Shown piece by piece: positions 1-64,000 of a stretch of DNA of 64,000 nt; positions within the stretch are counted from its first letter, which is position 1; the number at the start of each line of letters is the position of its first letter. The notes under the pieces are model-generated. The model searched no databases. It had not been told where the DNA came from and worked only from the letters and a program-made list of their open reading frames with translations. Both the position numbers and the translations under genes were made by a program. The DNA is from Spongilla lacustris. Taxonomy: Eukaryota; Porifera; Demospongiae; Spongillida; Spongillidae. Location of the stretch: assembly GCA_949361645.1 (NCBI GenBank), contig OX442418.1, positions 9,179,376-9,243,375 on the forward strand, given 5' to 3'.

Positions 1-177
1 TATGGACCTACAATAGTATGATGTTTCATTATATACCTCTATATCTGTTTTCATGTATTCCGCTTACAAAAAAAAACAACAAAAAAAATAGAAAGAAACT
101 TCATGCACTGTCACGCACTTGATCACCGTCTGCGGTCGCGCGCATATATATATATGCACGTAACTTGCATGATGTAA
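1..177. other. AT-rich flank, nothing recognised
   Basis: AT-rich sequence with a short A-run and a TA run near 145-155. No coding signal is visible. It abuts the TRAF-like fragment that begins at about 178. Confidence 0.4.
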
Positions 178-347
178 GAGAGGGGAGATACGTCAAGGTA
201 AGGGGGTTTATTTAGAGATGCTCTTAATATTTATCGGATTACAACGTGCTACTTCAGGATCGCATGAGCAGCTGCACCTTTGCCCCCTATAACTATAAAA
301 AAGAAACGCGACTGGAATGTCCGATAAGAATAAGCATAAGGCATCAT
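178..347 (+). pseudogene. TRAF-like gene scrap: exon 3/intron 3/exon 4 piece joined to promoter piece
   Basis: Bases 178-283 match the end of exon 3, the short intron 3 and the start of exon 4 of the TRAF-like genes elsewhere in this window: the donor GTAAGG, an acceptor CTTCAG, then a codon run like HMSSCTFAP. Bases about 290-347 instead match the sequence immediately upstream of the RING-exon start codon of the 50-kb copy, including a TATAAAAAAG-like run. The two halves are in the wrong order relative to an intact gene, so this is a rearranged duplicate, not an expressed unit. It points to repeated local duplication of the family. Confidence 0.7.
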
Positions 348-564
348 GCATAAGTGGGGGGTAAGTCTATGAATATATAATGAGTGGGCGTGGTAGATAG
401 TGGTTGCGCACGCGAAAATGAACCGCTTGTTGAGTAGCTACTTAACGGTTCACACTTTTAATATCATCCAATTTCCGTTCTCTTTGGTTATAATGTACAA
501 CACGGTTAGTTACAGCTAATAATAATTCTACTCGGTAAAGTTGGGGGGGTAAATACCCCCCCTA

Positions 565-581
565 CCCCCCCCCCCCCCCCC
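565..581. repeat. Poly-C tract
   Basis: Seventeen consecutive C, preceded by two shorter C-runs, lie 20 bases upstream of the RING exon of the broken TRAF-like copy. It resembles the poly-G/C tracts elsewhere in the window that sit beside hAT-like termini. Confidence 0.8.
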
Positions 582-601
582 GGTTCCGCCGCCGCTGTGA
601 C

Positions 602-1470
602 ATGGATCACTTACTCTGTGTCTTGTGTAGGAGTTACCTGACATATGAACCTTGGCAAGCGTCGTGCGGGCACCATCTGTGTGGACGTTGTTACGAACAA
701 CACAAATCGTAAGTCAATAAACATAATTAATACTAGCCGTTATATTTGTATAACTATCGGACCGTATTCTTCATTAGTGCAAAGGACCCAGAAGCTCTGT
801 GCTGCAGTGAATGTAAATCACGCCTTGACGTAGCGGAGGTATGCCCACGTTCTTAAGTGATGATTGGTGAGTCAAAGGAGTTTCCTTACACGCAGTGCTT
901 TCGTGATAAGGCCGTTGAAAGAGAATTAAACATCACCTTGCACATATCAAGGATGTCATTGGAAAGGAGAGGGGAGATACGTCAAGGTAAGGGCTCTATT
1001 TAGAGAGGCTCATAATATTTATCGCAATGTGCTACTTCAGGATCACATGATCAGCTGTACCTTTGCCCCCAAGGCGAATAGCTCGAGTTCTCCTAACGGA
1101 TCCAGTAATGCTCTGGTCCAAACCATAAGTGCACAACTCCGCAGTACTCAGGATAAGGTATCATTTATGTCACATGAGATGGAGACCCTCAAGCTAGAGA
1201 TGACCAGTAGGATACAACCATTAGCAGATTCATAGTCCAAAATAAGTACCAATGTTCAAAGCCTACAACAAAACTTTGAGGAAATGTCCGTATTGATACA
1301 AACATTTCAAGCCACTAGCTACAATGGAGTGTACATGTACATCTGGAAAGTGCCTGACATCAAAAGGAGGAGACAGGATGCAAGAACTGGCAGGATAGTG
1401 TCCCTCTACTCTGCTCCATTCTACACCAGCAGACATGGATACAAGATGCGCCTGAATGGCTTCTTGACCT
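602..1470 (+). pseudogene. Broken TRAF-like gene (RING, TRAF zinc finger, partial MATH)
   Basis: A plus-strand relative of the three minus-strand TRAF-like genes. Exon 1 (602-708) and exon 2 (778-838) keep intact splice sites and a complete C3HC4 RING. Exon 3 (896-986) is 91 bases instead of the 99 found in every other copy; the 8-base loss shifts the frame and removes the first cysteine of the TRAF zinc finger. Exon 4 starts at 1041 after a 54-base intron. It keeps the coiled-coil region but has a nonsense codon at about 1233-1235 (the serine of LADS-SK became stop). The MATH domain then runs only to YKMR at about 1450, where similarity ends. It is clearly dead as a full-length gene; a RING-only transcript is conceivable but unsupported. 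Confidence 0.85.
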
Positions 1471-1659
1471 TCTTTCCCCAGCCCTCTGCAGCAGAACTTG
1501 CTTCAGCGCTCTGTTCTGCCCTTATTGTAGAGGTGGTACCTACATGTATGGAGGTGCATTATGGGTGCATGATGTCACACTCACATGATGACCACTGTTA
1601 TCGAGGCTCCAGACCAACAGTTTGCGATGTAACATCAGACTTTGCATACTGTTTTTAAA

Positions 1660-2590
1660 ACACAGAATAATAGTTTACACTCTTTGATGCACACATTTGA
1701 GCTTTAAAAAAAAAAAAAACATCAGTGAAATTTAGTTACAATATAGGCTGACGTGGGACCGGAGAGGAACAAAGAAACCTAAAGTGGAGCTAGGGTTAAG
1801 AGCCAGCATGATTAGCCAAGGGGGAGGGGGCCCCAAATGCTACGGTCGCAATGGAGAGAGCCAGACATTGTACATGTACGAAACTTGCAGTGATGTAGTT
1901 CCTTTGTAACTTGTACATTAGACCCTACCAATTTTGGCATTATGTGTATAAAGTAGCCTAAACTTATATTGGACACACCGTTTGGGCCTCCCATATCCTA
2001 TTTACATTCCTATTCTTCTTATCTGTCCTCTGAAGGATAGCTACTCCACAATAGAGCTGTCTCAGACAAGCCAGCAATTGACCTTTCTGTCACATCCCCA
2101 CTTAATCCCATAATTCTTTTGGAAGTGAGTGTGACAACAGGAGCAGCTGCATGGACCACTGAGCACTGTTCCAATGATGCCAAATGCAATCAACTTGGTT
2201 GGGTCAGTGTAATAGTAGTGGTTGAATCCTACAGAGTGAGGACGCTTTGGAGTCTATCTCGATTATTTGGTAGAATAAATTGACTCAATATAATTCAGCA
2301 TTAAAACCCTATGTCTTACGGCATGTATTGTGTACATGGGTCTGGGTACCTCATCTCGTGCAATGCTGTGTATTGCACTTCATTCAAGCTAAGTCATTAC
2401 AGTAGTTTGCAGCATATTTGGGGCCAAAGGATTCCATAGTACATATACATGTGCATTGCTTGACCAGAAAAAAGATATAACTGCTGATCAGACCTTAAAG
2501 ACTATATACATGTACAGTATTCAGATGCATGTCAGTATCCACATACATGTGTGTGTCTTGTGCTTATCCAATGCATACAATTGTGTCATC
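1660..2590. other. Noncoding stretch after the TRAF pseudogene
   Basis: Mixed-composition sequence with an A-run near 1706. No splice-supported coding exon or repeat structure was recognised. Confidence 0.4.
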
Positions 2591-2601
2591 CCTGCCTACC
2601 A

Positions 2602-2735
2602 TTCCTCCCTCTCTCCCTCCCTCTCTCCCTCCCTCTCTCCCTCCCTCTCTCCCTCCCTCTCTCCCTCCCTCTCTCCCTCCCTCTCTCCCTCCCTCTCTCC
2701 CTCCCTCTCTTCTTCTCTCCCTTCCACCCTCCATG
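2602..2735. repeat. Pyrimidine simple repeat (CCCTCTCT)n
   Basis: About sixteen near-perfect copies of an 8-base CCCTCTCT unit. The repeat opens all three frames on both strands (Ser-Leu-Pro or Gly-Arg-Glu repeats), so the apparent proteins here are artefacts. Confidence 0.95.
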
Positions 2736-2739
2736 GAAT

Positions 2740-4440
2740 TTTCATTGATAGTGTGGCTACTATTATAGTTACATAAAGTGTAACATGACTTCCTCCATTG
2801 AGGTCCAGCGGTCAGCATTACAGCTCATTCATGCAGATGATGTAAAGGGATTTTTGTGGTGAGAAATTTCATTTCTGTGCAATTCCTACTCAATGCCCAG
2901 GCACACCCTTACATGACTGAGCATTGCACAATATGATTGCAACAGTTCATGTTATGGCTTCCTACAACTTGAAGTTTGCATACTGACATGTATGTGTCAG
3001 ATGTGGCGTCATCCTTAATAATTTTACAAAATAGCTCGCTCAGCTCATTATTATGCCATTGCTAATTAATGGCAATGCATCTGCATGGCTGGAGCATTGT
3101 GTAATGAATACTCTTACATTGCTTTCATTGCTTCCAGCAATGTCTAATTATATGCTAATGATTAAACTACATGTAAATGTAGATTTATGCATTCTGCTTT
3201 TGATGTAGCAGAATGCAAGATCTAGTCTACTGATATGTCCCCATACATCTCTTCATGAGCGTTAAATAAATGTTATAGCTATTTTACATGTATGCTTGTG
3301 TACTATATGTCTGTCTCAAGTACTAAGAGAGTCATATGCTGCTAATTTGGAGCTTTTTATCTTGTCAGTGGTATGAAATATCTTATGCCAATTTATTCAC
3401 ATATACATCTGTCATTTTTCACTAGGGTAGCACTTTTGGGTGGTCCTAGATATGCTAGATACTAAAGATATAAAAATTTTACTGACAGATATCAAGTTTT
3501 TACGATATTTGAACTTAATACCTACAAGCACATGTAACTCCTGATTCTTTTATCTCTAACGCTTCAAAATTGAAATTCGCATTCAAAAGTAATGCTATTA
3601 CTTATATCATTATTTTGCTTAAGTTTCAATAAATTATTGCTGAGTTATAGATATGAGAACATTAAGTACACATTTTGTGGTACTACACGTTTTTGGGAGC
3701 GTTTTTGGGAATGGACAATGTTTATTTGTATGCTTCTATCTAATTATCATTCTACATCACAAACCATAATACTTTTTTGAATTGAGAGTTATTAATAAGT
3801 TTCAATGTGCATCCATTTTGATGTCTTCTGCAGCAATTTTTTGATCAAATATAGCTTTTCCTAACTGTCTTATTATCTGAGACAGACAATAGATATGATC
3901 CTAGGACCAGGAGATGCTGTGTGTGGACCATTTAGTGTGCTTGTGCTGCTTTGTGTATTTATGGTTATATCCTATTTTTAACTTCATGTATTCATGACCT
4001 GATATACAAAGCCATGAATAAGCACAAAAACACTTATGGCAATCTGCATTTATTTCAGGCAAGTACATTTGCTAAATATTGAATCCAAGAGTATGTATTA
4101 TAGGAATATGTGCATGCCCTCCAGTTTTCCCCTGGAACCTAATATCAGTCTGTCCACTCTCCACTTCTGACTGTTAGGTTTCCTGGAGGCGGAAAAGTGT
4201 TCTAAGCTAGCACAACGTTTACTATAACACATTTATTCATCGTCACGGGACACGGGTTATGTATTCACCGTCAAAGTATACGTAACTGAATTTGATTCAT
4301 ATCCTCCAGACCGGATGTGTCACCTCTAAACGTCATGGGCTATATTGGGGTAAAGGCAAAAATAGTACGCGTAGCAGGCAGCACGTAAGAATAGTTCTTT
4401 TATACTTTCCCGCTTGCAGTGTAAATGCATGGGTCTGTAT
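2740..4440. other. AT-rich noncoding stretch
   Basis: AT-rich DNA with scattered ACATGTA motifs. No coding exon, inverted repeat or array was recognised. Confidence 0.4.
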
Positions 4441-4870
4441 ATATAGTATGTCGCCTGTTTAGCATTTCGGTATACATTGCATTTGCGCTTCTACGTGACG
4501 TCATATCCAGCGTGTGCCTTACAAGTATATGTTTATAAATAAGCGTATGATGTAATACTTTGGAATGTGAACTAATCTGGTTGCATATCCGCACGACGTG
4601 TCACACGTGGCATCCGGATTCACGAGCATGCACTGCTTAATACATGTACCTTTCACGCTTTGTGCACTTGCACATTTGCACGTCTAATAATAGAATCATG
4701 ACCGGTCAAAACACTGGTGAGCTAACCTGTTCATTGGACATCTTGATGAATGATGAAGTTACATTGGCATTGTAAGACGATCAGGACATACAATGGCATT
4801 CTGATTACTAGTCAGCGTTATTTTACATGTAGTAATTACTCTGATAATTAGAAAACTGCGTTACGCGATG
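4440..4870. repeat. Duplicated segment X (copy 1)
   Basis: This stretch recurs at about 47,605-48,020 and, shortened, at about 59,290-59,465. Shared landmarks are a GTTTAGCATT run, the phrase CACGTCTAATAATAGAATC, and an ACTAGTCAGCG block followed by an AATTAGAA run. In all three places it lies downstream (3') of a minus-strand TRAF-like gene, so it is part of the duplicated unit. No coding potential is conserved between copies. Confidence 0.75.
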
Positions 4871-5262
4871 ATGCGGGCTTAGCGGCAGCTTACTGCAAGA
4901 AATATAATAGCTTGCATAATACGACATTGGTTGCTACATGCATTTGAATAAACAGCATTTGTGCATGGTCATGGACCATGAGAAATACCACATGACACCG
5001 ACATGATCATGAAATGCTACAAGTGGTGATTAGGATTGCCAGACATGTACAGAGTGATCTGAAAGTCATGCAAAATCCTTGCATGTGCACCTAAAGAATG
5101 GTGTTAGCTTTTTACATGCCCAGGTTTCGAATATAATTCATCCATTAATACAAATATTATTCTGATATTCCACTGTACTATTATACATGTATAAATAGCA
5201 CACCAATTATCACCTAGAAACAGAAAGTATGCAAAAGTTGCGTCTTTACAATGTCACATAAA

Positions 5263-6465
5263 TCAGTTTGTCACATCTAATCCAGTGGGGTCAATGATAC
5301 ACTTCAGGAACATGGTGTCATCCCTAACATAAGAGGAGTTATCCAACACATTCAGAGGAGCAAATCTGGGACATCCTGAAGCCACATTCATGTCGTCCTT
5401 TGGTCTTTGGAATGAAGAGCTGCTTGGTTCTGGACGAAATGATTGGACCACATGTTTCCTCTTGTCCTGGTCAAGAAGCATCAAGGTCACTTGCTGGGAG
5501 AAGGGCCACTGTAAGAGGGCATCATACTCCCCCTTCATGAGGGTCAGGAAGAATGAGAGGTGTGTCTCCTTGCCACTCCCATCTCCATTCAGGTACACAC
5601 GGAGGCACATCTTGTAGCCATGTCTGCTGGTGTAGAATGGAGCAGAGTAGAGGGACACTATCCTGCCAGTTCTTGCATCCTGTCTCCTCCTTCTGACATC
5701 AGGAATTTTCCATATGTACACTCCATTGTAGCTAGTGGCTTGAAGTGTTTGTATCAATAAGGACATTTCCTCAAAGTTTTGTTGTAGACTTTGAACATTG
5801 GAGCTTATTTTGGACAATGAATCTGCTAATGGTTGTATCTTATTGGTCAATTCTAATTTGAGTTTCTCCATTTCCTGTGACATCAATGACAAAGTATTTT
5901 GAGTATTATGGAGCTGTGCATTTGTAGACTGAATTAAAATATTGGAGTCATTACGGTGAAAAGAAATATCAGCAGTAGAGCTATTGGGTGGCGTTGATCT
6001 TGAATAGCTACATCTGGTCATGTGATCCTAAATATGAATAGTTACGTTATTATTAGCATGCACATGCATGCAGGCAGGATGCCTACCATGACGTCTTTGC
6101 CCTCCCCCTTCCAAAGACATCCTGGATGTGTGCACGGTACTGTGGTGCTCTTCAGTTCTCTCTCGAACGCTTTGTCCCGGAATGCCTAAGAATGTAATCA
6201 TCATTAAATCCCTAATATGCTTTCAATCAGTACACGTACCGTTACCAAAATGAAATCTGCTTTGCAATGAAGACATGTGATTTCTTTCGTTCCATCACTA
6301 ATTATGCAAAGGCACATTAAGTATGGCATCTTTGACAGGCTGTCTTACTGACTTTCCTCGTTTGCACTCTTCGTAACAAGTTCCGCACAAGTGATGTCCA
6401 CACGAAGTCTGCCAAGGGTCGTGAGTAGCGTATCGTTCACACAACGCACAGAATAGATGGTTCAT
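5263..6465 (-). CDS. TRAF-like protein A: RING, TRAF zinc finger, coiled coil, MATH (4 exons)
   Basis: Probable E3-ligase-type signalling adaptor of the TRAF family, acting in the cytoplasm. I read four exons on the minus strand: 6465-6353, 6297-6240, 6185-6087 and 6027-5263, all with GT/AG junctions, giving 344 residues without interruption. A C3HC4 RING uses C6, C9, C22, H24, C27, C30, C46 and C49. A single TRAF zinc finger (C75-x4-C80-x11-H92-x3-C96) spans the exon 3/4 junction. A probable coiled coil (about 126-187) leads into a C-terminal MATH domain (about 191-340, beginning NGVYIWKI). The ATG at 6465 begins MNHLFCALC. The RING plus only one TRAF finger makes it shorter than vertebrate TRAFs. 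It is the most diverged of the three intact copies: only its MATH half closely matches the others, and its introns (55, 54 and 59 bases) are unrelated in sequence. Confidence 0.88.
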
Positions 6466-8514
6466 ATGCTAGAATGCTTGCATTTTAAAAAAAATCCATA
6501 AGACCATTTTATACGTTAGTCCGGCTAAATTTAGTTAATAGTCATTACGTAAGCATTACGTATACCACATAATGTATCAGATTATAGAGTAGACTATAAT
6601 CTATGGCTTACGTAAGTAAGTCTGGGATCGAGACTACAATTTAGACGTTTCTAGACGCATCTCATCATACAACAACTGTTTCGTGTGCCACATATCATAC
6701 TCAATGCTCAAACGCTGGCTCAGTATAATTAATGATATAATTTACAGCTTTGATTATGGTGCGGCGTTGCTACAATCGCTAAATATCGAAGGGAACTCGA
6801 AATGCTACAGGAAAACGGTAGTTGTCTCCTATATAGCTACTATACTCAGTTTCTCGGAGGCAAGGGCGAGATGGCTGTTCCAGTGGTTCAAGATTAAGTT
6901 TAAGAGTGTGTTAATTGAGTATCACTTAAGCGAGTGTTAATTCAGTTCCAACCACTAGCTTTGTCATCATTGATTCTAACTGAATCATAATGTACAAGTA
7001 TTTATCCATCTTACAGTAATGCATTCTTATGCATGAAACACGGAGAAACTTTCTATGCAATATATCACATAGGTGCACATGATTAATCTTTTTTTTACAT
7101 TTGTGGGTATATTATTCATAGAAAATGGTTGTGTGCATGAATAAATGGCAAGATTCTTTGGCTCAGTTCGTTGATGCAAACTGTCCTTGCAAAGCAAGCA
7201 CAACAGCATGCATGCTGTGTGTTATAGTACCAAGCATACATGTACATGTATACATGTATAGATTTACTATCTGATCGTCAGCGCCGGATAAGCAAACAGG
7301 GATGTCTCTCGGTACATATTTCAACCGGCCGTGCGGCTGTTTGAATTTTAAATGGTGGCTGCAATTAATGCGTTGAGGCTTGGCATGAACAGCGTACGTA
7401 CAAGAGTTCTTCACACATGTCTTGAGCGTCATATCATGCAATAATACCACGTTGCAAAGTCTGAAGTAGTTCACTGGATCCGGATCACATGTTCTATAAT
7501 AGCGACCTCATCGCCACATACTACACCTGGTATTCCTCTCTAGAAGTAAAGGAAACTTTTCTGAGTCGGTTTGAAGCAGCAAGGCTACTACTTGTACCCG
7601 GTTGCAAGCGGAGCGCTATATACCTATACTATGAATCAGCTGTTGAGTTGACTGATTTATAGCTGGACCGCGTATTGGAACAACCTGAGAGGTCCAGGCC
7701 TCAAGTAGCAGAAAATCCTGTTCTTGAAATAATGTTGGACTCTGGAGGTTAGTAGATATGCATACATGTATATATATAAAAGGGTTTATTATAGGGATCT
7801 ATATACGTGAGACGAAGCCCCCATGACCAAGACCTCATTCCAGACAAGAGCACAGAGTTGCTCAGACCAGGTAGGTGGCGTACACTAAGATAGTCTTCCT
7901 ATCCTAGCTGTCAGTATGGGCGTACATTATGCATATGTGTATTCTATATACATGTGATACCCACATCTATGCAGCTCGTGCTGTTATATCTCCTGTGCCT
8001 CCTCCCTCTTCTCCTCTCTTTCTTCTTTCCCTCCCACTCACCTCTCACCTTCCTTCCCCTCCCTCATACCTATCTTTCTTCTTCCTTCCCCACACTTCCC
8101 TTCATTCATACCTCTCCCCTGTACAGGATCGTGGTGTACATTGACTCTGGGTCTTCAGTCTTATATGACCATTTTAGCAAAGCTATGATTGATGGTAAGC
8201 ATGTTGCTGTGGTCATCCCCAAATCACTTCCCTTCTCCCCCTCTAGAGCTCCCCATGGTTACCATGTAGCCTCCATGGGATGTTGACCATGAGAGGTCAG
8301 GACATGTCTACAGAAACCTTCACCATCATGTTCAGTATACATGGTAATCCTGTGAGCTATGATGATTTGGACAATGCCCTCTCAGTCAGGTGGGTGTGCC
8401 TTTTTGCATGCCATATAAGGGACTGAAGGCAACACTATGTTACACATTACACTGTGGTGTTCTTATTGTACTAGGTACGCATTTCCCGGCATTGATCTGG
8501 GCATTACAGCTGTA

Positions 8515-8745
8515 GTAGCCCTCACCCTCCCAGTCTCCAGCACACCCTCACCCTCCCCAGCACACCATCCCCCTCCCCAGCACACCATCACACCCTCCAG
8601 TCCTCAGCACACCCTCACCTTCCCCAGCACACCATCACACCCTCACCCTCCCCAGCATACCTCGCACCCTCTGTCCCCATCCCCAGCACACCCTCACACC
8701 CTCTCAGTCCCCAGCATACCCTCACCCTCCCCAGCACACCGCTTT
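8515..8745. repeat. C-rich minisatellite (CACACCCTCACCCTCCCCAG-like)
   Basis: Irregular tandem copies of a CCAGCACACC / CTCACCCTCCC unit. The proline/serine-rich reading frames are repeat artefacts. Confidence 0.8.
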
Positions 8746-9272
8746 CCGTATTAGGGATTCAAGGTCTTATGGTTCTTCTTTTTATCCTGTTACAAAATGG
8801 TGGCACAGAGCTAGGAGTACATATCTGATGTTTCCTTCTTCGTGAGAGGCCTGGTACAATGACTGGTATATGAAGGCCCATCAAAGATGGGTGGGGAGGG
8901 GTTGGGGAAGATTAGGTGGGTGGGATTATTTAGTGGTAAGAGTGGTGGAGGTGTGCCTGTTATTGGGTGGCTGCATTCCATGTGTGATAAACCTATTTGA
9001 TATGTAACATGCATATATGCATGCATTCTTATTTCTGTATACACGTAGGATTCAGGGTGATCAGCTATTTCGAGATTTCTAATCAGCAGCAAGGTTACTA
9101 GCCAAAGGGAAGCCTCTCGCTATATGCCTGCAGCCATTATTGCATGCATTAAAGGAAGCACTAAGAAAAACCGCCATGTACAAGATGTTTTGTATCTTCG
9201 TTGTATTTCCGTTATTCCTTTGTGTGTGTGTGCGTGTGTTTTTTTATTTTTTTATGCTGACAAGGTGTTATG

Positions 9273-9298
9273 TAGTTGGGCGTAGCCCGACCTTCGCG
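9273..9298 (+). repeat. Dispersed motif TAGTTGGGCGTAGCCCGACC (copy 1)
   Basis: A 26-base stretch identical to 13068-13093 and similar to the arms of the small hairpin element at 46,723-46,791. It is probably a terminal remnant of a miniature inverted-repeat element. Confidence 0.7.
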
Positions 9299-10307
9299 GA
9301 TTGGCGGAAGAAAGAGCCGAATACCCGAGCACCAATATGGTGGATAATTGATTACGTCAACTAATATACGTTATATACCCACATGATTGCTACTACAGTC
9401 TACAAATCACTCGATGAAAGAGCTCTATAGCGCAGGTATATATTGTGTATTCTTACCAGACTGAATTCTGAACAAATTTGATATATATCTTTTAAAAGCA
9501 AAATACCTCCAATGTGCATTATTTTACCATAAATACTTACCTGCTTCTTGGAGGAAACAACGAGGACACGTTCTGCATATCATCAAGGCACATCAAATTG
9601 ATTACCTGAATTTCATTTCTCTTGATGAACTGTCGCTCGTGTCAGTGAGCCGGAATTTCACGCATTATATTCCTATCAGAGAGATTCCTTTATATTTCAG
9701 AGTGTAAAAAATCCTGCCTTGTGCACGCAACGAGCAACCTGAGTAGTCACAGCATATACATATGTACATGTATATGTGCCGGGTTAAATTCCGGTCGACC
9801 GGATTTGAACGATCGACCTGGGTCGACCGGATATTAAATCGGGTCACAGAATAAAATAACTTATTTATTAATAAAGTGATGAACGAATTTTCAAAGGCTC
9901 GAGGCTACTTAGTAAAAAGTAAGGAAACACCCATTCGCGGATATCGATATGGAATTATGCAATTACAAACATTACAGACCTAAATAAAATGTAGGTATGG
10001 GTCATGTAATGGCACGTGACGTCACATCTCGTAAATGTAATTCTTTATACTATCAGAGATCATATCTATGCCAAACCCAGACATTTACAACCATGCATAT
10101 TTCTGCCGCGCCGTCGACCGCCGTGTTCGCATTCCTCAGCAGAGGATGGTTGCCGGTGGTGCTGCACGGCGGCAAGGTGGTGCCCTGTGGGTCAGTTCCA
10201 AGCATAGTTATAGTTGTGTATTTAAAATATGTGTGCATTCATTTGTCCTGTAAATTGTACATATAATTTTGTTACAATCCATGTACACTTGGGATACATG
10301 TACGACT

Positions 10308-11864
10308 TCATTCTTTTTTAGCCTTTCCTCTACACCTAGTGCTAAAACACCTATCACAACAGCACCTGCACAGCCTAGACATGATCCAGACCACAAGCCC
10401 TCCAATTACCAGAAGCACTACATAAACATCAACATTGTAGTACTGGATCCAGGTCCATTCATATCTTGCATATGCTGGGATCAGGTGATCATAGCCTACT
10501 TCAGCATAAAACTCCACCAGATCTGCTGCCTTGGTCACACCTCCGGCATGGTGGAAGATCTTGCTGAGCCTAGCAACATTCTTATGGTAGCTGCCCCTCT
10601 CGATTGTATGGATGCTTTCAGCAATCTGAGTGCCTGAGATATTTTTGTGATCCAGCCTAATCCCAAAACCATGATGCACTACTCTTGCTGCATTTCCAGA
10701 TTGGTCGCCAAATATAGGTAACACAATCATGGGTACTCCACTGTGAAGGGCCTCTTGCACACCATTCATACCACCGTGAAGTATGGCCATCCTTATGGAC
10801 CTGTGCCTCAAGATGGCCAACTGAGGTGCCCAGTCCAACAGGAGTATCTTCTTGTCATTCAGCTCTAGCCCATCCAAGATGGCTCTGTTCTTCTTCTTCA
10901 GACTCCACACTGCACTGTACCCTGTGGCACTCAGACCCTCCACAATGGCCCTTCCCACTTGATGGGCAATGAATGCCACTGATCCCATGCTAATGTACAC
11001 CACAGAGCCTGTAGAGTGACTGTCCAGCCATACCCGAACATCATCGGGAAGTGGATCAATAAGAGGGGACATGATAGGTCCAGTATATGTAGTTAGTGGG
11101 GAGAGGGGACGTGGGTATTCGAAGCCAATGACAGTGGGAACAATATGTGGTACCAAGATTCCAGGGGCCTGTACTAGTGTTGATACTTTTTGCGGACAAG
11201 TTAGCTCTGATCCCACGACCTCTACTATCACAGGAAACAGCATGGTTATAATATGTCTTTGCAGGGTCTCATACAAACGCCCAATGAAGTCAAGGTTGTC
11301 AGTCCCATGTGACAATGGGCTTGGGTATGGCCACGGGGGTAGTTGGTGGGGGAAAGACTGCCGACTAGTACCTAGAAATATCAGTGGGACATCCCATTTT
11401 TTGCTTACGCACATTGCAACGGGGATGGTGGCTTCAGTTGATAGTATGATGTCGTAATTCCTAAGCATCGTGCCGTCCAGAGCGCTTTCGTAGGTGTGCA
11501 AAAACGTCACCATACTTTTCACGTGATGAAACAAGCTCAGCAAGATACCATCGTTGCCTAATGTGAATTTCTCAAAGGTCGCTTCGAATGAGTCAAAAGT
11601 GACGTTAATATCGACGCTCATGTAGCTCATTCCAGCCTCTTCGGCCTTCTTCCGTGGACGATCGTAATTGGTTACATGGGCGGTGAAAAGAGTGACGTTG
11701 TGTCCCCTCCGGACCAGTTCCTTACCTAGGGTGATTGGCACTGCAATGTGGCCAGATAGGGGGGCGGAGACAATCATAACGGAGAGGCGCCTTGAGGTCT
11801 GTTCGGTGGTAATGCCGAAGACGAAAGGGACACAAGCCAGTACAAGTAACCACCTCACCGACAT
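10308..11864 (-). CDS. UDP-glycosyltransferase (UGT family), ER membrane, single exon
   Basis: Transfers a sugar from a UDP-sugar to small lipophilic acceptors, typically in detoxification or lipid metabolism, on the lumenal face of the ER. The 518-residue reading frame has no introns. I start it at the ATG at 11,864 (MSVRWLLVLACVPF) because it gives a signal peptide and has purines upstream; the open frame extends further 5' only without an ATG. His39 in the APLSGHI segment matches the catalytic histidine of animal UGTs. The usual catalytic aspartate position appears as Glu144 (TEATIP), a conservative change that should be verified by alignment. The UGT signature begins at W345 (WAPQ), with HGG at about 363 and GDQ at about 386. 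A membrane segment at about 475-495 is followed by a Cys/Arg-rich tail ending KAKKE, which fits a KxKxx ER-retrieval signal. Length is normal for the family. Confidence 0.93.
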   Translation of the reverse strand: MSVRWLLVLACVPFVFGITTEQTSRRLSVMIVSAPLSGHIAVPITLGKELVRRGHNVTLFTAHVTNYDRPRKKAEEAGMSYMSVDINVTFDSFEATFEKFTLGNDGILLSLFHHVKSMVTFLHTYESALDGTMLRNYDIILSTEATIPVAMCVSKKWDVPLIFLGTSRQSFPHQLPPWPYPSPLSHGTDNLDFIGRLYETLQRHIITMLFPVIVEVVGSELTCPQKVSTLVQAPGILVPHIVPTVIGFEYPRPLSPLTTYTGPIMSPLIDPLPDDVRVWLDSHSTGSVVYISMGSVAFIAHQVGRAIVEGLSATGYSAVWSLKKKNRAILDGLELNDKKILLLDWAPQLAILRHRSIRMAILHGGMNGVQEALHSGVPMIVLPIFGDQSGNAARVVHHGFGIRLDHKNISGTQIAESIHTIERGSYHKNVARLSKIFHHAGGVTKAADLVEFYAEVGYDHLIPAYARYEWTWIQYYNVDVYVVLLVIGGLVVWIMSRLCRCCCDRCFSTRCRGKAKKE

Positions 11865-12742
11865 CTTCACGACGTAGGTATTTGACAGATACGTGTATAA
11901 TACCGCCAGAAACCTGTCGTGTGCTGCCAATCAGATTGCAGCGATATAGATGACTACGAGCTGTGGAATTTCGCACCTTAGCTGTGAACTAGTCTCGGCA
12001 TATGGATTACATCACCGCTACGTGGTCTGGTAAAGTCCTATACTCATTTCTGTCCACTTTCCCCAGAATGTTGGGGAACCAATCAGATTCGAGGTATGCG
12101 TTAATTGCATACCTCTGTTATAATCGTGCGATTAATTGGCAATTACCGACGCAAATGGTTAGAGCAATCGAATCCGCGTGCAGACGTTTGAGGTATTCAA
12201 TGTAGCAGCTAAGAAGCGTAATAGATGTATTGCTTTTGTCAGTTTTCCAACGGGATACGGCAACCGTCGGCAAGTCGTTATGTTACGTATAAGTATACGC
12301 CGCGCCATTCTACCGTGGGTTTTTGTTGAAGTATAATATTGCACTAGAAGGTTCATTGCTTCAATTGTGTAGTTGGTGTGTTTAGTTCGCCTGAACCTGA
12401 ACATAAACTTCCAACATCTGAGCACTCTATGTCCGCGTGATTAAAAAAGCCCAAGTACCAAGATCTTCTTCTCTTTTTGGTCTGTAATATCTTATGTCCA
12501 CAAACTCATGCACAACGATGTCAACAGCTGCTTTGACCCTTATCTGAAAGATCTAGGTCATGTTCAGGGAACATGTTTTATGTCTGGACGAGAGTCTCCA
12601 TTCCATACATGGTGGCATTATACATTCCTCCCGACATGTTATATAATATTATATAATCACTGGACAGAATTAGACCCACTTTTCACGTAGCGGTAATGTA
12701 ATCCATCCGCAGCTGTGAAAATTTGGGTCTGGGTACGAGACT

Positions 12743-12768
12743 GGGGGGGGGGGGGGGGGGGGGGGGGG
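12743..12768. repeat. Poly-G tract (26 G)
   Basis: Uninterrupted run of 26 G directly after a GGGTCTGGGTACGAGACT motif, followed by CTCATGCCCCC. Confidence 0.95.
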
Positions 12769-13067
12769 CTCATGCCCCCAAGAACAAATTGCATGCCAGT
12801 AATTTTATTTAGCTGCTCAGCTAGCTAGAACTGCCTATACCTACGTTATTATGTATATGCAATGGTCGTACGATTTGAAGGGATTTAATGTGACGCCACG
12901 GAGTGTCAAAACGTAGAATAGATGAACAACAGCGCCAACATCCCTAAAGATCCAAGTAGAATATTTGGCTAATATGCTTGTCCGTGATGCTATTTTGATA
13001 GTAGTGTGGTAATTACACGTAGTCGTCGTACGACGCGAATCGACTGGGAACGAGTTAAACGTTCTAC

Positions 13068-13093
13068 TAGTTGGGCGTAGCCCGACCTTCGCG
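13068..13093 (+). repeat. Dispersed motif TAGTTGGGCGTAGCCCGACC (copy 2)
   Basis: Identical over 26 bases to 9273-9298. Here it continues into a small hairpin (GCGTAC, TGTA loop, GTACGCG). Confidence 0.7.
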
Positions 13094-13445
13094 TACTGTA
13101 GTACGCGTCGCACATTGTAACAAAGCGTACTTGTAAAATTTGCAGCAATTGCATGTAGCTAGCTGTGCAAGTAAATACATATTATACTTATTGAACGTGT
13201 CATTACTTTTGCGTGCACAGTATTCGTGGGATAGTCTCGTACCCACCCAAACATACGTAAGCATTATCGCTCGTTCACTATATAGATTGGGTCTGGGTAC
13301 GAGACTGGGGATGCGCTCTATATGGATATAGCCGGGTGTACATGTCTCCCTTGTATACTTGTGGGTGTGTCAATCACGCTGAAAAATGTACACCTCATTG
13401 ATATGGTCTGCACTGATCAGATTCATCTCAAGCCTACCTGGATCG

Positions 13446-13847
13446 ATCTGACTGACCACACTCATATTGGAGGCAGAGGCCTTGGACCGCATGTAATATG
13501 TGTTTGTGCATGTGTGTGGACTGAGTGTTGTGTGCATGTCTGATGAGATTGTCATGCTTTGTAGGAATGTCATCAACATGTGGTCAGCTAGAATTTTTTT
13601 TTGGGGGGTTACAGTACTTAAAGAGCCATATTCTTTCGTGACTACCACAGCTTTTGGGTGTGCACTAATAAAGGTATGATCACAATAGTACCTGATAAGG
13701 TGATTTGAACTTAAACAGCCATTCCCTATAGGTGCAGAACCATGCAATTTGACCTCATATTGACTTGTACCACTACTTTGACATTCAGTCAGTGTGGATG
13801 ATTAGTTCGAATTGGTCTTCCAAACAGTCTTTAGCAATATTAATTGC
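13446..13847 (+). repeat. 0.4-kb duplicated segment (copy 1 of 2)
   Basis: Matches 31,029-31,440 in the same orientation with few substitutions, plus a small insertion in the T-run/G-run near 13,590. It starts at a GATCTGACTGACYACACTC phrase and ends at AATATTAATTGC. Reading frames are not preserved between copies, so it is a noncoding repeat, possibly part of a transposon. Confidence 0.85.
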
Positions 13848-13849
13848 AA

Positions 13850-15120
13850 AACACAAAACCCAACCATTCTGAGGGACTCCGTGGCGCTACTACCACGGTG
13901 TGCTGGCCCCAATGCACTATAGCCACCTAAAGGCCGCTACTTTGATGTGGCCTACAGGTTATATATATTCTTTATGTAAGAAGTGTAACCTAGGTTGCCA
14001 TAGTGATAATTAAAATATAAAAATATAATTCTTGTTCCAAAGCCTATAAATGTGTTGTGAACGAAGCAAAGCTTCATGTATTTTTAACAGTGTAAGGAAC
14101 TAAGGTTCCTAAATACTCATGGTACCTTAGAGGTGCTGTGAATAGATTTGGCATCAGTAATTCCTGGTAAAAAAATCAGGCAATATAATATGTACATGTA
14201 CATGGTTATTATGTGTATATACAAATTGAACACACTACTTTGCAACGTGCAGGAACAAAAATTCCTGTACACTCACTCAGCCCGGCTCAGAAATTGTTGT
14301 GTAATGCTACAATTTTTTTTTGCTCGGACATAGTCTTGGCAAATAAATGTTTGGTTTCAATATACCATTGTGGCATATCACATAGTAATGCTATACAATA
14401 ATTGGTGTAAAGTGCAATGAAACAGTCTTGCACTTTCACTGTCACAATATATGCGTAGGAGAGTTGAGTTCCCCTACACATTCAGTTACTTTCTTTGTTT
14501 AATAGTTATGAGCATAGCTCACTCTATAGCCACATGTATGGTAACTCCACACAAAGATGGCATATATACTGCTGCTAAAACAAAACTGTGCATAAAATTG
14601 CATGGTCCTCTGCGCAGAGGATTAAGGTGAATTAAAACAGATTCACTACCTAATTGCAGCAAATGCTTGTTCAATCAAACAAACAAGCTCAAAGACTTAC
14701 TGACATTCAGGTCATATGCTAACAAGCAGACCTGACCATTGACAGTGCTAATAATATTCCTATGGGAACTAAATTATTAAATCTTTTTTATTTATTTTTT
14801 GGGACAAAACTTCTAAAAAAATTACAGAAACCTAATATCAATCGCTAATATGGCGAGATGTATTGTGAAATTCATACATGGTTTAACCGCGTAGCATACG
14901 TGACTATACTTCTATAGCATATACATGTATTGAGCTGAAAATTAATTTTAGGAGATATGATCTCCCTAAAATATTGCTGAACCTAAATCCCTAATCACTA
15001 GTCCGGCGAAACCAGAGATCATATATCTATATGATCTCTGACTAAACGCTTCGTTTTTCAACTCGTCAATCATGCATTAATTATTCATAATTAATTTATT
15101 CATAACCGGTCGGGCCGAAG
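13850..15120. other. AT-rich noncoding stretch
   Basis: AT-rich DNA. A short palindrome, AGAGATCATATATCTATATG, lies near 15,015-15,040. No exons were recognised. Confidence 0.4.
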
Positions 15121-15159
15121 TGGGGGTCTTTAGACCCCTCCCCCCTGGATCCGCCACTG
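15119..15159 (-). repeat. hAT-like terminus with C-rich run
   Basis: CCCCCCTGGATCCGCCACTG: its reverse complement begins CAGTGGCGGATCCAGG followed by G, the same end seen at 22,531 and, with changes, at 24,016-24,030 and 23,618-23,637. Such ends are typical of hAT-group elements and their miniature derivatives. The partner end was not located. Confidence 0.5.
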
Positions 15160-15773
15160 TATCTGAACCCTGGTTAAATCGCTTATTATAAAGCGAACTC
15201 AGGTTTCCATGGTGATGTTAAAATCCATACGAGAAAGAGCGTAAACAACGCGATGCCATGGCTATATCGGATCAAGTCCGTCATCACTCATCACTGCAAA
15301 AGCCGCTGATCGCATGATGAGCTGCGCTACAGTAGGAGCCAGCGAAACGCGTACGGCAATTACCTACGATGAGTTATGCAAAGGTACGTTCGATAATATG
15401 TTGTTCGTATCGTAACAAACGGTGATAAAAAGGCCACTGACGTTTGGTTGCATGGAGGAACATACCTTCCAACGTGCTAGAAATGTATTAGAACACTAAT
15501 CAGTCTACTTAATCGTACACTCGATAGCATTATGAATAGCGCAGCATTAGCGAGCGTATAAGTCGGTATAACGCAGCTAATAATGGTACATGTATGTTCT
15601 GTACATAGCAAGGCCCTGGTTAAGTCCAGGACTTAATGCACTGCGCTACAAGAGATAATAAAGCCGGAGGTGGCGAGGTAAAGAGGTGATCAATTAATGA
15701 ATCGAAGACACCTTAAATTTTACCTATTGGCCCATCCATCCCCTGAAATTAAAAGGATGGCAAATTTACCTGT

Positions 15774-15825
15774 TGTAGCGTGCCAGAGTGGCTCTCGTGC
15801 AGGAATGGCTTAATAAGGCGCGCCT
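15774..15825 (+). repeat. Left terminal inverted repeat of the 6.1-kb element
   Basis: 52 bp, pairing with 21,802-21,853 at 50 of 52 positions. It contains GCCAGAGTGGCTC, one base different from the half-site GCCAGAATGGCTC repeated in the internal arrays, and ends in the palindrome GGCGCGCC. Confidence 0.93.
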
Positions 15826-16070
15826 CTGAAGTTATTGTAGCGCGCGGTTATTAATTGTATTCACGCATTAATTAACGCATACAGTAGTAGTAAGCTAGTA
15901 AGCCTACTTGGACAGTAGCCTATATTTTGTTTCCTTACCATTTATGTGAATACATGTCCTAAAAACAATAATAATAATAATAATTAACCCCTGCAGACGC
16001 GTCGGGGCCAAAGGGTGAGTCCAGTATAAATTCAGCATACTTTATATACATATTCCTCTGCCTCCCCCAC

Positions 16071-16071
<1 letters not shown>

Positions 16072-16109
<38 letters not shown>
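16072..16109. repeat. Poly-C tract (38 C)
   Basis: The longest mononucleotide run in the window, between the left terminus and the left palindrome array of the 6.1-kb element. Confidence 0.95.
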
Positions 16110-16200
16110 ACGATTCCTTAGCCTGACAGCAATTGAGATATCAATGCATATGATACATGTATAATGTGCATAGAATGTAGTCAATTTTGCAATACTTATT

Positions 16201-16686
16201 GCCAGAATGGCTCCAGCCATTCTGGCACGGCCAGGTACTATATTGGAGTGCTAAAATGGCTCGAGCCATTCTGGCACGGCCAGTTAGTGCCAGAATGGCT
16301 CGAGCCATATTCAAGTATCAGTTGCAACTGGCCGTGCCGGAATGGCTCGAGCCATTCTGGCACTTGAGTATTGCAACTGGCCATGCCAGAATGGCTCGAG
16401 CCATTCTGGCACTCCAGTATAGTACCTAGCCGTACCAGAATGGCTCGAGCCATTCTGGCACTCAAGTATTGCAACTGGCCGTACCAGAATGGCTCGAGCC
16501 ATTCTGGCACTCCAGTATATATAGTACCTAGCCGTGCCATAATGGCATGGCTCGAGCCATTCTGGCACTCAAGTATTGCAATTGGCCGTGCCAGAAGGGC
16601 TCGAGCCATTCTGGCACTCCAATATAGTACCTAGCCGTACCAGAATGGCTCGAGCCATTCTGGCACTCAAGAATTGCAACTGCCGT
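16201..16686. repeat. Left palindrome array of the 6.1-kb element
   Basis: About ten copies of a 24-bp palindrome (half-site CCAGAATGGCTC plus its complement, XhoI site at the centre) at roughly 50-bp spacing. The spacers alternate between TGGCACTCAAGTATTGCAAC-like and a TAGTACCTAGCCG-like form. Some copies carry single changes (CTCCAG centre, AAGGG, truncated arm). Open frames in both strands (PEWLEPFW, NGSSHSGT, ARMARAIL) arise from the palindrome and are not proteins. Confidence 0.95.
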
Positions 16687-16989
16687 AGGTACTTGACAGA
16701 AAAAATTCAAACCTACGTTCACGCGTAATTACATGAACCAGTGTAAAGAGCAAATTTTATGGTTTACAAAACTGCTTTTATGTTTTCTGTAGCTTTTTCC
16801 TAACTGGAGAAGCGGATCGTTAAGTACCGAAAAGTGAATGTACATGTACATGTATAGCGACCAATGCGGTATAAACTGTGATCGCTATGACGCCGATCTT
16901 CAAATTATCATATCTTTATAGTCTTTTAAAATTTTCCTTCGAAACTTTCAAATCTTATAGACTTATACACAGAATACACATTTTTGAAA

Positions 16990-18329
16990 TTACTTACTGG
17001 AATTTGATGCACGATATCAGCTAACACTTTATCTAAAGTTAAGGTATCATCTTCACTTTCCTCTTCCAATTAATGAGCACTCCTATATGATATTATAACT
17101 TTTATACCTTTTTTGAGTTCTTTACATTTAGCACTTTGCCACTGAATTCTTTGTCATGTCCCGGTGATACATTCCATATATGTGTAACGTCCTTTCCATT
17201 TAGCCAATAAGGATTTTCCAATACGGTGTTCACTACTTCTGCTATCCCAGATTCAAGGTCATGAAAAGTTTCATTTACATTACATTCTTTTAAAATTGCA
17301 TCTCTAAAGTTCTTTTCAGTCTATGACCTTGATGTTTTATCACGCTTCTGTTGCATATGCATGCATAAGCCTTGCATGTTCTATTTCTAACCTTAGATTA
17401 TCAATAGCTTTCTGCTGTAGTCGAACATATCTAGCTCTCCCTATCGCAAATGAGATCAGTTTTTCTTGACTATGTTTATCCTTTTCTTCTAACCACTGTA
17501 GAGTTCTGTTTCTTTTAGATTTTACTTTGCCGTCAACAAAACCAATGGTTGCATTTCTCGCACATCGTATTTGATGGTCAGTTAGAGCAAGAGTTTGCTC
17601 TGAATGCATGATGTGGATTGGAGCACCTTGACTTCTGGATAGCATTTCTTGAGTAGGGTTCGATAATGCACCAGTTAGATACGGCTGAAGCTGCCTTTGC
17701 AGAACATCAAGAACACATTGTAATGCCATAGTCATTAAGATGTTGAATTGCTCCTTTTCAAGAGGTGGAATCTCACTCTGCAAGCACTTCAGAGTTTCAT
17801 CATTCTCATTCAATTTCTCTGCAAAAAAATCCTCAGATGTGGTTAAAAATAATTCAGGTGTATTTACAAGGTATTGCAATATATTGACACTTTCCTTAAG
17901 GATGGAAACCACTTCTAACCTTCATTATTGCAATCATCCATGGTCCTGTTATTACCTTTCCAATGAATCCAAGTACTCTAAGCTGAATAAGTAGGCCATT
18001 ATATTGTAAGTCCTTTATAAGAGATGTTCTCAGAGTGGTATTATTGAGGCACATATTTTGCAGGTAATTTAATAATTTATCTTTCAATTGGAAAATATTC
18101 CACTTAAGTAAAACAGAACATGAAATCTATTACCTACATATCGCACAATCACACCAGGCTTTATACTTTCTTGGCAAAGAAAATGCTTGAATCCTGCAGG
18201 ATCACCCTTGCCTTGCTTATATCGCATCTTTGTTAGACCATATAATAAATTACCAACCCTACAGTCACTACCAAATGTGCTGATTTCTATGCCGGTTGTG
18301 TTCTTTATCATATATTTTTTAAAAAGCAC
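16990..18329 (-). pseudogene. Degenerate multi-exon gene inside the 6.1-kb element, family not named
   Basis: Minus-strand coding similarity runs through several blocks. The first, 18,329-18,090, holds a GNRFHVLFYLSG segment. After a one-base frame change, the second, about 18,087-17,925, holds GFIGKVITGPWM. After another frame change, the third, 17,912-17,340, holds a lysine/glutamine-rich tail near TLQWLEEKDKHSQEK. The fourth, about 17,325-17,113, holds NPYWLNGKDV. The fifth, about 17,070-16,995, is acidic (EEESEDDT). Donors and acceptors separate the last blocks. From memory, similar proteins are highly repeated in sponge and cnidarian genomes, but I cannot assign a domain. Its position between inverted termini and palindrome arrays suggests that it is the element's own protein, perhaps a transposase. 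Two frame disruptions make this copy non-functional unless they are sequence errors. Confidence 0.55.
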
Positions 18330-18938
18330 CTCTGATATCAGTTGATATACTATCTAGAGGATGAACATTGCATTTAAGTTCAAGAGAAAAGGAATTGAAT
18401 ATATTATGGCAAATCATAATTCATAAAGCTACTGATGTTAAAAGTCTAGCAAAATCAGCATCTGCGAATTTTGTATGTATTCCCAACTAGACTCTAGTAC
18501 TTAACACCATTACGTTGGCATGCACACGCAATGATGTCCCGCTATTCACTAACGTAACCTCCAGCAAAAAAATAAAATATTGAGCACAGTCCAAAAATTC
18601 TGAAAATTGCATATTATAAAACCAATAGATCAATGAAACGATGCAAGTTGATGATTGATGCAAGTTGATGAAATGATTATAATACCGGAAGGTAGAATAG
18701 ATTAAATAATTTCACACAAAACAGTGTTTTAAATAAAGCAACCACATCTTCTAACAGAGTATAGGTTACACACTAAGAAAACCAAATTCTATCTTAATGT
18801 GACATGTAATACCATAGTTGTTACACATTCAATGGCGGGCTGGAAACAGGCCTTTGCGCATCGTCAGATCGTCCTGAAAGTTTCACGGTACATAGCAATG
18901 GCATGTCTACAACCTTTTTTGACGTTTTCAAGAAGTTA

Positions 18939-20452
18939 CACTGTGCAAAAACTTTGTTATACGATAGTGTATATTTATGCGTATATTTGAGGAATGCGCA
19001 AAATATACCCTGTGTAGTATATTTGAAGTGTACGACCGCGTATATTTGAGAATACGCAAGTGTCAAATACGTCACCGTTTATATAAGCACACCTTCAAAA
19101 TATACGATAGTGTATTCTTAAGAGTATATTTGAATATACTGTACTACTGCGTATATTTCATTCCATAAAATCCCACTGTTTACATAAGTATACCATAGAA
19201 TTAATTCATGAGTGGTCAGTCCCGTACCCGGACCCACGTGAGGTAGGAAGGTGTGTAGGCATCGAAGTCGGAGTGCTACTTTGCTTCTATTAATGCTGCT
19301 GGACGTCAAAGGTTAGCTATATACATGTATGTCTGCTTGGTGTATATACGGCGGTAAATTTTGTGAGCGGTAGGCCGGGCCCATGGTGCATGGCTATGCC
19401 TATGCTAACTCGCCAGTTGAGTTTGGTCATGATCACATCGGATCCCAGTAAATGCTACAATGGAAGCAGTAGAATGCCTACACAGTAGACCTCTATTGGA
19501 CCCCTGTACAAATGTTTGTGTAGTACGATACAAAAGGGCTCCAATTAGAAATGTGGTTAACTAACCGTGCATGTGATTTGTAGATTTTAGGCGGGCTATT
19601 TCATGGTCGTGTTGAATCGCGCTGAGATTAGGGTTGTGATCGTTAAATGGCAATAGTTCGTCTTTCCAGAGTGTACAAGTTACCGGTATTATGTGTTGCA
19701 GTTGCTAAAGAATGAATTCACCTTTCTCTATTTGCACTAGGTTGGCAAGTGTCCTAAGTGTTCCCGTTCGGTTGAACAACCGAAATGATAGAACAACAGG
19801 CACAATGGAGCGCGATATAAAAAGGTATAGGCCTATTCATTTGTTGTGTTTTGCTAAGGTTTTTTTTTTAACTTGCAGACTCCGACCGGACGGTACGGTA
19901 AGTGTTTAACCCGCACTGTTCCATTGTTTTAAGTCAAACATCGGAGATAGGAGACAAGAAAGGTAAGCATATCACTTACCCGATAATGTATCTGTTGCTT
20001 TATATATAGAATCATGTATAAACAGAACGAGGATATGATATGTGGTGGGTGAAATTTTTTTTTTTTACGATATGAATTTATTGTTCGTATTCTGTACAGG
20101 TGCCTTGGATCGAATATATGCAGATTGCCGCCTCGGACTGTTAGTTTGTTGTTTTGTTGTACATGTGCAAAATGATTAAAATTTTAAATTGACTAAACTC
20201 GATCGGGAACGAGGGGTGGGAGTGGTAGGAGGATAATATACGGAATGTGAAGCACTAGTATACGGTGACCGACAACGTAGCCACAAAGTGAATTCAACGG
20301 TTTGCTAAGCAACCACAAATGTCACGTGATCGGTTATATTTGAATATACGCACCTGCGTATATGGTTCTATACGCTGGTGTGTATATTTAAGGTGTATAT
20401 TCAAATATACGCTATAGAATACGCTATCGTATAACAAAGTTTTTGCACAGTG
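18939..20452. mobile_element. EnSpm/CACTA-like non-autonomous element nested in the 6.1-kb element
   Basis: The termini are inverted: the left begins CACTGTGCAAAAACTTTGTT and the right ends in its complement, with similarity continuing for about 34 bp. A 3-bp duplication TTA flanks it (18,936-18,938 and 20,453-20,455). CACTR ends with 3-bp duplications are the hallmark of EnSpm/CACTA elements. The subterminal zones carry many copies of GTATATTTGA / TCAAATATAC in both orientations, the usual subterminal repeat pattern. At 1,514 bp with no long reading frame, it is a deletion derivative needing a transposase from elsewhere. Confidence 0.85.
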
Positions 20453-20724
20453 TTAAAATCATGGGAAGAAAAAAAATCGCAACGTTTATTGTATACTCTA
20501 ATTAGAAAGCAGTACACCTTAACATTCGTATTGCGCATGGTTATATACATAACGCTGTGTGAAAGAGCGTACAAACCTCTATGATCGGGGCAAATTTGAA
20601 GTTTTATCGTCCTTAAACTATATCGAGAACAACATTTTCAAAAAGACCTATCTCTCGTAACCTTCCCAAAAACCAGTCACAATTTTTGACGGGTACGCGT
20701 TACGTGAAATGATTTCCAAGTACC

Positions 20725-21716
20725 TACAACTGGCCGTGCCAGAATGGCTCGAGCCATTCTGGCACTCAAGTAATGCAACTGGCCGTGACAGAATGGCTCG
20801 AGCCATTCTGCAAATGTACATGTAGTCAGTAACTGGCCGTTCCAGAATGGCACGAGTCATTCATTAATTAGTGCCATGCAGCGAATGGCTCGAGCCATTC
20901 TGGAACGGCCAGTTGCAATAGTCTTAATTGAGTGCCAGAATGGCTCGAGCCATTCTGGAACGGCCAGTTGCAATAGTCTTAATTGAGTGCCAGAATGGCT
21001 CGAGCCATTCTGGAACGGCCAGTTGCAATATGAGTGCCAGAATGGCTCGAGCCATTCTGGCACGGCCATGCAGTTGCAATACTTAAGTGCCAGAATGGCT
21101 CGAGCCATTCTGGCACGGCCAGGTACTACATTGGAGTGCAAGAATGGCTCGAGCCATTCTTGCACCGCCAGTTACTATACTTGAGTGCCAGCCATTCTGC
21201 TCGAGCTATTCTAGAACTGCCAGTTTCAATAGTCTTAATTAAGTGCCAGAATATCTAGAGCCATTCTGGCACGGCCAATTACATTATTGGAGTGCCAGAA
21301 TGGCCCGAGCCATTTTGGCACGGCCAGTTGCATTACTTGAGTGCCAGAATGTCTCGAGTCATTCTGGCACGGTCAGTTGCAATACTTTATTTAGTGCCAG
21401 AATGGCTCGAGCCATTTTGGCATGGCCAGTTGCAGAATGGCTCGGGCAAGGTCAGTTGCAATACTTTGCTTATTAGTGCCAGAATGGCTCGAGCCATTCT
21501 GCCACGGCCAGTTGCAGAATGGCTCGGGCAAGGTCAGTTGCAATACTTTGCTTATTAGTGCCAGAATGGCTCGAGCCATTCTGGCAAGGCCAGTTGCAGA
21601 ATGGCTCGAGCAATTCTGGCACGGCCAGCTACTATATTTAAATATCATGCAGAATGGCTCAAGCCATTCTGGCAGAGCCATTCTGGCACTGAAAACCGGC
21701 CGTGCCAGAATGGCTC
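20725..21716. repeat. Right palindrome array of the 6.1-kb element
   Basis: Roughly twenty copies of the same 24-bp palindrome as the left array, in mirrored overall orientation (spacers read CACGGCCAGTTGCAATA instead of the complement). The inner boundary AAGTACCTACAACTGGCCG is the complement of the inner boundary of the left array. Near 21,420-21,600 half-palindromes joined to GGGCAAGGTCAGTTGCAATA form a higher-order repeat of about 110 bp. Confidence 0.95.
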
Positions 21717-21801
21717 GCACAAATTATATTCATAGTTAGTTTATCCGTCCGGGTACGAAAATTCACGATTTATTAATTAAATTAGCCGTACGGCTCACTA
21801 A

Positions 21802-21853
21802 AGGCGCGCCCTATTAAGCCATTCCTGCACGCGAGCCACTCTGGCACGCTACA
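21802..21853 (-). repeat. Right terminal inverted repeat of the 6.1-kb element
   Basis: Complement of 15,774-15,825 with two mismatches, followed directly by the CCTGT target duplication at 21,854. Confidence 0.93.
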
Positions 21854-21878
21854 CCTGTTGCAAGTCAAACTGCCTGCT

Positions 21879-21929
21879 CAGGGGCGGATACAGGATTTCA
21901 GACAAGAGGGGGTTGTTAATGAGAGCGAA

Positions 21930-21967
<38 letters not shown>

Positions 21968-21981
21968 GCAACCCGCCCCTG
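21879..21981. repeat. Small G-rich fold-back with CAGGGGCGG ends
   Basis: Begins CAGGGGCGGATACAGG and ends CCGCCCCTG, a 9-bp inverted pair, with a 36-base G run (21,930-21,965) between. It looks like a miniature hAT-type derivative; no clear 8-bp duplication is visible. Confidence 0.4.
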
Positions 21982-21989
21982 ACTGCTGT

Positions 21990-22530
21990 CTTAATCTTCC
22001 CAACTTCTACTTTTGCCTTGTCCTAATTAAAAGGCGTGGTTTTCAGTCACGTGATCGATGTTATTTCGACCAGGCTGCACGCGTGCGATTGGTAGCTTGA
22101 TCAGAAGCGAGAAAGGGAGGTGAGCCCATTACTAGGGCGCGTGTGTCGTACTATCAGATCAGTTTACTATACAGTCCACCATTATGGGATAGGCCTGCTA
22201 AGGGCAGGCTGTGTCAGTGTGTGTATTTTCGTCAATATAGTAGGATGTGCCAACGAGCAATTAATATGTGGTTCATCCGTAGTAGGCCAAATTGGCAACA
22301 TGTACCATAGATTGAAGACTTTACGGAACGGGTTTGGAAACGCAATATCTAATGCCATAGAGTCGCGTGTTCCATCATCGTTCGCATGAATCTAATTAAG
22401 TTCACGTGGGCTTTCTTGGAGTGGTCAAAGACGAAGACATCAGAAGGTAAAATAGACAGAGCACGATTCCGTAATGTTTTGACATGGTTTCTAACTGTTT
22501 TGGTTTTTGGTTAGTTCACACAAAATATAT
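21990..22530. other. Stretch with no recognised gene
   Basis: An open frame of 89 codons (22,120-22,389) has no recognisable motif and no supporting context, so I do not call it. Nothing else is seen. Confidence 0.4.
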
Positions 22531-22760
22531 CAGTGGCGGATCCAGGAATTGGGAGGGGGGGGGGGGGGGGGGAAGGGCACCGGCGAGGGTGTGGCAAAGT
22601 AGTAGGCGGGGCCGCCCCGGGGAGGGTGCGGAGGGGGACACCCCTCCCGCCCAGCAAGGGGGTGTGGGGGAGCGCTGTAAGCTCCTTCACCGGGGTCTGG
22701 GGCTCTGCCCCAGAAGCCAACGCTTTTTGCGTAGAAAACCACCCCAAAAGTACGCAAAAA
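22531..22760 (+). repeat. hAT-like terminus with very G-rich body
   Basis: Starts CAGTGGCGGATCCAGG, then a G run (22,555-22,572), and continues GC-rich with GGGGTCTGGGGCTCTGCCCC-type palindromic pieces to about 22,740. Base composition is strikingly unlike the AT-rich surroundings. It is probably one end of a hAT-group element or its miniature form. Confidence 0.5.
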
Positions 22761-22851
22761 ATGTAATTACAGATCGAGGCTGGGGAGCGACAGATCAAGA
22801 GCTCAGTCTCTATATGTTCAATGCGCCGATGCATCGCCGTTGATAGTACAT

Positions 22852-23637
22852 GTCAGGCGCGTATCCAGGATTTGATGGAGGGGGGTGCTGAACTTATAGC
22901 GCGCTTCGCGCAGCGAAATTTTTGGCAACCACGCCCACTCAGCAGTATACAACAGAGTTTAATACGAACTGCGTTCAATCGGCAAGAATGTTTGCAATCG
23001 GCAAGAATGTTTGCAATCGCCAAGGATGGCGCCAAGCGAATTCATCATACACTAATTAATAGATGTAGACGTATATGATGAACAGCCTCTAGCTTTATCC
23101 GCTTTAGCACACTAAATGATCCGCTGAGTGCGTTGCGAATACTGATAAGTGCTCTGGCAATGCAGCTTTAATACTGCGGATACAATCTGCTGATGGAAGA
23201 CTGCAAACTTCCGTCGTTTCACTGTATACATGCCAGGGATAACTTTGGAGCTACTTGTCTTATATACGTTGAAAGATGCATCCATTGGCACACCTCGAAT
23301 GAGAAAAGTGCATGTAATCAGCACCTGGCTAAGCGTGGTTGACGAGCATGCTAATATTGGCACTGATTACTGGTGTTCTTTGTCCCCACAAAGCTTCCTA
23401 CTATGCCAAAGTGTGGAGTACTAACTAAAAAGCTGGAGGACGAGTAGCAGTCAACGGAATCCAACTAGGAACCGCTTAATAATCTTGTATAGTGATGTGA
23501 ATAATAGAAATGATTAGAATTAAATTACCGCGCTAAGCGTAAGCATAACTATAAATTACACTATTTGAGTTATTATATTCATTCTTGTGTTGGAGGGGGG
23601 TGCCTTAGCCCCCTGGCCCCCCCTAAATACGCCACTG
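22852..23637. mobile_element. Possible hAT-like element remnant
   Basis: The left end CAGGCGCGTATCCAGG and right end CCTAAATACGCCACTG are imperfect inverted partners (about 12 of 16), each bordered by a G or C run. No 8-bp target duplication could be read, so the pairing is tentative. The interior has no recognised protein. Confidence 0.35.
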
Positions 23638-23639
23638 CA

Positions 23640-24240
23640 TATACTGAACTCAAAATATTGAAATACTACCTTTTTCATATGGTCACATGACGCGTGGGCG
23701 TTAATTGCTTTATTTGCCTCCACGGAAATATATGGGCCTCGGTTTTTTATACTTTTCGATATGCTCTCTAGACTAGAGGGAAAGTTGAATAACATACGCT
23801 AAACGGTAGGCTAATGTAACATACCTTTTGCCTGTACTTCTATTGTACAGCCGAATGCTATTACGTCACGCGATAAATGCAATCATATTCATACTTGGCC
23901 CTGACCCATATCATTATGTACGTAGGCATACGTAGCTATATCTCTGCGCTGCGTTTCAATGTGTTCGCGTACACATAGTCGTTGCAAGTTGTGTTCCCCC
24001 CCCCCCCCCCCCCCCCTGGATCCGCTACTGTATATCTTAAGCTTTAGAATGCGTTTGATCACAATAACTAGTCGATCAAGCATTGCCAAAGCGAAGGGAA
24101 ATTTTGGGGACAATTGCCGTGGTAGCATGCAGCATGTTCAAGCGATGAAGCATACCTCGTGAGAATGCTCAATGAGTGAAGTGTGGCGTAGAGCTAGTTT
24201 GAAGAAAATAAGTCCTATCGCTTTAATGATATCATAGATA
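23640..24240. other. Noncoding stretch with a further hAT-like end
   Basis: Holds a 21-base C run (23,996-24,016) followed by CTGGATCCGCTACTG, a variant of the hAT-like terminus. Nothing else was recognised. Confidence 0.4.
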
Positions 24241-24726
24241 TTAGAGTAATGGATTGGAAGCATCACTATGAATCTCATTAGTTACGTACAGTCCGCGTTT
24301 CGATCGATTCACAGCTGCTATAGATGAATCGAATGCTTCAATGGCTACTGCACTTGTTGTACCTCCCGAATCTACTGGTTCCAGTCCTACTGTCACCGTA
24401 GCATCGTATGCCACAGGCATAGTGCATTCCAGTATTTTAGTGGCGTCTTTTATTTGTAGGTTAGGCCTACATACACTACTAGTAATCAGTGCCGAGTCTC
24501 GATCTACTAGTATCAATATTATTTTCCTACAGATTTGTTAAAAGCTGCAGTTTGTACGTTATTGGAATATGATAGCTTCACACGGTTGCCATCTGTCACA
24601 GCACAGAGAGCTCACACGGCGGCTACAGAACTACAGTATTGTAGTGGTGTGGGAGGGCCGAAAATGCTTTAACACTCAATGCCTTCACAGCTGATGTAAT
24701 ATCAGAATTTGCAATGGTCTTAAATA

Positions 24727-24845
24727 TGTAAAGGCCAGCTTTAATGTCAAGAAGTGCGCAGCCAGAGTGGATACACAGTACAAATACAGATGCACACGTC
24801 CAGTACGCATGCGCAATAATTAACTAAGATGTTATGTTCACTACA
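24727..24845 (-). repeat. 3' LTR of the deleted gypsy element
   Basis: 119 bp; pairs with 25,703-25,821. On the minus strand it starts TGTAGTGAACATAACATC and ends CCTTTACA. The polypurine tract lies immediately upstream. Confidence 0.92.
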
Positions 24846-24873
24846 CTATTCCCCTCCCTGGGGAACAAGTCCA

Positions 24874-25707
24874 TCAATATATATTATGCCCAAATCTTTC
24901 CGGCTTTTTATGTCTTCGGTTGGACTTCCTGCTAGGTTGCACTTTTTCATAGTGTTGACCTGCCGGATTCCGACATTCAACTGGAACTAGTTGTGGTTCA
25001 GTGATACCCTCTGGAGCTGGCTCTGTAAGTGTTGTAGTTTCCTCTTTGGTTACCGGCCGGTTTTGAAATACTTCCACTTCAAGTGGTTCTGGTTCGTCAT
25101 TACCCTCTAGAGGTTCTGTTGTAGTTGCCTCTTCACGTGTAAGGAGTGGGGGCGTGGTCCCCTGATCCTCGTCCTGTTGAACTGCGATTTCCTCCAAGGG
25201 TGTGGCTTCCGGTAGAGTTACACACGGCTTCAATCTATCAAAATGAACCACAGTACTCCTTCGACGAGAGTCCCTGTGTTGAAGCAAAAACAAAACATCA
25301 CTTATTTGTTTTACTACCCTGTATAGCCCCTGCCAATAACGATGCAGCTTTGGTGATTTTCCCCAAGGAACTGCTGGGCAATGAAGCCATACCAGATCAT
25401 CCACCGCGTACGGTTTACCATGTGTAGCTCTATCTTATAGAGCCTTTTGCCGTTGATGTCGCAGTCCCATCCTTTCTCTAACCTGGTGGTAGGCACTCTC
25501 CAGACGTAGCCTCAGATCCAGGGCATACTGATTCACCTGTGCGGGAGTGGTAGAAGGGGGAAGGCCATACATGACATCAGCAGGGAGGCGTGCCTCCCGA
25601 CCGAACATCAAATAAAAGGGTGTGCACCCAGTTGACTCTTGCACACTAGTACAGTAGGCCAGCATGACCATCGGGACATGAAGATCCCACTCCTGACACC
25701 AATGTAA
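24874..25707 (-). pseudogene. Gypsy integrase C-terminal fragment with one nonsense codon
   Basis: Read on the minus strand from about 25,707: WCQEWDLHVPMVMLAY, then a segment QESTGCTPFYLMFGREARLP typical of the end of Ty3/gypsy integrase cores, then the C-terminal domain (VVHFDRLKPC) and an acidic Pro/Glu-rich tail ending GHNIY at 24,874. One TAA at 25,435-25,437 replaces the tyrosine expected after RQKAL; the frame is otherwise continuous on both sides. Everything upstream (gag, protease, RT, RNase H, integrase N-terminus) is missing. Confidence 0.85.
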
Positions 25708-25821
25708 AGGCCAGCTTTAATGTCAAGAAGTGCACAGCCAAAGTGGATACACAGTACAAATATAGATGCACACGTCCAGTACGCATGCGCAATAATTAAC
25801 TAAGATGTTATGTTCGCTACA
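25703..25821 (-). repeat. 5' LTR of the deleted gypsy element
   Basis: 119-bp partner of 24,727-24,845, followed on the minus strand by the tRNA-Leu-type primer-binding site and flanked outside by AATA. Confidence 0.92.
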
Positions 25822-26921
25822 AATACATGTAGAACGAGTTCACAGCAAAAATTGAAAACAGAAACGATATAGAAGTCTTTCCATATTCAGGAGTATCCGT
25901 TTCTTATGAAAGTAAATGGACTACATTTTTGAACGCTTCAACAAGCATCATGCCAGCATCGCCAATTTTTAGCGACTGCGCATTCAAAAGTTTCCTAAAA
26001 TCTAAACTTATATCATCCAAATCGACAACCCCTTCAATTGAGGCATTGAGTTATAATGAAGAGAATGCACTGCTTTACACTGCAGGTTATATTCTCAAGG
26101 CCATTAGAAAAAAATTCAAAAGATCCAGTCATCCATTAAAACAAGACCTGATGTTGTGCCTCAGTGAATCAGCGGATGATAATGGAGATACTAGTGATCA
26201 TCAGTCTTTGGATTGGACTCATCTACTAGACCAAAGTGGAGGCCTCCAGTATATCAGTGATATGACATACAGGCTAATGGGAGCTGTTGAAATTTGTGTA
26301 CAAAATGTCTTCAATAAAGAACTGCGTCAAACAGATGATTCGAGAGCTAAATTGGTATTAGATATCCTTACTAACGAAAATGTGTTGTTCTTTTGGTCAA
26401 TGCTTGCTGTACATTGGTGTGAAGATGAAGCTGATGAACTTCTTCAACAATTGCGGAAGAGTGGGTGACACTTAGAGGATTTTCCTTCACATCTGCCTGG
26501 ATGGAAAAATGTAAACAATCCACCAAAACCTCGGTCCAAAACAGCAAGGGAATTTGGAAAAAAATGCCAGTAAGCAAGAGCAAAATCCAAAAAGCTATAA
26601 TAAAACCTGCAGTTGAAAAGACGCTAATCAGAAGCCAAAAGGCCAAAAAAGCTCTGGCATTTGACAAGACCAAAGATGACAGGAGTTCTGTAACTGGAAA
26701 TGAGGAAGTACATGTACCTACAAGCAACGGTAGGAAGACTAGAGATCTCAGGAGCAGAAATACAGGAGGAGCTCTGCAAAGGTTCAATCGCAAAGGCGAA
26801 AACACTTAATAAATGTGCTTATTAATCAAATTTTCATGTTTTTTATCTACTGGTGCATTATAAGTTACAACATTACATAATGAAGTGTGATATACAATTA
26901 ACATTTCATACGTTACGTGAT

Positions 26922-29717
26922 TTATTCCTTGCACTTTGGCTTAAGGACACGTTTAGTGCGTCGTTTTGGCAGTGGCCTGTTCTCCTATCCAGCATCCACA
27001 CTATCTGCCATGCTACCTCGACAGTTACTTACAGGGCTGGTTTTACAAAAACTGTTCACAACTCGCAATGCTTGTGCATTTTTGTAGAACTCAGCAGCAG
27101 TTGGGTTGTCGTGTGTCCCTCCTCTCTGACGCTGACAACCAAAGTACAGCTCCACAGGATCCTGACATAGTCCTTGGACACCAGACAAAGAGAAGAGGTA
27201 GGGACCCAATTCAAGGAATGATTGTGCTTTGATGAAGAAAATAAATAATAAATAACTGTTGTGGTAGGGTGAAAAAGTGACATACTTGTCATAAATAGTC
27301 CCGTAATTGTATTTTGATATAAAATCATCTTTTTTTATGTTTAGGTGAAAACCCACAGCGTTCATTAACACTGTTTTCCCACGACTTCAGATACGGCAAG
27401 AATTCATCTTGAAGCCACTACAATGGATTTGGCTGCATATATTTGTTTCCATGGATGGATAACTTGACATACCTTATGACGAAAATCATTTGATGACGTA
27501 TATGGCAATTGGAATATCTTCTGTTGTCTCACACCTTGAGTAACTACTTACGTTTTAAAAAATTGTCAAACATGTTGCAGCAGTTTCTTCAGCATCAGGT
27601 CCACCAGTGAGCTGCAAAGCTTTTGAAACCTTTTCACTGTCTACCTATGAAATAAAGGTTAAGCTTAATCAATATGTATACATGTATACATTCTGTACCA
27701 TACCTGAACAGCCAGATCAACTCGCATTTTAGAAAAGGAGATCAAGTTAAAATGTTCAAACTTCATCTTTGGAATAAGTGACAGACCTGATCCATCACTT
27801 TTATACAATGAGTACAGATGTGACAAGGAAATGTACTTCCCTCTGCACTGAAATATAATAAATGCAATCATCATATTCTAATAAATCAAACTGGTCACAT
27901 AACCCATAGAGTTGGATTCTTCGATGCCCAACAATTCCTCACAGTTTTTATCAGATGTGGTGGATCAGAGAAAAAATATAAGTATTTCTTATCTTCAGCA
28001 TATGGATTTTGAAATTTATAAATGGATTCCCCGTTGGATTAATGCAGTTTAACTAGTTTATGATTCACTGATGCACCATCAAAGGTTGTTCCAAGAACCT
28101 ACATGTGCATGTAAGAAGAAGCAATGTAAGTTGATGCATGTAAAGACTTTACAAACCTTAAAGCCACATCTCTCTCGTCTGTACACTGCTTCCCAGAATG
28201 GATCAAACAATAGGTTACCAGTAAGAAAGATTTTTGCAAGGAAAATGGGCATAAATGAACTTAAGTGAAGTAAATATTCCTCGCACCATGAATGTCAGAA
28301 TGGTTTTTGCCAAAGGCTTATCAGGCTGGCTAAGACCTTGCTCAAATTCTTGCACAAAGCTTAGCAGCTCATTGGTAATGTCTCCTAGATTAGTGAAGCC
28401 AATCACACTGCCACTCATCAATGAGTATGACAACACATTTCTGCCATTCCACAAGGGAATCAATACCAGCAGCAGACATCAACACCTGTTCATCTACAGC
28501 TGATGAGAACCCTGGGTTTCCTGTACAGTAGTGAGTATAGTCACGGAGGGTCCGTTGTGAAGGAAGATGCATCACTTCACGGGCTTTATCATACGCTTTC
28601 TACAATTGATGTCTGAGTGACAAGCATCATCTTATCATTAAAGGATGCCATGATTCTCATTGCCCTACAATCCGTCCTTTTGGATGACATAGCTAAAGAT
28701 GCAGCTTGAGACTGCTGCTCCCAGAATATGCGCTGGAAACAATCACTTGGAGCCTGTGCCATAATACTCTTATTGTCACTGACAATGGTACAGAGGTCTT
28801 CTTCAAGGTCTTCTTGGACAGTGACACCTTTATTTTCATTTTCATTTTAGAACCAGACGATTGTGCTTGGAACTCATTTTTCGAAGTTCAATCTTTTGCA
28901 TTTTAATTTGCTCAGTCTTTTCGACATCTGTTAGATAATACACATTGGTATAACTTAAAGATCTACTGTGGATGTGATTCTTTCTTCCTTTTCCTAATAG
29001 CCATATATTGTAGCTCTCAATGTGCACCTGTATTTGTCACATTGTTGGCAACAAGAGGGCCCATCTGATGACAGTAGAAGTTGGCACTGGTTGTGGCGTA
29101 TTGTAGCATATGGAAGTGTTATTGTGTCACGATGAGCCACAGTTTTGTCTGCAGAAGAATAATTAATGTAAAGTAACACACTGAATGATTTAAATGATTC
29201 TGGTATACCTGAAAAGTCAAGGTTCACAAACTGTTGGTCTGGGTTACCAACACAAATAACTCCACTGTTTATCTTTTCCACCAATTCTATGACGTGATCA
29301 ACACAATCCAATGTATGATAAAAGCAAGCCAACATGGAACATCTCTCTATACTAATGTTGCAGCTAAAAACTGAGTGTCCACATCAACAGTTGGTCAATG
29401 TGAATGGTGTATTTTACTTCAATGTGCTGCAATGGTGGGCATTGTGTAAGACAGCAAAGTCGTATATTGGAAGCTTCTGATAATGAGCTTGTCATGTTAA
29501 CCCAGTTTGTAGGAAGTTCAAATGCTACTTTTAGCCGTGAATTGAGTTGTAATGCATTGGTCACATGAGCAGCTGTGAACACTTTGCGTGGTATGGAAAT
29601 GGGAAGGGCACTGCTTTCTGTTGTTGCAGATTGCTGGTGCATTACTTGCTCTTCTATCTTGCGTTTTTTTCTTTCATACTTTTTCCTCGTTACGAACATC
29701 AACTTCCTCTTTCTCAT
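26922..29717 (-). pseudogene. P-element/THAP9-like transposase gene, degenerate
   Basis: Minus-strand coding blocks follow the order of P-type transposases. There is an N-terminal basic block (29,717-29,364), a block with a CVGNPDQQF segment (29,335-28,994), a short coiled-coil-like piece (29,027-28,842), and FWEQQSQAA (about 28,730). Next come a SQRTLRDYTHY segment leading to VVILIDEW (28,575-28,430, a likely catalytic aspartate), IGFTNLGDITN (about 28,400) and MVRGIF (about 28,290). SDPPHLIKTVRNCW (about 27,960) and GLSLIPKMKFEH (about 27,770) follow. The C-terminal block is QDPVELYFGCQRQRGG (about 27,150), ending near 26,985 or, past one TAG, at 26,922. Several joins need frame changes or lack splice sites. 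No THAP finger was found; a possible 5' exon lies near 30,570-30,660. It cuts and pastes DNA when intact; this copy is probably dead. Confidence 0.6.
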
Positions 29718-29719
29718 AA

Positions 29720-30660
29720 TAGCTTACAGCAAAACCAAAAAAAGTGTAATAATATACAGCACACATACCATATCCAACATCGGTACAAATATTAAAAGAA
29801 CGAGATCGGAGTGCACTGTATATAAGACCTCAGCATCGTCAAATAAGATTTTTCTCTATGTTGAGATGTGCAGACCTTAAAAGACCTACTAGAAGATGTG
29901 TTCCAGTCCCATGAATTTGGCTATTTTATACACAGTACTCACCCTGTATTGCCAGAGTTTCATGCTACCTATACATCTATGATACCCAATCAAATGTATT
30001 GTCGCACGGACTACCAGAAATCATATAGAAGGCGCTACTGTAGCCTACGGTACTAAGCGCACAGTCCCACAAAGCTTTTGCAGTCGATAGCAGGCGAACA
30101 CTAAAAATTGGTAAAATGTTTAAAATGGTTAACTACGTTTCTCACTGGTTGAACACAACCAAAGGGTACGGATAAGTGCCAAACTCGTTAACTTATGTAC
30201 GGTCACCCCCAAATTGTCGAAACAAGGATTGTTCATACTAGTTCTATTGAACGTAAATGGATCACGTGAGATGTTTCCAATCTATTACTCTAATATCTAT
30301 GAAGATACATAGCGTCAAACACAAAAATATACCTTCCGCACCAGGCAAATTGTTGTACCATGATGGTTGATGAACTTGGCTTCAAAGTTGGTTTTCCAAA
30401 AAGAATGAAGGTCAATGTAGGGGTGATTTGAAGCTTTCTGTACTAATAGAAGCGTACTTACAGCCCTGTATATGTGATGAAAAATTACGACTGTTTCGAG
30501 GAGGACGATTGTCAAGGAAACACAAGTTTGAGTGCAAATGGCGCCAATGCAGTGAACATATTGACTTACTGTGATTGACATTTGGAAGAATACTAGGAGG
30601 GCCCGGCCCATCTGCAGCAGCAACAGAAGTAACTGTTGTGCAGACACTTAGTATGACGTC
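29720..30660. other. Region 5' of the P-like gene
   Basis: May hold 5' exons of the minus-strand gene: 30,655-30,585 reads without stop as a VTSVAAADGPGPPSIL segment ending at a gtaagt donor. No terminal inverted repeats were recognised around the gene. Confidence 0.3.
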
Positions 30661-32930
30661 ATACTAATGCGGAACATTAATAGTACCACTGCAATGTATT
30701 GCATTTCCAATCCCATTCCGTAAGGTCTTCAATCTATCAATGTACGGATTTACTACTAATTATATTCATAACATGTGCCCACGTCAGTTCTGACCAGAAT
30801 CCATGCAGTGGCTATGAATAAAGATGGAAGCTAAACTACACGAATCCCCACGTATGTATAAAGGCTTACCTTTATCTGTGGCATGTGCATAAAGCTAGAG
30901 CTAGAGCTTAACAATCTGCGACTAAAACAGACAAATATACACATGAATAACATATCGCGTGCGTTTATGTAACAATGAATTTAATTAAGCAGGAAAATTT
31001 TATACCCAGGCCTTAAGTGCCCTGAGTTGATCTGACTGACTACACTCATATTGGAGGCAGAGGCCTTGGACCACATGTAATATTTGTCTGTGCATGTGTG
31101 TGGACTAGTGTTGTGTGCATGTCTGATGAGATTGTCATGCGTTGTAGGAATGTCATCAACATGTGGTCAGCTAGAATTTTTTTTTGGGTGTGGGGGGTGG
31201 GTTACAGTACTTAAAGAGCCATATTCTTTCGTGACTACCACAGCTTTTGGGTGTGCACTAATAAAGGCATGATCACAATAGTACCTGATAAGGTGATTTG
31301 AACTTAAGCAGCCATTCCCTATAGGTGCAGAACCATGCAATTTGACCTCATATTGACTTTTACCACTACGTTGACATTCAGTCAGTGTGGATGATTAATT
31401 CGAATTGGTCTTCCAAACAGTCGTTCGCAATATTAATTGCTTCATGTGCCAGCTTGCCCTAACCAACTCATGAAAGTTCGAGCTGGAACCTTACCTCACC
31501 ATTTATATAGCTCTCAATCTTATTTTAATTATTTTATACTTTGCTAGCAATTAGTTTATATCCACCCAAAAATCACACAAATTTGCTGCAGTTTTAGTAT
31601 TGTATATTGCAATTTGTGTTTTTCCAAACCAACCCAAAGTTAAGCTCTTGCAGCCAATAGCAATAGTTTAACATTAACTAGATGGAGCAGTGTGGTAATT
31701 ATAATGTGTAACAGAACTGAACACCCTTCAGTTCACATCTTCCATACAAGATACCAACAGACATATACATATTCCTTAATAGGATTATTAATCTAAATGA
31801 ATTAAAGTTTTAAAAATTAAAAGCAAGGTTTATGAACTGCAGAATAAGTTTTTTTTTTTAATACTAGCATTAGTTAATATTCCAAATTCAAATATGAAGA
31901 CGCTAGACTATTACAATTTCAGTGGACTAATTAGCTATGCTTATTAAAACAAATAACCTTAGCAAAATATGACCTTAAATGTTTTAATATCTCACTATAT
32001 AAGTTTAACTTAGTAATTTGAAATAAATGTCTCAGGGCAGTTAAGGCATGGGTTCTCAATAGAAACCTTTTTTCTAACATAGTTGCTATGCACTGTGATA
32101 TATTTAAATTATGAATGCATAATATTAAAGCCTGTATTAAACTCGATATAGTATTGCATTTAATGCATGATGACGTCACGCGGACACGGGCAATTAATGA
32201 ATATATACCTTAACCGTATGGAATCAAATACGGAACTGAAGACGTGACAGTAATGTCTTAAAAACATTAGTACATATTGCACTTACTATGGACTACATAA
32301 GTGCCAGTAGGACCTTTCTGAATTCAGTCTTAGCGGACAGATAAATTTAATAACGCTCTAAAGTTTGGACCTTTTTTCAATTTGATCAACTAATACTCAC
32401 AGTAACTTGGTAATCAAGATTATAATCGTCTGGTCCTACTGCAATTCGGTAAGTGCAATGACTCTAGAGTTTTATGGTAGATGTAAAAAAAATTAACTGG
32501 CACGGCATCAACTCAGTAAGCGTTGCTTTTGTTGAGTACTACCTCCATTTTCGCGCGCCGCCACGTAACTAGGCTACGCACGCGCGCCGCTATGGCGGGA
32601 TAAGCCCGCGTTCGTTCGGCTGCTAGGGTAATAGTGGAGTGTACGCATGTTTTTGTTTTGAATCGCCAGCCTTTTTACTATAATAAGCGTCTGTGGGTTC
32701 TGCTGAGTCGAGCTGACACGGATACCACCCACAAACCGCATTCTAAACGATTGTGGGTTTTGTGGGTGCTAACGTATACACTCATACACGCACACACATA
32801 AACAAAGCGTGTAACGGCTTTCAAAGATAAACACAATAACAACTACATGTATTCGATGTCAAATCCGAGAGCTCTCTATGGCAATGCTCCTGAAAGTCCT
32901 CTGTATACCCCCTACATGTGTTCTCCTGTA
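30661..32930. other. Noncoding stretch
   Basis: AT-rich. Apart from the 0.4-kb repeat copy at 31,029-31,440, I see no genes. An imperfect palindrome of GTGGGTT / AACCCAC-type words lies at about 32,690-32,770. Confidence 0.4.
31029..31440 (+). repeat. 0.4-kb duplicated segment (copy 2 of 2)
   Basis: Same-orientation copy of 13,446-13,847; the G-rich insertion near 31,190 is longer here. Confidence 0.85.
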
Positions 32931-32939
32931 TGTAATTAT

Positions 32940-33465
32940 ATGGTGTGGTATGAGGGAAGATGGGTGTGGTGTGAGGAGGGAAGAAGGGTGTGGTATGAGG
33001 AAGGAAGATGGGTGTGGTGTGAAGAGGGAAGATGGGTGTGGTGTGAAGAGGGAAGATGGGTGTGGTGTGAAGAGGGAAGATGGGTGTGGTGTGAGGAGGG
33101 ATGATAGGTGTGGTGTGGATGGAAGACGGGTGTGGTGGGAGGGATGATGGGTGTGGTGCAAGAAAGGAACATGGTGCGGTGTGAGGAGGGAACATGGGTG
33201 CAGTGTGAGGAGGGAACATGGGTGTAGGGGGAGGAGGGAACATGGGTGTGAATGTGAGGGAACATGGGTGTAGTGTAAGGAGGGAACATGGGTGTAGGGT
33301 GAGGAGGGAACATGGGTGTAGGGTGAGGAGGGAACATGGGTGTAGTGTGAGGAGGGAACATGGGTGTAGTGTGAGGAGGGAACATGGGTGTAGTGTGAGG
33401 ATGGAACATGGGTGTAGTGTGAGGAGGGAACATGGGCATAGCATGAGGAGGGAACATGGGTGTGG
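32940..33465. repeat. Minisatellite, ~24-bp GGGTGTGGTGTGAGGAGGGA unit
   Basis: Two related sub-arrays. From 32,940 to about 33,145 the unit contains AAGATGGGTGTGGTGTGA; from about 33,150 to 33,465 it contains GGAACATGGGTGTAGTGTGA. Together there are more than twenty units. Proline/histidine-rich open frames on the minus strand up to 218 codons come from the repeat and are not real genes. Confidence 0.95.
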
Positions 33466-33479
33466 CCTTCTGTGCACCT

Positions 33480-33939
33480 TTTGCCTCTTCTAGAGCACTC
33501 CTGCGGTCCAGCTAGGGCATTGAGATGGGAACATGGGCGCTGGAGGGAACCATCTACATGTCTGAAGTGGGATTATTAAAACACAGTACTACATAGCATA
33601 GAGATAGCCATAGATAGTGGTATGGCACACACTCTTAAATCAAGTATGGGTCGTCTGTACATATATACCATATGTATCACTCTAAATATGTAGTAAACAC
33701 TTAATTGCTTGCACAATTTTAGATCTAGCCTGCACACTTTCCTCGTAGTACTAGTAGGCCCAGGCAGGTGGGCTTAGGCTAGAATCGATCGATAATTGAA
33801 TACCTCTCTCAGTTATCGTTTCAAAACACACCGCACAACGCACACTCACGCAAGATAATCACGCTCGTATGACTGTACAGTTTATTATTATACCAAGCAC
33901 GACTAGGCTCCTTTGCACGTAAACATATACTGCATCATA

Positions 33940-33978
<39 letters not shown>

Positions 33979-34600
33979 ACACGACACTAAATAACGCCCC
34001 CCACACACAACACTAAATACGTATACGCCCCCCCACACACACACACACGCACGCAAGCACGCAAACATTATACAACGTACTTAAAGATCGAAACAAAACA
34101 CACATAACGAGAGAGAATGACAATATCAGCCGCCCGGCCGCATCGCTTCACATAAGTCACGTGCGATAACGTAGCAATGAATTTCATTAACTCTATAATT
34201 TTTAAACCCACGCCTTAACTGCCCTGAGGTTATTCACTGCATAATTCATATCCTGTGCAATTTATATTATCAGATATCTCTAACCTTAATCTTGAATGAT
34301 TTTACGTTGATTTAAATTTGGCAGAGTTTTGATACAATTACTTAACCACTTACCATATATTATTTGCCTAATTGTTCTACGTGATAATGTATATTGATCA
34401 AGGTTAATTCAGTTTTACTGATTTTAAAGTGTTGTGGACACTCGGTAATACCCCCCCCCCCCCCCCCCCCCCCCCCCCTTTTTTTGTGCCCAATGAAATT
34501 GACCAGAACTAATTTTACTTTGAACTTGAATGGTCAATGCCAAACTGATAACAGAATGTAATAACTGAGAATGAAATTAATGTCCCAAGAAAACAGTGTT
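33480..34600. other. Noncoding stretch with CA repeat and poly-C
   Basis: Holds an ACAC dinucleotide-type repeat (about 33,943-34,060) and a 28-base C run (34,451-34,478). No exons are seen until the 3' end of the HECT gene at 34,605. Confidence 0.6.
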
Positions 34601-34604
34601 GAAT

Positions 34605-36275
34605 TCAATAGGTTCCAAAACCACGGTGGTTACTGAAGGCAAAAACCATCTGTTCGCGGAACAGTTGCAGCTGTCCACTATACTTCGTAGGTAGGGTCAA
34701 CTTCGTTAAAACAGGTGGCAGCACTTGGGCAAGCCGCAGATGCGCTGAACCTCACTGTTGGTGTGGTGTGGAAACCAGAACATCATTCAAAGTATCTTCC
34801 AGCTTCACTTCAACCTTCTTAGCTGGAATCAAATGTGACTAAAAATAAGCATTTATAATCCACATACAGTAGATCCAGGAACATGGAATACATCGATTCC
34901 TACTTCACTCTTTCATTGTCATCTTTCCCCTCTGTCAGAAACTGGACATCAGTTATAAGCTGCACACTGCATCTAAATGAGCACATTATGAGCAGTGTAG
35001 TACCGTGTCACAAATTGCATATAGCTGTAGTTTAGTGGTGCTATTTTATACTGACATTTATATAACTATTTATATTTTTAACCAGTAAGTTTTTTTAACA
35101 AAAAGGTATCAATTGATTGCTATAAGCAATACACCATGCACTTGCTAATCCACAGCATTATAACATACCTGCTATTAAACACTCCTGACCAGATGATGTA
35201 AAGGCCTTTGCAAATACTTTTGGATGCCTCTTTATTGCCTCGAGAATGCCACATCTCGTCAATCCCATCTTAAATTCATCAATCTCGAGCTCGGCTTTGC
35301 ATCTCAGAAAAATGCAGTGCATGGACAATGTTTGCACTATTCTTGGTATGTCATTAATGGTGATGGTGATGGGAGGCTTGATAAAGCCCGCTGTAAAAGT
35401 TTTTCTGCATTATCTGCATAGACTTTCTGAAGGCAGGAATCGTCTTGAGACATAAGCACTTAGTAAATAACCATTATACATGAGTCTTTCACCAAGAGAT
35501 ACATGCCTTTAAATTTTATTTAACATGCATCCACGTTTAGGCAAATAATGTACACTTACGTATAAGCATTTCATACCCTGGTACTTTTATTTTGTATCGT
35601 CACCTACATGTAGATGCATACATATATAGGTGCAAATCATGGGATGGATGTGGTCGATCCCAGTATCATGTCACTGATCTCACAATATTCATGTCCTTTC
35701 TGTGTCTCACATCAGTTTTAAAAATTATGGACACACCACAAGGCCCATTCTACCTCAGCAACTCACAGATCTAGACATGTGCTTGTCAGCAAATCATTTA
35801 ACTGGACCACAGCACAAACCACAATGTTGAATGCAAATAATAACCTACTGGACTATATGGATTGGTTGTTATTACCTTTTCAAGAAACGTTTTCTGATTG
35901 TTAGGAACCTCTTCAATTGGGACGTCTATTTCTTGCATTGGCTGCCCAGCGAGGTGCTTGTATACAGATGGTAAGAAAAACCCTAACCGTATACTGCTTT
36001 GCACAATAGCTGCACCAGTGATTATTCCTAAAACAACTTGTTCTCCTAAAGAAATTGAAATACTGCATGCATTACATGGTACTCAAGTGCATGTGAATAC
36101 AGAATTATTAACATCACAAGACTTAGTAATACAATGTGCCAGCCTTAAATCCAATCATGTCATGTGGAAAAACCTTCGTCCTTTCATTTCTTTCCAGTAT
36201 CATGTTCAGTTCTTTACGGAACAAAGTGAAGAACTCCTTGAGTGGTCCCCCTGCATCTTCTCCAGTAAATTCAAC
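34605..36275 (-). pseudogene. HECT-domain E3 ubiquitin ligase, C-terminal exons, frame-damaged
   Basis: HECT ligases accept ubiquitin on a C-lobe cysteine and pass it to substrates. Minus-strand exons: about 36,275-36,146 (VEFTGEDAGGPLKEFF, the conserved HECT N-lobe opening); 36,045-35,876 (LGIITGAAIVQSSIRLGFFLP); 35,390-35,169 (segment EIDEFKMGLTRCGILEAI); and 34,838-34,605. The last encodes AATCFNEV, in which TCFN matches the catalytic-cysteine motif, and in a second frame KLTLPTKYSGQLQLF running to a C-terminal GFGTY and stop. The frame break within ten codons of the catalytic cysteine would abolish the C-lobe unless it is an assembly error. The 5' part of the gene was not found. HECT genes of this general type are, to my knowledge, expanded in sponges and cnidarians. 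Confidence 0.65.
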
Positions 36276-36289
36276 CTTTAAAAAACTGT

Positions 36290-37760
36290 ACAATTACATT
36301 GAGAATGTTCAGATAGATATATATATATAATTTTAATATTATATTATATATAAAGACAAAGAAGAGTCAGTGTTAATCAAAGCTTGATAACTCTGTTGGC
36401 AGCCCTGCACTATCATCTGTCCCTATTCCACTGTTCCACCTAGTGCAAGGCTCATGGCTTTTTTAAGTAAAACTGAAGTTTGCTTCTCTGCCGAACATTC
36501 TATGAGTGGAGTAGCGCCACTGTATTTCCTTTAATTCTGTTCTGCTATGGAGACAAATGCTACTGATGTGGGAGAGCCATCCCTGGTGTTAGCCTCCTGG
36601 CTCACTACTGGCTCTATTTAGCACATTATTTGAACACTATTGAGGCCAGATCCCCCAGTGCATCGCTTACTTCATTGTGGTGCTGAGTGACTAGGCCTCT
36701 GTTTTGCAGTCCAAGGCGTGCTCAAGATTAAATACTGCACCACATTCATCATAGGTTGTGGGCATGTTAAGTATAGGTCTCTAATATCTCATAAACAGTG
36801 CATCACGGAATTATTTTGCAGACAAAAACCGATATGATGTGAAAGCAGTAGCAATGCCATTAGCCAAGCAGAGGTTTTACAATTATCAAGTGCATAGAAT
36901 TGCTTCTTGTCTAGTCTGGATAAGGCTCTTACGCATGCATGATATTGCCTCAACGTTTCTTGTTGTGGTCCATTCCCCTTTCCTCTCATTGCATCAACAA
37001 TTAAGCTCAGCCCTATTCTTGATATTAGACATGCACAGTGCAATCATAAAATACGAGCTAATAATAACAAACACCACAGCAAAATGATGCAAGCAACAAT
37101 TAATTACAAGTGCATAATTAAATGTACATGAGAATGGAAAGTGTACAGGCACTGACAGATGTTGCACAGGGTGACTGAAACTTTTGCTGTCACTAATTGT
37201 GGTGGCATGCGGCTGATATCCCTATATATCAATAGATGCAAAAGTCAACATGTGAGATAGAATAGGCCAGGGTGTTGCAGCAGGCTATCACACTTCCGTG
37301 GAAATATTGTGCTGACATTTTCAACCAAAGAGATGAGTCGTTTAATTATTTAATCTTTGATAAGATGTAAAATGTAATATTACTAATGATGTTTGAATAC
37401 TGACATGAATGTGGTGGCCCTTGTCTGATACACATCAGTTCAGTTTTTCATTTATTCTCTGGTCAATTTCATTGCAAAAAATGGGGGTGGGGGTGGGGGT
37501 TATACATGTATATGCATGTACTCAGTGTCTATTGGTGAAGCGTTTATTTTTATTTTTTATTATTTTTTATTATTACGAATTTTACTTGAATGGCAGATGA
37601 GAATCAAAGGTTATAAATTTTAATCATCAATGAACAGCTGATCGTATAAATGTTGATGCTGAGGCACCTTCCAAGGAGAGATGAACTACTCACATTTTGC
37701 CATTACTGTGTCACCAAGAGTTGGGCGTTACTCATGTGTCACTTCTATCATGGTAGAGCA
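36290..37760. other. Stretch 5' of the HECT exons
   Basis: AT-rich, with a TA-rich run near 36,318-36,350 and a (GTGGGG)-like run near 37,483-37,500. Upstream HECT exons may lie here, but no block with a recognisable motif was found. Confidence 0.35.
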
Positions 37761-37774
37761 CATGATGGGGATGT

Positions 37775-38030
37775 TTCATGGCTAGTGGCTATGTTTGATG
37801 GCTAGTGGCTATGTTTGATGGCTAGTGGCTATGTTTGATGGCTAGTGGCTATGTTTGATGGCTATTGGCTATGTTTGATGGCTAGTGGCTATGTTTGATG
37901 GCTAGTGGCTATGTTTGATGGCTAGTGGCTATGTTTGATGTCTAGTGGCTATGTTTGATGTCTAGTGGCTATGTTTGATGGCTAGTGGCTATGTTTCATA
38001 GCTAGTGGCTATGTTTGATGGCTAGTGGTG
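37775..38030. repeat. 20-bp minisatellite GGCTAGTGGCTATGTTTGAT
   Basis: About thirteen tandem copies of a 20-base unit, almost uniform, with isolated variants (GGCTATTGG, GTCTAGTGG, GTTTCATAG). Such homogeneity implies recent expansion or ongoing homogenisation. Confidence 0.95.
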
Positions 38031-38039
38031 ATGGAATGG

Positions 38040-39350
38040 TTAACTGTATAAATGCTGATATTGTCCCTTGGGCAAGGTGGATGCATGCAGGCTTTGGTTT
38101 CCTAGTGAACAGGGTGCCGAATCTATCCATTTCCAATTTAACACCCTTTAGAGAACTGTCCGGAATCCAAAGATAAACTCAATTTTTTTTTTTGCTCAAT
38201 TAGCTTCTTCTTGTACACCTATTTGATGAAGTTATATGTGATTAGGGATAATAGCCTCTCTGGTTTCAATACATGTGCTTTAATGAATTTATTATACACA
38301 TATTTGCTTCTTTAAAAGTCACGAAAGAACAGTACAAATGATGAAGAAATTTGCTCATTGTCAAGTGGAAACGAGGTTGAAACACAATCATGACAAAACA
38401 CAGCTCCTTCTAATAATGAAGTAAATGTTCCATTGCCAAGTGGAGATAGGAATCACTTAATCAAATTTTATCCGTTTTCACCAGTTTAGAGGATATGTAT
38501 AAAGTAATCTATTTGTTTTTATTTATATCCAGGTAGCAAGAAGAATAAAGGTGCATGTTCTACATGTATCAAAGCAATTGATCTCACCAAGAATTTGTTG
38601 CATCATAGTTGAAAACAAGACTTATAACATGTATCTACAGCAACCATTTTCAGCATTCAGATGTACAGAAAGGGATATAAAAGAAAGGAAATTTTATTTT
38701 AATCCTTACTTATTTCAATCTATTTGTTTTTTTAGATGAGTTGCTACAGTTCTTGTTTCTAAAGCACCAATTGTACATATGGTTACAATTTACATGGGAA
38801 CTGAGAAATGGCCATCAAAATGGTCACCATTCCTCACAATTCCTGAAGAAACGTTCTGTTAGAAATTGAAAGAAGTTCAAGCTTGTATGAAGTAAACCAA
38901 TGCATTTTCAACAAATTGTTGCCATAATAAACAGATGTTAGGCACCTTAACATAATTACATTGTAATGGCTGTGTGCATTGAAGCGAATAAACTACTCAT
39001 ATAGTCATGATTGATCTTGTGGAGCAAAACAACATGTGAAATAACAACATATTCCAAAGCACTAACATGCATGTGTAGTGGAACTTGTGCAGAAATTCTT
39101 TTCTATTGTGAGTAAAACTCTCTGTATGTGAGTATATTGCCAGTTCTCACTGTATCTGTTGCCATGACCTGGAGTGACAATATTGTGCAGCATACATTTG
39201 GCATAGTCGGCAACTAGTACATGTATCTGAAACCCAGGTAATGTGGTGACTGGTGAGATGAAATGGACTAAATGGGTTTAGAATTAATATTGAATGAATG
39301 AATTTTGAGGTGGCTGCTAAGGTGAGCAGTTAGAACAATGCCACTAAATT
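38040..39350. other. AT-rich noncoding stretch
   Basis: No exon, array or terminal repeat was recognised. Confidence 0.4.
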
Positions 39351-39389
39351 GATATGGCTGCCAGTTCATCTAACTGGGAAGGCGCACGT

Positions 39390-39600
39390 CGCTAGGAGAC
39401 GTTTAGCATTGTGAAGGGGATCCATGATACTGTGAAGGCCCTGCTGTATGCAGCAGAGGTCCGTGCTAGGCGGAGACATAGTGGCAAGCAGTGGAGCGAC
39501 TTTGTAGACCAACTGCTGCCCGTGGACAAGGCATTTTCAAGGCTCAAGGAAGATGTCTAGGAACTTCTAACTCTTGACATTTATTTTTAATGACTCTAAA
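39390..39600 (+). pseudogene. Possible gypsy gag remnant
   Basis: Reads SIHDTVKALLYAAEVRARRR then a DFVDQLLPVDKAFSRLKED segment followed by a stop and ELLTL. The pattern of a basic stretch followed by a VDKAF-xx-L-xxD helix resembles gypsy gag proteins. Its position 2.2 kb upstream of an RNase H/integrase ruin on the same strand supports this, but similarity is short. Confidence 0.35.
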
Positions 39601-39845
39601 ACTGCTTTTGGCCAGTTATGGTGCATGGAAGAAGCAGTTACATTGACGCTGGAAATGGAACCATATGCTACACCACAGGGAAAGAAAAAAGTCTTGTTGG
39701 TGGAAGAAAGGTTGGAGCATGACCTGTAAATGATTAGTCCCAAACAGGGCTTCATTCCAATCCTTGAATAATAATCAAGATTGAGAAAGCTAGTGATGGT
39801 AAGGGATAGGAGAAATGTCAGGAAAAGTTTTCATCTTGTGGTTCA

Positions 39846-39975
39846 GGGTTGAACAGAGAGAGCGTAAAAGCACTTTCAGTGCAGCCAAGTTGGTGACTAT
39901 GCATGAGGATGCGCCTCTAAACCCAAAAAGCAACAGGAAATCCTAAGCACCACGGGCCTGGTGCATGATGGTGCC
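39846..39975 (+). repeat. Diverged local duplicate (copy 1)
   Basis: Matches 40,598-40,730: both run from a GAACAGAGAGAGC phrase through ACTATGCA...GGAT.CGCCTC.AAACC to GGGCCTGGTGC. Probably part of the decayed gypsy element. Confidence 0.7.
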
Positions 39976-40597
39976 TATCACCTTTTTTTGCCATTTCAAT
40001 AACACAAATACACACATGAGTATCCACATGATTCTCATAAACAGATCTGCCCACCAGGGCTCCACATTATATTGGGTGTCTTCACGAAGATTTTTACTTT
40101 ACTGGAAGCTGTTTGCTACAACCTAGATCACGAGCCTGCATTCCATATGGCTGATGTTGACTCATCCATATATCCTACGTACAGCTAGGAGCTGTCCACT
40201 GCATTGTTGGAAACCACATTATTAAGAGTAGAGTACACACATGGATTGAATGCAAATGAATAATCCAGTAACATTTTCAGTTCCTCAACGATCAGAAAAG
40301 TAACAGCTAAAATGGTACAGTTCAATGTTCAATTATACAGGCTGTTCATGATTTCATGGCCTTCTTACTTGGCACATTTGCGGATCATGCCACACAATGG
40401 GCAAATGCTACCCATGCTACTTGGAGAATAGTGTGCTAAGTCAATTCATTTTAAATTTGATTGACTAGGCCTATTTGCACCCATAAAACCTTTATGGGCC
40501 TAGTCAATTAAATTGAAAAAGTGCAGCAACTGCAATGCATTGTCAAAGACCATTTATTAAGTATAGAGTCACAAACGTTGTACCACCTTGTGGCTAA

Positions 40598-40730
40598 GCG
40601 ATGAACAGAGAGAGCACAAAGCACCCATATGCTAAAGTGTGGCAAGTCAGCCACTATGCACAGGGATACGCCTCCAAACCATAAATGCTATAGGAAAACA
40701 CATTGGGCCTGGTGCCTGAGGGTGCAGAAA
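40598..40730 (+). repeat. Diverged local duplicate (copy 2)
   Basis: Partner of 39,846-39,975, about 750 bp downstream in the same orientation. No conserved reading frame. Confidence 0.7.
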
Positions 40731-40734
40731 ACAA

Positions 40735-41755
40735 GGTCAAATCTGATGTGGGCAATTTTCTTAATCTGGTTATTAACACAGCCCTATATTTTGTTATAGA
40801 TAATGTACAAGGCGCGCACTTCTCTCCACCTAATGGTTCGCGGCCATACGTTCTTGGAAGTGATACATTAACATTGTTAGGAGGTTAGCAAGTATACACC
40901 CTTCAGGTAGCCGGTTAGTCAGGGTTGAAGGGTGTGCATGGTCTGACAGTGGACATGCATGGTTGACCTTGGATCTGTTTGGTACCAGGCGTGCACACAC
41001 CTGATGAGGACCATGTCCAGGAAGGCCTAGGAGAGATCTGTCCCACCTTCATAGAACAACGCTAATAAACCATAAAGACAGTCCTAGTCTTCACAATGGG
41101 TAGGTTTCAATTTACACCACCATGTGCATCCTCACACACAACTCTCCGATGCACTGGAAAGCTTCAAGTCTGTCACAAAGACAATGGCAGAAGCATCATG
41201 AGGATTCAGTGGCATTATGCAGCTTGCACCCGAGAGCATACATGTATGCTGTTAACCCATTAGTAAAGTTATCACTACGTGCAATTGCCTTGTCCATGAA
41301 ACTTGATATAGACTATCTCTGTGGCAGTCTATGCTGCACTAACTGCTCCTTTTCATTCATATTGTACTCCTGTAGTGTGAATCATGTCCTTAGTCAATCT
41401 CAAATTACAAGCTTTTGCCCTAGCTCGAAAACAGATGCATGAAGAGATGGAGAATGGAGCCTCCAAACATAAGGTCTTGTTCCACCTCAATATGATCCAG
41501 CAAAGCTTCTGAATTTTTCTTTTTGATACTAAAAAACTACTTAGATTTAATAGCTACTTGAATATTCGCTAACAGATATTATAATGAGTTTGGAATTGAA
41601 AAGGGAAGAATTTCCGTGCATTCTCAGCAGCCAGTGCAGCATGACCACTGACCTCACGAAGGCAAAGGACCTCTCCCTGCCCTAGCAGACTTCATGGCAC
41701 ATTGCTGTAAACAGCATCACTATTGTTTTTTATGACAGGCTGACAGCATTCGCCT
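40735..41755. other. Stretch between gag-like and RNase H remnants
   Basis: By position this should hold the protease and reverse transcriptase of the gypsy element, but I could not recognise the RT core motifs. Either they are deleted or too decayed. Confidence 0.35.
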
Positions 41756-41764
41756 CATGAACAC

Positions 41765-43080
41765 ACAAATTGACAAGGAGGCCCTCACTTTAGTGTAGGG
41801 GGATAAAAAGGTTCCGTCAATACCTTTATGGACTTTGGTTTATTCCAATCACAGATCACCAAACCTTTGGCAAGCATAAGTGAGATATCCAATATTCCTT
41901 TCTGGGTTTTCTTACAATATTCATTACAGACCAACTTCAAAGCACTCCAATGCGAATGCATAATCAAGGCTACATTAGGAGGTTAAGAGAGCCCACCAGG
42001 ATGATGAAACCAGTCTATTTCTAACCCATAAAATTCCAGAAACATTACCCATGACAGAAAATGTTTTAAGGGAGTGGTAAAATAGGGAGCCAGCTGGGTC
42101 TTGCCAAGGTTCTGGACTTTACTGTAAATCGGTGGCCTGCAAAGATAGACAAAGAAGAAATCAAAACCTATTTTGACAGGAGATTTGAACTAACATTTGC
42201 GGTGGCCTGGTGTAGACCAAGACATTGAGAGTTCCATTAGCACCTGTGCTGCATGGATGTCAGAGTATGCGAAGCTGACCCTGGGCAGTAAATCCCTATC
42301 TGGCCAAAGGGCCATGGATGAGGCTCCACATAGATTCACAGGCCCCTTAGATGGGAAAATGTTCATGGTGTTTATAGATGCCTTATCAAAGTGGCCATAA
42401 TGGAGAAGACAACTGCAGAAGATACTATAGAGAAGCTTAGAGGTATGTTGGAAATCCTTGCCCAACATGTAATCAGAGAATGGATGTCACTTCACATCAG
42501 AAAGGTTCATCAGAGCTAGTAATATCAAACGTACTACAACAAGCCCTTACCACCCTGCTACAAATGGCTTGGTAGATCGATTTGTACAAACTTTGAAACA
42601 AGCTCTGCGAGTCTCAGGGAAGACACTTACACTTACACAATTTTTTGATCAGTTACCGAAATGCACAACACTCCATTACCGAATTATCACCAGCCCAGTT
42701 AGTAATACTAGGAAGAGACTGTCGAAGCAGACTGCAACTCCTGGTACCATATCTGAGAGATACAGCACTTTAGAACCAGACACACCAGATATGGACCAGA
42801 CCTGCAGCCACAGAGAGAGAGTTTGAGATTGGAGATCAGATGATAGTTCGTAACTATAGACCATCCAGTATGACTACCCAAACCTACACATGCGCACCCA
42901 CATTCTCCCTTCAAGTACGTCCAGACCAATTGAGTCTCCGACCCCCAGTATATCTCAATGTCAAATACCCAACCAACCCAGGGAACAGCTAGAAAATTAC
43001 CGTCAGGGGGTTACTCCCCACTCCCAGCAACACCTGTTTTGTTCCTCAGATTACTGAGGAAGTACGAGACCCAACCATTC
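41765..43080 (+). pseudogene. Ty3/gypsy pol ruin: RNase H and integrase (copy 1)
   Basis: Starts with IDKEAL, then in shifted frames RQYLYG, ITDHQTF and YNIHYRPTSKHSNANA, the end of a gypsy RNase H. Next come an ETLPMTENVLREW linker and the integrase: WWPGVDQDIE (zinc-binding end, cysteines partly lost), HRFTGPLDGKMFMVFIDALS (first catalytic aspartate), and TTTSPYHPATNGLVDRFVQT. In the last of these the catalytic glutamate position is aspartate. A C-terminal Pro/Thr-rich tail follows. Many indels and stops show an old, dead copy. Confidence 0.8.
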
Positions 43081-43159
43081 AGGAGCAAGGTAATGGATGA
43101 GCTTCATGGAAGACACAAAGTCATGCCGGGGAATTATGAAAACAAAGGACTTAGCGTGC

Positions 43160-44230
43160 TAGAAGTCATTTGTGGTGGCCTGGTGTATACCAAGACATAA
43201 CCACTAGTACCTGTGCTGGATGTCAGGGTTTGAAGCAATATGCAAATTAAGCTGACCCTGATGCATCCCTCCAGGAAAATTCTTGGCCAAAGTGCCATGG
43301 AGATGGTTCCACACAGATTTCGCAGGCCTCTTTAATGGATGTTCATGGTGGTAATAATGCCTTCTCGAAGTTGCTAGAAGTGGCCATAATGGAGAGGACA
43401 CCTGCAGAAGATACTATAGAGAAGCTTAGAGATATGTTTGCTGGATGGGGTATCCTTACCGATTAACATGTAATCAGACATTGGACATCCCTTCACATCA
43501 GAGATGTTTGAAAGGTTCACCAGAGCTAATAATATCAAACATATGACGACAAGCCCTTACCACCGTGTTACAAATGGCTTGGTAGAATGATTTTCACAAA
43601 CTTTGAAACAAGCTTTGCAGGTCTCATGGAAGGACACTCAAAAATTAAACAACTTCTTGATCACTTACTTAAATGCTAAGACACTCCACTACAGAAAGAT
43701 CGCCGGCCCAGTTACTACTACAAAGAGACCTTCGAAGCAGACACACGGACCAAATCTGAAGCCATGGAGAGTTTGGGATGATCAGGTATATGGTTCGTGA
43801 CTATACAACATCCAGTACGAGCAAGTGGAGGCTGGTGACCATAAAAGCCAAGATAGGTCCCAAAACCTACTATGTGGATGTGGGGGAAGGTGGCATATGG
43901 AAGAGGCATGCATGCAGACCAAATATGGAGAGAGATGCCCTGAAGCCAAGACAAGACAGGAAGGAGGAGATGAGCAAGTTCCAGAAAACTGGGAGGCATC
44001 ATGAGAGTGCTCACCTGATGATATCCACTCAGTAACAGGCACCCAAACCTACACCCCCCATTCTCCCAACAAGTACACCTGAGTCTCCAACCATGAGTAT
44101 CTCACTATCGAATCCCCAACCAACCGAGGGAACAGATAGAAAATTTCCATCAGAGGTAACACACCCCCCCCCCCCCTCCCAAGCAACACCTGTTTTCTTC
44201 CCTCAAATCACGGAGGAAGTACAAAACCAA
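43160..44230 (+). pseudogene. Tandem second copy of the gypsy integrase
   Basis: Repeats the layout of 42,195-43,080 in the same orientation: TGTGGTGGCCTGGTGTATAC, then a CAGCQG zinc-end, then the TTTSPYH block (about 43,545) and its FTQTLKQALQ-like continuation. It keeps the integrase C-terminal domain better than copy 1: YMVRDYTTSSTSKWRLVTI then TYYVDVGEGGIWKRHA (43,793-43,925). It ends in the same Pro-rich tail followed by ITEEVQN. The copies have diverged and each has its own indels, so the duplication is old or came from two nearby insertions. Confidence 0.75.
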
Positions 44231-44235
44231 GGCCA

Positions 44236-44290
44236 AGGGCGGATCCAGCGAGGGGGTCCTGGGGGTCCGGACCCAGAACCACAATGAATA
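44236..44290 (+). repeat. hAT-like terminus remnant
   Basis: AAGGGCGGATCCAGCGAGGGGG followed by GGTCCTGGGGGTCCGGACCC: the same CGGATCCAG-plus-G pattern as the other hAT-like ends in the window. Confidence 0.4.
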
Positions 44291-44299
44291 TCATTATTA

Positions 44300-45650
44300 C
44301 TATCAGTACCTCAGTTGTGTGTGTATTGGCGGAGCATGCATGTTATTAAATTTAACTTGTTCCCAAAAAAATGTATGGCGTCCCCCACCGCCGTCCCACG
44401 TGTTGTGCTCGATTGTTTGAGCGTGTTGCGGCAGTTCACAGGGAAAAACGCGTCAAATCAAGCTTTGAATTTATAAAGGATTATAAAATCCTCTGTAAAA
44501 TCACTGTGTGATTGAACATTTAAAGTGATTTGGGTGTCAATCACGCAATGTTTCACGCATTTTTTTACTGTGGTTTCTCACTCATTGTGCTGTGTCCAAC
44601 AATGTGCTTACTGCCAACAATGACTAGCATTAACTAGTAAACGTGCTTTTCTAATCAAATGGCCACTTTTCAAACAGCAGGCTTTAATTTATGCAGATGT
44701 TGTACATTCTGCAGGATATACAGGGAACAAAATAGACTAGCGTCACGCTGGCGGAATGATACTGTTCATTGCTTGAAGTATATACATGTAGCCCTATAGA
44801 AACTCGCAAATAGAATTTAAAATACAACAAAGAATTTAACTTCAAATATCATGCATGCCACGTTTCTTTGAGACATCCAGTGCACAGATATTGTATACAA
44901 CATCTCACTACAGATAAATAAGTGGCATGGAGATGTGAGATATTCGAGATGCCAATCTATTGATGTGATTAAGGTGTGTATCACGTGATATAGATCTTGT
45001 AAATGCATGTTTTTGGTTCTTTTTAAGATCATTCAGTGAAATCCAGTAAATCTACATATAATAGTTCCCACCCGCAGTATAAAGACCAGTTTGTAGCTTT
45101 CTATATGAGGAATAACAACCCCCAAACGTGCCTACTAGGCTTATCATACAGATTTACACAAGTAACATTGCTGTTCTTTAGAATAAACGAGACAGCGATC
45201 AGTACCTACGCTACCCACCTATGCGTCCAGGTACTACATGTAATGCATGCACGTGCACCAGGTACATGTATATCAGCTTTACCGGTTGGTTTTATTTAAA
45301 TCCACCCAACCTTTCTCTTCTATGGGCCTTTATAGCATGTACACAATGAAAATGATTTGCTAGCTATATAGTTCTCATGCAGGAGAGATCTTAGTACCAG
45401 CACCAACCTCGATCCAATGATATGAATATTGACATCATTCCTTCCGATCCTCTCACTTCGCACAAACGTACCTCCTCTTTGACTCATCTCGATCCATTGA
45501 ACAATTATCTTTATTATAATTGGCTGTCTGAACTGTGGATAGTAGGCCTACTTTTAAAGTCCACAGGGGATTATTAACATTTTCACACTTATTATTGTGA
45601 GGCACACAGCCTAGCCAACGGCTAGAGGTCAGCGACGAGCAATACAAAAA
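44300..45650. other. Noncoding stretch
   Basis: No exons recognised. Several ACATGTA palindromes lie near 44,784 and 45,235-45,270. Confidence 0.4.
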
Positions 45651-45654
45651 GTGA

Positions 45655-45716
45655 TACTAATGTCAAGCTACAAAAATCAACTAAGGCTTAGTTGATTTTG
45701 TAGCTTGACATTAGTA
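45655..45716. repeat. 62-bp fold-back hairpin
   Basis: TACTAATGTCAAGCTACAAA and onward pairs with its own complement with one extra A in the left arm and almost no loop. It could be the collapsed inverted ends of a miniature element or a small-RNA hairpin. Confidence 0.85.
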
Positions 45717-45894
45717 GGTTATAAAAGGCTTACATGTACTGTAGTAATGTGAATGTGTTATCTAGATATCTATGCGTGTATATATAATACTAAATTAAAT
45801 TTAAATATTATTAAAATTATGGAGTCTACTGATATATATAAATACATGATAAAAATAAGTAAAGGTTGTTATCTTGAGATAGTCTGCACACACA

Positions 45895-46420
45895 TCTTGG
45901 TGCAACAAAAGCACTTCTCTTCCTCCTCTGGTGGGGTGACCAGCTTTGGCTCCCCACCAGAACCACCAGGTGCTGCCCTTCAGGAGCAGTGTTCCTCCAC
46001 CTCAGACACACTATGGCCAATCCAAATGAGGGCAGAATTTTGTGGCATACAACACTATGAAACTGCATGAAACATGTTCAATCCACAAAAGTACCATCAT
46101 ATCTCATGATCACTTCCAAGTGTTTTATTTATTATTATTTTTGTGCTGTACATAACTGCATGCTTAATCTCCACGTCATAGCATATCATGATAGACATGC
46201 ATACGAATCCACTATTAACATTACACCTGCCATCTCATTCTCAACATTACATTCAGGAATCTGATAGCTGCCGCCCCATGAAAAGCACCCTGAATACATC
46301 AAATTATAGCAATGACATCAGCATTATTGTCGTATTCAGCGTGTTGCATACAGAATTAATGGACTGTGTCTGCTGCTCTATTCATATAAAACTTGGCCTG
46401 CGAGGTATTAGCCTCGTCCC
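45895..46420. repeat. Duplicated segment Y (copy 1)
   Basis: Matches about 48,655-49,180 and 60,365-60,885 (landmarks CAGGAGCAGTGTTCCTCCACC, TCATATCATGATAGACATG, GATAGCTGCCGCCCCATGA). Internal deletions are not multiples of three between copies, so the shared open frame on the minus strand is not a conserved protein. This copy is not followed by a TRAF-like gene. Confidence 0.75.
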
Positions 46421-46722
46421 CAGGCCCTGTTTTATTAAAGTTACGGGGTGATTAATAAAGCAGGGCCTGAGGACAAGGCTAGCGAGGTATGCAATGATCT
46501 GATGCAATACTAAGGGGCAGGGTTGCCGCAGGCCAGGTCGGACCCTAGCCTGACAGGCCGGGATCCGCCCACAAGGCATGGGTATGGCGTTTCATTGTTA
46601 AAGGGGAATCTTCGATTTCGTTGTAAAAACAGTACAAATTGAGCTTTTCGTTGCGGGCCAAGGCAGCTTTGACCGCACTAATTGTAACAGCTGCTCTTTG
46701 TCTTGTCGTTGTAGCTAGATGC

Positions 46723-46791
46723 CTAGTTGGGCGTGGCCCGACTATACTGTAGTTGGGAGTACATGGCTGTAATCGGGCCACACCCAACTAG
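46723..46791. mobile_element. 69-bp miniature inverted-repeat element
   Basis: CTAGTTGGGCGTGGCCCGA at the left pairs with TCGGGCCACACCCAACTAG at the right, 19-bp arms with one mismatch around a 31-bp middle. The arm resembles the dispersed motif at 9,273 and 13,068, so those may be ends of larger relatives. CTAG at both outer ends may be the target duplication. Confidence 0.65.
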
Positions 46792-46835
46792 TACATTAAC
46801 AGTTGAGCATATTAGGCGTCCGCTAGATGGGGCAA

Positions 46836-46883
46836 GGGGGGGGGGGGGGGAGGGGGGCATTTGCCCCCCCCCCCCCCCCCCCC
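46836..46883. repeat. Poly-G / poly-C fold-back
   Basis: A 15-G run, GCATTTGC, then a 20-C run: a G:C hairpin. It resembles the internal part of the hAT-like G-rich remnants. Confidence 0.7.
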
Positions 46884-47042
46884 TGCGTACCCCAACTAAT
46901 TATTCATAGCATTTTACCACCCGTGGTCCCCAGTCCATTGTGTATCGATCGTTGAGTGGGTATGCCGAATGCCGTTCAATAACGATGGCTTGCAAGACTA
47001 CAGGTAAGTCTCGCGATTCTCTCTGGCTTAAAAACTGCGCAA

Positions 47043-47066
47043 GGGGGGGGGGGGGGGGGGGGGGGG
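47043..47066. repeat. Poly-G tract (24 G)
   Basis: Uninterrupted run of 24 G within otherwise unremarkable DNA (46,890-47,600), in which I see no gene. Confidence 0.9.
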
Positions 47067-47604
47067 ATATCTCTTACAGATCATTTAATCGATCCCCCCC
47101 TTCGCCTCGAAATCGCATACTCGTATTTACATGTATATTGTGCCTTGTGGCAGTAATCACACCATGCCTTTTCTTAGAGGCATAAATTGAAATGGGCAGA
47201 GCTATCACGTTGATGAGAACCTGATCGGGGTTGGAGGGAAGCACAGATGATAAAAGGGGAGTAGCCGAAGTGGATGCACAGGCAGCATATGCATGAAGCA
47301 GCATCCTAGGCGCGCGTAGCGATCAAATTTAAATTAAGGTTAATCAACTAAATATATTAATAATACGTATTAAATCGACCTGACAGGCCGGGGCCGTCAG
47401 GCCGGCCGGTCACAGGCCGGACTCCGGCCTGACTTTCGACAACCCTGCAAAGGGGATCGGATTCAATACACATGTACACCGAATATTCATAATATTCATT
47501 GTCATAAATAAGCTACAGTACGAGCTAGCTTTCGCGTCCATCGTGTTTTTGTAATCATGTTAGCTTATTTAATTTCTTCACCCACACCTTGAAGTGCGCG
47601 TCTC

Positions 47605-48020
47605 ATGATCAGACGTTTAGCATTGCGGTACACAACATTGCAAACATTTGGGCTTCTACGTATTAAACGTCACATCCAGCGTACAAGCCTTACAAGTATA
47701 TATTTTATTAATAGCGTATGACGTAATACTTACAACTTTGGAATGTGAACTAATCTGGTTACATATCTGCACGACGCGTCCCACGTGGCCTCCACGAGCA
47801 GTCGAGCACTGCACGCACTTAAGCTTGCACACTTGCACGTCTAATAATAGAATCTTTGATCGGTCGGCAAAACACTGTATTTGTGGGAATGATGATCGAC
47901 GATTATTACCTACGTCGTGATACGATGACAGTCTCATTACTAGTCAGCGTTATACATGTATGTAGTAATTGTTGCGATAATTAGAATAATGCGTTACTCG
48001 GTGATGCGCGAGCTGAGCGG
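47605..48020. repeat. Duplicated segment X (copy 2)
   Basis: Homologous to 4,440-4,870 and 59,290-59,465; lies 1.3 kb 3' of TRAF-like gene B. The sequence from 48,020 to 48,600, including a T-run at 48,241-48,257, also recurs in part at 59,440-60,060. Confidence 0.75.
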
Positions 48021-48654
48021 CATGAGAATGATAGTAGTCAATAAGCATGCAAACACACTTAAAATTTCTAACGATTGTGGGTAGGCATAATGAAATCGTT
48101 TGCGTATAAGTTTCACAACGAAATGATGATTTTTTGCTTAATTTTTCGCAATTCGAAATAAGGATCTATACGCCTAGTACAGTGGTTAAATATCGGCATT
48201 CTAGAAGTAGAAGAACCGCAGGAATATGCAAAAAACGAAATTTTTTTTTTTTTTTTTGAATCATCCGGGTTTTCAATACTAACGTTCAACTCAATCATGT
48301 ATTTCGCCGCGTGTAACCGTTGGGCGTTGTGCGTATTGACATTGTGAATCGTGTGCAGTCATGAAATGAGCTAGAAAAACGCGTTCAGCACGCGTACTGT
48401 AACACTTAATAATAATGTTTACAGGGGATGTAGGAAGATGTAATATATGATGTTCTAGGAAGAGCAGCGTGAGCAGGAAGCACACAGTAGCAGCAGTTTT
48501 TAAGATTTCGTTGGTTCATATACATAGATGCGCTCACGTGATGCTATCAATAGTCTGCAGTAGCCAGCACGAATGCATTAATAGCAGGCCTCCTATCCCT
48601 CCATGGCCAGCTGCTGGTCTATAGCTCTAAGTGCCCCCCACACACACACACACA

Positions 48655-49180
48655 TCTCAGTGCTGCAGAAGCACTTCCCTTCCTCCTCCAGTGGGGTGGC
48701 CAGCTTGGGCTCCCAAGCACACCTCCCACCAGGACCACCAGGTGCACAATGGGGCTGCCCTTCAGGAGCAGTGTTCCTCCACCTCAGACACACCAATCTC
48801 GTTTCATACAACACTATGAAACTGCATAATACATGTTCAATCCACAAAAGTACCATCATCTCACTTCCAAGTGTTTTTTTTTTGTTTTTTTTTGTGCAGC
48901 ACATAACTGCATGCTTATATTAGTCTCCACGTCATAGCATATCATGATAGACATGCGTGTCCACTATTAACATTACACCTGCCATCTCATTCTCAACATT
49001 ACATCTGATAGCTGCCGCCCCATGAAAAGCACCCTGAATACATGCATCAAATTATACATATCAGCATTATTGTCGTATTCAGGGTGTTGCATGTTGCATA
49101 CAGAATTAATGACCTGTGTCTGCTGCTTTATTCATATAACACTTGGCCTGTGAGGTAAGTATGCCATGATCTGATGCAAT
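48655..49180. repeat. Duplicated segment Y (copy 2)
   Basis: Shares landmarks with 45,895-46,420 and 60,365-60,885. Lies between segment X and the 3' end of TRAF-like gene B, in the same order as in the 59-62-kb unit. Confidence 0.75.
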
Positions 49181-49371
49181 ATACCAGGTATATACACGTA
49201 CTCTCTTTCAAATGATTCTATATAATTCCGTATAATATGCATAGTATGTGTCATGCTGTATAAATAGAACACAAGGAAGTGATGAGGTCTGAGTGATTGT
49301 TCCTAATTTCATGTCCTCACATTCAAAGATCCATGTGCAATAACAGCTGCCCCTATACAATGACAAATAAA

Positions 49372-50567
49372 TTAGTTTATCGCATCTAATCCAGTGGTGT
49401 CAATGACACACTTCAGGAACACGGTGTCATCTCTAACATAAGAGGAGTTATCCAACACATTCAGAGGAGCAAATCTGGGACATCCTGAAGCCACATTCAT
49501 CTCATCCTTTGGTCTTTGGAATGAAGAGCTGCTTGGTTCTGGACGAAATGATTGGACCACATGTTTCCTCTTGTCCTGGTCGAGAAGCATCAAGGTCACT
49601 TGCTGGGAGAAGGGCCACTGTAAGAGAGCATCATATTCCCCCTTCATGAGGGTCAGGAAGAATGAGAGGTGTGTCTCCTTGCCACTCCCATCTCCATTCA
49701 GGTACACACGGAAGCACATCTTGTAGCCATGTCTGCTGGTGTAGAATGGAGCAGAGTAGAGGGACACTATCCTGCCAGTTCTTGCATCCTGTCTCCTCCT
49801 TCTGATGTCAGGGATTTTCCATATGTACACTCCATTGTAGCTAGTGGCTTGAAGTGTTTGTATCAATAAGGACATTTCCTCAAAGTTTTGTTGTAGGCTT
49901 TGAACATTGGAGCTTATTTTGGACAACGAATCTGCTAATGGTTGTATCCTACTGGACATCTCTAGCTTGAGGGTCTCCAGTTCATGAGACATAAATGATA
50001 CCCTATCCTGAGTACTGAGCAGTTGTGCACTTATGGTTTGGACCAGAGCATTACTGGATCCGTTAGGAGAACTCGAGCTATTCGTCTTGGGGGCAAAGGT
50101 ACAGCTGATCATGTGATCCTGAAGTAGCACGTTGCGATAAATATTTCGAGTATCTCTAAATAGAGCCCTTACCTTGACGTATCTCCCCTCTCCTTTCCAA
50201 TGACATCCTTGATATGTACAAGGGAGGACAGTGTTGTTTAATTCTCTTTCAAGCGCCTTATCACGAAAGCACTGCGTGGAAGGAAACTCCTTTGACTCAC
50301 CAATCATCACTTAAGAACGTGGGCATACCTCCGCTACGTCAAGGCGTGATTTACATTCACTGCAACACAGAGCTTCTGGGTCCTTTGCACTAATGAAGAA
50401 TACGGTCCGATAGTCATACAAATATAACAGCTAGCGTTAATGCTTATAATATTGACTTACGATTTGTGTTGTTCGTAACAACGTCCACACAGATGGTGCC
50501 CGCACGACGCTTGCCAAGGTTCATATGTCAGGTAACTCCTACACACGACACAGAGTAAGTGATCCAT
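49372..50567 (-). CDS. TRAF-like protein B: RING, TRAF zinc finger, coiled coil, MATH (4 exons)
   Basis: Probable cytoplasmic RING-type adaptor or E3 of the TRAF family. Minus-strand exons 50,567-50,461, 50,389-50,329, 50,271-50,173 and 50,118-49,372 give 337 residues starting MDHLLCVVC. The RING is split over exons 1 and 2. The TRAF finger (C-x4-C-x11-H-x3-C) is completed only when the 54-base intron 50,172-50,119 is removed. That intron is a multiple of three and has no stop, so the unspliced frame looks open, but translating it would insert 18 residues into the finger. MATH follows a coiled coil. Intron 2 (57 bases) is likewise very short. It is nearly identical to copy C at 61-62 kb, indicating recent duplication. 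The start is supported by the same ATG context in copies C and the pseudogene. Confidence 0.9.
50119..50172 (-). other. 54-base in-frame intron of TRAF-like gene B
   Basis: GTAAGG donor, CTTCAG acceptor, length divisible by three, no stop codon. Copy A interrupts the same codon position with an unrelated intron. In copy C the equivalent intron is 60 bases, with an extra ATGTAC-like insert near its 3' end, and in the pseudogene it is 54. Confidence 0.85.
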
Positions 50568-50607
50568 GATGCCTTATGCTTATTCTTATCGGACATTCAG
50601 TCGCGTT

Positions 50608-50640
50608 TCTTTTTTTATAGTTTACAAGATTATTAAACGG
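50608..50640 (-). promoter_or_regulatory. Conserved upstream segment of TRAF-like genes, TATA-like
   Basis: CTATAAAAAAAGAAACGCGA on the minus strand, 45-55 bases upstream of the start codon. The same block is present at 295-320 in the rearranged scrap; copy C has a more diverged version. It may be the core promoter; the position is plausible but unproven. Confidence 0.4.
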
Positions 50641-50769
50641 CAGTGTACGTGTATACGTGTCAATATTACAGCATAAATGCTATTAATAGAAAAATTTGGG
50701 TCTGGGTACGAAACAATTGAGATACCTACAGTACCAAGATAATATTTTTAAATACACCTTACAAATGCC

Positions 50770-51636
50770 TTGGACCACTTCAATTCTACTGTTGCTCCAA
50801 TTGAGAAACTATCTGTCAATTCTGTGGTTTCGTCACCTGTCAGTCAGAAGCTTCTGTCTTCAAAAGTAAACGACTATTGCTTTCAAGTCCTCTTTGATGA
50901 ATCCTCCCCTGCTAACAAGGCTCGGTTGCTATCAGTTTCAGCCCCTCACGCGACATCCTGGTTATCAGTTATTCCCTCCACATCCCTAGCTCTCCATCTT
51001 GACCCAATTGAATTCAGGGTAGCTGTCAAGTGGTGGCTAGGCCAAGATACCTCCCAGGGCTCTCAGTGTGCTTTCTGCCCTGCCCACAGTCTGGACCCTC
51101 TTGGACACCATGCATTAACATGCAAATGTGGGGGTGATGTTATTACACGCCATAATGCTCTCAGGGACACTTTAGCGCACTTTCTTCACCGTGCACATGC
51201 TTCAATCGAAGTTGAAGCTGGTGCTGGGCTCTTTCCTGACCATTCACAGTCACGGCCTGCTGATATTCTCGTGAAGCATTGGAACCATGGAAGGCCCGTT
51301 GCCCTGGACATCTCCGTTGTCTCACCGCTAAATCCTTCAACTTTAGCTGAAGCGGGAGCAACGGTTGGTGCAGTCCTTGAGGCAACGGAGAGGAGGAAAC
51401 ACCAGGCCAATGATGTAAAGTGTTTAGCTTTAGGGTGGGTCTCAACCCCTCTAGTAGTTGACTCCTATGGGGCTTGGGGTAACGAAGCTTCAATATTTCT
51501 GGCTCAGATAATTGCTAGGCTTGCGATCCACAAGTCTCTGCCAAAGGCACAGATATCTTTTGAGCTTTTCGCAAGCTTGAGCATTTGCCTAACAAGAGCG
51601 AATGCCAGAGCCATCCTCCGTAGAATCCCATCTTAA
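50770..51636 (+). pseudogene. C-terminal end of a restriction-endonuclease-type LINE (R2/NeSL-like), 5'-truncated
   Basis: An open frame of about 288 codons without an ATG at its start. It has a zinc knuckle CAFCPAHSLDPLGHHALTC (C-x2-C-x11-H-x4-C) followed by RHN, then RPADIL and ALDISV. This spacing fits the PD-(D/E)xK nuclease that follows the knuckle in R2-type retrotransposons, where it nicks the target DNA. No reverse transcriptase is present upstream. The stop at 51,636 is followed by an AT-rich 3' part with A-runs to about 51,720. This looks like a 5'-truncated insertion that has not yet decayed. Alternatively it belongs to another repeat family that borrowed the same domain. Confidence 0.6.
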
Positions 51637-51724
51637 CTGTAGTGTGTTTATATATAGCAAGTGTTGTGTGTAAAGTATTAATATTAATAATTTTAAAAAA
51701 ATAAAATAAAAAAAAAATATATAG

Positions 51725-52010
51725 TTTAGAAAAAACCGATTGTAACAGGTTATTAAAATTTTTAAAAAACCGGTCGGTTAAGGTGATTTAGAAAGAAAAA
51801 AATAACCGGTCGGTTTTAAGGTTGTTCATTTTAAAACAACCGGTATTGTAATTTCCGATTTATCGGTTGAGGTTGTTCAAAATTTCTAACAACCGGTTGA
51901 AGCGGTTATTTAGCCGAAATATAACCAGTTGAGGCGGTTATTTGATTCCAATCGGTTAACCGTCGGTTTACCGGTTTACCGGAGCTCCGGAACAACCGGT
52001 TTCAAGCCTT
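51725..52010. repeat. Degenerate CGGTT/AACCG-rich repeat
   Basis: At least fifteen AACCGGT, CGGTTG or CGGTTA words in 280 bp of otherwise AT-rich DNA, at irregular spacing and in both orientations. It is probably a decayed satellite. It directly follows the LINE 3' end and may be its tail or an adjacent array. Confidence 0.6.
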
Positions 52011-52014
52011 AATC

Positions 52015-52700
52015 AGTCAACAACCTCTGCATGCATATATGGTGGACTTACATGTAATCCCAATGCAACGGTCTTTAATAGCTGAGTATCGTATATAAAA
52101 CAATTGCTACTTTAATCGCTGAAAACAATGAACAACCTTACAGCCTTACATAGTTTTGGCTCCGCTTCAGATTAAGCCTCTCATTATTACGTTCGGCAAT
52201 AGCGATGGAAGCAATGAATAATGACGTTTTGTCACGCGGCTGAGCATCAGCGAAAGGAACTTGTTTGCTAAATCAGTTTTTACAGTCAAAGTAAAGGTTC
52301 CATGTGTTATTTTAGGACCCGACGCACATATTTGAATCGCTCTGGATATTGAATGGATTTGTGGGCGTCTATAGAACATATATAACGGGTACATAGTACT
52401 AACTAATTAACTACACGGTAAGATAGAGCTTTTTAAACTGGATGGAACAGTGTATATCAGACCTGCATATCACATCGGCACGCACTGTCCATCTTCCAGA
52501 TCATGCAGAAAGCAAGCCGCTATAATTATTGTCACGCGACATCAAATATTAATGTAATTCATACATTATAACCGATGGTGGTCATGTGATCGCATAAAAC
52601 CTCCATACTTTGTCTTCGAGGCTCGTCGACCATCAACATGCAACCCATGCAATTGAACATCACCTCGTGTGCTCGACTGGCTCCAAAGCCACCAGCTCAT
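52015..52700. other. Noncoding stretch before the Ginger element
   Basis: No exon or repeat recognised. Confidence 0.4.
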
Positions 52701-52707
52701 CCCGCGG

Positions 52708-52880
52708 TGTAATAGGAATACGTGTCCCCCCTAATAATTGTCCGGCCGGACAATTATTCAGTCCTAGGAAGCATTGTCCGCCGGACACATTCTCCTAGGA
52801 AGGACTGTCCCCCCCGGACACTGCCTCCTAGGAACAGGTGTCCGCCTCTAGGAGTGTGTGTCCCCCAAACTTGACCTTCA
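52708..52880 (+). repeat. Left inverted terminus of the Ginger1-type element
   Basis: Contains a perfect palindrome (ATAATTGTCCGG and its complement, 52,731-52,756) and tandemly varied CCTAGGAA / TGTCCGCCGGACA units up to about 52,860. Confidence 0.8.
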
Positions 52881-53314
52881 ATAAGTGTCCGCCTGAGTTA
52901 CATGCATGTAACAGGTGTCTTATATAGTTGTATATAAACATTTCCGTCTCATCGCTGTATAGCCTGCATGTGATATGTTGATTTACGTGTAAGACATGCA
53001 GCAGCTGTTTCTTACACTGAACATGCCCTAGGACCTATGTACAACATATAAAGGTTTGGCTAAAATCACAACCCATGCAAACTGAACTGTACTTGCCGTG
53101 AATCAAGTCCCTGCATGTATACTGAACCATGCAGCACGCGTGCATATATGCATCCATTCGCCACCTACCGAATTGAGCATTTTCTGCTTTGCATGCGACC
53201 TTTAATTGCATGCATACATAAATTACCGCAATTCTCAGGTTTATATATGTAGACATGAAATTGCACTAAGACATGAAATTGCACTAAAACTTCATGCATG
53301 CACACAACTTAGGC

Positions 53315-56300
53315 TTAGCATCTTTTGCAATTTCTGCAGTACCATTTGTTCTTTAAATAATAAGCTGTTTTAGGAATCGAGGTTTTACATTCCTTGTGGT
53401 ACCACTCCGAACATCCTGAGCACTCTATCATAAATGAGGACTGTGGTTGTCGGCAGTGGCAGTATAAATTAATGAGTTCTTCGTTGACAAATGTTTGTGC
53501 TCTTTTTACCATGTTGAAAGGGAAGTTTAACATCTGCCTGGTTTGCAAGCATTGTACTAGATGCTCCCTCATCTTCTGGCTGTTGTAATGTACAGATGTA
53601 ACGTCATCACCATTACATAAGCTGGTGGCATATGCAATGGCATACAATCCACAGTCATGCCCATTTTCTTGCTTATCTGTATTGATGTGATGAACAGTAA
53701 TTGTTCGCTGGCAGCTGTGCATAAGTGCACAAATTTGATCTCTTATAGAGATTCTGTAATAGTTGAATATTTGCTGTCATAAATATTGATATGCGATGGT
53801 TGAGTGTTGATAGTGGACACAGTCACCCAGTGGTTAGTTCCGTTGTGCAGTATCTGCACAAAAATTTCTTTCACGACTTCAAAGCTTAGATTTGAACCCA
53901 AATTTGAGCACTGCAGCCCTGCGAGTTTGAGTCGTGCTTTTCAGAAGTGCTTGGGCTGCATTTATAACTCTGTCATCTAACCACACAGACTGTAAAATCA
54001 AGTTCCTTTTGTCCCTTTCATAAAGCTCGATAGTTTCCACTTTCGCCCACTGTGCCTTAACCTTTTTACATGTCTTTTTTCTGGGAAGCTTTTCTGTACA
54101 ATCATCAAGCACTACATATTTTTCTTGATTTGACAAAGCCTTTTCTGTTTTAAAATAATATTCAATATTTCTATCTTCTAAATGGAAATTTATTATGTCC
54201 ATTACACTATGCATCTAAAATTCTCTTATCTTTTGAATCAACTTCTCCTGAGCTCAGACCTTTTGAAGTATTATAATAGTATAATATTTATATTACGAAA
54301 TACCACTTACCAAGATAAAACTGATATATCAACATCATTTGAACTGAATTCAGCATTACATATAATTTTCCATACAGCTCTACACAGAATTTACCCTTTG
54401 TGGACAAATAATGATCTATAAGGTTAAGCTTTTGAACCATACTGTGGTTAGTAGGCACAACATTTTGCTTAAACTCATCAAATTGAGCATGAAGTTGCTC
54501 ATCAATGATTACAAAATCCCCATCATATACCTCTTTTAAAGGTTTCTCATTATTGAAGCTTCTGTAATCTAACCATAATGCCACATTTAAGTCCTTACTT
54601 AAAGCATACTCACCCATGTTCAAACTTAATGTTGATAGCTAGATGGGATATAATGGTAAAACAAATCATGTATTCTTTTGTGAAGGATCAATCTAGCCGC
54701 AGGCTGCGGCTAGATTGATCCTTCACATATGGTGGCAGCGGTGGGATCCATCCCTGACAGTTGTGCAGGGAGACCCATGGATCCAGAGGAGTGAGTCGCT
54801 GTCGTGATGGGACTGATAGAGGTGGGCCTAAGAAGGAAGGCTGGCAGCGTATCCAAAAGCGGTAGACCTGAGGGTAGCCGGCTAGATAGAGAAGGCTAGC
54901 GGTACTCAAGAGTGGAGAAACTGAGGATGCATGGTGCAGCTGTTCCCGAACGTGGGAAGACCTTCGGTTGCCATCATGCATGGAACGGGCAAAGTGACTG
55001 TGCGGTGCGGAAAGGTGTATGTGAACGGGCGCTGAAGAGGTACGACTGAAGACGGCGATAGGAATACGCAATCGACAAACGGCGCTGTTTGTCGCAGGAG
55101 AAGGATATAGACTAAGGAAGGTGATAGACTGGAGGTCTCCGATGATATCGGAAGCAGTAGGCCGGTGTGAGCGTTCGACAAATGATATTTGTCGCAGGAG
55201 AAAAAGTGGGAAGTGTCAGGGTTCACGACCTACCACCCTGACAAAGGATGAAAAGAGACTGAATAGCGGGAGCCTCCAGATCTAGAATGACGTTTATGCG
55301 GACCTTATGCTATATATAAAATGTGTACTGTGCACGTATTCCTTGGTCTGGTGCGGTGATGGAAATCTAGCAGTTGGGAGGAAGGAGCGGCGCGCAGGCT
55401 GCGGCTAGATTGATCCTTCACACTTTAGATACTATATAGTATAACTTGCATCAAAATCTTCATTTTCCTTTGCAGAGTACCCTAGCATTGCTGCCCCTGT
55501 CCTCCATAAACGCAATAAATGTGTTGTGGTGATTGTCATCATGTGGAAGAGTACTGCTACATGTAGAACTGTTTTTAGTAAGAGATGTGCCTTCCAAATT
55601 TATGGTTAGGATCAATTGTACTGCCACTGTATGCAAGTTCTAACTTGTCAATCTTCTTCACTACTTTTCGTTCATTGTATAACTTTAATTGTTTGGAGTT
55701 GACCTGCTTTGCCAACATTTTGCCTTTCATATCCATCAGTAGGTATACTCCTTTGTCAAATCTTTCAACAACAATGTAAGGCCCTAACCACTTTTTTTCT
55801 TGTTTCCCACCTGCTCTTGCTACATTTTTCATATAAACAAGATCTCCTTCACAGTATTTTGCTGGCATGCATCTTTTATCATAATTACACTTTTGCCTAG
55901 TTTGTGCTACATTTATGAATTTTATGGCTTGGGGAATCCTTTTTATTTCATCCGTACGATTCTGTAACCCTTCTTTGTTGGTCTGTTCAGTATTGCAGCC
56001 TTCCAAACCTTGCACTTGCAGTTGAGGCTCTGAGCTAAACTTTTCTGATGGGTTTTTTGTAAGCTGTATAGGTAGGATTGCATCCCTTCCATACATCAAA
56101 AAAATGGGGTGTACTTAGTTGATGCATGAATACTAGTCCTGTACGAGAATAAGACTGCATCGATATGTTCATCCCAATCTTCTATTTCACTGTTCACATA
56201 CTTCATAATTGCCTTAGTTATAGTTTGGTTCATGCGTTCATCCAGACCATTAGTTTGAGGGTGGTACGCACTACTCACACGATGCCGGCTCAACTCCTGC

Positions 56301-57641
56301 TAATGCAAATAAACTGTTGTTTATTTCGTTAACAATTCCTGACCTTGGTCAGATATGCAAATCTGAAAACATCCAAATCTAGTTATCAAACTCAAAAGAA
56401 AATTTGCTACACCCACTGCACATTTTTAAGGTAGAGCTTGAACTTCAGGCCACTTTGAAAAGTAGTCTGTGCAGGTTATCAAATACCTATAAAATTCTGC
56501 ATGTAACAATTGGTTTGTGCAATTGTCAACTCCAATCTACTTCAAACACATACATGTACATAACACATAGAAAAAGAATTATTTAAACATTCTTTTATAC
56601 CTCTATCCCACTTCTACAACAAGTGGCAGGAAGTGTCATGTGTGAAAGAATTAAGAAGACTATTCATGACAAGGTCTATTCAAAACACTCCATGGGATGT
56701 GTTGTCTCACATGCAGCATGTTTATATAACCTTAGGTACAAATTATCTACACATGTATAACACCATGCCAAAAAATAATAATAATGATTTGCAGGAATAC
56801 GTTTAGTTTAGCTTTTCATATTTAGCATAGCACAATATATACGTATACACATGTATATGCATATGTAGGATGGTGAGAGAACAAAGTACAAAAAGGTCAT
56901 ATTGGGAGTAATTAACTGCCCTTTTCGTGTATATGTACAAATCTTTCATCATACTCAGATACTGTAATCCAAGCTTACTTGTTTCCTTTCCGTGAAACTT
57001 TAAGGGGGCCAACAAGGTCAATGCCAATCTGGTACCATACCTGCGGTTTCACTGGTATAAGGTGAAGAACAGAAGAGGATTTTAACAGCTTTGGATTTGA
57101 TCTCTGACATGTGTCACATGTCAGTACGTAGTCTCGAATCTGCATATATAGTCATATCTTGCCAGTAATAGCGTGAGCAGATTTTTTGCGTTGTTTTGTC
57201 ACGACCGAAGTGCCCTCCTCCTGTAAAAAAAAAGCGATAAGTATGTCAGTGTATGTGTTCCAAGAAACTGAGAGGGTGAATTCGTATACAGCTGATAAAG
57301 TGATAATGCATGCCATACTGACATCAGTGACATGTATACTGACCAAATTTGTCGTCGTGACATGCTTCAATCACTCTCATCTGTGCGGTTTTGTCAATGA
57401 TCCACTCCCTCTCTTGACCTTCTATTCCTTCTTTCTCCATCTTTCTCTTCAAATATACAAACCCGTCCCTCAATTGCCTCAAAATGAAGCTCTCTGCTCG
57501 TCGACGCACAGCTCTTTTGTAGTCTTTGCTTACATCCTTCCTGTACTCCTGTTTTTGCAAATAAATGAATACATCGTCATAGAACTGCTGCTCATTTCCA
57601 TTTTCAGGCGGAGGAGTAGTTAGCTTTCCGTCCATCACCAA
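53315..57641 (-). pseudogene. Ginger1 transposase: zinc-binding end, integrase core, GPY, Ulp1 protease, PHD
   Basis: Minus-strand order of domains. The N-terminal exon, 57,641 to about 57,358, ends ACHDDKFG and is followed by a gtcagt donor. The zinc end has GGHFGRDKT and then CDTCQR (57,222-57,095, one base out of frame between them). The core has GIDLVGPLK with the first aspartate (about 57,020), ISDQGQEL with the second (about 56,340), and AYHPQTNGLDERMNQT with the glutamate (about 56,240). The GPY-type end WLGPYIVVERF runs to 55,575. Further exons lie at about 54,660-54,311 (gtaagt donor) and 54,214-53,735, with NGTNHWVTVST giving the Ulp1 histidine. The last block, 53,750-53,315, has NGHDCGLYAIAYA (Ulp1 Asp and Cys) and a PHD finger from CHCRQPQS to WYCRNC. 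At least four frame breaks make this copy inactive. The Ulp1 domain cleaves ubiquitin-like modifiers in its relatives; its role in the transposon is unknown. Confidence 0.82.
54679..55422 (+). mobile_element. TRIM-like miniature LTR element nested in the Ginger gene
   Basis: Flanked by a perfect 4-bp duplication CTTT (54,675-54,678 and 55,423-55,426). The left end is a 49-bp near-perfect palindrome beginning TGTGAAGGATCAATCTAGCC and ending in CACA. The right end repeats the last 29 bases of it. Two bases inside the left end lies TGGTGGCAGCGGTGGGATCC, a tRNA-type primer-binding site, and a purine run (GGGAGGAAGGAG) precedes the right end. The interior has no coding frame. These marks fit a terminal-repeat retrotransposon in miniature, mobilised in trans. 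It sits in a gap between Ginger coding blocks, probably an intron. Confidence 0.75.
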
Positions 57642-57889
57642 AATGCACGTGGTGACAATTCATAAACCTTAGCCAATCAGTTAAGTGCTTGCGACTGAAT
57701 ATTATACTAGTACAGCGATACGGATTAACTGCATAGCCATATGAAGTACGTTATTTTTATAATAATCTTTACTATACAATGTATAGTATCCCAAATCTAA
57801 TGCATGAATGATCGATCATAGAACGGTAACCACCAAAATTCCTATGTCCACGTGCACCCCTAGTTCTGTTACTAATCCTCAAGCAAAGT

Positions 57890-58000
57890 TGCGGATGTAT
57901 CCAAAAAACATAGGGGGGACTCGCATTCCTAAAGCGTATTTCTAGGAATAATTGTCCGGGGGGGGACGCGTATTCCGGGGGGACATATATTCCTGTTACA
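57890..58000 (-). repeat. Right inverted terminus of the Ginger1-type element
   Basis: Inverted relative of 52,708-52,830, including a GGGGGGGACGCGTATTCC block and CTAGGAATAATTGTCC. Confidence 0.8.
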
Positions 58001-58004
58001 CCGG

Positions 58005-58860
58005 GCTAAGTTTAAAAAATATTTTGTAAGTTTATCTGTATTGTCACTGTATATATATATATATATGTATATCTTATTGAATTGTCTTGTACAGACTTTG
58101 TTCATTATGTTATCAGGACCCACGGTAGGGGGTCCTATGTAGGATTGCCTTCGGATTTGCTTAGGTGAGCGTGGTTTTGGATCGAGCGTTTTAAAACGGT
58201 AACGAAGCGTTGCCTTTACTCGCCAGCTCGTATAATATAATCCATCACAAACATGACTGATGTGCACATATAACGTGAGCTTCGCTAAACAGTGCAGTTT
58301 ACCTTGAACGACAAGTAGGCGCCTAAATTCCGCCATTTAATTTTTCGTTCTTCTTCCGTTCATCACGTTGAACTCGCGACAGGAACGTCGTAAGAAGACT
58401 AGATTAGCTTCAAAAAGTTGCATTTGATTTCCAAACGTGCCCTTTCATACAAATAAGACCTAAAGTTGTTAGTTGGTGATGAAATGCCGTGAAATGACCC
58501 AAGCAGGTGCAATTCATTATCGGTGATATTTCTCGTTGCCTAGCAGTATGCAATATGACGTCACACACGCGCTTAATTTACTGTTGCCAGGCTACGCACA
58601 CAGCTGCAGATACGTTTACAACAGGCGGTTCTAATTCAGCAAAGGTGAGCAAGCCAAAGAAAACGGCTCGTTAACAAGGAGAACTCTGAGTTTAAGGTAT
58701 CCAAAGAACAAAGGTAGACCTATCAATAAAATTAAAAAGAGGCCTATATAACCAATAAGAGGAATCTAAGTGTCCTATGCATTGCAACGAATGCACTATT
58801 ATACCGGTATTAAATTGACTGAACACTCCTGGCAGGGAAAAAAAAATGAGGGGAACAAGT
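58005..58860. other. Noncoding stretch
   Basis: A short TA repeat (58,050-58,070) and nothing else recognised. Confidence 0.4.
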
Positions 58861-58864
58861 AAAT

Positions 58865-59150
58865 CAAAAACTTCTCTATCGAGAAAGTGATTGGTGGTAT
58901 GTAGGATTGGTGGTGCAAAAAGCAAGGAAACAAGGTACAGTATGTTAAAGTGAGGTTTGGTAGGATCCTACAACTATTACAGTCCTACATTTGCAAATAG
59001 GCATCTTCATTTGCAAATTCAGGACTGTAAGTTGTAGGATCCTGCCATACCTCACTTTAACATACTGTACCTTGTTTCCTTGCTTTTTGCACCACCAATC
59101 CTACATACCACCAATCACTTTCTCGATAGAGAAGTTTTTGATTTACTTGT
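58865..59150. repeat. 286-bp long inverted repeat (fold-back)
   Basis: Arms of about 120 bp are almost perfectly complementary: the left starts ACAAGTAAATCAAAAACTTC, the right ends with its complement. A loop of about 40 bp itself contains a short repeat (CATTTGCAAAT). RNA from either strand would form a long duplex. It has no known terminal signature, so it may be a fold-back element or a small-RNA source. Confidence 0.92.
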
Positions 59151-59204
59151 GTATAAACTGATAGATGCAGTTATTAATGGGGTGTACTTAAAACCAGGAG
59201 CAGG

Positions 59205-59290
59205 TGCAGGAGCACTTCAAGGACATGGTGCATGTCATCCCTAAGTTAGGGATGACATAGGGACCCTAACATACATGTAAGAGGAGTTAC
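59205..59290 (-). pseudogene. Scrap of TRAF-like gene 3' end
   Basis: Contains CACTTCAAGGACATGGTGCATGTCATCCCTAA-like sequence and AAGAGGAGTTA, matching the last codons of the MATH domain region in the intact copies, with a small internal inversion (CCCTAAGTTAGGG). It adjoins duplicated segment X. Confidence 0.6.
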
Positions 59291-59465
59291 TTGCACGTCT
59301 AATAATAGAATCTTTGATCGGTCAAAACACTGGTGGGAATGATGATCGACGATTATGACATACGATGGCATTCTCATTACTAGTCAGCGCTATAATTAGA
59401 ATAATGCGTTACGCGATGATGCGAGCTGAGCGGCATGAGAATGATAGTAGTCAATAAGCATGCAA
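59290..59465. repeat. Duplicated segment X (copy 3, shortened)
   Basis: Begins CACGTCTAATAATAGAATC and follows the 47.8-kb copy with deletions; part of the duplicated unit that includes TRAF-like gene C. Confidence 0.75.
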
Positions 59466-60364
59466 ACTCACTTAAAATTTTTTCTAAATATTATAGGTAG
59501 GCCGGCAAAATGAAACTTAACATCGTTTGCGTAAGTTCCACAATGAAAAATGATGAATTTCAGTTGTGCTTAATTTTTCGCAGTTCTGATGTTTGTCCGC
59601 AAGCGCTCTAAGCGTTTCGAAATAAGGATCTATTTGCCTAGTACATAAATATGTGTATTTTAGAAGTAGAAGAACTGCAGAGACATGCGAAAAACGCCTT
59701 TTTTCAATCCTAACGACGTTCGACTCAAAAACGACATAATTAAGTGTTATCAATACAAAGTGTATTGGACATTGTGAATCCTGTGGTAACGTCTGTGTAT
59801 GAATAAACGCTTCCTTTGGCAGCCATTTCAGTACACATTTTAAGTGTAGCCAGTCTTAACACACCTGAGTGGGATTCACTGGTAAAATTTTAAAAATAAG
59901 CGTAATCGAGTCATGAAATGTACTAGATAAACGCGTTCAGCACGTACAAAAAACCGAAACACTTAATAATAATGTTTACAGGGGCGTAGGAAGATGTAAT
60001 AGGATGTTCTAGGAAGAGCAGCGTGAGCAGGAAGCACATGCACAGTACCAGCAGTTTTTTAAGATTCCATTGGTCTTCGTTGGTTTATAGGTGTTCAGTA
60101 ATTAATAACCGTGTCAAGACAGGAGTGCCTATGACCATGTACATAAATGCGCTCACGCGATGCCGTTTCCAATCCCTCTACTTTAATATCTATGATATCA
60201 TGAGATCTCAAGCTCAGGACAGTCTGCAGTAGCCAGCACGAATGACCTATAACAAATATTAATAGCAGGCCTCCGGGTATCTCTCCATGGCCAGCTGCTG
60301 GTCTATAGCCTTAGGTGCCCTCCTACCCCCCCGACCCAACACACACACACACACCTGACCACAC

Positions 60365-60885
60365 ACATCTCAATGCCATGCAGCAGAAGCACTTCTCTTC
60401 CTCCTCCACTGGGGTGGCCAGCTTGGGCTCCCAGCACACCTCCCACCAGGACCACCAGGTGCACAATGGGGCTGCCCTTCAGGAGCAGTGTTCCTCCACC
60501 TCAGACACACCAATCTCGTGGCATACAGCACTATGAAACTGCATGAAACATGTTCAATCCACAAAAGTACCATCATCTCACTTCCAACTGTTTTTTTTTT
60601 TGGTGCAGCACATAACTGCATGTTTAGTCTCCAAGTCATATAGCATATAATGCATGATCAGTAGACACGCGTGTCCACTATTAACATTACACCCATGTAC
60701 CCGCCATCTCATTCTAAACATTACATTCAGGAATCTGATAGCTGCCGCCCCATGAAAAGCACCAATGATATCAGCATTATTTATTGTCGTATTCAGGGTG
60801 TTGCATAAAGAATTAATGGCCTGTGTATTCATATAACACTTGGCCTGCGAGGTAAGTAAGCCATGATCTGATGCAATATTCCGGG
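60365..60885. repeat. Duplicated segment Y (copy 3)
   Basis: Shares landmarks with 48,655-49,180; together with segment X and TRAF-like gene C it forms the second 3-kb unit. Confidence 0.75.
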
Positions 60886-61067
60886 TATATACATGTACTT
60901 GATTCTATATAATTCCGGTATAAGATGCATAGTATTTGTCATGCTGTATAAATAGAACACAAGGGAGTGATGAAATAAATAGGTCTGAGTAATTGTTCCT
61001 AATTTCATGTCCTCACATTCAAAGATCCATGTGCAATAACAGCTGCCCCTATACAATGACATATAAA

Positions 61068-62266
61068 TCAGTTTATCACATCTAATCCGGTGGTGTCAAT
61101 GATACACTTCAGGAACATGGTGTCATCCCTAACATAAGAGGAGTTATCCAACACATTCAGAGGAGCAAATCTGGGACATCCTGAAGCCACATTCATCTCA
61201 TCCTTTGGTCTTTGGAATGAAGAGCTGCTTGGTTCTGGACGAAATGATTGGACCACATGTTTCCTCTTGTCCTGGTCGAGAAGCATCAAGGTCACTTGCT
61301 GGGAGAAGGGCCACTGTAAGAGGGCATCATACTCCCCCTTCATGAGGGTCAGGAAGAATGAGAGGTGTGTCTCCTTCCCACTCCCATCTCCATTCAGGTA
61401 CACACGGAGGCACATCTTGTAGCCATGTCTGCTGGTGTAGAATGGAGCAGAGTAGAGGGACACTATCCTGCCAGTTCTTGCATCCTGTCTCCTCCTTCTG
61501 ACATCAGGGATTTTCCATATGTACACACCATTGTAGCTAGTGGCTTGAAGTGTTTGGATCAATATGGACATTTCCTCAAAGTTTTGTTGTAGGCTTTGAA
61601 CATTGGAGCTTACTTTTGACAACGAATCTGCTAATGGTTGTATCCTACTAGACATTTCTAGCTTGAGGGTCTCCAGCTCATGAGACATAAATGATACCCT
61701 ATCCTGAGTACTGCGGAGTTGTGCACTAATGGTTTGGACCAGAGCATTACTGGATCCGTTGAGAGAACTCGAGCTGTTCATCTTGGGGGCAAAGGTACAG
61801 CTTATCATGTGATCCTGAAGTACATGTAGCACGTTGCGATAAATACTACGAGTATCGCTAAATAGAACCCTTACCTTGACGTATCTCCCCTCTCCTTTCC
61901 AATGACATCCTTGATATGTGCAAGGGACGACAGTGTTGTTTAATTCTCTTTCAACTGCCTTATCACGAAAGCACTGCGTGTAAGGAAAACTCCTTTGACT
62001 CACCAATCATGATTTAAGGCTTAAGAGTCGTGGGCATACCTCCGCTACGTCAAGGCGTGATTTACATTCACTGCAGCACAGAGCTTCTGAGTCCTTTGCA
62101 CTAATGAAGAATACGGTCCAATGGTCATACAAATTAACGGCTAGCGATAATGCTTATTGACGTACGATTTCTGTTGTTCGTAACAACGTCCACACAGATG
62201 GTGGCCGCACGACGCTTGCCAAGGTTCATATGTCAGGTAACACAAGACACAGAGTAAGTGATCCAT
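61068..62266 (-). CDS. TRAF-like protein C: RING, TRAF zinc finger, coiled coil, MATH (4 exons)
   Basis: Recent paralogue of gene B. Minus-strand exons 62,266-62,166, 62,100-62,040, 61,973-61,875 and 61,814-61,068 give 335 residues. Exon 1 lacks six bases present in gene B, removing two residues between the second and third RING cysteines (CVLCYLTYEPW); all eight metal ligands remain. The TRAF finger is completed by removing a 60-base in-frame intron (61,874-61,815). The MATH domain is complete and ends TGLDVIN. All splice sites are GT/AG. It lies about 0.4 kb downstream of a MINDY-like exon on the same strand, so it may lie inside or beside that gene. Confidence 0.9.
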
Positions 62267-62485
62267 GATGCCTTAGTCTTTTCGCGGACATTTCAGTCGT
62301 TTCTTATTTCTTATATATACTACACATGTAGTACTGTAGTCTTAGATGACGTGATCCGTATAGTAGCTAGACGTATTAAGTGCTATTAATAATATCACGT
62401 GAGACACATAAAGCGTTACTATAGTTTAACTTTGGTTTGTTAGCGCACCATAAGGTAGGTTATATACCTACCAAGATAATATTAT

Positions 62486-62571
62486 CTTGCACCATCACCT
62501 CTTGCACCATCACCTCTTGCACCATCACCTCTTGCATCATCACCTCTTGCACCATCACCTCTTGCATCATG
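62486..62571. repeat. 15-bp minisatellite CACCATCACCTCTTG
   Basis: Six tandem copies, two with CATCATC variants. Confidence 0.95.
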
Positions 62572-62655
62572 CCCCGACTGTAGATATTTCATTCACTATA
62601 TTTAAATTGTACAACATGATGTAAGCATGTTGCACATGTAAGTCTTGCCACTCAC

Positions 62656-62772
62656 CTTATGTTGGACCAGACCATAGGCCAGCCTTGGTACACTAGAGAA
62701 CACAAGGTTCTGTCTCTTCCACTCTGCACTGAAGGTCTTCTTAGCAGAGCCAAAGAGAAGCTGTCGTAGCTT
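62656..62772 (-). CDS. Single exon of a MINDY-family (FAM188-like) deubiquitinase
   Basis: A 117-base phase-0 exon between a strong acceptor (CATATTCTTCTCCAG) and donor (AAGGTGAGTGG). It encodes 39 residues beginning KLRQLLFGSAKKTFSAEWKR and ending AYGLVQHK. This matches my memory of the segment immediately before the GGPCG active-site motif in MINDY-3/4 proteins, which trim ubiquitin chains. The next exon, which should start with GGPCG, is not seen in the 380 bp downstream before TRAF-like gene C, and upstream exons would lie beyond the minisatellites. Either the gene spans a much larger region, with gene C in its intron, or this is an orphan exon. Confidence 0.55.
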
Positions 62773-62799
62773 CTGGAGAAGAATATGAGGCCACACCCC

Positions 62800-62985
62800 C
62801 AGCACCTACACATGTACACCACTCCACCAGCACCTACACATGTACACCACTCCACCAGCACCTACACATGTACACCACTCCACCAGCACCTACACATGTA
62901 CACCACTCCACCAGCACCTACACATGTACACCACTCCACCAGCACCTACACATGTACACCACAACCCCAGCACCTACACACCACA
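62800..62985. repeat. 28-bp minisatellite CCAGCACCTACACATGTACA
   Basis: About six tandem copies of a 28-base unit containing CACATGTACACCACTCCA. It lies just upstream of the MINDY-like exon, in its intron if the gene is real. Confidence 0.95.
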
Positions 62986-63560
62986 CAGCACACCACACTA
63001 ACACACCACACTAACACATCACACTAACATACCACACAGCACACCACACTAACACTCCACACTAACACACCACACTAACACACCACACTAACACACCACA
63101 CTAACACACCACACTAACACACCACACAGCACACCACACTAACACACCACACAGCACACCACACTAACACGCCACACTAACACACCACACTAACACACTA
63201 CACCACACTAACACACCACATTAACACACCACACTAACATACCACATGCACAGCACACCACACTAACACACCATGCTAACACACCACACAGCACACCACA
63301 CAGCACACCATACTATGTTACACATCACACTAACACACCATGCTAACACACCACACTAACACACCACACAGCACACCACACTAACACCCCACACTAACAC
63401 ACCACACTAGCACACCACACTAACACCCCACACTAACACACCACACTAACACACCACACTAACACACCACACAGCACACCACACTAACACACCACACTAA
63501 CACACCACACTAACACACCACACTAACACACCACACTAACACACCACACAGCACACCATA
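62986..63560. repeat. Minisatellite CACACTAACACAC
   Basis: Over 40 copies of ACACACCACACTA-type units of about 12 bp, with a recurring variant ACACAGCACACC at irregular intervals forming a loose higher-order pattern. Confidence 0.93.
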
Positions 63561-63564
63561 TAGA

Positions 63565-64000
63565 TGTGTACCTTCCTCCACATCACAGGTGTGCACAGTA
63601 AGGTCCATGTTCTAATTTATATTTGGTTTGGGTGGTTGAGAGCAGGAAGGGTTCACATAAGACAAACAGGACATGACAAGGGAGACAGACAGGCAGTGGT
63701 TCAACCAACAACAGATACATGTATAGACATGTAGGTGGTACATATATACTATCAGATCGCAGAAGTTATTGTAGTGTAGTTCCTAACCACAACAGTGCCA
63801 AGTAAGGTAGCCACCACCCATCTTATTGTCTGTTAGCCTTCTGGGTTATTGGCACAGTTAGACCAGCCTGCAATGTAAACGTGTCATCAATCTTAGATAT
63901 TTGGGAATGTGTATCTATAGGTACTACTTGGCTATTAGTAAATAATTTGAAAATACTGAATCACTTATGAACAAGAAAACATTTTCCAGTGGATTATCCC
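63565..64000. other. Window-end stretch
   Basis: On the minus strand 63,615-63,570 reads MDLTVHTCDVEEG up to a gtacac donor and could be an upstream exon of the MINDY-like gene, but this is weak. Nothing else was recognised. Confidence 0.3.

Follow-up and report, generated by a model that had tools for sequence, protein, structure and literature searches.

Subterminal arrays of palindromes, known from soybean CACTA elements, and palindromes bound by a transposase, known from piggyBac, have both already been described. According to PMC8978399, the subterminal arrays of CACTA/En-Spm elements consist of short motifs, some direct and others inverted. TNPA of En/Spm is described as binding such subterminal repeats, and the soybean CACTA element Tgmt* as carrying 2 + 12 palindromes formed from a 17-bp subterminal motif (PMC2613891); an earlier sequence-only reading of the locus studied here, which knew of no element with dozens of palindromes, was therefore right only in part. 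In piggyBac, identical 19-bp palindromes are located at both ends, and in piggyBac and piggyBat the C-terminal domains of the transposase bind, as a dimer, to a palindrome near the end, as reported in PMC11707139. In addition, repeated transposase (THAP) sites are described in the internally repetitive long ends of Galileo (P superfamily) and Foldback-like elements (PMC3688188), and Ginger1 is reported to generate a 4-bp duplication, CCGG or CCGT (PMC2836005).

A non-coding transposon, its nested insertion and its past mobility

The window, i.e., the whole 64-kb stretch of Spongilla lacustris DNA that was analysed, contains a real but non-coding DNA transposon with terminal inverted repeats (TIRs), approximately 2 kb long and residing in an animal genome (Table 1). 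Its 52-bp TIRs read TGTAG...CTACA with CCTGT on either side, and the sequence-only reading was borne out on the positions of these termini, on their 50 matches in 52 and on the flanking CCTGT. The R-type end is shorter than the L-type end, and all of the 19 ends compared start with TGTAG or a near variant. The left 100 bp of the outer element had 23 matches in the genome, as did positions 21695-21853 (TIR included), while positions 15826-16060 had 30, of which 19 began only from query position 179 onward, in a stretch common to other repeats. Searches yielded no Rfam match for the window, no PDB match for the window reading frame, and no match in the literature for the TIR 15-mer and the palindrome 20-mer.

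Table 1. Features of the locus, in positions of the window
Feature	Position	Strand	Basis or remark
Target-site duplication, left copy, CCTGT	15769..15773	+	5-bp size backed by L009 and L014 empty sites
Left TIR (L-type end), begins TGTAGCGTGCCAGAGTGGCTC	15774..15825	+	50/52 match to right TIR
Half-site 1 in left TIR, GTGCCAGAGTGGCTC	15780..15794	+	array half-site with 1 mismatch
Half-site 2 in left TIR, GTGCAGGAATGGCTT	15797..15811	+	3 mismatches, direct orientation
L-type subterminal region, without palindromes, poly-C tract inside	15826..16198		alignment of ends
Palindrome array, first part, 10 units	16199..16666		unit scan
Inferred duplication AACTG of nested transposon, left copy, then 2-nt filler CC	16678..16682	+	excision analysis
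Nested unrelated transposon, GTAGGTACTTG...CAAGTACCTAC, remnant of putative transposase frame	16685..20727	-	relatives elsewhere and excision
Third insertion within nested transposon, TIR CACTGTGCAAAAACTTTG, probable TTA duplication	18939..20454		absent from L025 and L034
Inferred duplication AACTG of nested transposon, right copy	20728..20732	+	excision analysis
Palindrome array, second part, 17 units	20736..21675		unit scan
R-type subterminal region	21676..21801		alignment of ends
Right TIR (R-type end)	21802..21853	-	50/52 match to left TIR
Half-site 1 in right TIR	21833..21847	-	TIR comparison
Target-site duplication, right copy, CCTGT	21854..21858	+	flank comparison

The locus had been taken for one 6.1-kb element with a coding region between two mirrored arrays, a description that did not hold. 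The coding region derives from a nested, unrelated transposon, relatives of which were seen in L024, L025, L028, L033 and L034, and the 3.3-3.6 kb of sequence taken from each of these loci revealed no palindrome. Two of the relatives were aligned at both ends, and these are flanked by 5-bp duplications of their own, CCATA (L034) and TTATG (L025). When the nested insertion was removed in silico, the 49-bp step of the array was restored at the junction, indicating that the "mirrored arrays" are a single array of 27 units, interrupted by the insertion, in an element without a gene. Subtracting the insertion together with the 5-bp duplication inferred for it and the 2-nt filler leaves an element of 2030 bp that retains all 27 units. 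The copy in L009, which follows the same plan without the nested insertion, is 1648 bp long, has 18 palindrome units in a single block, and contains no ORF of at least 70 aa outside array-derived frames; judged in these two copies, the undisturbed length is 1.65-2.03 kb. A nested insertion can thus make a gene-less element resemble an autonomous one with mirrored arrays.

Against PDB, the nested transposase gave weak coiled-coil-type matches only. Both the nested and the outer transposon have 5-bp duplications; nevertheless, we judge it unlikely that they belong to one family. A distant relative in L046 has a sole visible end that reads GTAGGTACTTC inward, unlike TGTAGCGTGCC, and a scan of L045 and L046 revealed no paired ends with duplications. 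The third insertion has a relative in L020, with 94% identity over 461 bp.

The outer TIR recurs at 14 independent places and in 2 segmental duplicates (grouped by us), and perfect 5-bp duplications of their own flank three of the six two-ended copies (CCTGT, CATGT and GCTGC). Two copies, L009 and L014, are inserted in other repeats, and uninterrupted relatives of those repeats represent the single pre-insertion site. For L009, the junction was spanned in 39 of the 40 rows scored (40 of 162 candidates), and eight of these 39, once aligned, each showed one copy of the duplication, CATGT in seven cases and AATGT in one. For L014, 22 of 28 rows spanned the junction, and CTAGG was present once in all seven that were aligned; thus, the CTAGC of the left copy is a later change. 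These empty sites demonstrate that the outer family was mobile in the past and that it duplicates 5 bp of target. The earlier proposal of a mobile inverted-repeat element, to be checked by further copies with their own duplications and empty sites, is accordingly supported for the family, although none of 40 rows supplied an empty site for the copy in the window. Neither pairing of L011 gave a duplication, and L012 was out of register. As the element ends in A, a size of 5 or 6 bp is formally ambiguous where the flank has an A before the duplicated bases. A 7-bp duplication (ACCTGTT), for which the sequence-only reading had allowed, was rejected, being perfect in the window only; in L009 and L010 the final base does not match, and the empty sites indicate 5 bp.

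The palindrome array and the half-site in the TIRs

The window holds 27 units at no more than 8 mismatches from GTGCCAGAATGGCTC-GAGCCATTCTGGCAC, 10 to the left and 17 to the right of the nested insertion. The palindromes are real, but only 4 of the 27 are perfect over 30 bp, fewer than the arrays of perfect palindromes reported earlier would imply. The 24-mer core has 10 exact occurrences inside the outer element; allowing up to 4 mismatches raises the count to 26, all inside it and none elsewhere in the 64 kb. Genome-wide, the exact 24-mer was found at 65 places and the 30-mer, when up to 3 mismatches were allowed, at 203; the reversed control gave 0 in both searches. Arrays are present in all six two-ended copies, with 17-35 units in the five other than the window copy. 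The commonest step is 49 bp, and the next unit follows at exactly this distance after 103 of 264 units. The palindromes are more alike than the spacers (0.877 vs. 0.741, 103 units), partly because at least two spacer types exist, and this contrast is absent in L014 (0.837 vs. 0.842, 5 units). Paired changes, affecting the two arms of the same palindrome, numbered 13 against a shuffle mean of 11.5, i.e., without excess, and therefore palindromicity itself bears no sign of selection; the half-site core is the best conserved part of the array.

Each TIR contains the array half-site, with 1 mismatch in 15, and a second, weaker direct copy of it, and none of 20000 shuffled TIRs reached the 1-mismatch half-site. 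The suggestion that the arrays act as multivalent binding sites gains support from this recurrence of the half-site in the TIR, with binding itself predicted from the sequence. The likeliest interpretation is that the array multiplies what would be the transposase-binding site of a non-autonomous DNA transposon.

Specifically, we assign a probability of about 0.7 to a low-copy, non-autonomous TIR transposon that depends on a transposase acting in trans, with the array of its half-site presumably bound by dimers of that enzyme. Such an element would consist of an L-type end, one array of at least 17 palindromes and a shorter R-type end, and its transposase would come, in trans, from an autonomous relative that was not seen. 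The enzyme would recognise GTGCCAGARTGGCTC, of which each TIR carries two directly oriented copies, one with 1 mismatch and the other with 3, and would cleave at TGTAG...CTACA and integrate the element with a stagger of 5 bp, probably by cut-and-paste. In the array, transposase dimers may bind the palindromic pairs of the same half-site, and the array may thereby gather or titrate the transposase. The family is a natural case of a transposon that repeats the half-site of its own ends in an array reaching 35 palindromes. A bolder proposal, which we regard as improbable, is that TGTAG ends and a 5-bp duplication mark a separate animal superfamily, with dimers of an unseen transposase on 17-35 palindromes derived from the half-site of its own TIR, in which the gene-less element outcompetes its autonomous partner for the enzyme or is held back, as reported for piggyBat subterminal sites.

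Candidate partners and alternative readings

ORFs of at least 125 aa in 13 loci, and of at least 70 aa in L010, L014, L012, L011 and L009, were inspected. No outer-family copy examined had a recognisable gene of its own, and no autonomous copy was found among the examined loci and TIR-like ends; the transposase is thus hypothetical. Among the candidates rejected, L010 carries a hAT C-terminal piece, the interior of L014 belongs to a repeat with 144 genome-wide matches, L049/L051 hold an older relative that has decayed to a relic and contains other repeats, and between two arrays on C2 (L035, L018) the frames are mostly of low complexity. L015 encodes an rve protein (E = 4.8e-10) approximately 7 kb from an L-type end, with a neighbouring H2C2 match below the Pfam cut-off; the rve gene of L015/L039, which also has a weak Josephin-like neighbour, was set aside, as a second copy of the outer TIR was not found beyond it in L039. 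An R-type end in L016/L040 adjoins a virus-like element that carries an rve gene and did not qualify as the partner either.

The rve protein of L015 would speak for mobilisation of the outer element by a Ginger2/TDD-type transposase, an integrase-like (rve) enzyme, with which the ends (TGTNR) and the 5-bp duplications reported for TDD-4 and TDD-5 (PMC2836005) would also agree. However, the targets CCTGT, CATGT, GCTGC and CTAGG match neither CCGG/CCGT of Ginger1 nor RTATAY of Ginger2, and an rve gene flanked by outer TIRs on both sides was not seen, no second TIR having been found beyond the one in L039; we therefore consider this mobilisation unlikely. A solo LTR of a retrotransposon would account for the TG...CA ends and the 5-bp duplication, but not for 52-bp terminal inverted repeats, and no direct-orientation pair around an internal region was observed among the loci examined, which makes this origin highly improbable. 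Least credible of all is a single 6.1-kb element with its own transposase gene between two terminal arrays: a transposase-like reading frame does lie there, but at other loci this gene region has TIRs and duplications of its own and comes without palindromes, its excision restores the array step, and it is missing from L009 and found in none of the five other two-ended copies.

A more serious, though still doubtful, alternative concerns the array alone, which might be a passenger without any role in transposition, namely a palindromic minisatellite derived from a TIR-like half-site and expanded through slippage or unequal exchange. The variation in unit number, the frequent exact 49-bp step and the lack of an excess of two-arm changes are all in keeping with such growth, whereas the presence of arrays in every two-ended copy, the half-site common to the TIR and the superior conservation of its core argue against a mere passenger.

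Comparison with known systems

Transib and ProtoRAG combine a 5-bp duplication with CAC-type ends, so that the length of the duplication fits the window family but the ends do not, and membership was rejected. Galileo and Foldback-like elements differ in having tandem repeats in long TIRs, another end sequence and another duplication (7 bp). The TGTNR ends of Ginger1 are matched by TGTAG, but its 4-bp CCGG/CCGT duplication is not; with Ginger2/TDD, both the TGTNR ends and the 5-bp length of the duplication are shared, but the RTATAY target is not, and no integrase was seen in any two-ended copy. CACTA/En-Spm TIRs start with CACTA, or CACTG in some, the duplication is 3 bp, with a range of 2-4 bp, and the transposase is of the tnp2 type. 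The window family ends in TGTAG instead of CACTA and duplicates 5 bp instead of 3; it was thus not assigned to CACTA/En-Spm, with which it shares the subterminal array. Compared with the window family's 17-35 palindromes, piggyBac and piggyBat have a few, which in piggyBat are three, at the left end only. Membership in piggyBac, compared by ends and duplication alone, was rejected, as the TTAA target described for piggyBac (PMC2872659) is unlike the duplications of the window family. The likeness to the soybean CACTA/En-Spm elements Tgmt* and Tgm1 lies in a subterminal motif that, arranged in inverted pairs, gives rise to a palindrome array (PMC2613891); in the window family, where no tnp genes were seen, the motif is located within the TIR as well.

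Nested insertions in the window element

The 6.1 kb between the outer ends (TGTAG...CTACA) had been described in the sequence-only reading as a single element with its own coding region between mirrored palindrome arrays. However, the central DNA matches other genomic loci that have ends of their own, which in the window are GTAGGTACTTG, at 16685, and CAAGTACCTAC, whose last base is 20727, and has no match at E <= 1e-6 in the other five two-ended copies of the outer family. In the two relatives of this nested transposon with both ends aligned, 5-bp duplications were observed (CCATA in L034 and TTATG in L025), and no palindrome match was found in the 3.3-3.6 kb examined of each of L024, L025, L026, L028, L033 and L034. 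Its target in the window was an array spacer, with AACTG on either side and two additional bases at the left; once the 4043 bp, the filler and a single AACTG are taken away, 2030 bp remain, with a junction step of 49 bp. A third insertion, within the nested transposon, is not present in L025 and L034. The relatives' own ends, the excision result and the third insertion thus indicate that the 6.1 kb is three elements, each within the next. The supposed pair of arrays is one array split by insertion, which looks mirrored because palindromes read identically in both directions, and the coding region assigned to the element is nested transposon DNA.

Genome-wide, the nested family, with TIR GTAGGTACTTG and 5-bp duplications, gave at least 150 scored matches of 361 candidates, several per copy. 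Its relatives contain open frames as long as 965 aa, encoding a putative transposase in which D375, D454, C479 and H482 are invariant. The first of 11 members had no Pfam match at E <= 0.01, and only two isolated matches (E 0.0026 and 0.0052) were obtained across all 11; named relatives were found in Capitella teleta and Nymphon striatum.

Coordinates and lengths of the elements and adjoining features
Feature	Position	Length	Remarks
Outer element, window copy	window 15774-21853
Outer element, two-ended copy	L009	1648 bp
Outer element, two-ended copy	L010	6398 bp
Outer element, two-ended copy	L011	3092 bp
Outer element, two-ended copy	L012	4540 bp
Outer element, two-ended copy	L014	6069 bp
Nested transposon	window 16685-20727		family also at L024-L034, L045, L046
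Third insertion	window 18939-20454	1516 bp	TIR CACTGTGCAAAAACTTTG; probable TTA duplication; L020 relative, 94% over 461 bp
CACNGCTGTTTGCGGCTGGACA-ended element	L010:1077; L013:8904; L016:1166; L020:2592; L048 near 770
Large open frames	L016:1346-9900; L040:834-1913		adjoin R-type end and a CACGG end of the CACNGCTGTTTGCGGCTGGACA kind
TGF-beta ligand frame	L011:4049-5065		PF00019, E 6.8e-12
Short element with poly-G tract	window 21878-21985		CAGGGGCGGA...CCGCCCCTG; adjoins outer element's right end
Palindromic short repeat	window 58311-59150		81-91% identical ones beside L010 and L011

Past mobility of the outer family

The two 52-bp ends of the window copy are identical at 50 of 52 positions, in agreement with the sequence-only reading, and in every one of TIR columns 1-42 the commonest base occurs in 15 to 19 of 19 ends (L017, L021 and L022 excluded). 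In the 248.6 Mb searched (51 contigs, the window being C4:9179376-9243375), the left 100 bp of the outer element has 23 matches, and the terminal 22-mer, with at most 3 mismatches, occurs at 23 places, two of these within arrays. That reading had also proposed looking for many copies of the terminus and for empty sites, and both were found: the terminus occupies 14 independent places, grouped by location, plus two segmental duplicates (L017 shares a flank with L010, and L022 with L019), while empty sites were seen for L009 and L014, and hence for the family.

A perfect 5-bp duplication flanks three of the six two-ended copies (CCTGT, CATGT and GCTGC), including the CCTGT already noticed outside the window copy. 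L014 has CTAGC at its left and CTAGG at its right, the duplication of L012 is out of register, and L011 showed none in either pairing tried. L009 is located within a repeat, and 39 of the 40 matches scored for its joined flanks (162 candidates) span the junction, the remaining one being its own right flank; a single 5-bp copy is present in all eight of those aligned, CATGT in seven and AATGT in one. For L014, which also lies in a repeat, the junction was spanned in 22 of 28 rows (two were its own flanks and four were too short), and CTAGG is present once in all seven aligned empty sites, indicating that CTAGC at the left arose by subsequent change. No spanning match was found among 40 rows scored for the window copy. 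The single-copy empty sites of L009 and L014 show that the outer family was once mobile, with a 5-bp duplication.

Inward of the TIR, the L-type and R-type ends are unlike each other. The first palindrome lies approximately 411-448 bp from the L-type end in L009, L012, L014 and the window copy, 1016 bp in L011 and 2924 bp in L010 (nested insertion included), and approximately 128-236 bp from the R-type end in all six two-ended copies. L009 contains no ORF of at least 70 aa when array-derived frames are excluded from the scan, and the window element is classed as non-autonomous, a TIR transposon whose subterminal array is palindromic, and is placed in no superfamily.

Several features adjoin these copies. 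The CACNGCTGTTTGCGGCTGGACA-ended element, found at 584 genomic places with at most 2 mismatches, lies within or against five outer-family copies or relics, and by rough estimate this association with a low-copy family appears to exceed chance. The large open frames at L016 and L040, which we take to resemble capsid proteins, gave no significant Pfam match for the capsid-like ones; an rve integrase (PF00665) is also present, in a polinton-like arrangement. At L011, the L-type end adjoins the final codons of a TGF-beta ligand frame, the stop codon of which is, by reading, provided by the TIR; such a ligand frame suggests an animal genome. The first ~40 bp of the short, presumably hAT-like, element occurs at 38 other places among the 40 matches listed.

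The palindromic array and its possible role

Each array unit is a 30-bp palindrome, GTGCCAGAATGGCTC followed by GAGCCATTCTGGCAC, plus a spacer, and 103 of 264 units from 11 loci (duplicate L017, and L020 with 3 units, excluded) stand exactly 49 bp from the next. The window has 27 units (10 + 17), so the palindromes described earlier are upheld, while "perfect" over 30 bp applies to only 4 of them. Strong single-strand folding of window 21030-21180 (z -13.2) is as expected from palindromes. Among the 103 units, likeness is 0.877 for palindromes vs 0.741 for spacers, the latter figure being lowered by the presence of at least two spacer types in both orientations; palindromes exceed spacers in 7 of the 8 loci having more than three 49-bp-step units, the exception being L014.

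The main rival explanation is that the array is a passenger minisatellite. Changes affected both arms in 13 cases, compared with a mean of 11.5 in shuffles (242 units), and this lack of excess gives no sign that palindromicity is maintained through paired changes. TIR positions 7-21 (GTGCCAGAGTGGCTC) share 14 of 15 bases with the array half-site; a second stretch, positions 24-38, shares 12 of 15 and is oriented alike. When the letters of the right TIR were shuffled 20000 times, at most 1 mismatch was reached in 0 shuffles, at most 2 in 4 and at most 3 in 28. One motif is therefore common to ends and array, in direct pairs in the former and inverted pairs in the latter, and this is the main reason to predict that the array units are sites recognised by the element's mobilising enzyme.

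No transposase for the outer family was found in the loci examined or by searching TIR-like ends. Under the recognition-site reading, a transposase made elsewhere would recognise the half-site at the ends, cut at TGTAG...CTACA and join the element to its target with a 5-bp stagger. By analogy, the array could gather transposase at tens of dimer sites or, alternatively, could keep it off the ends. TNPA of En/Spm binds repeated sites (PMC2613891), repeated sites of Galileo are proposed to confer binding specificity (PMC3688188), and sites in piggyBat are reported to keep transposase from the ends (PMC11707139).

Membership of the outer element in CACTA, Ginger1, Ginger2, Transib or piggyBac fails on the tested features. 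The literature covered on palindromic and subterminal arrays, partial and mostly abstracts, names no element with such an array and these ends; within it, the nearest architecture to the palindromic array is that of soybean Tgmt*.
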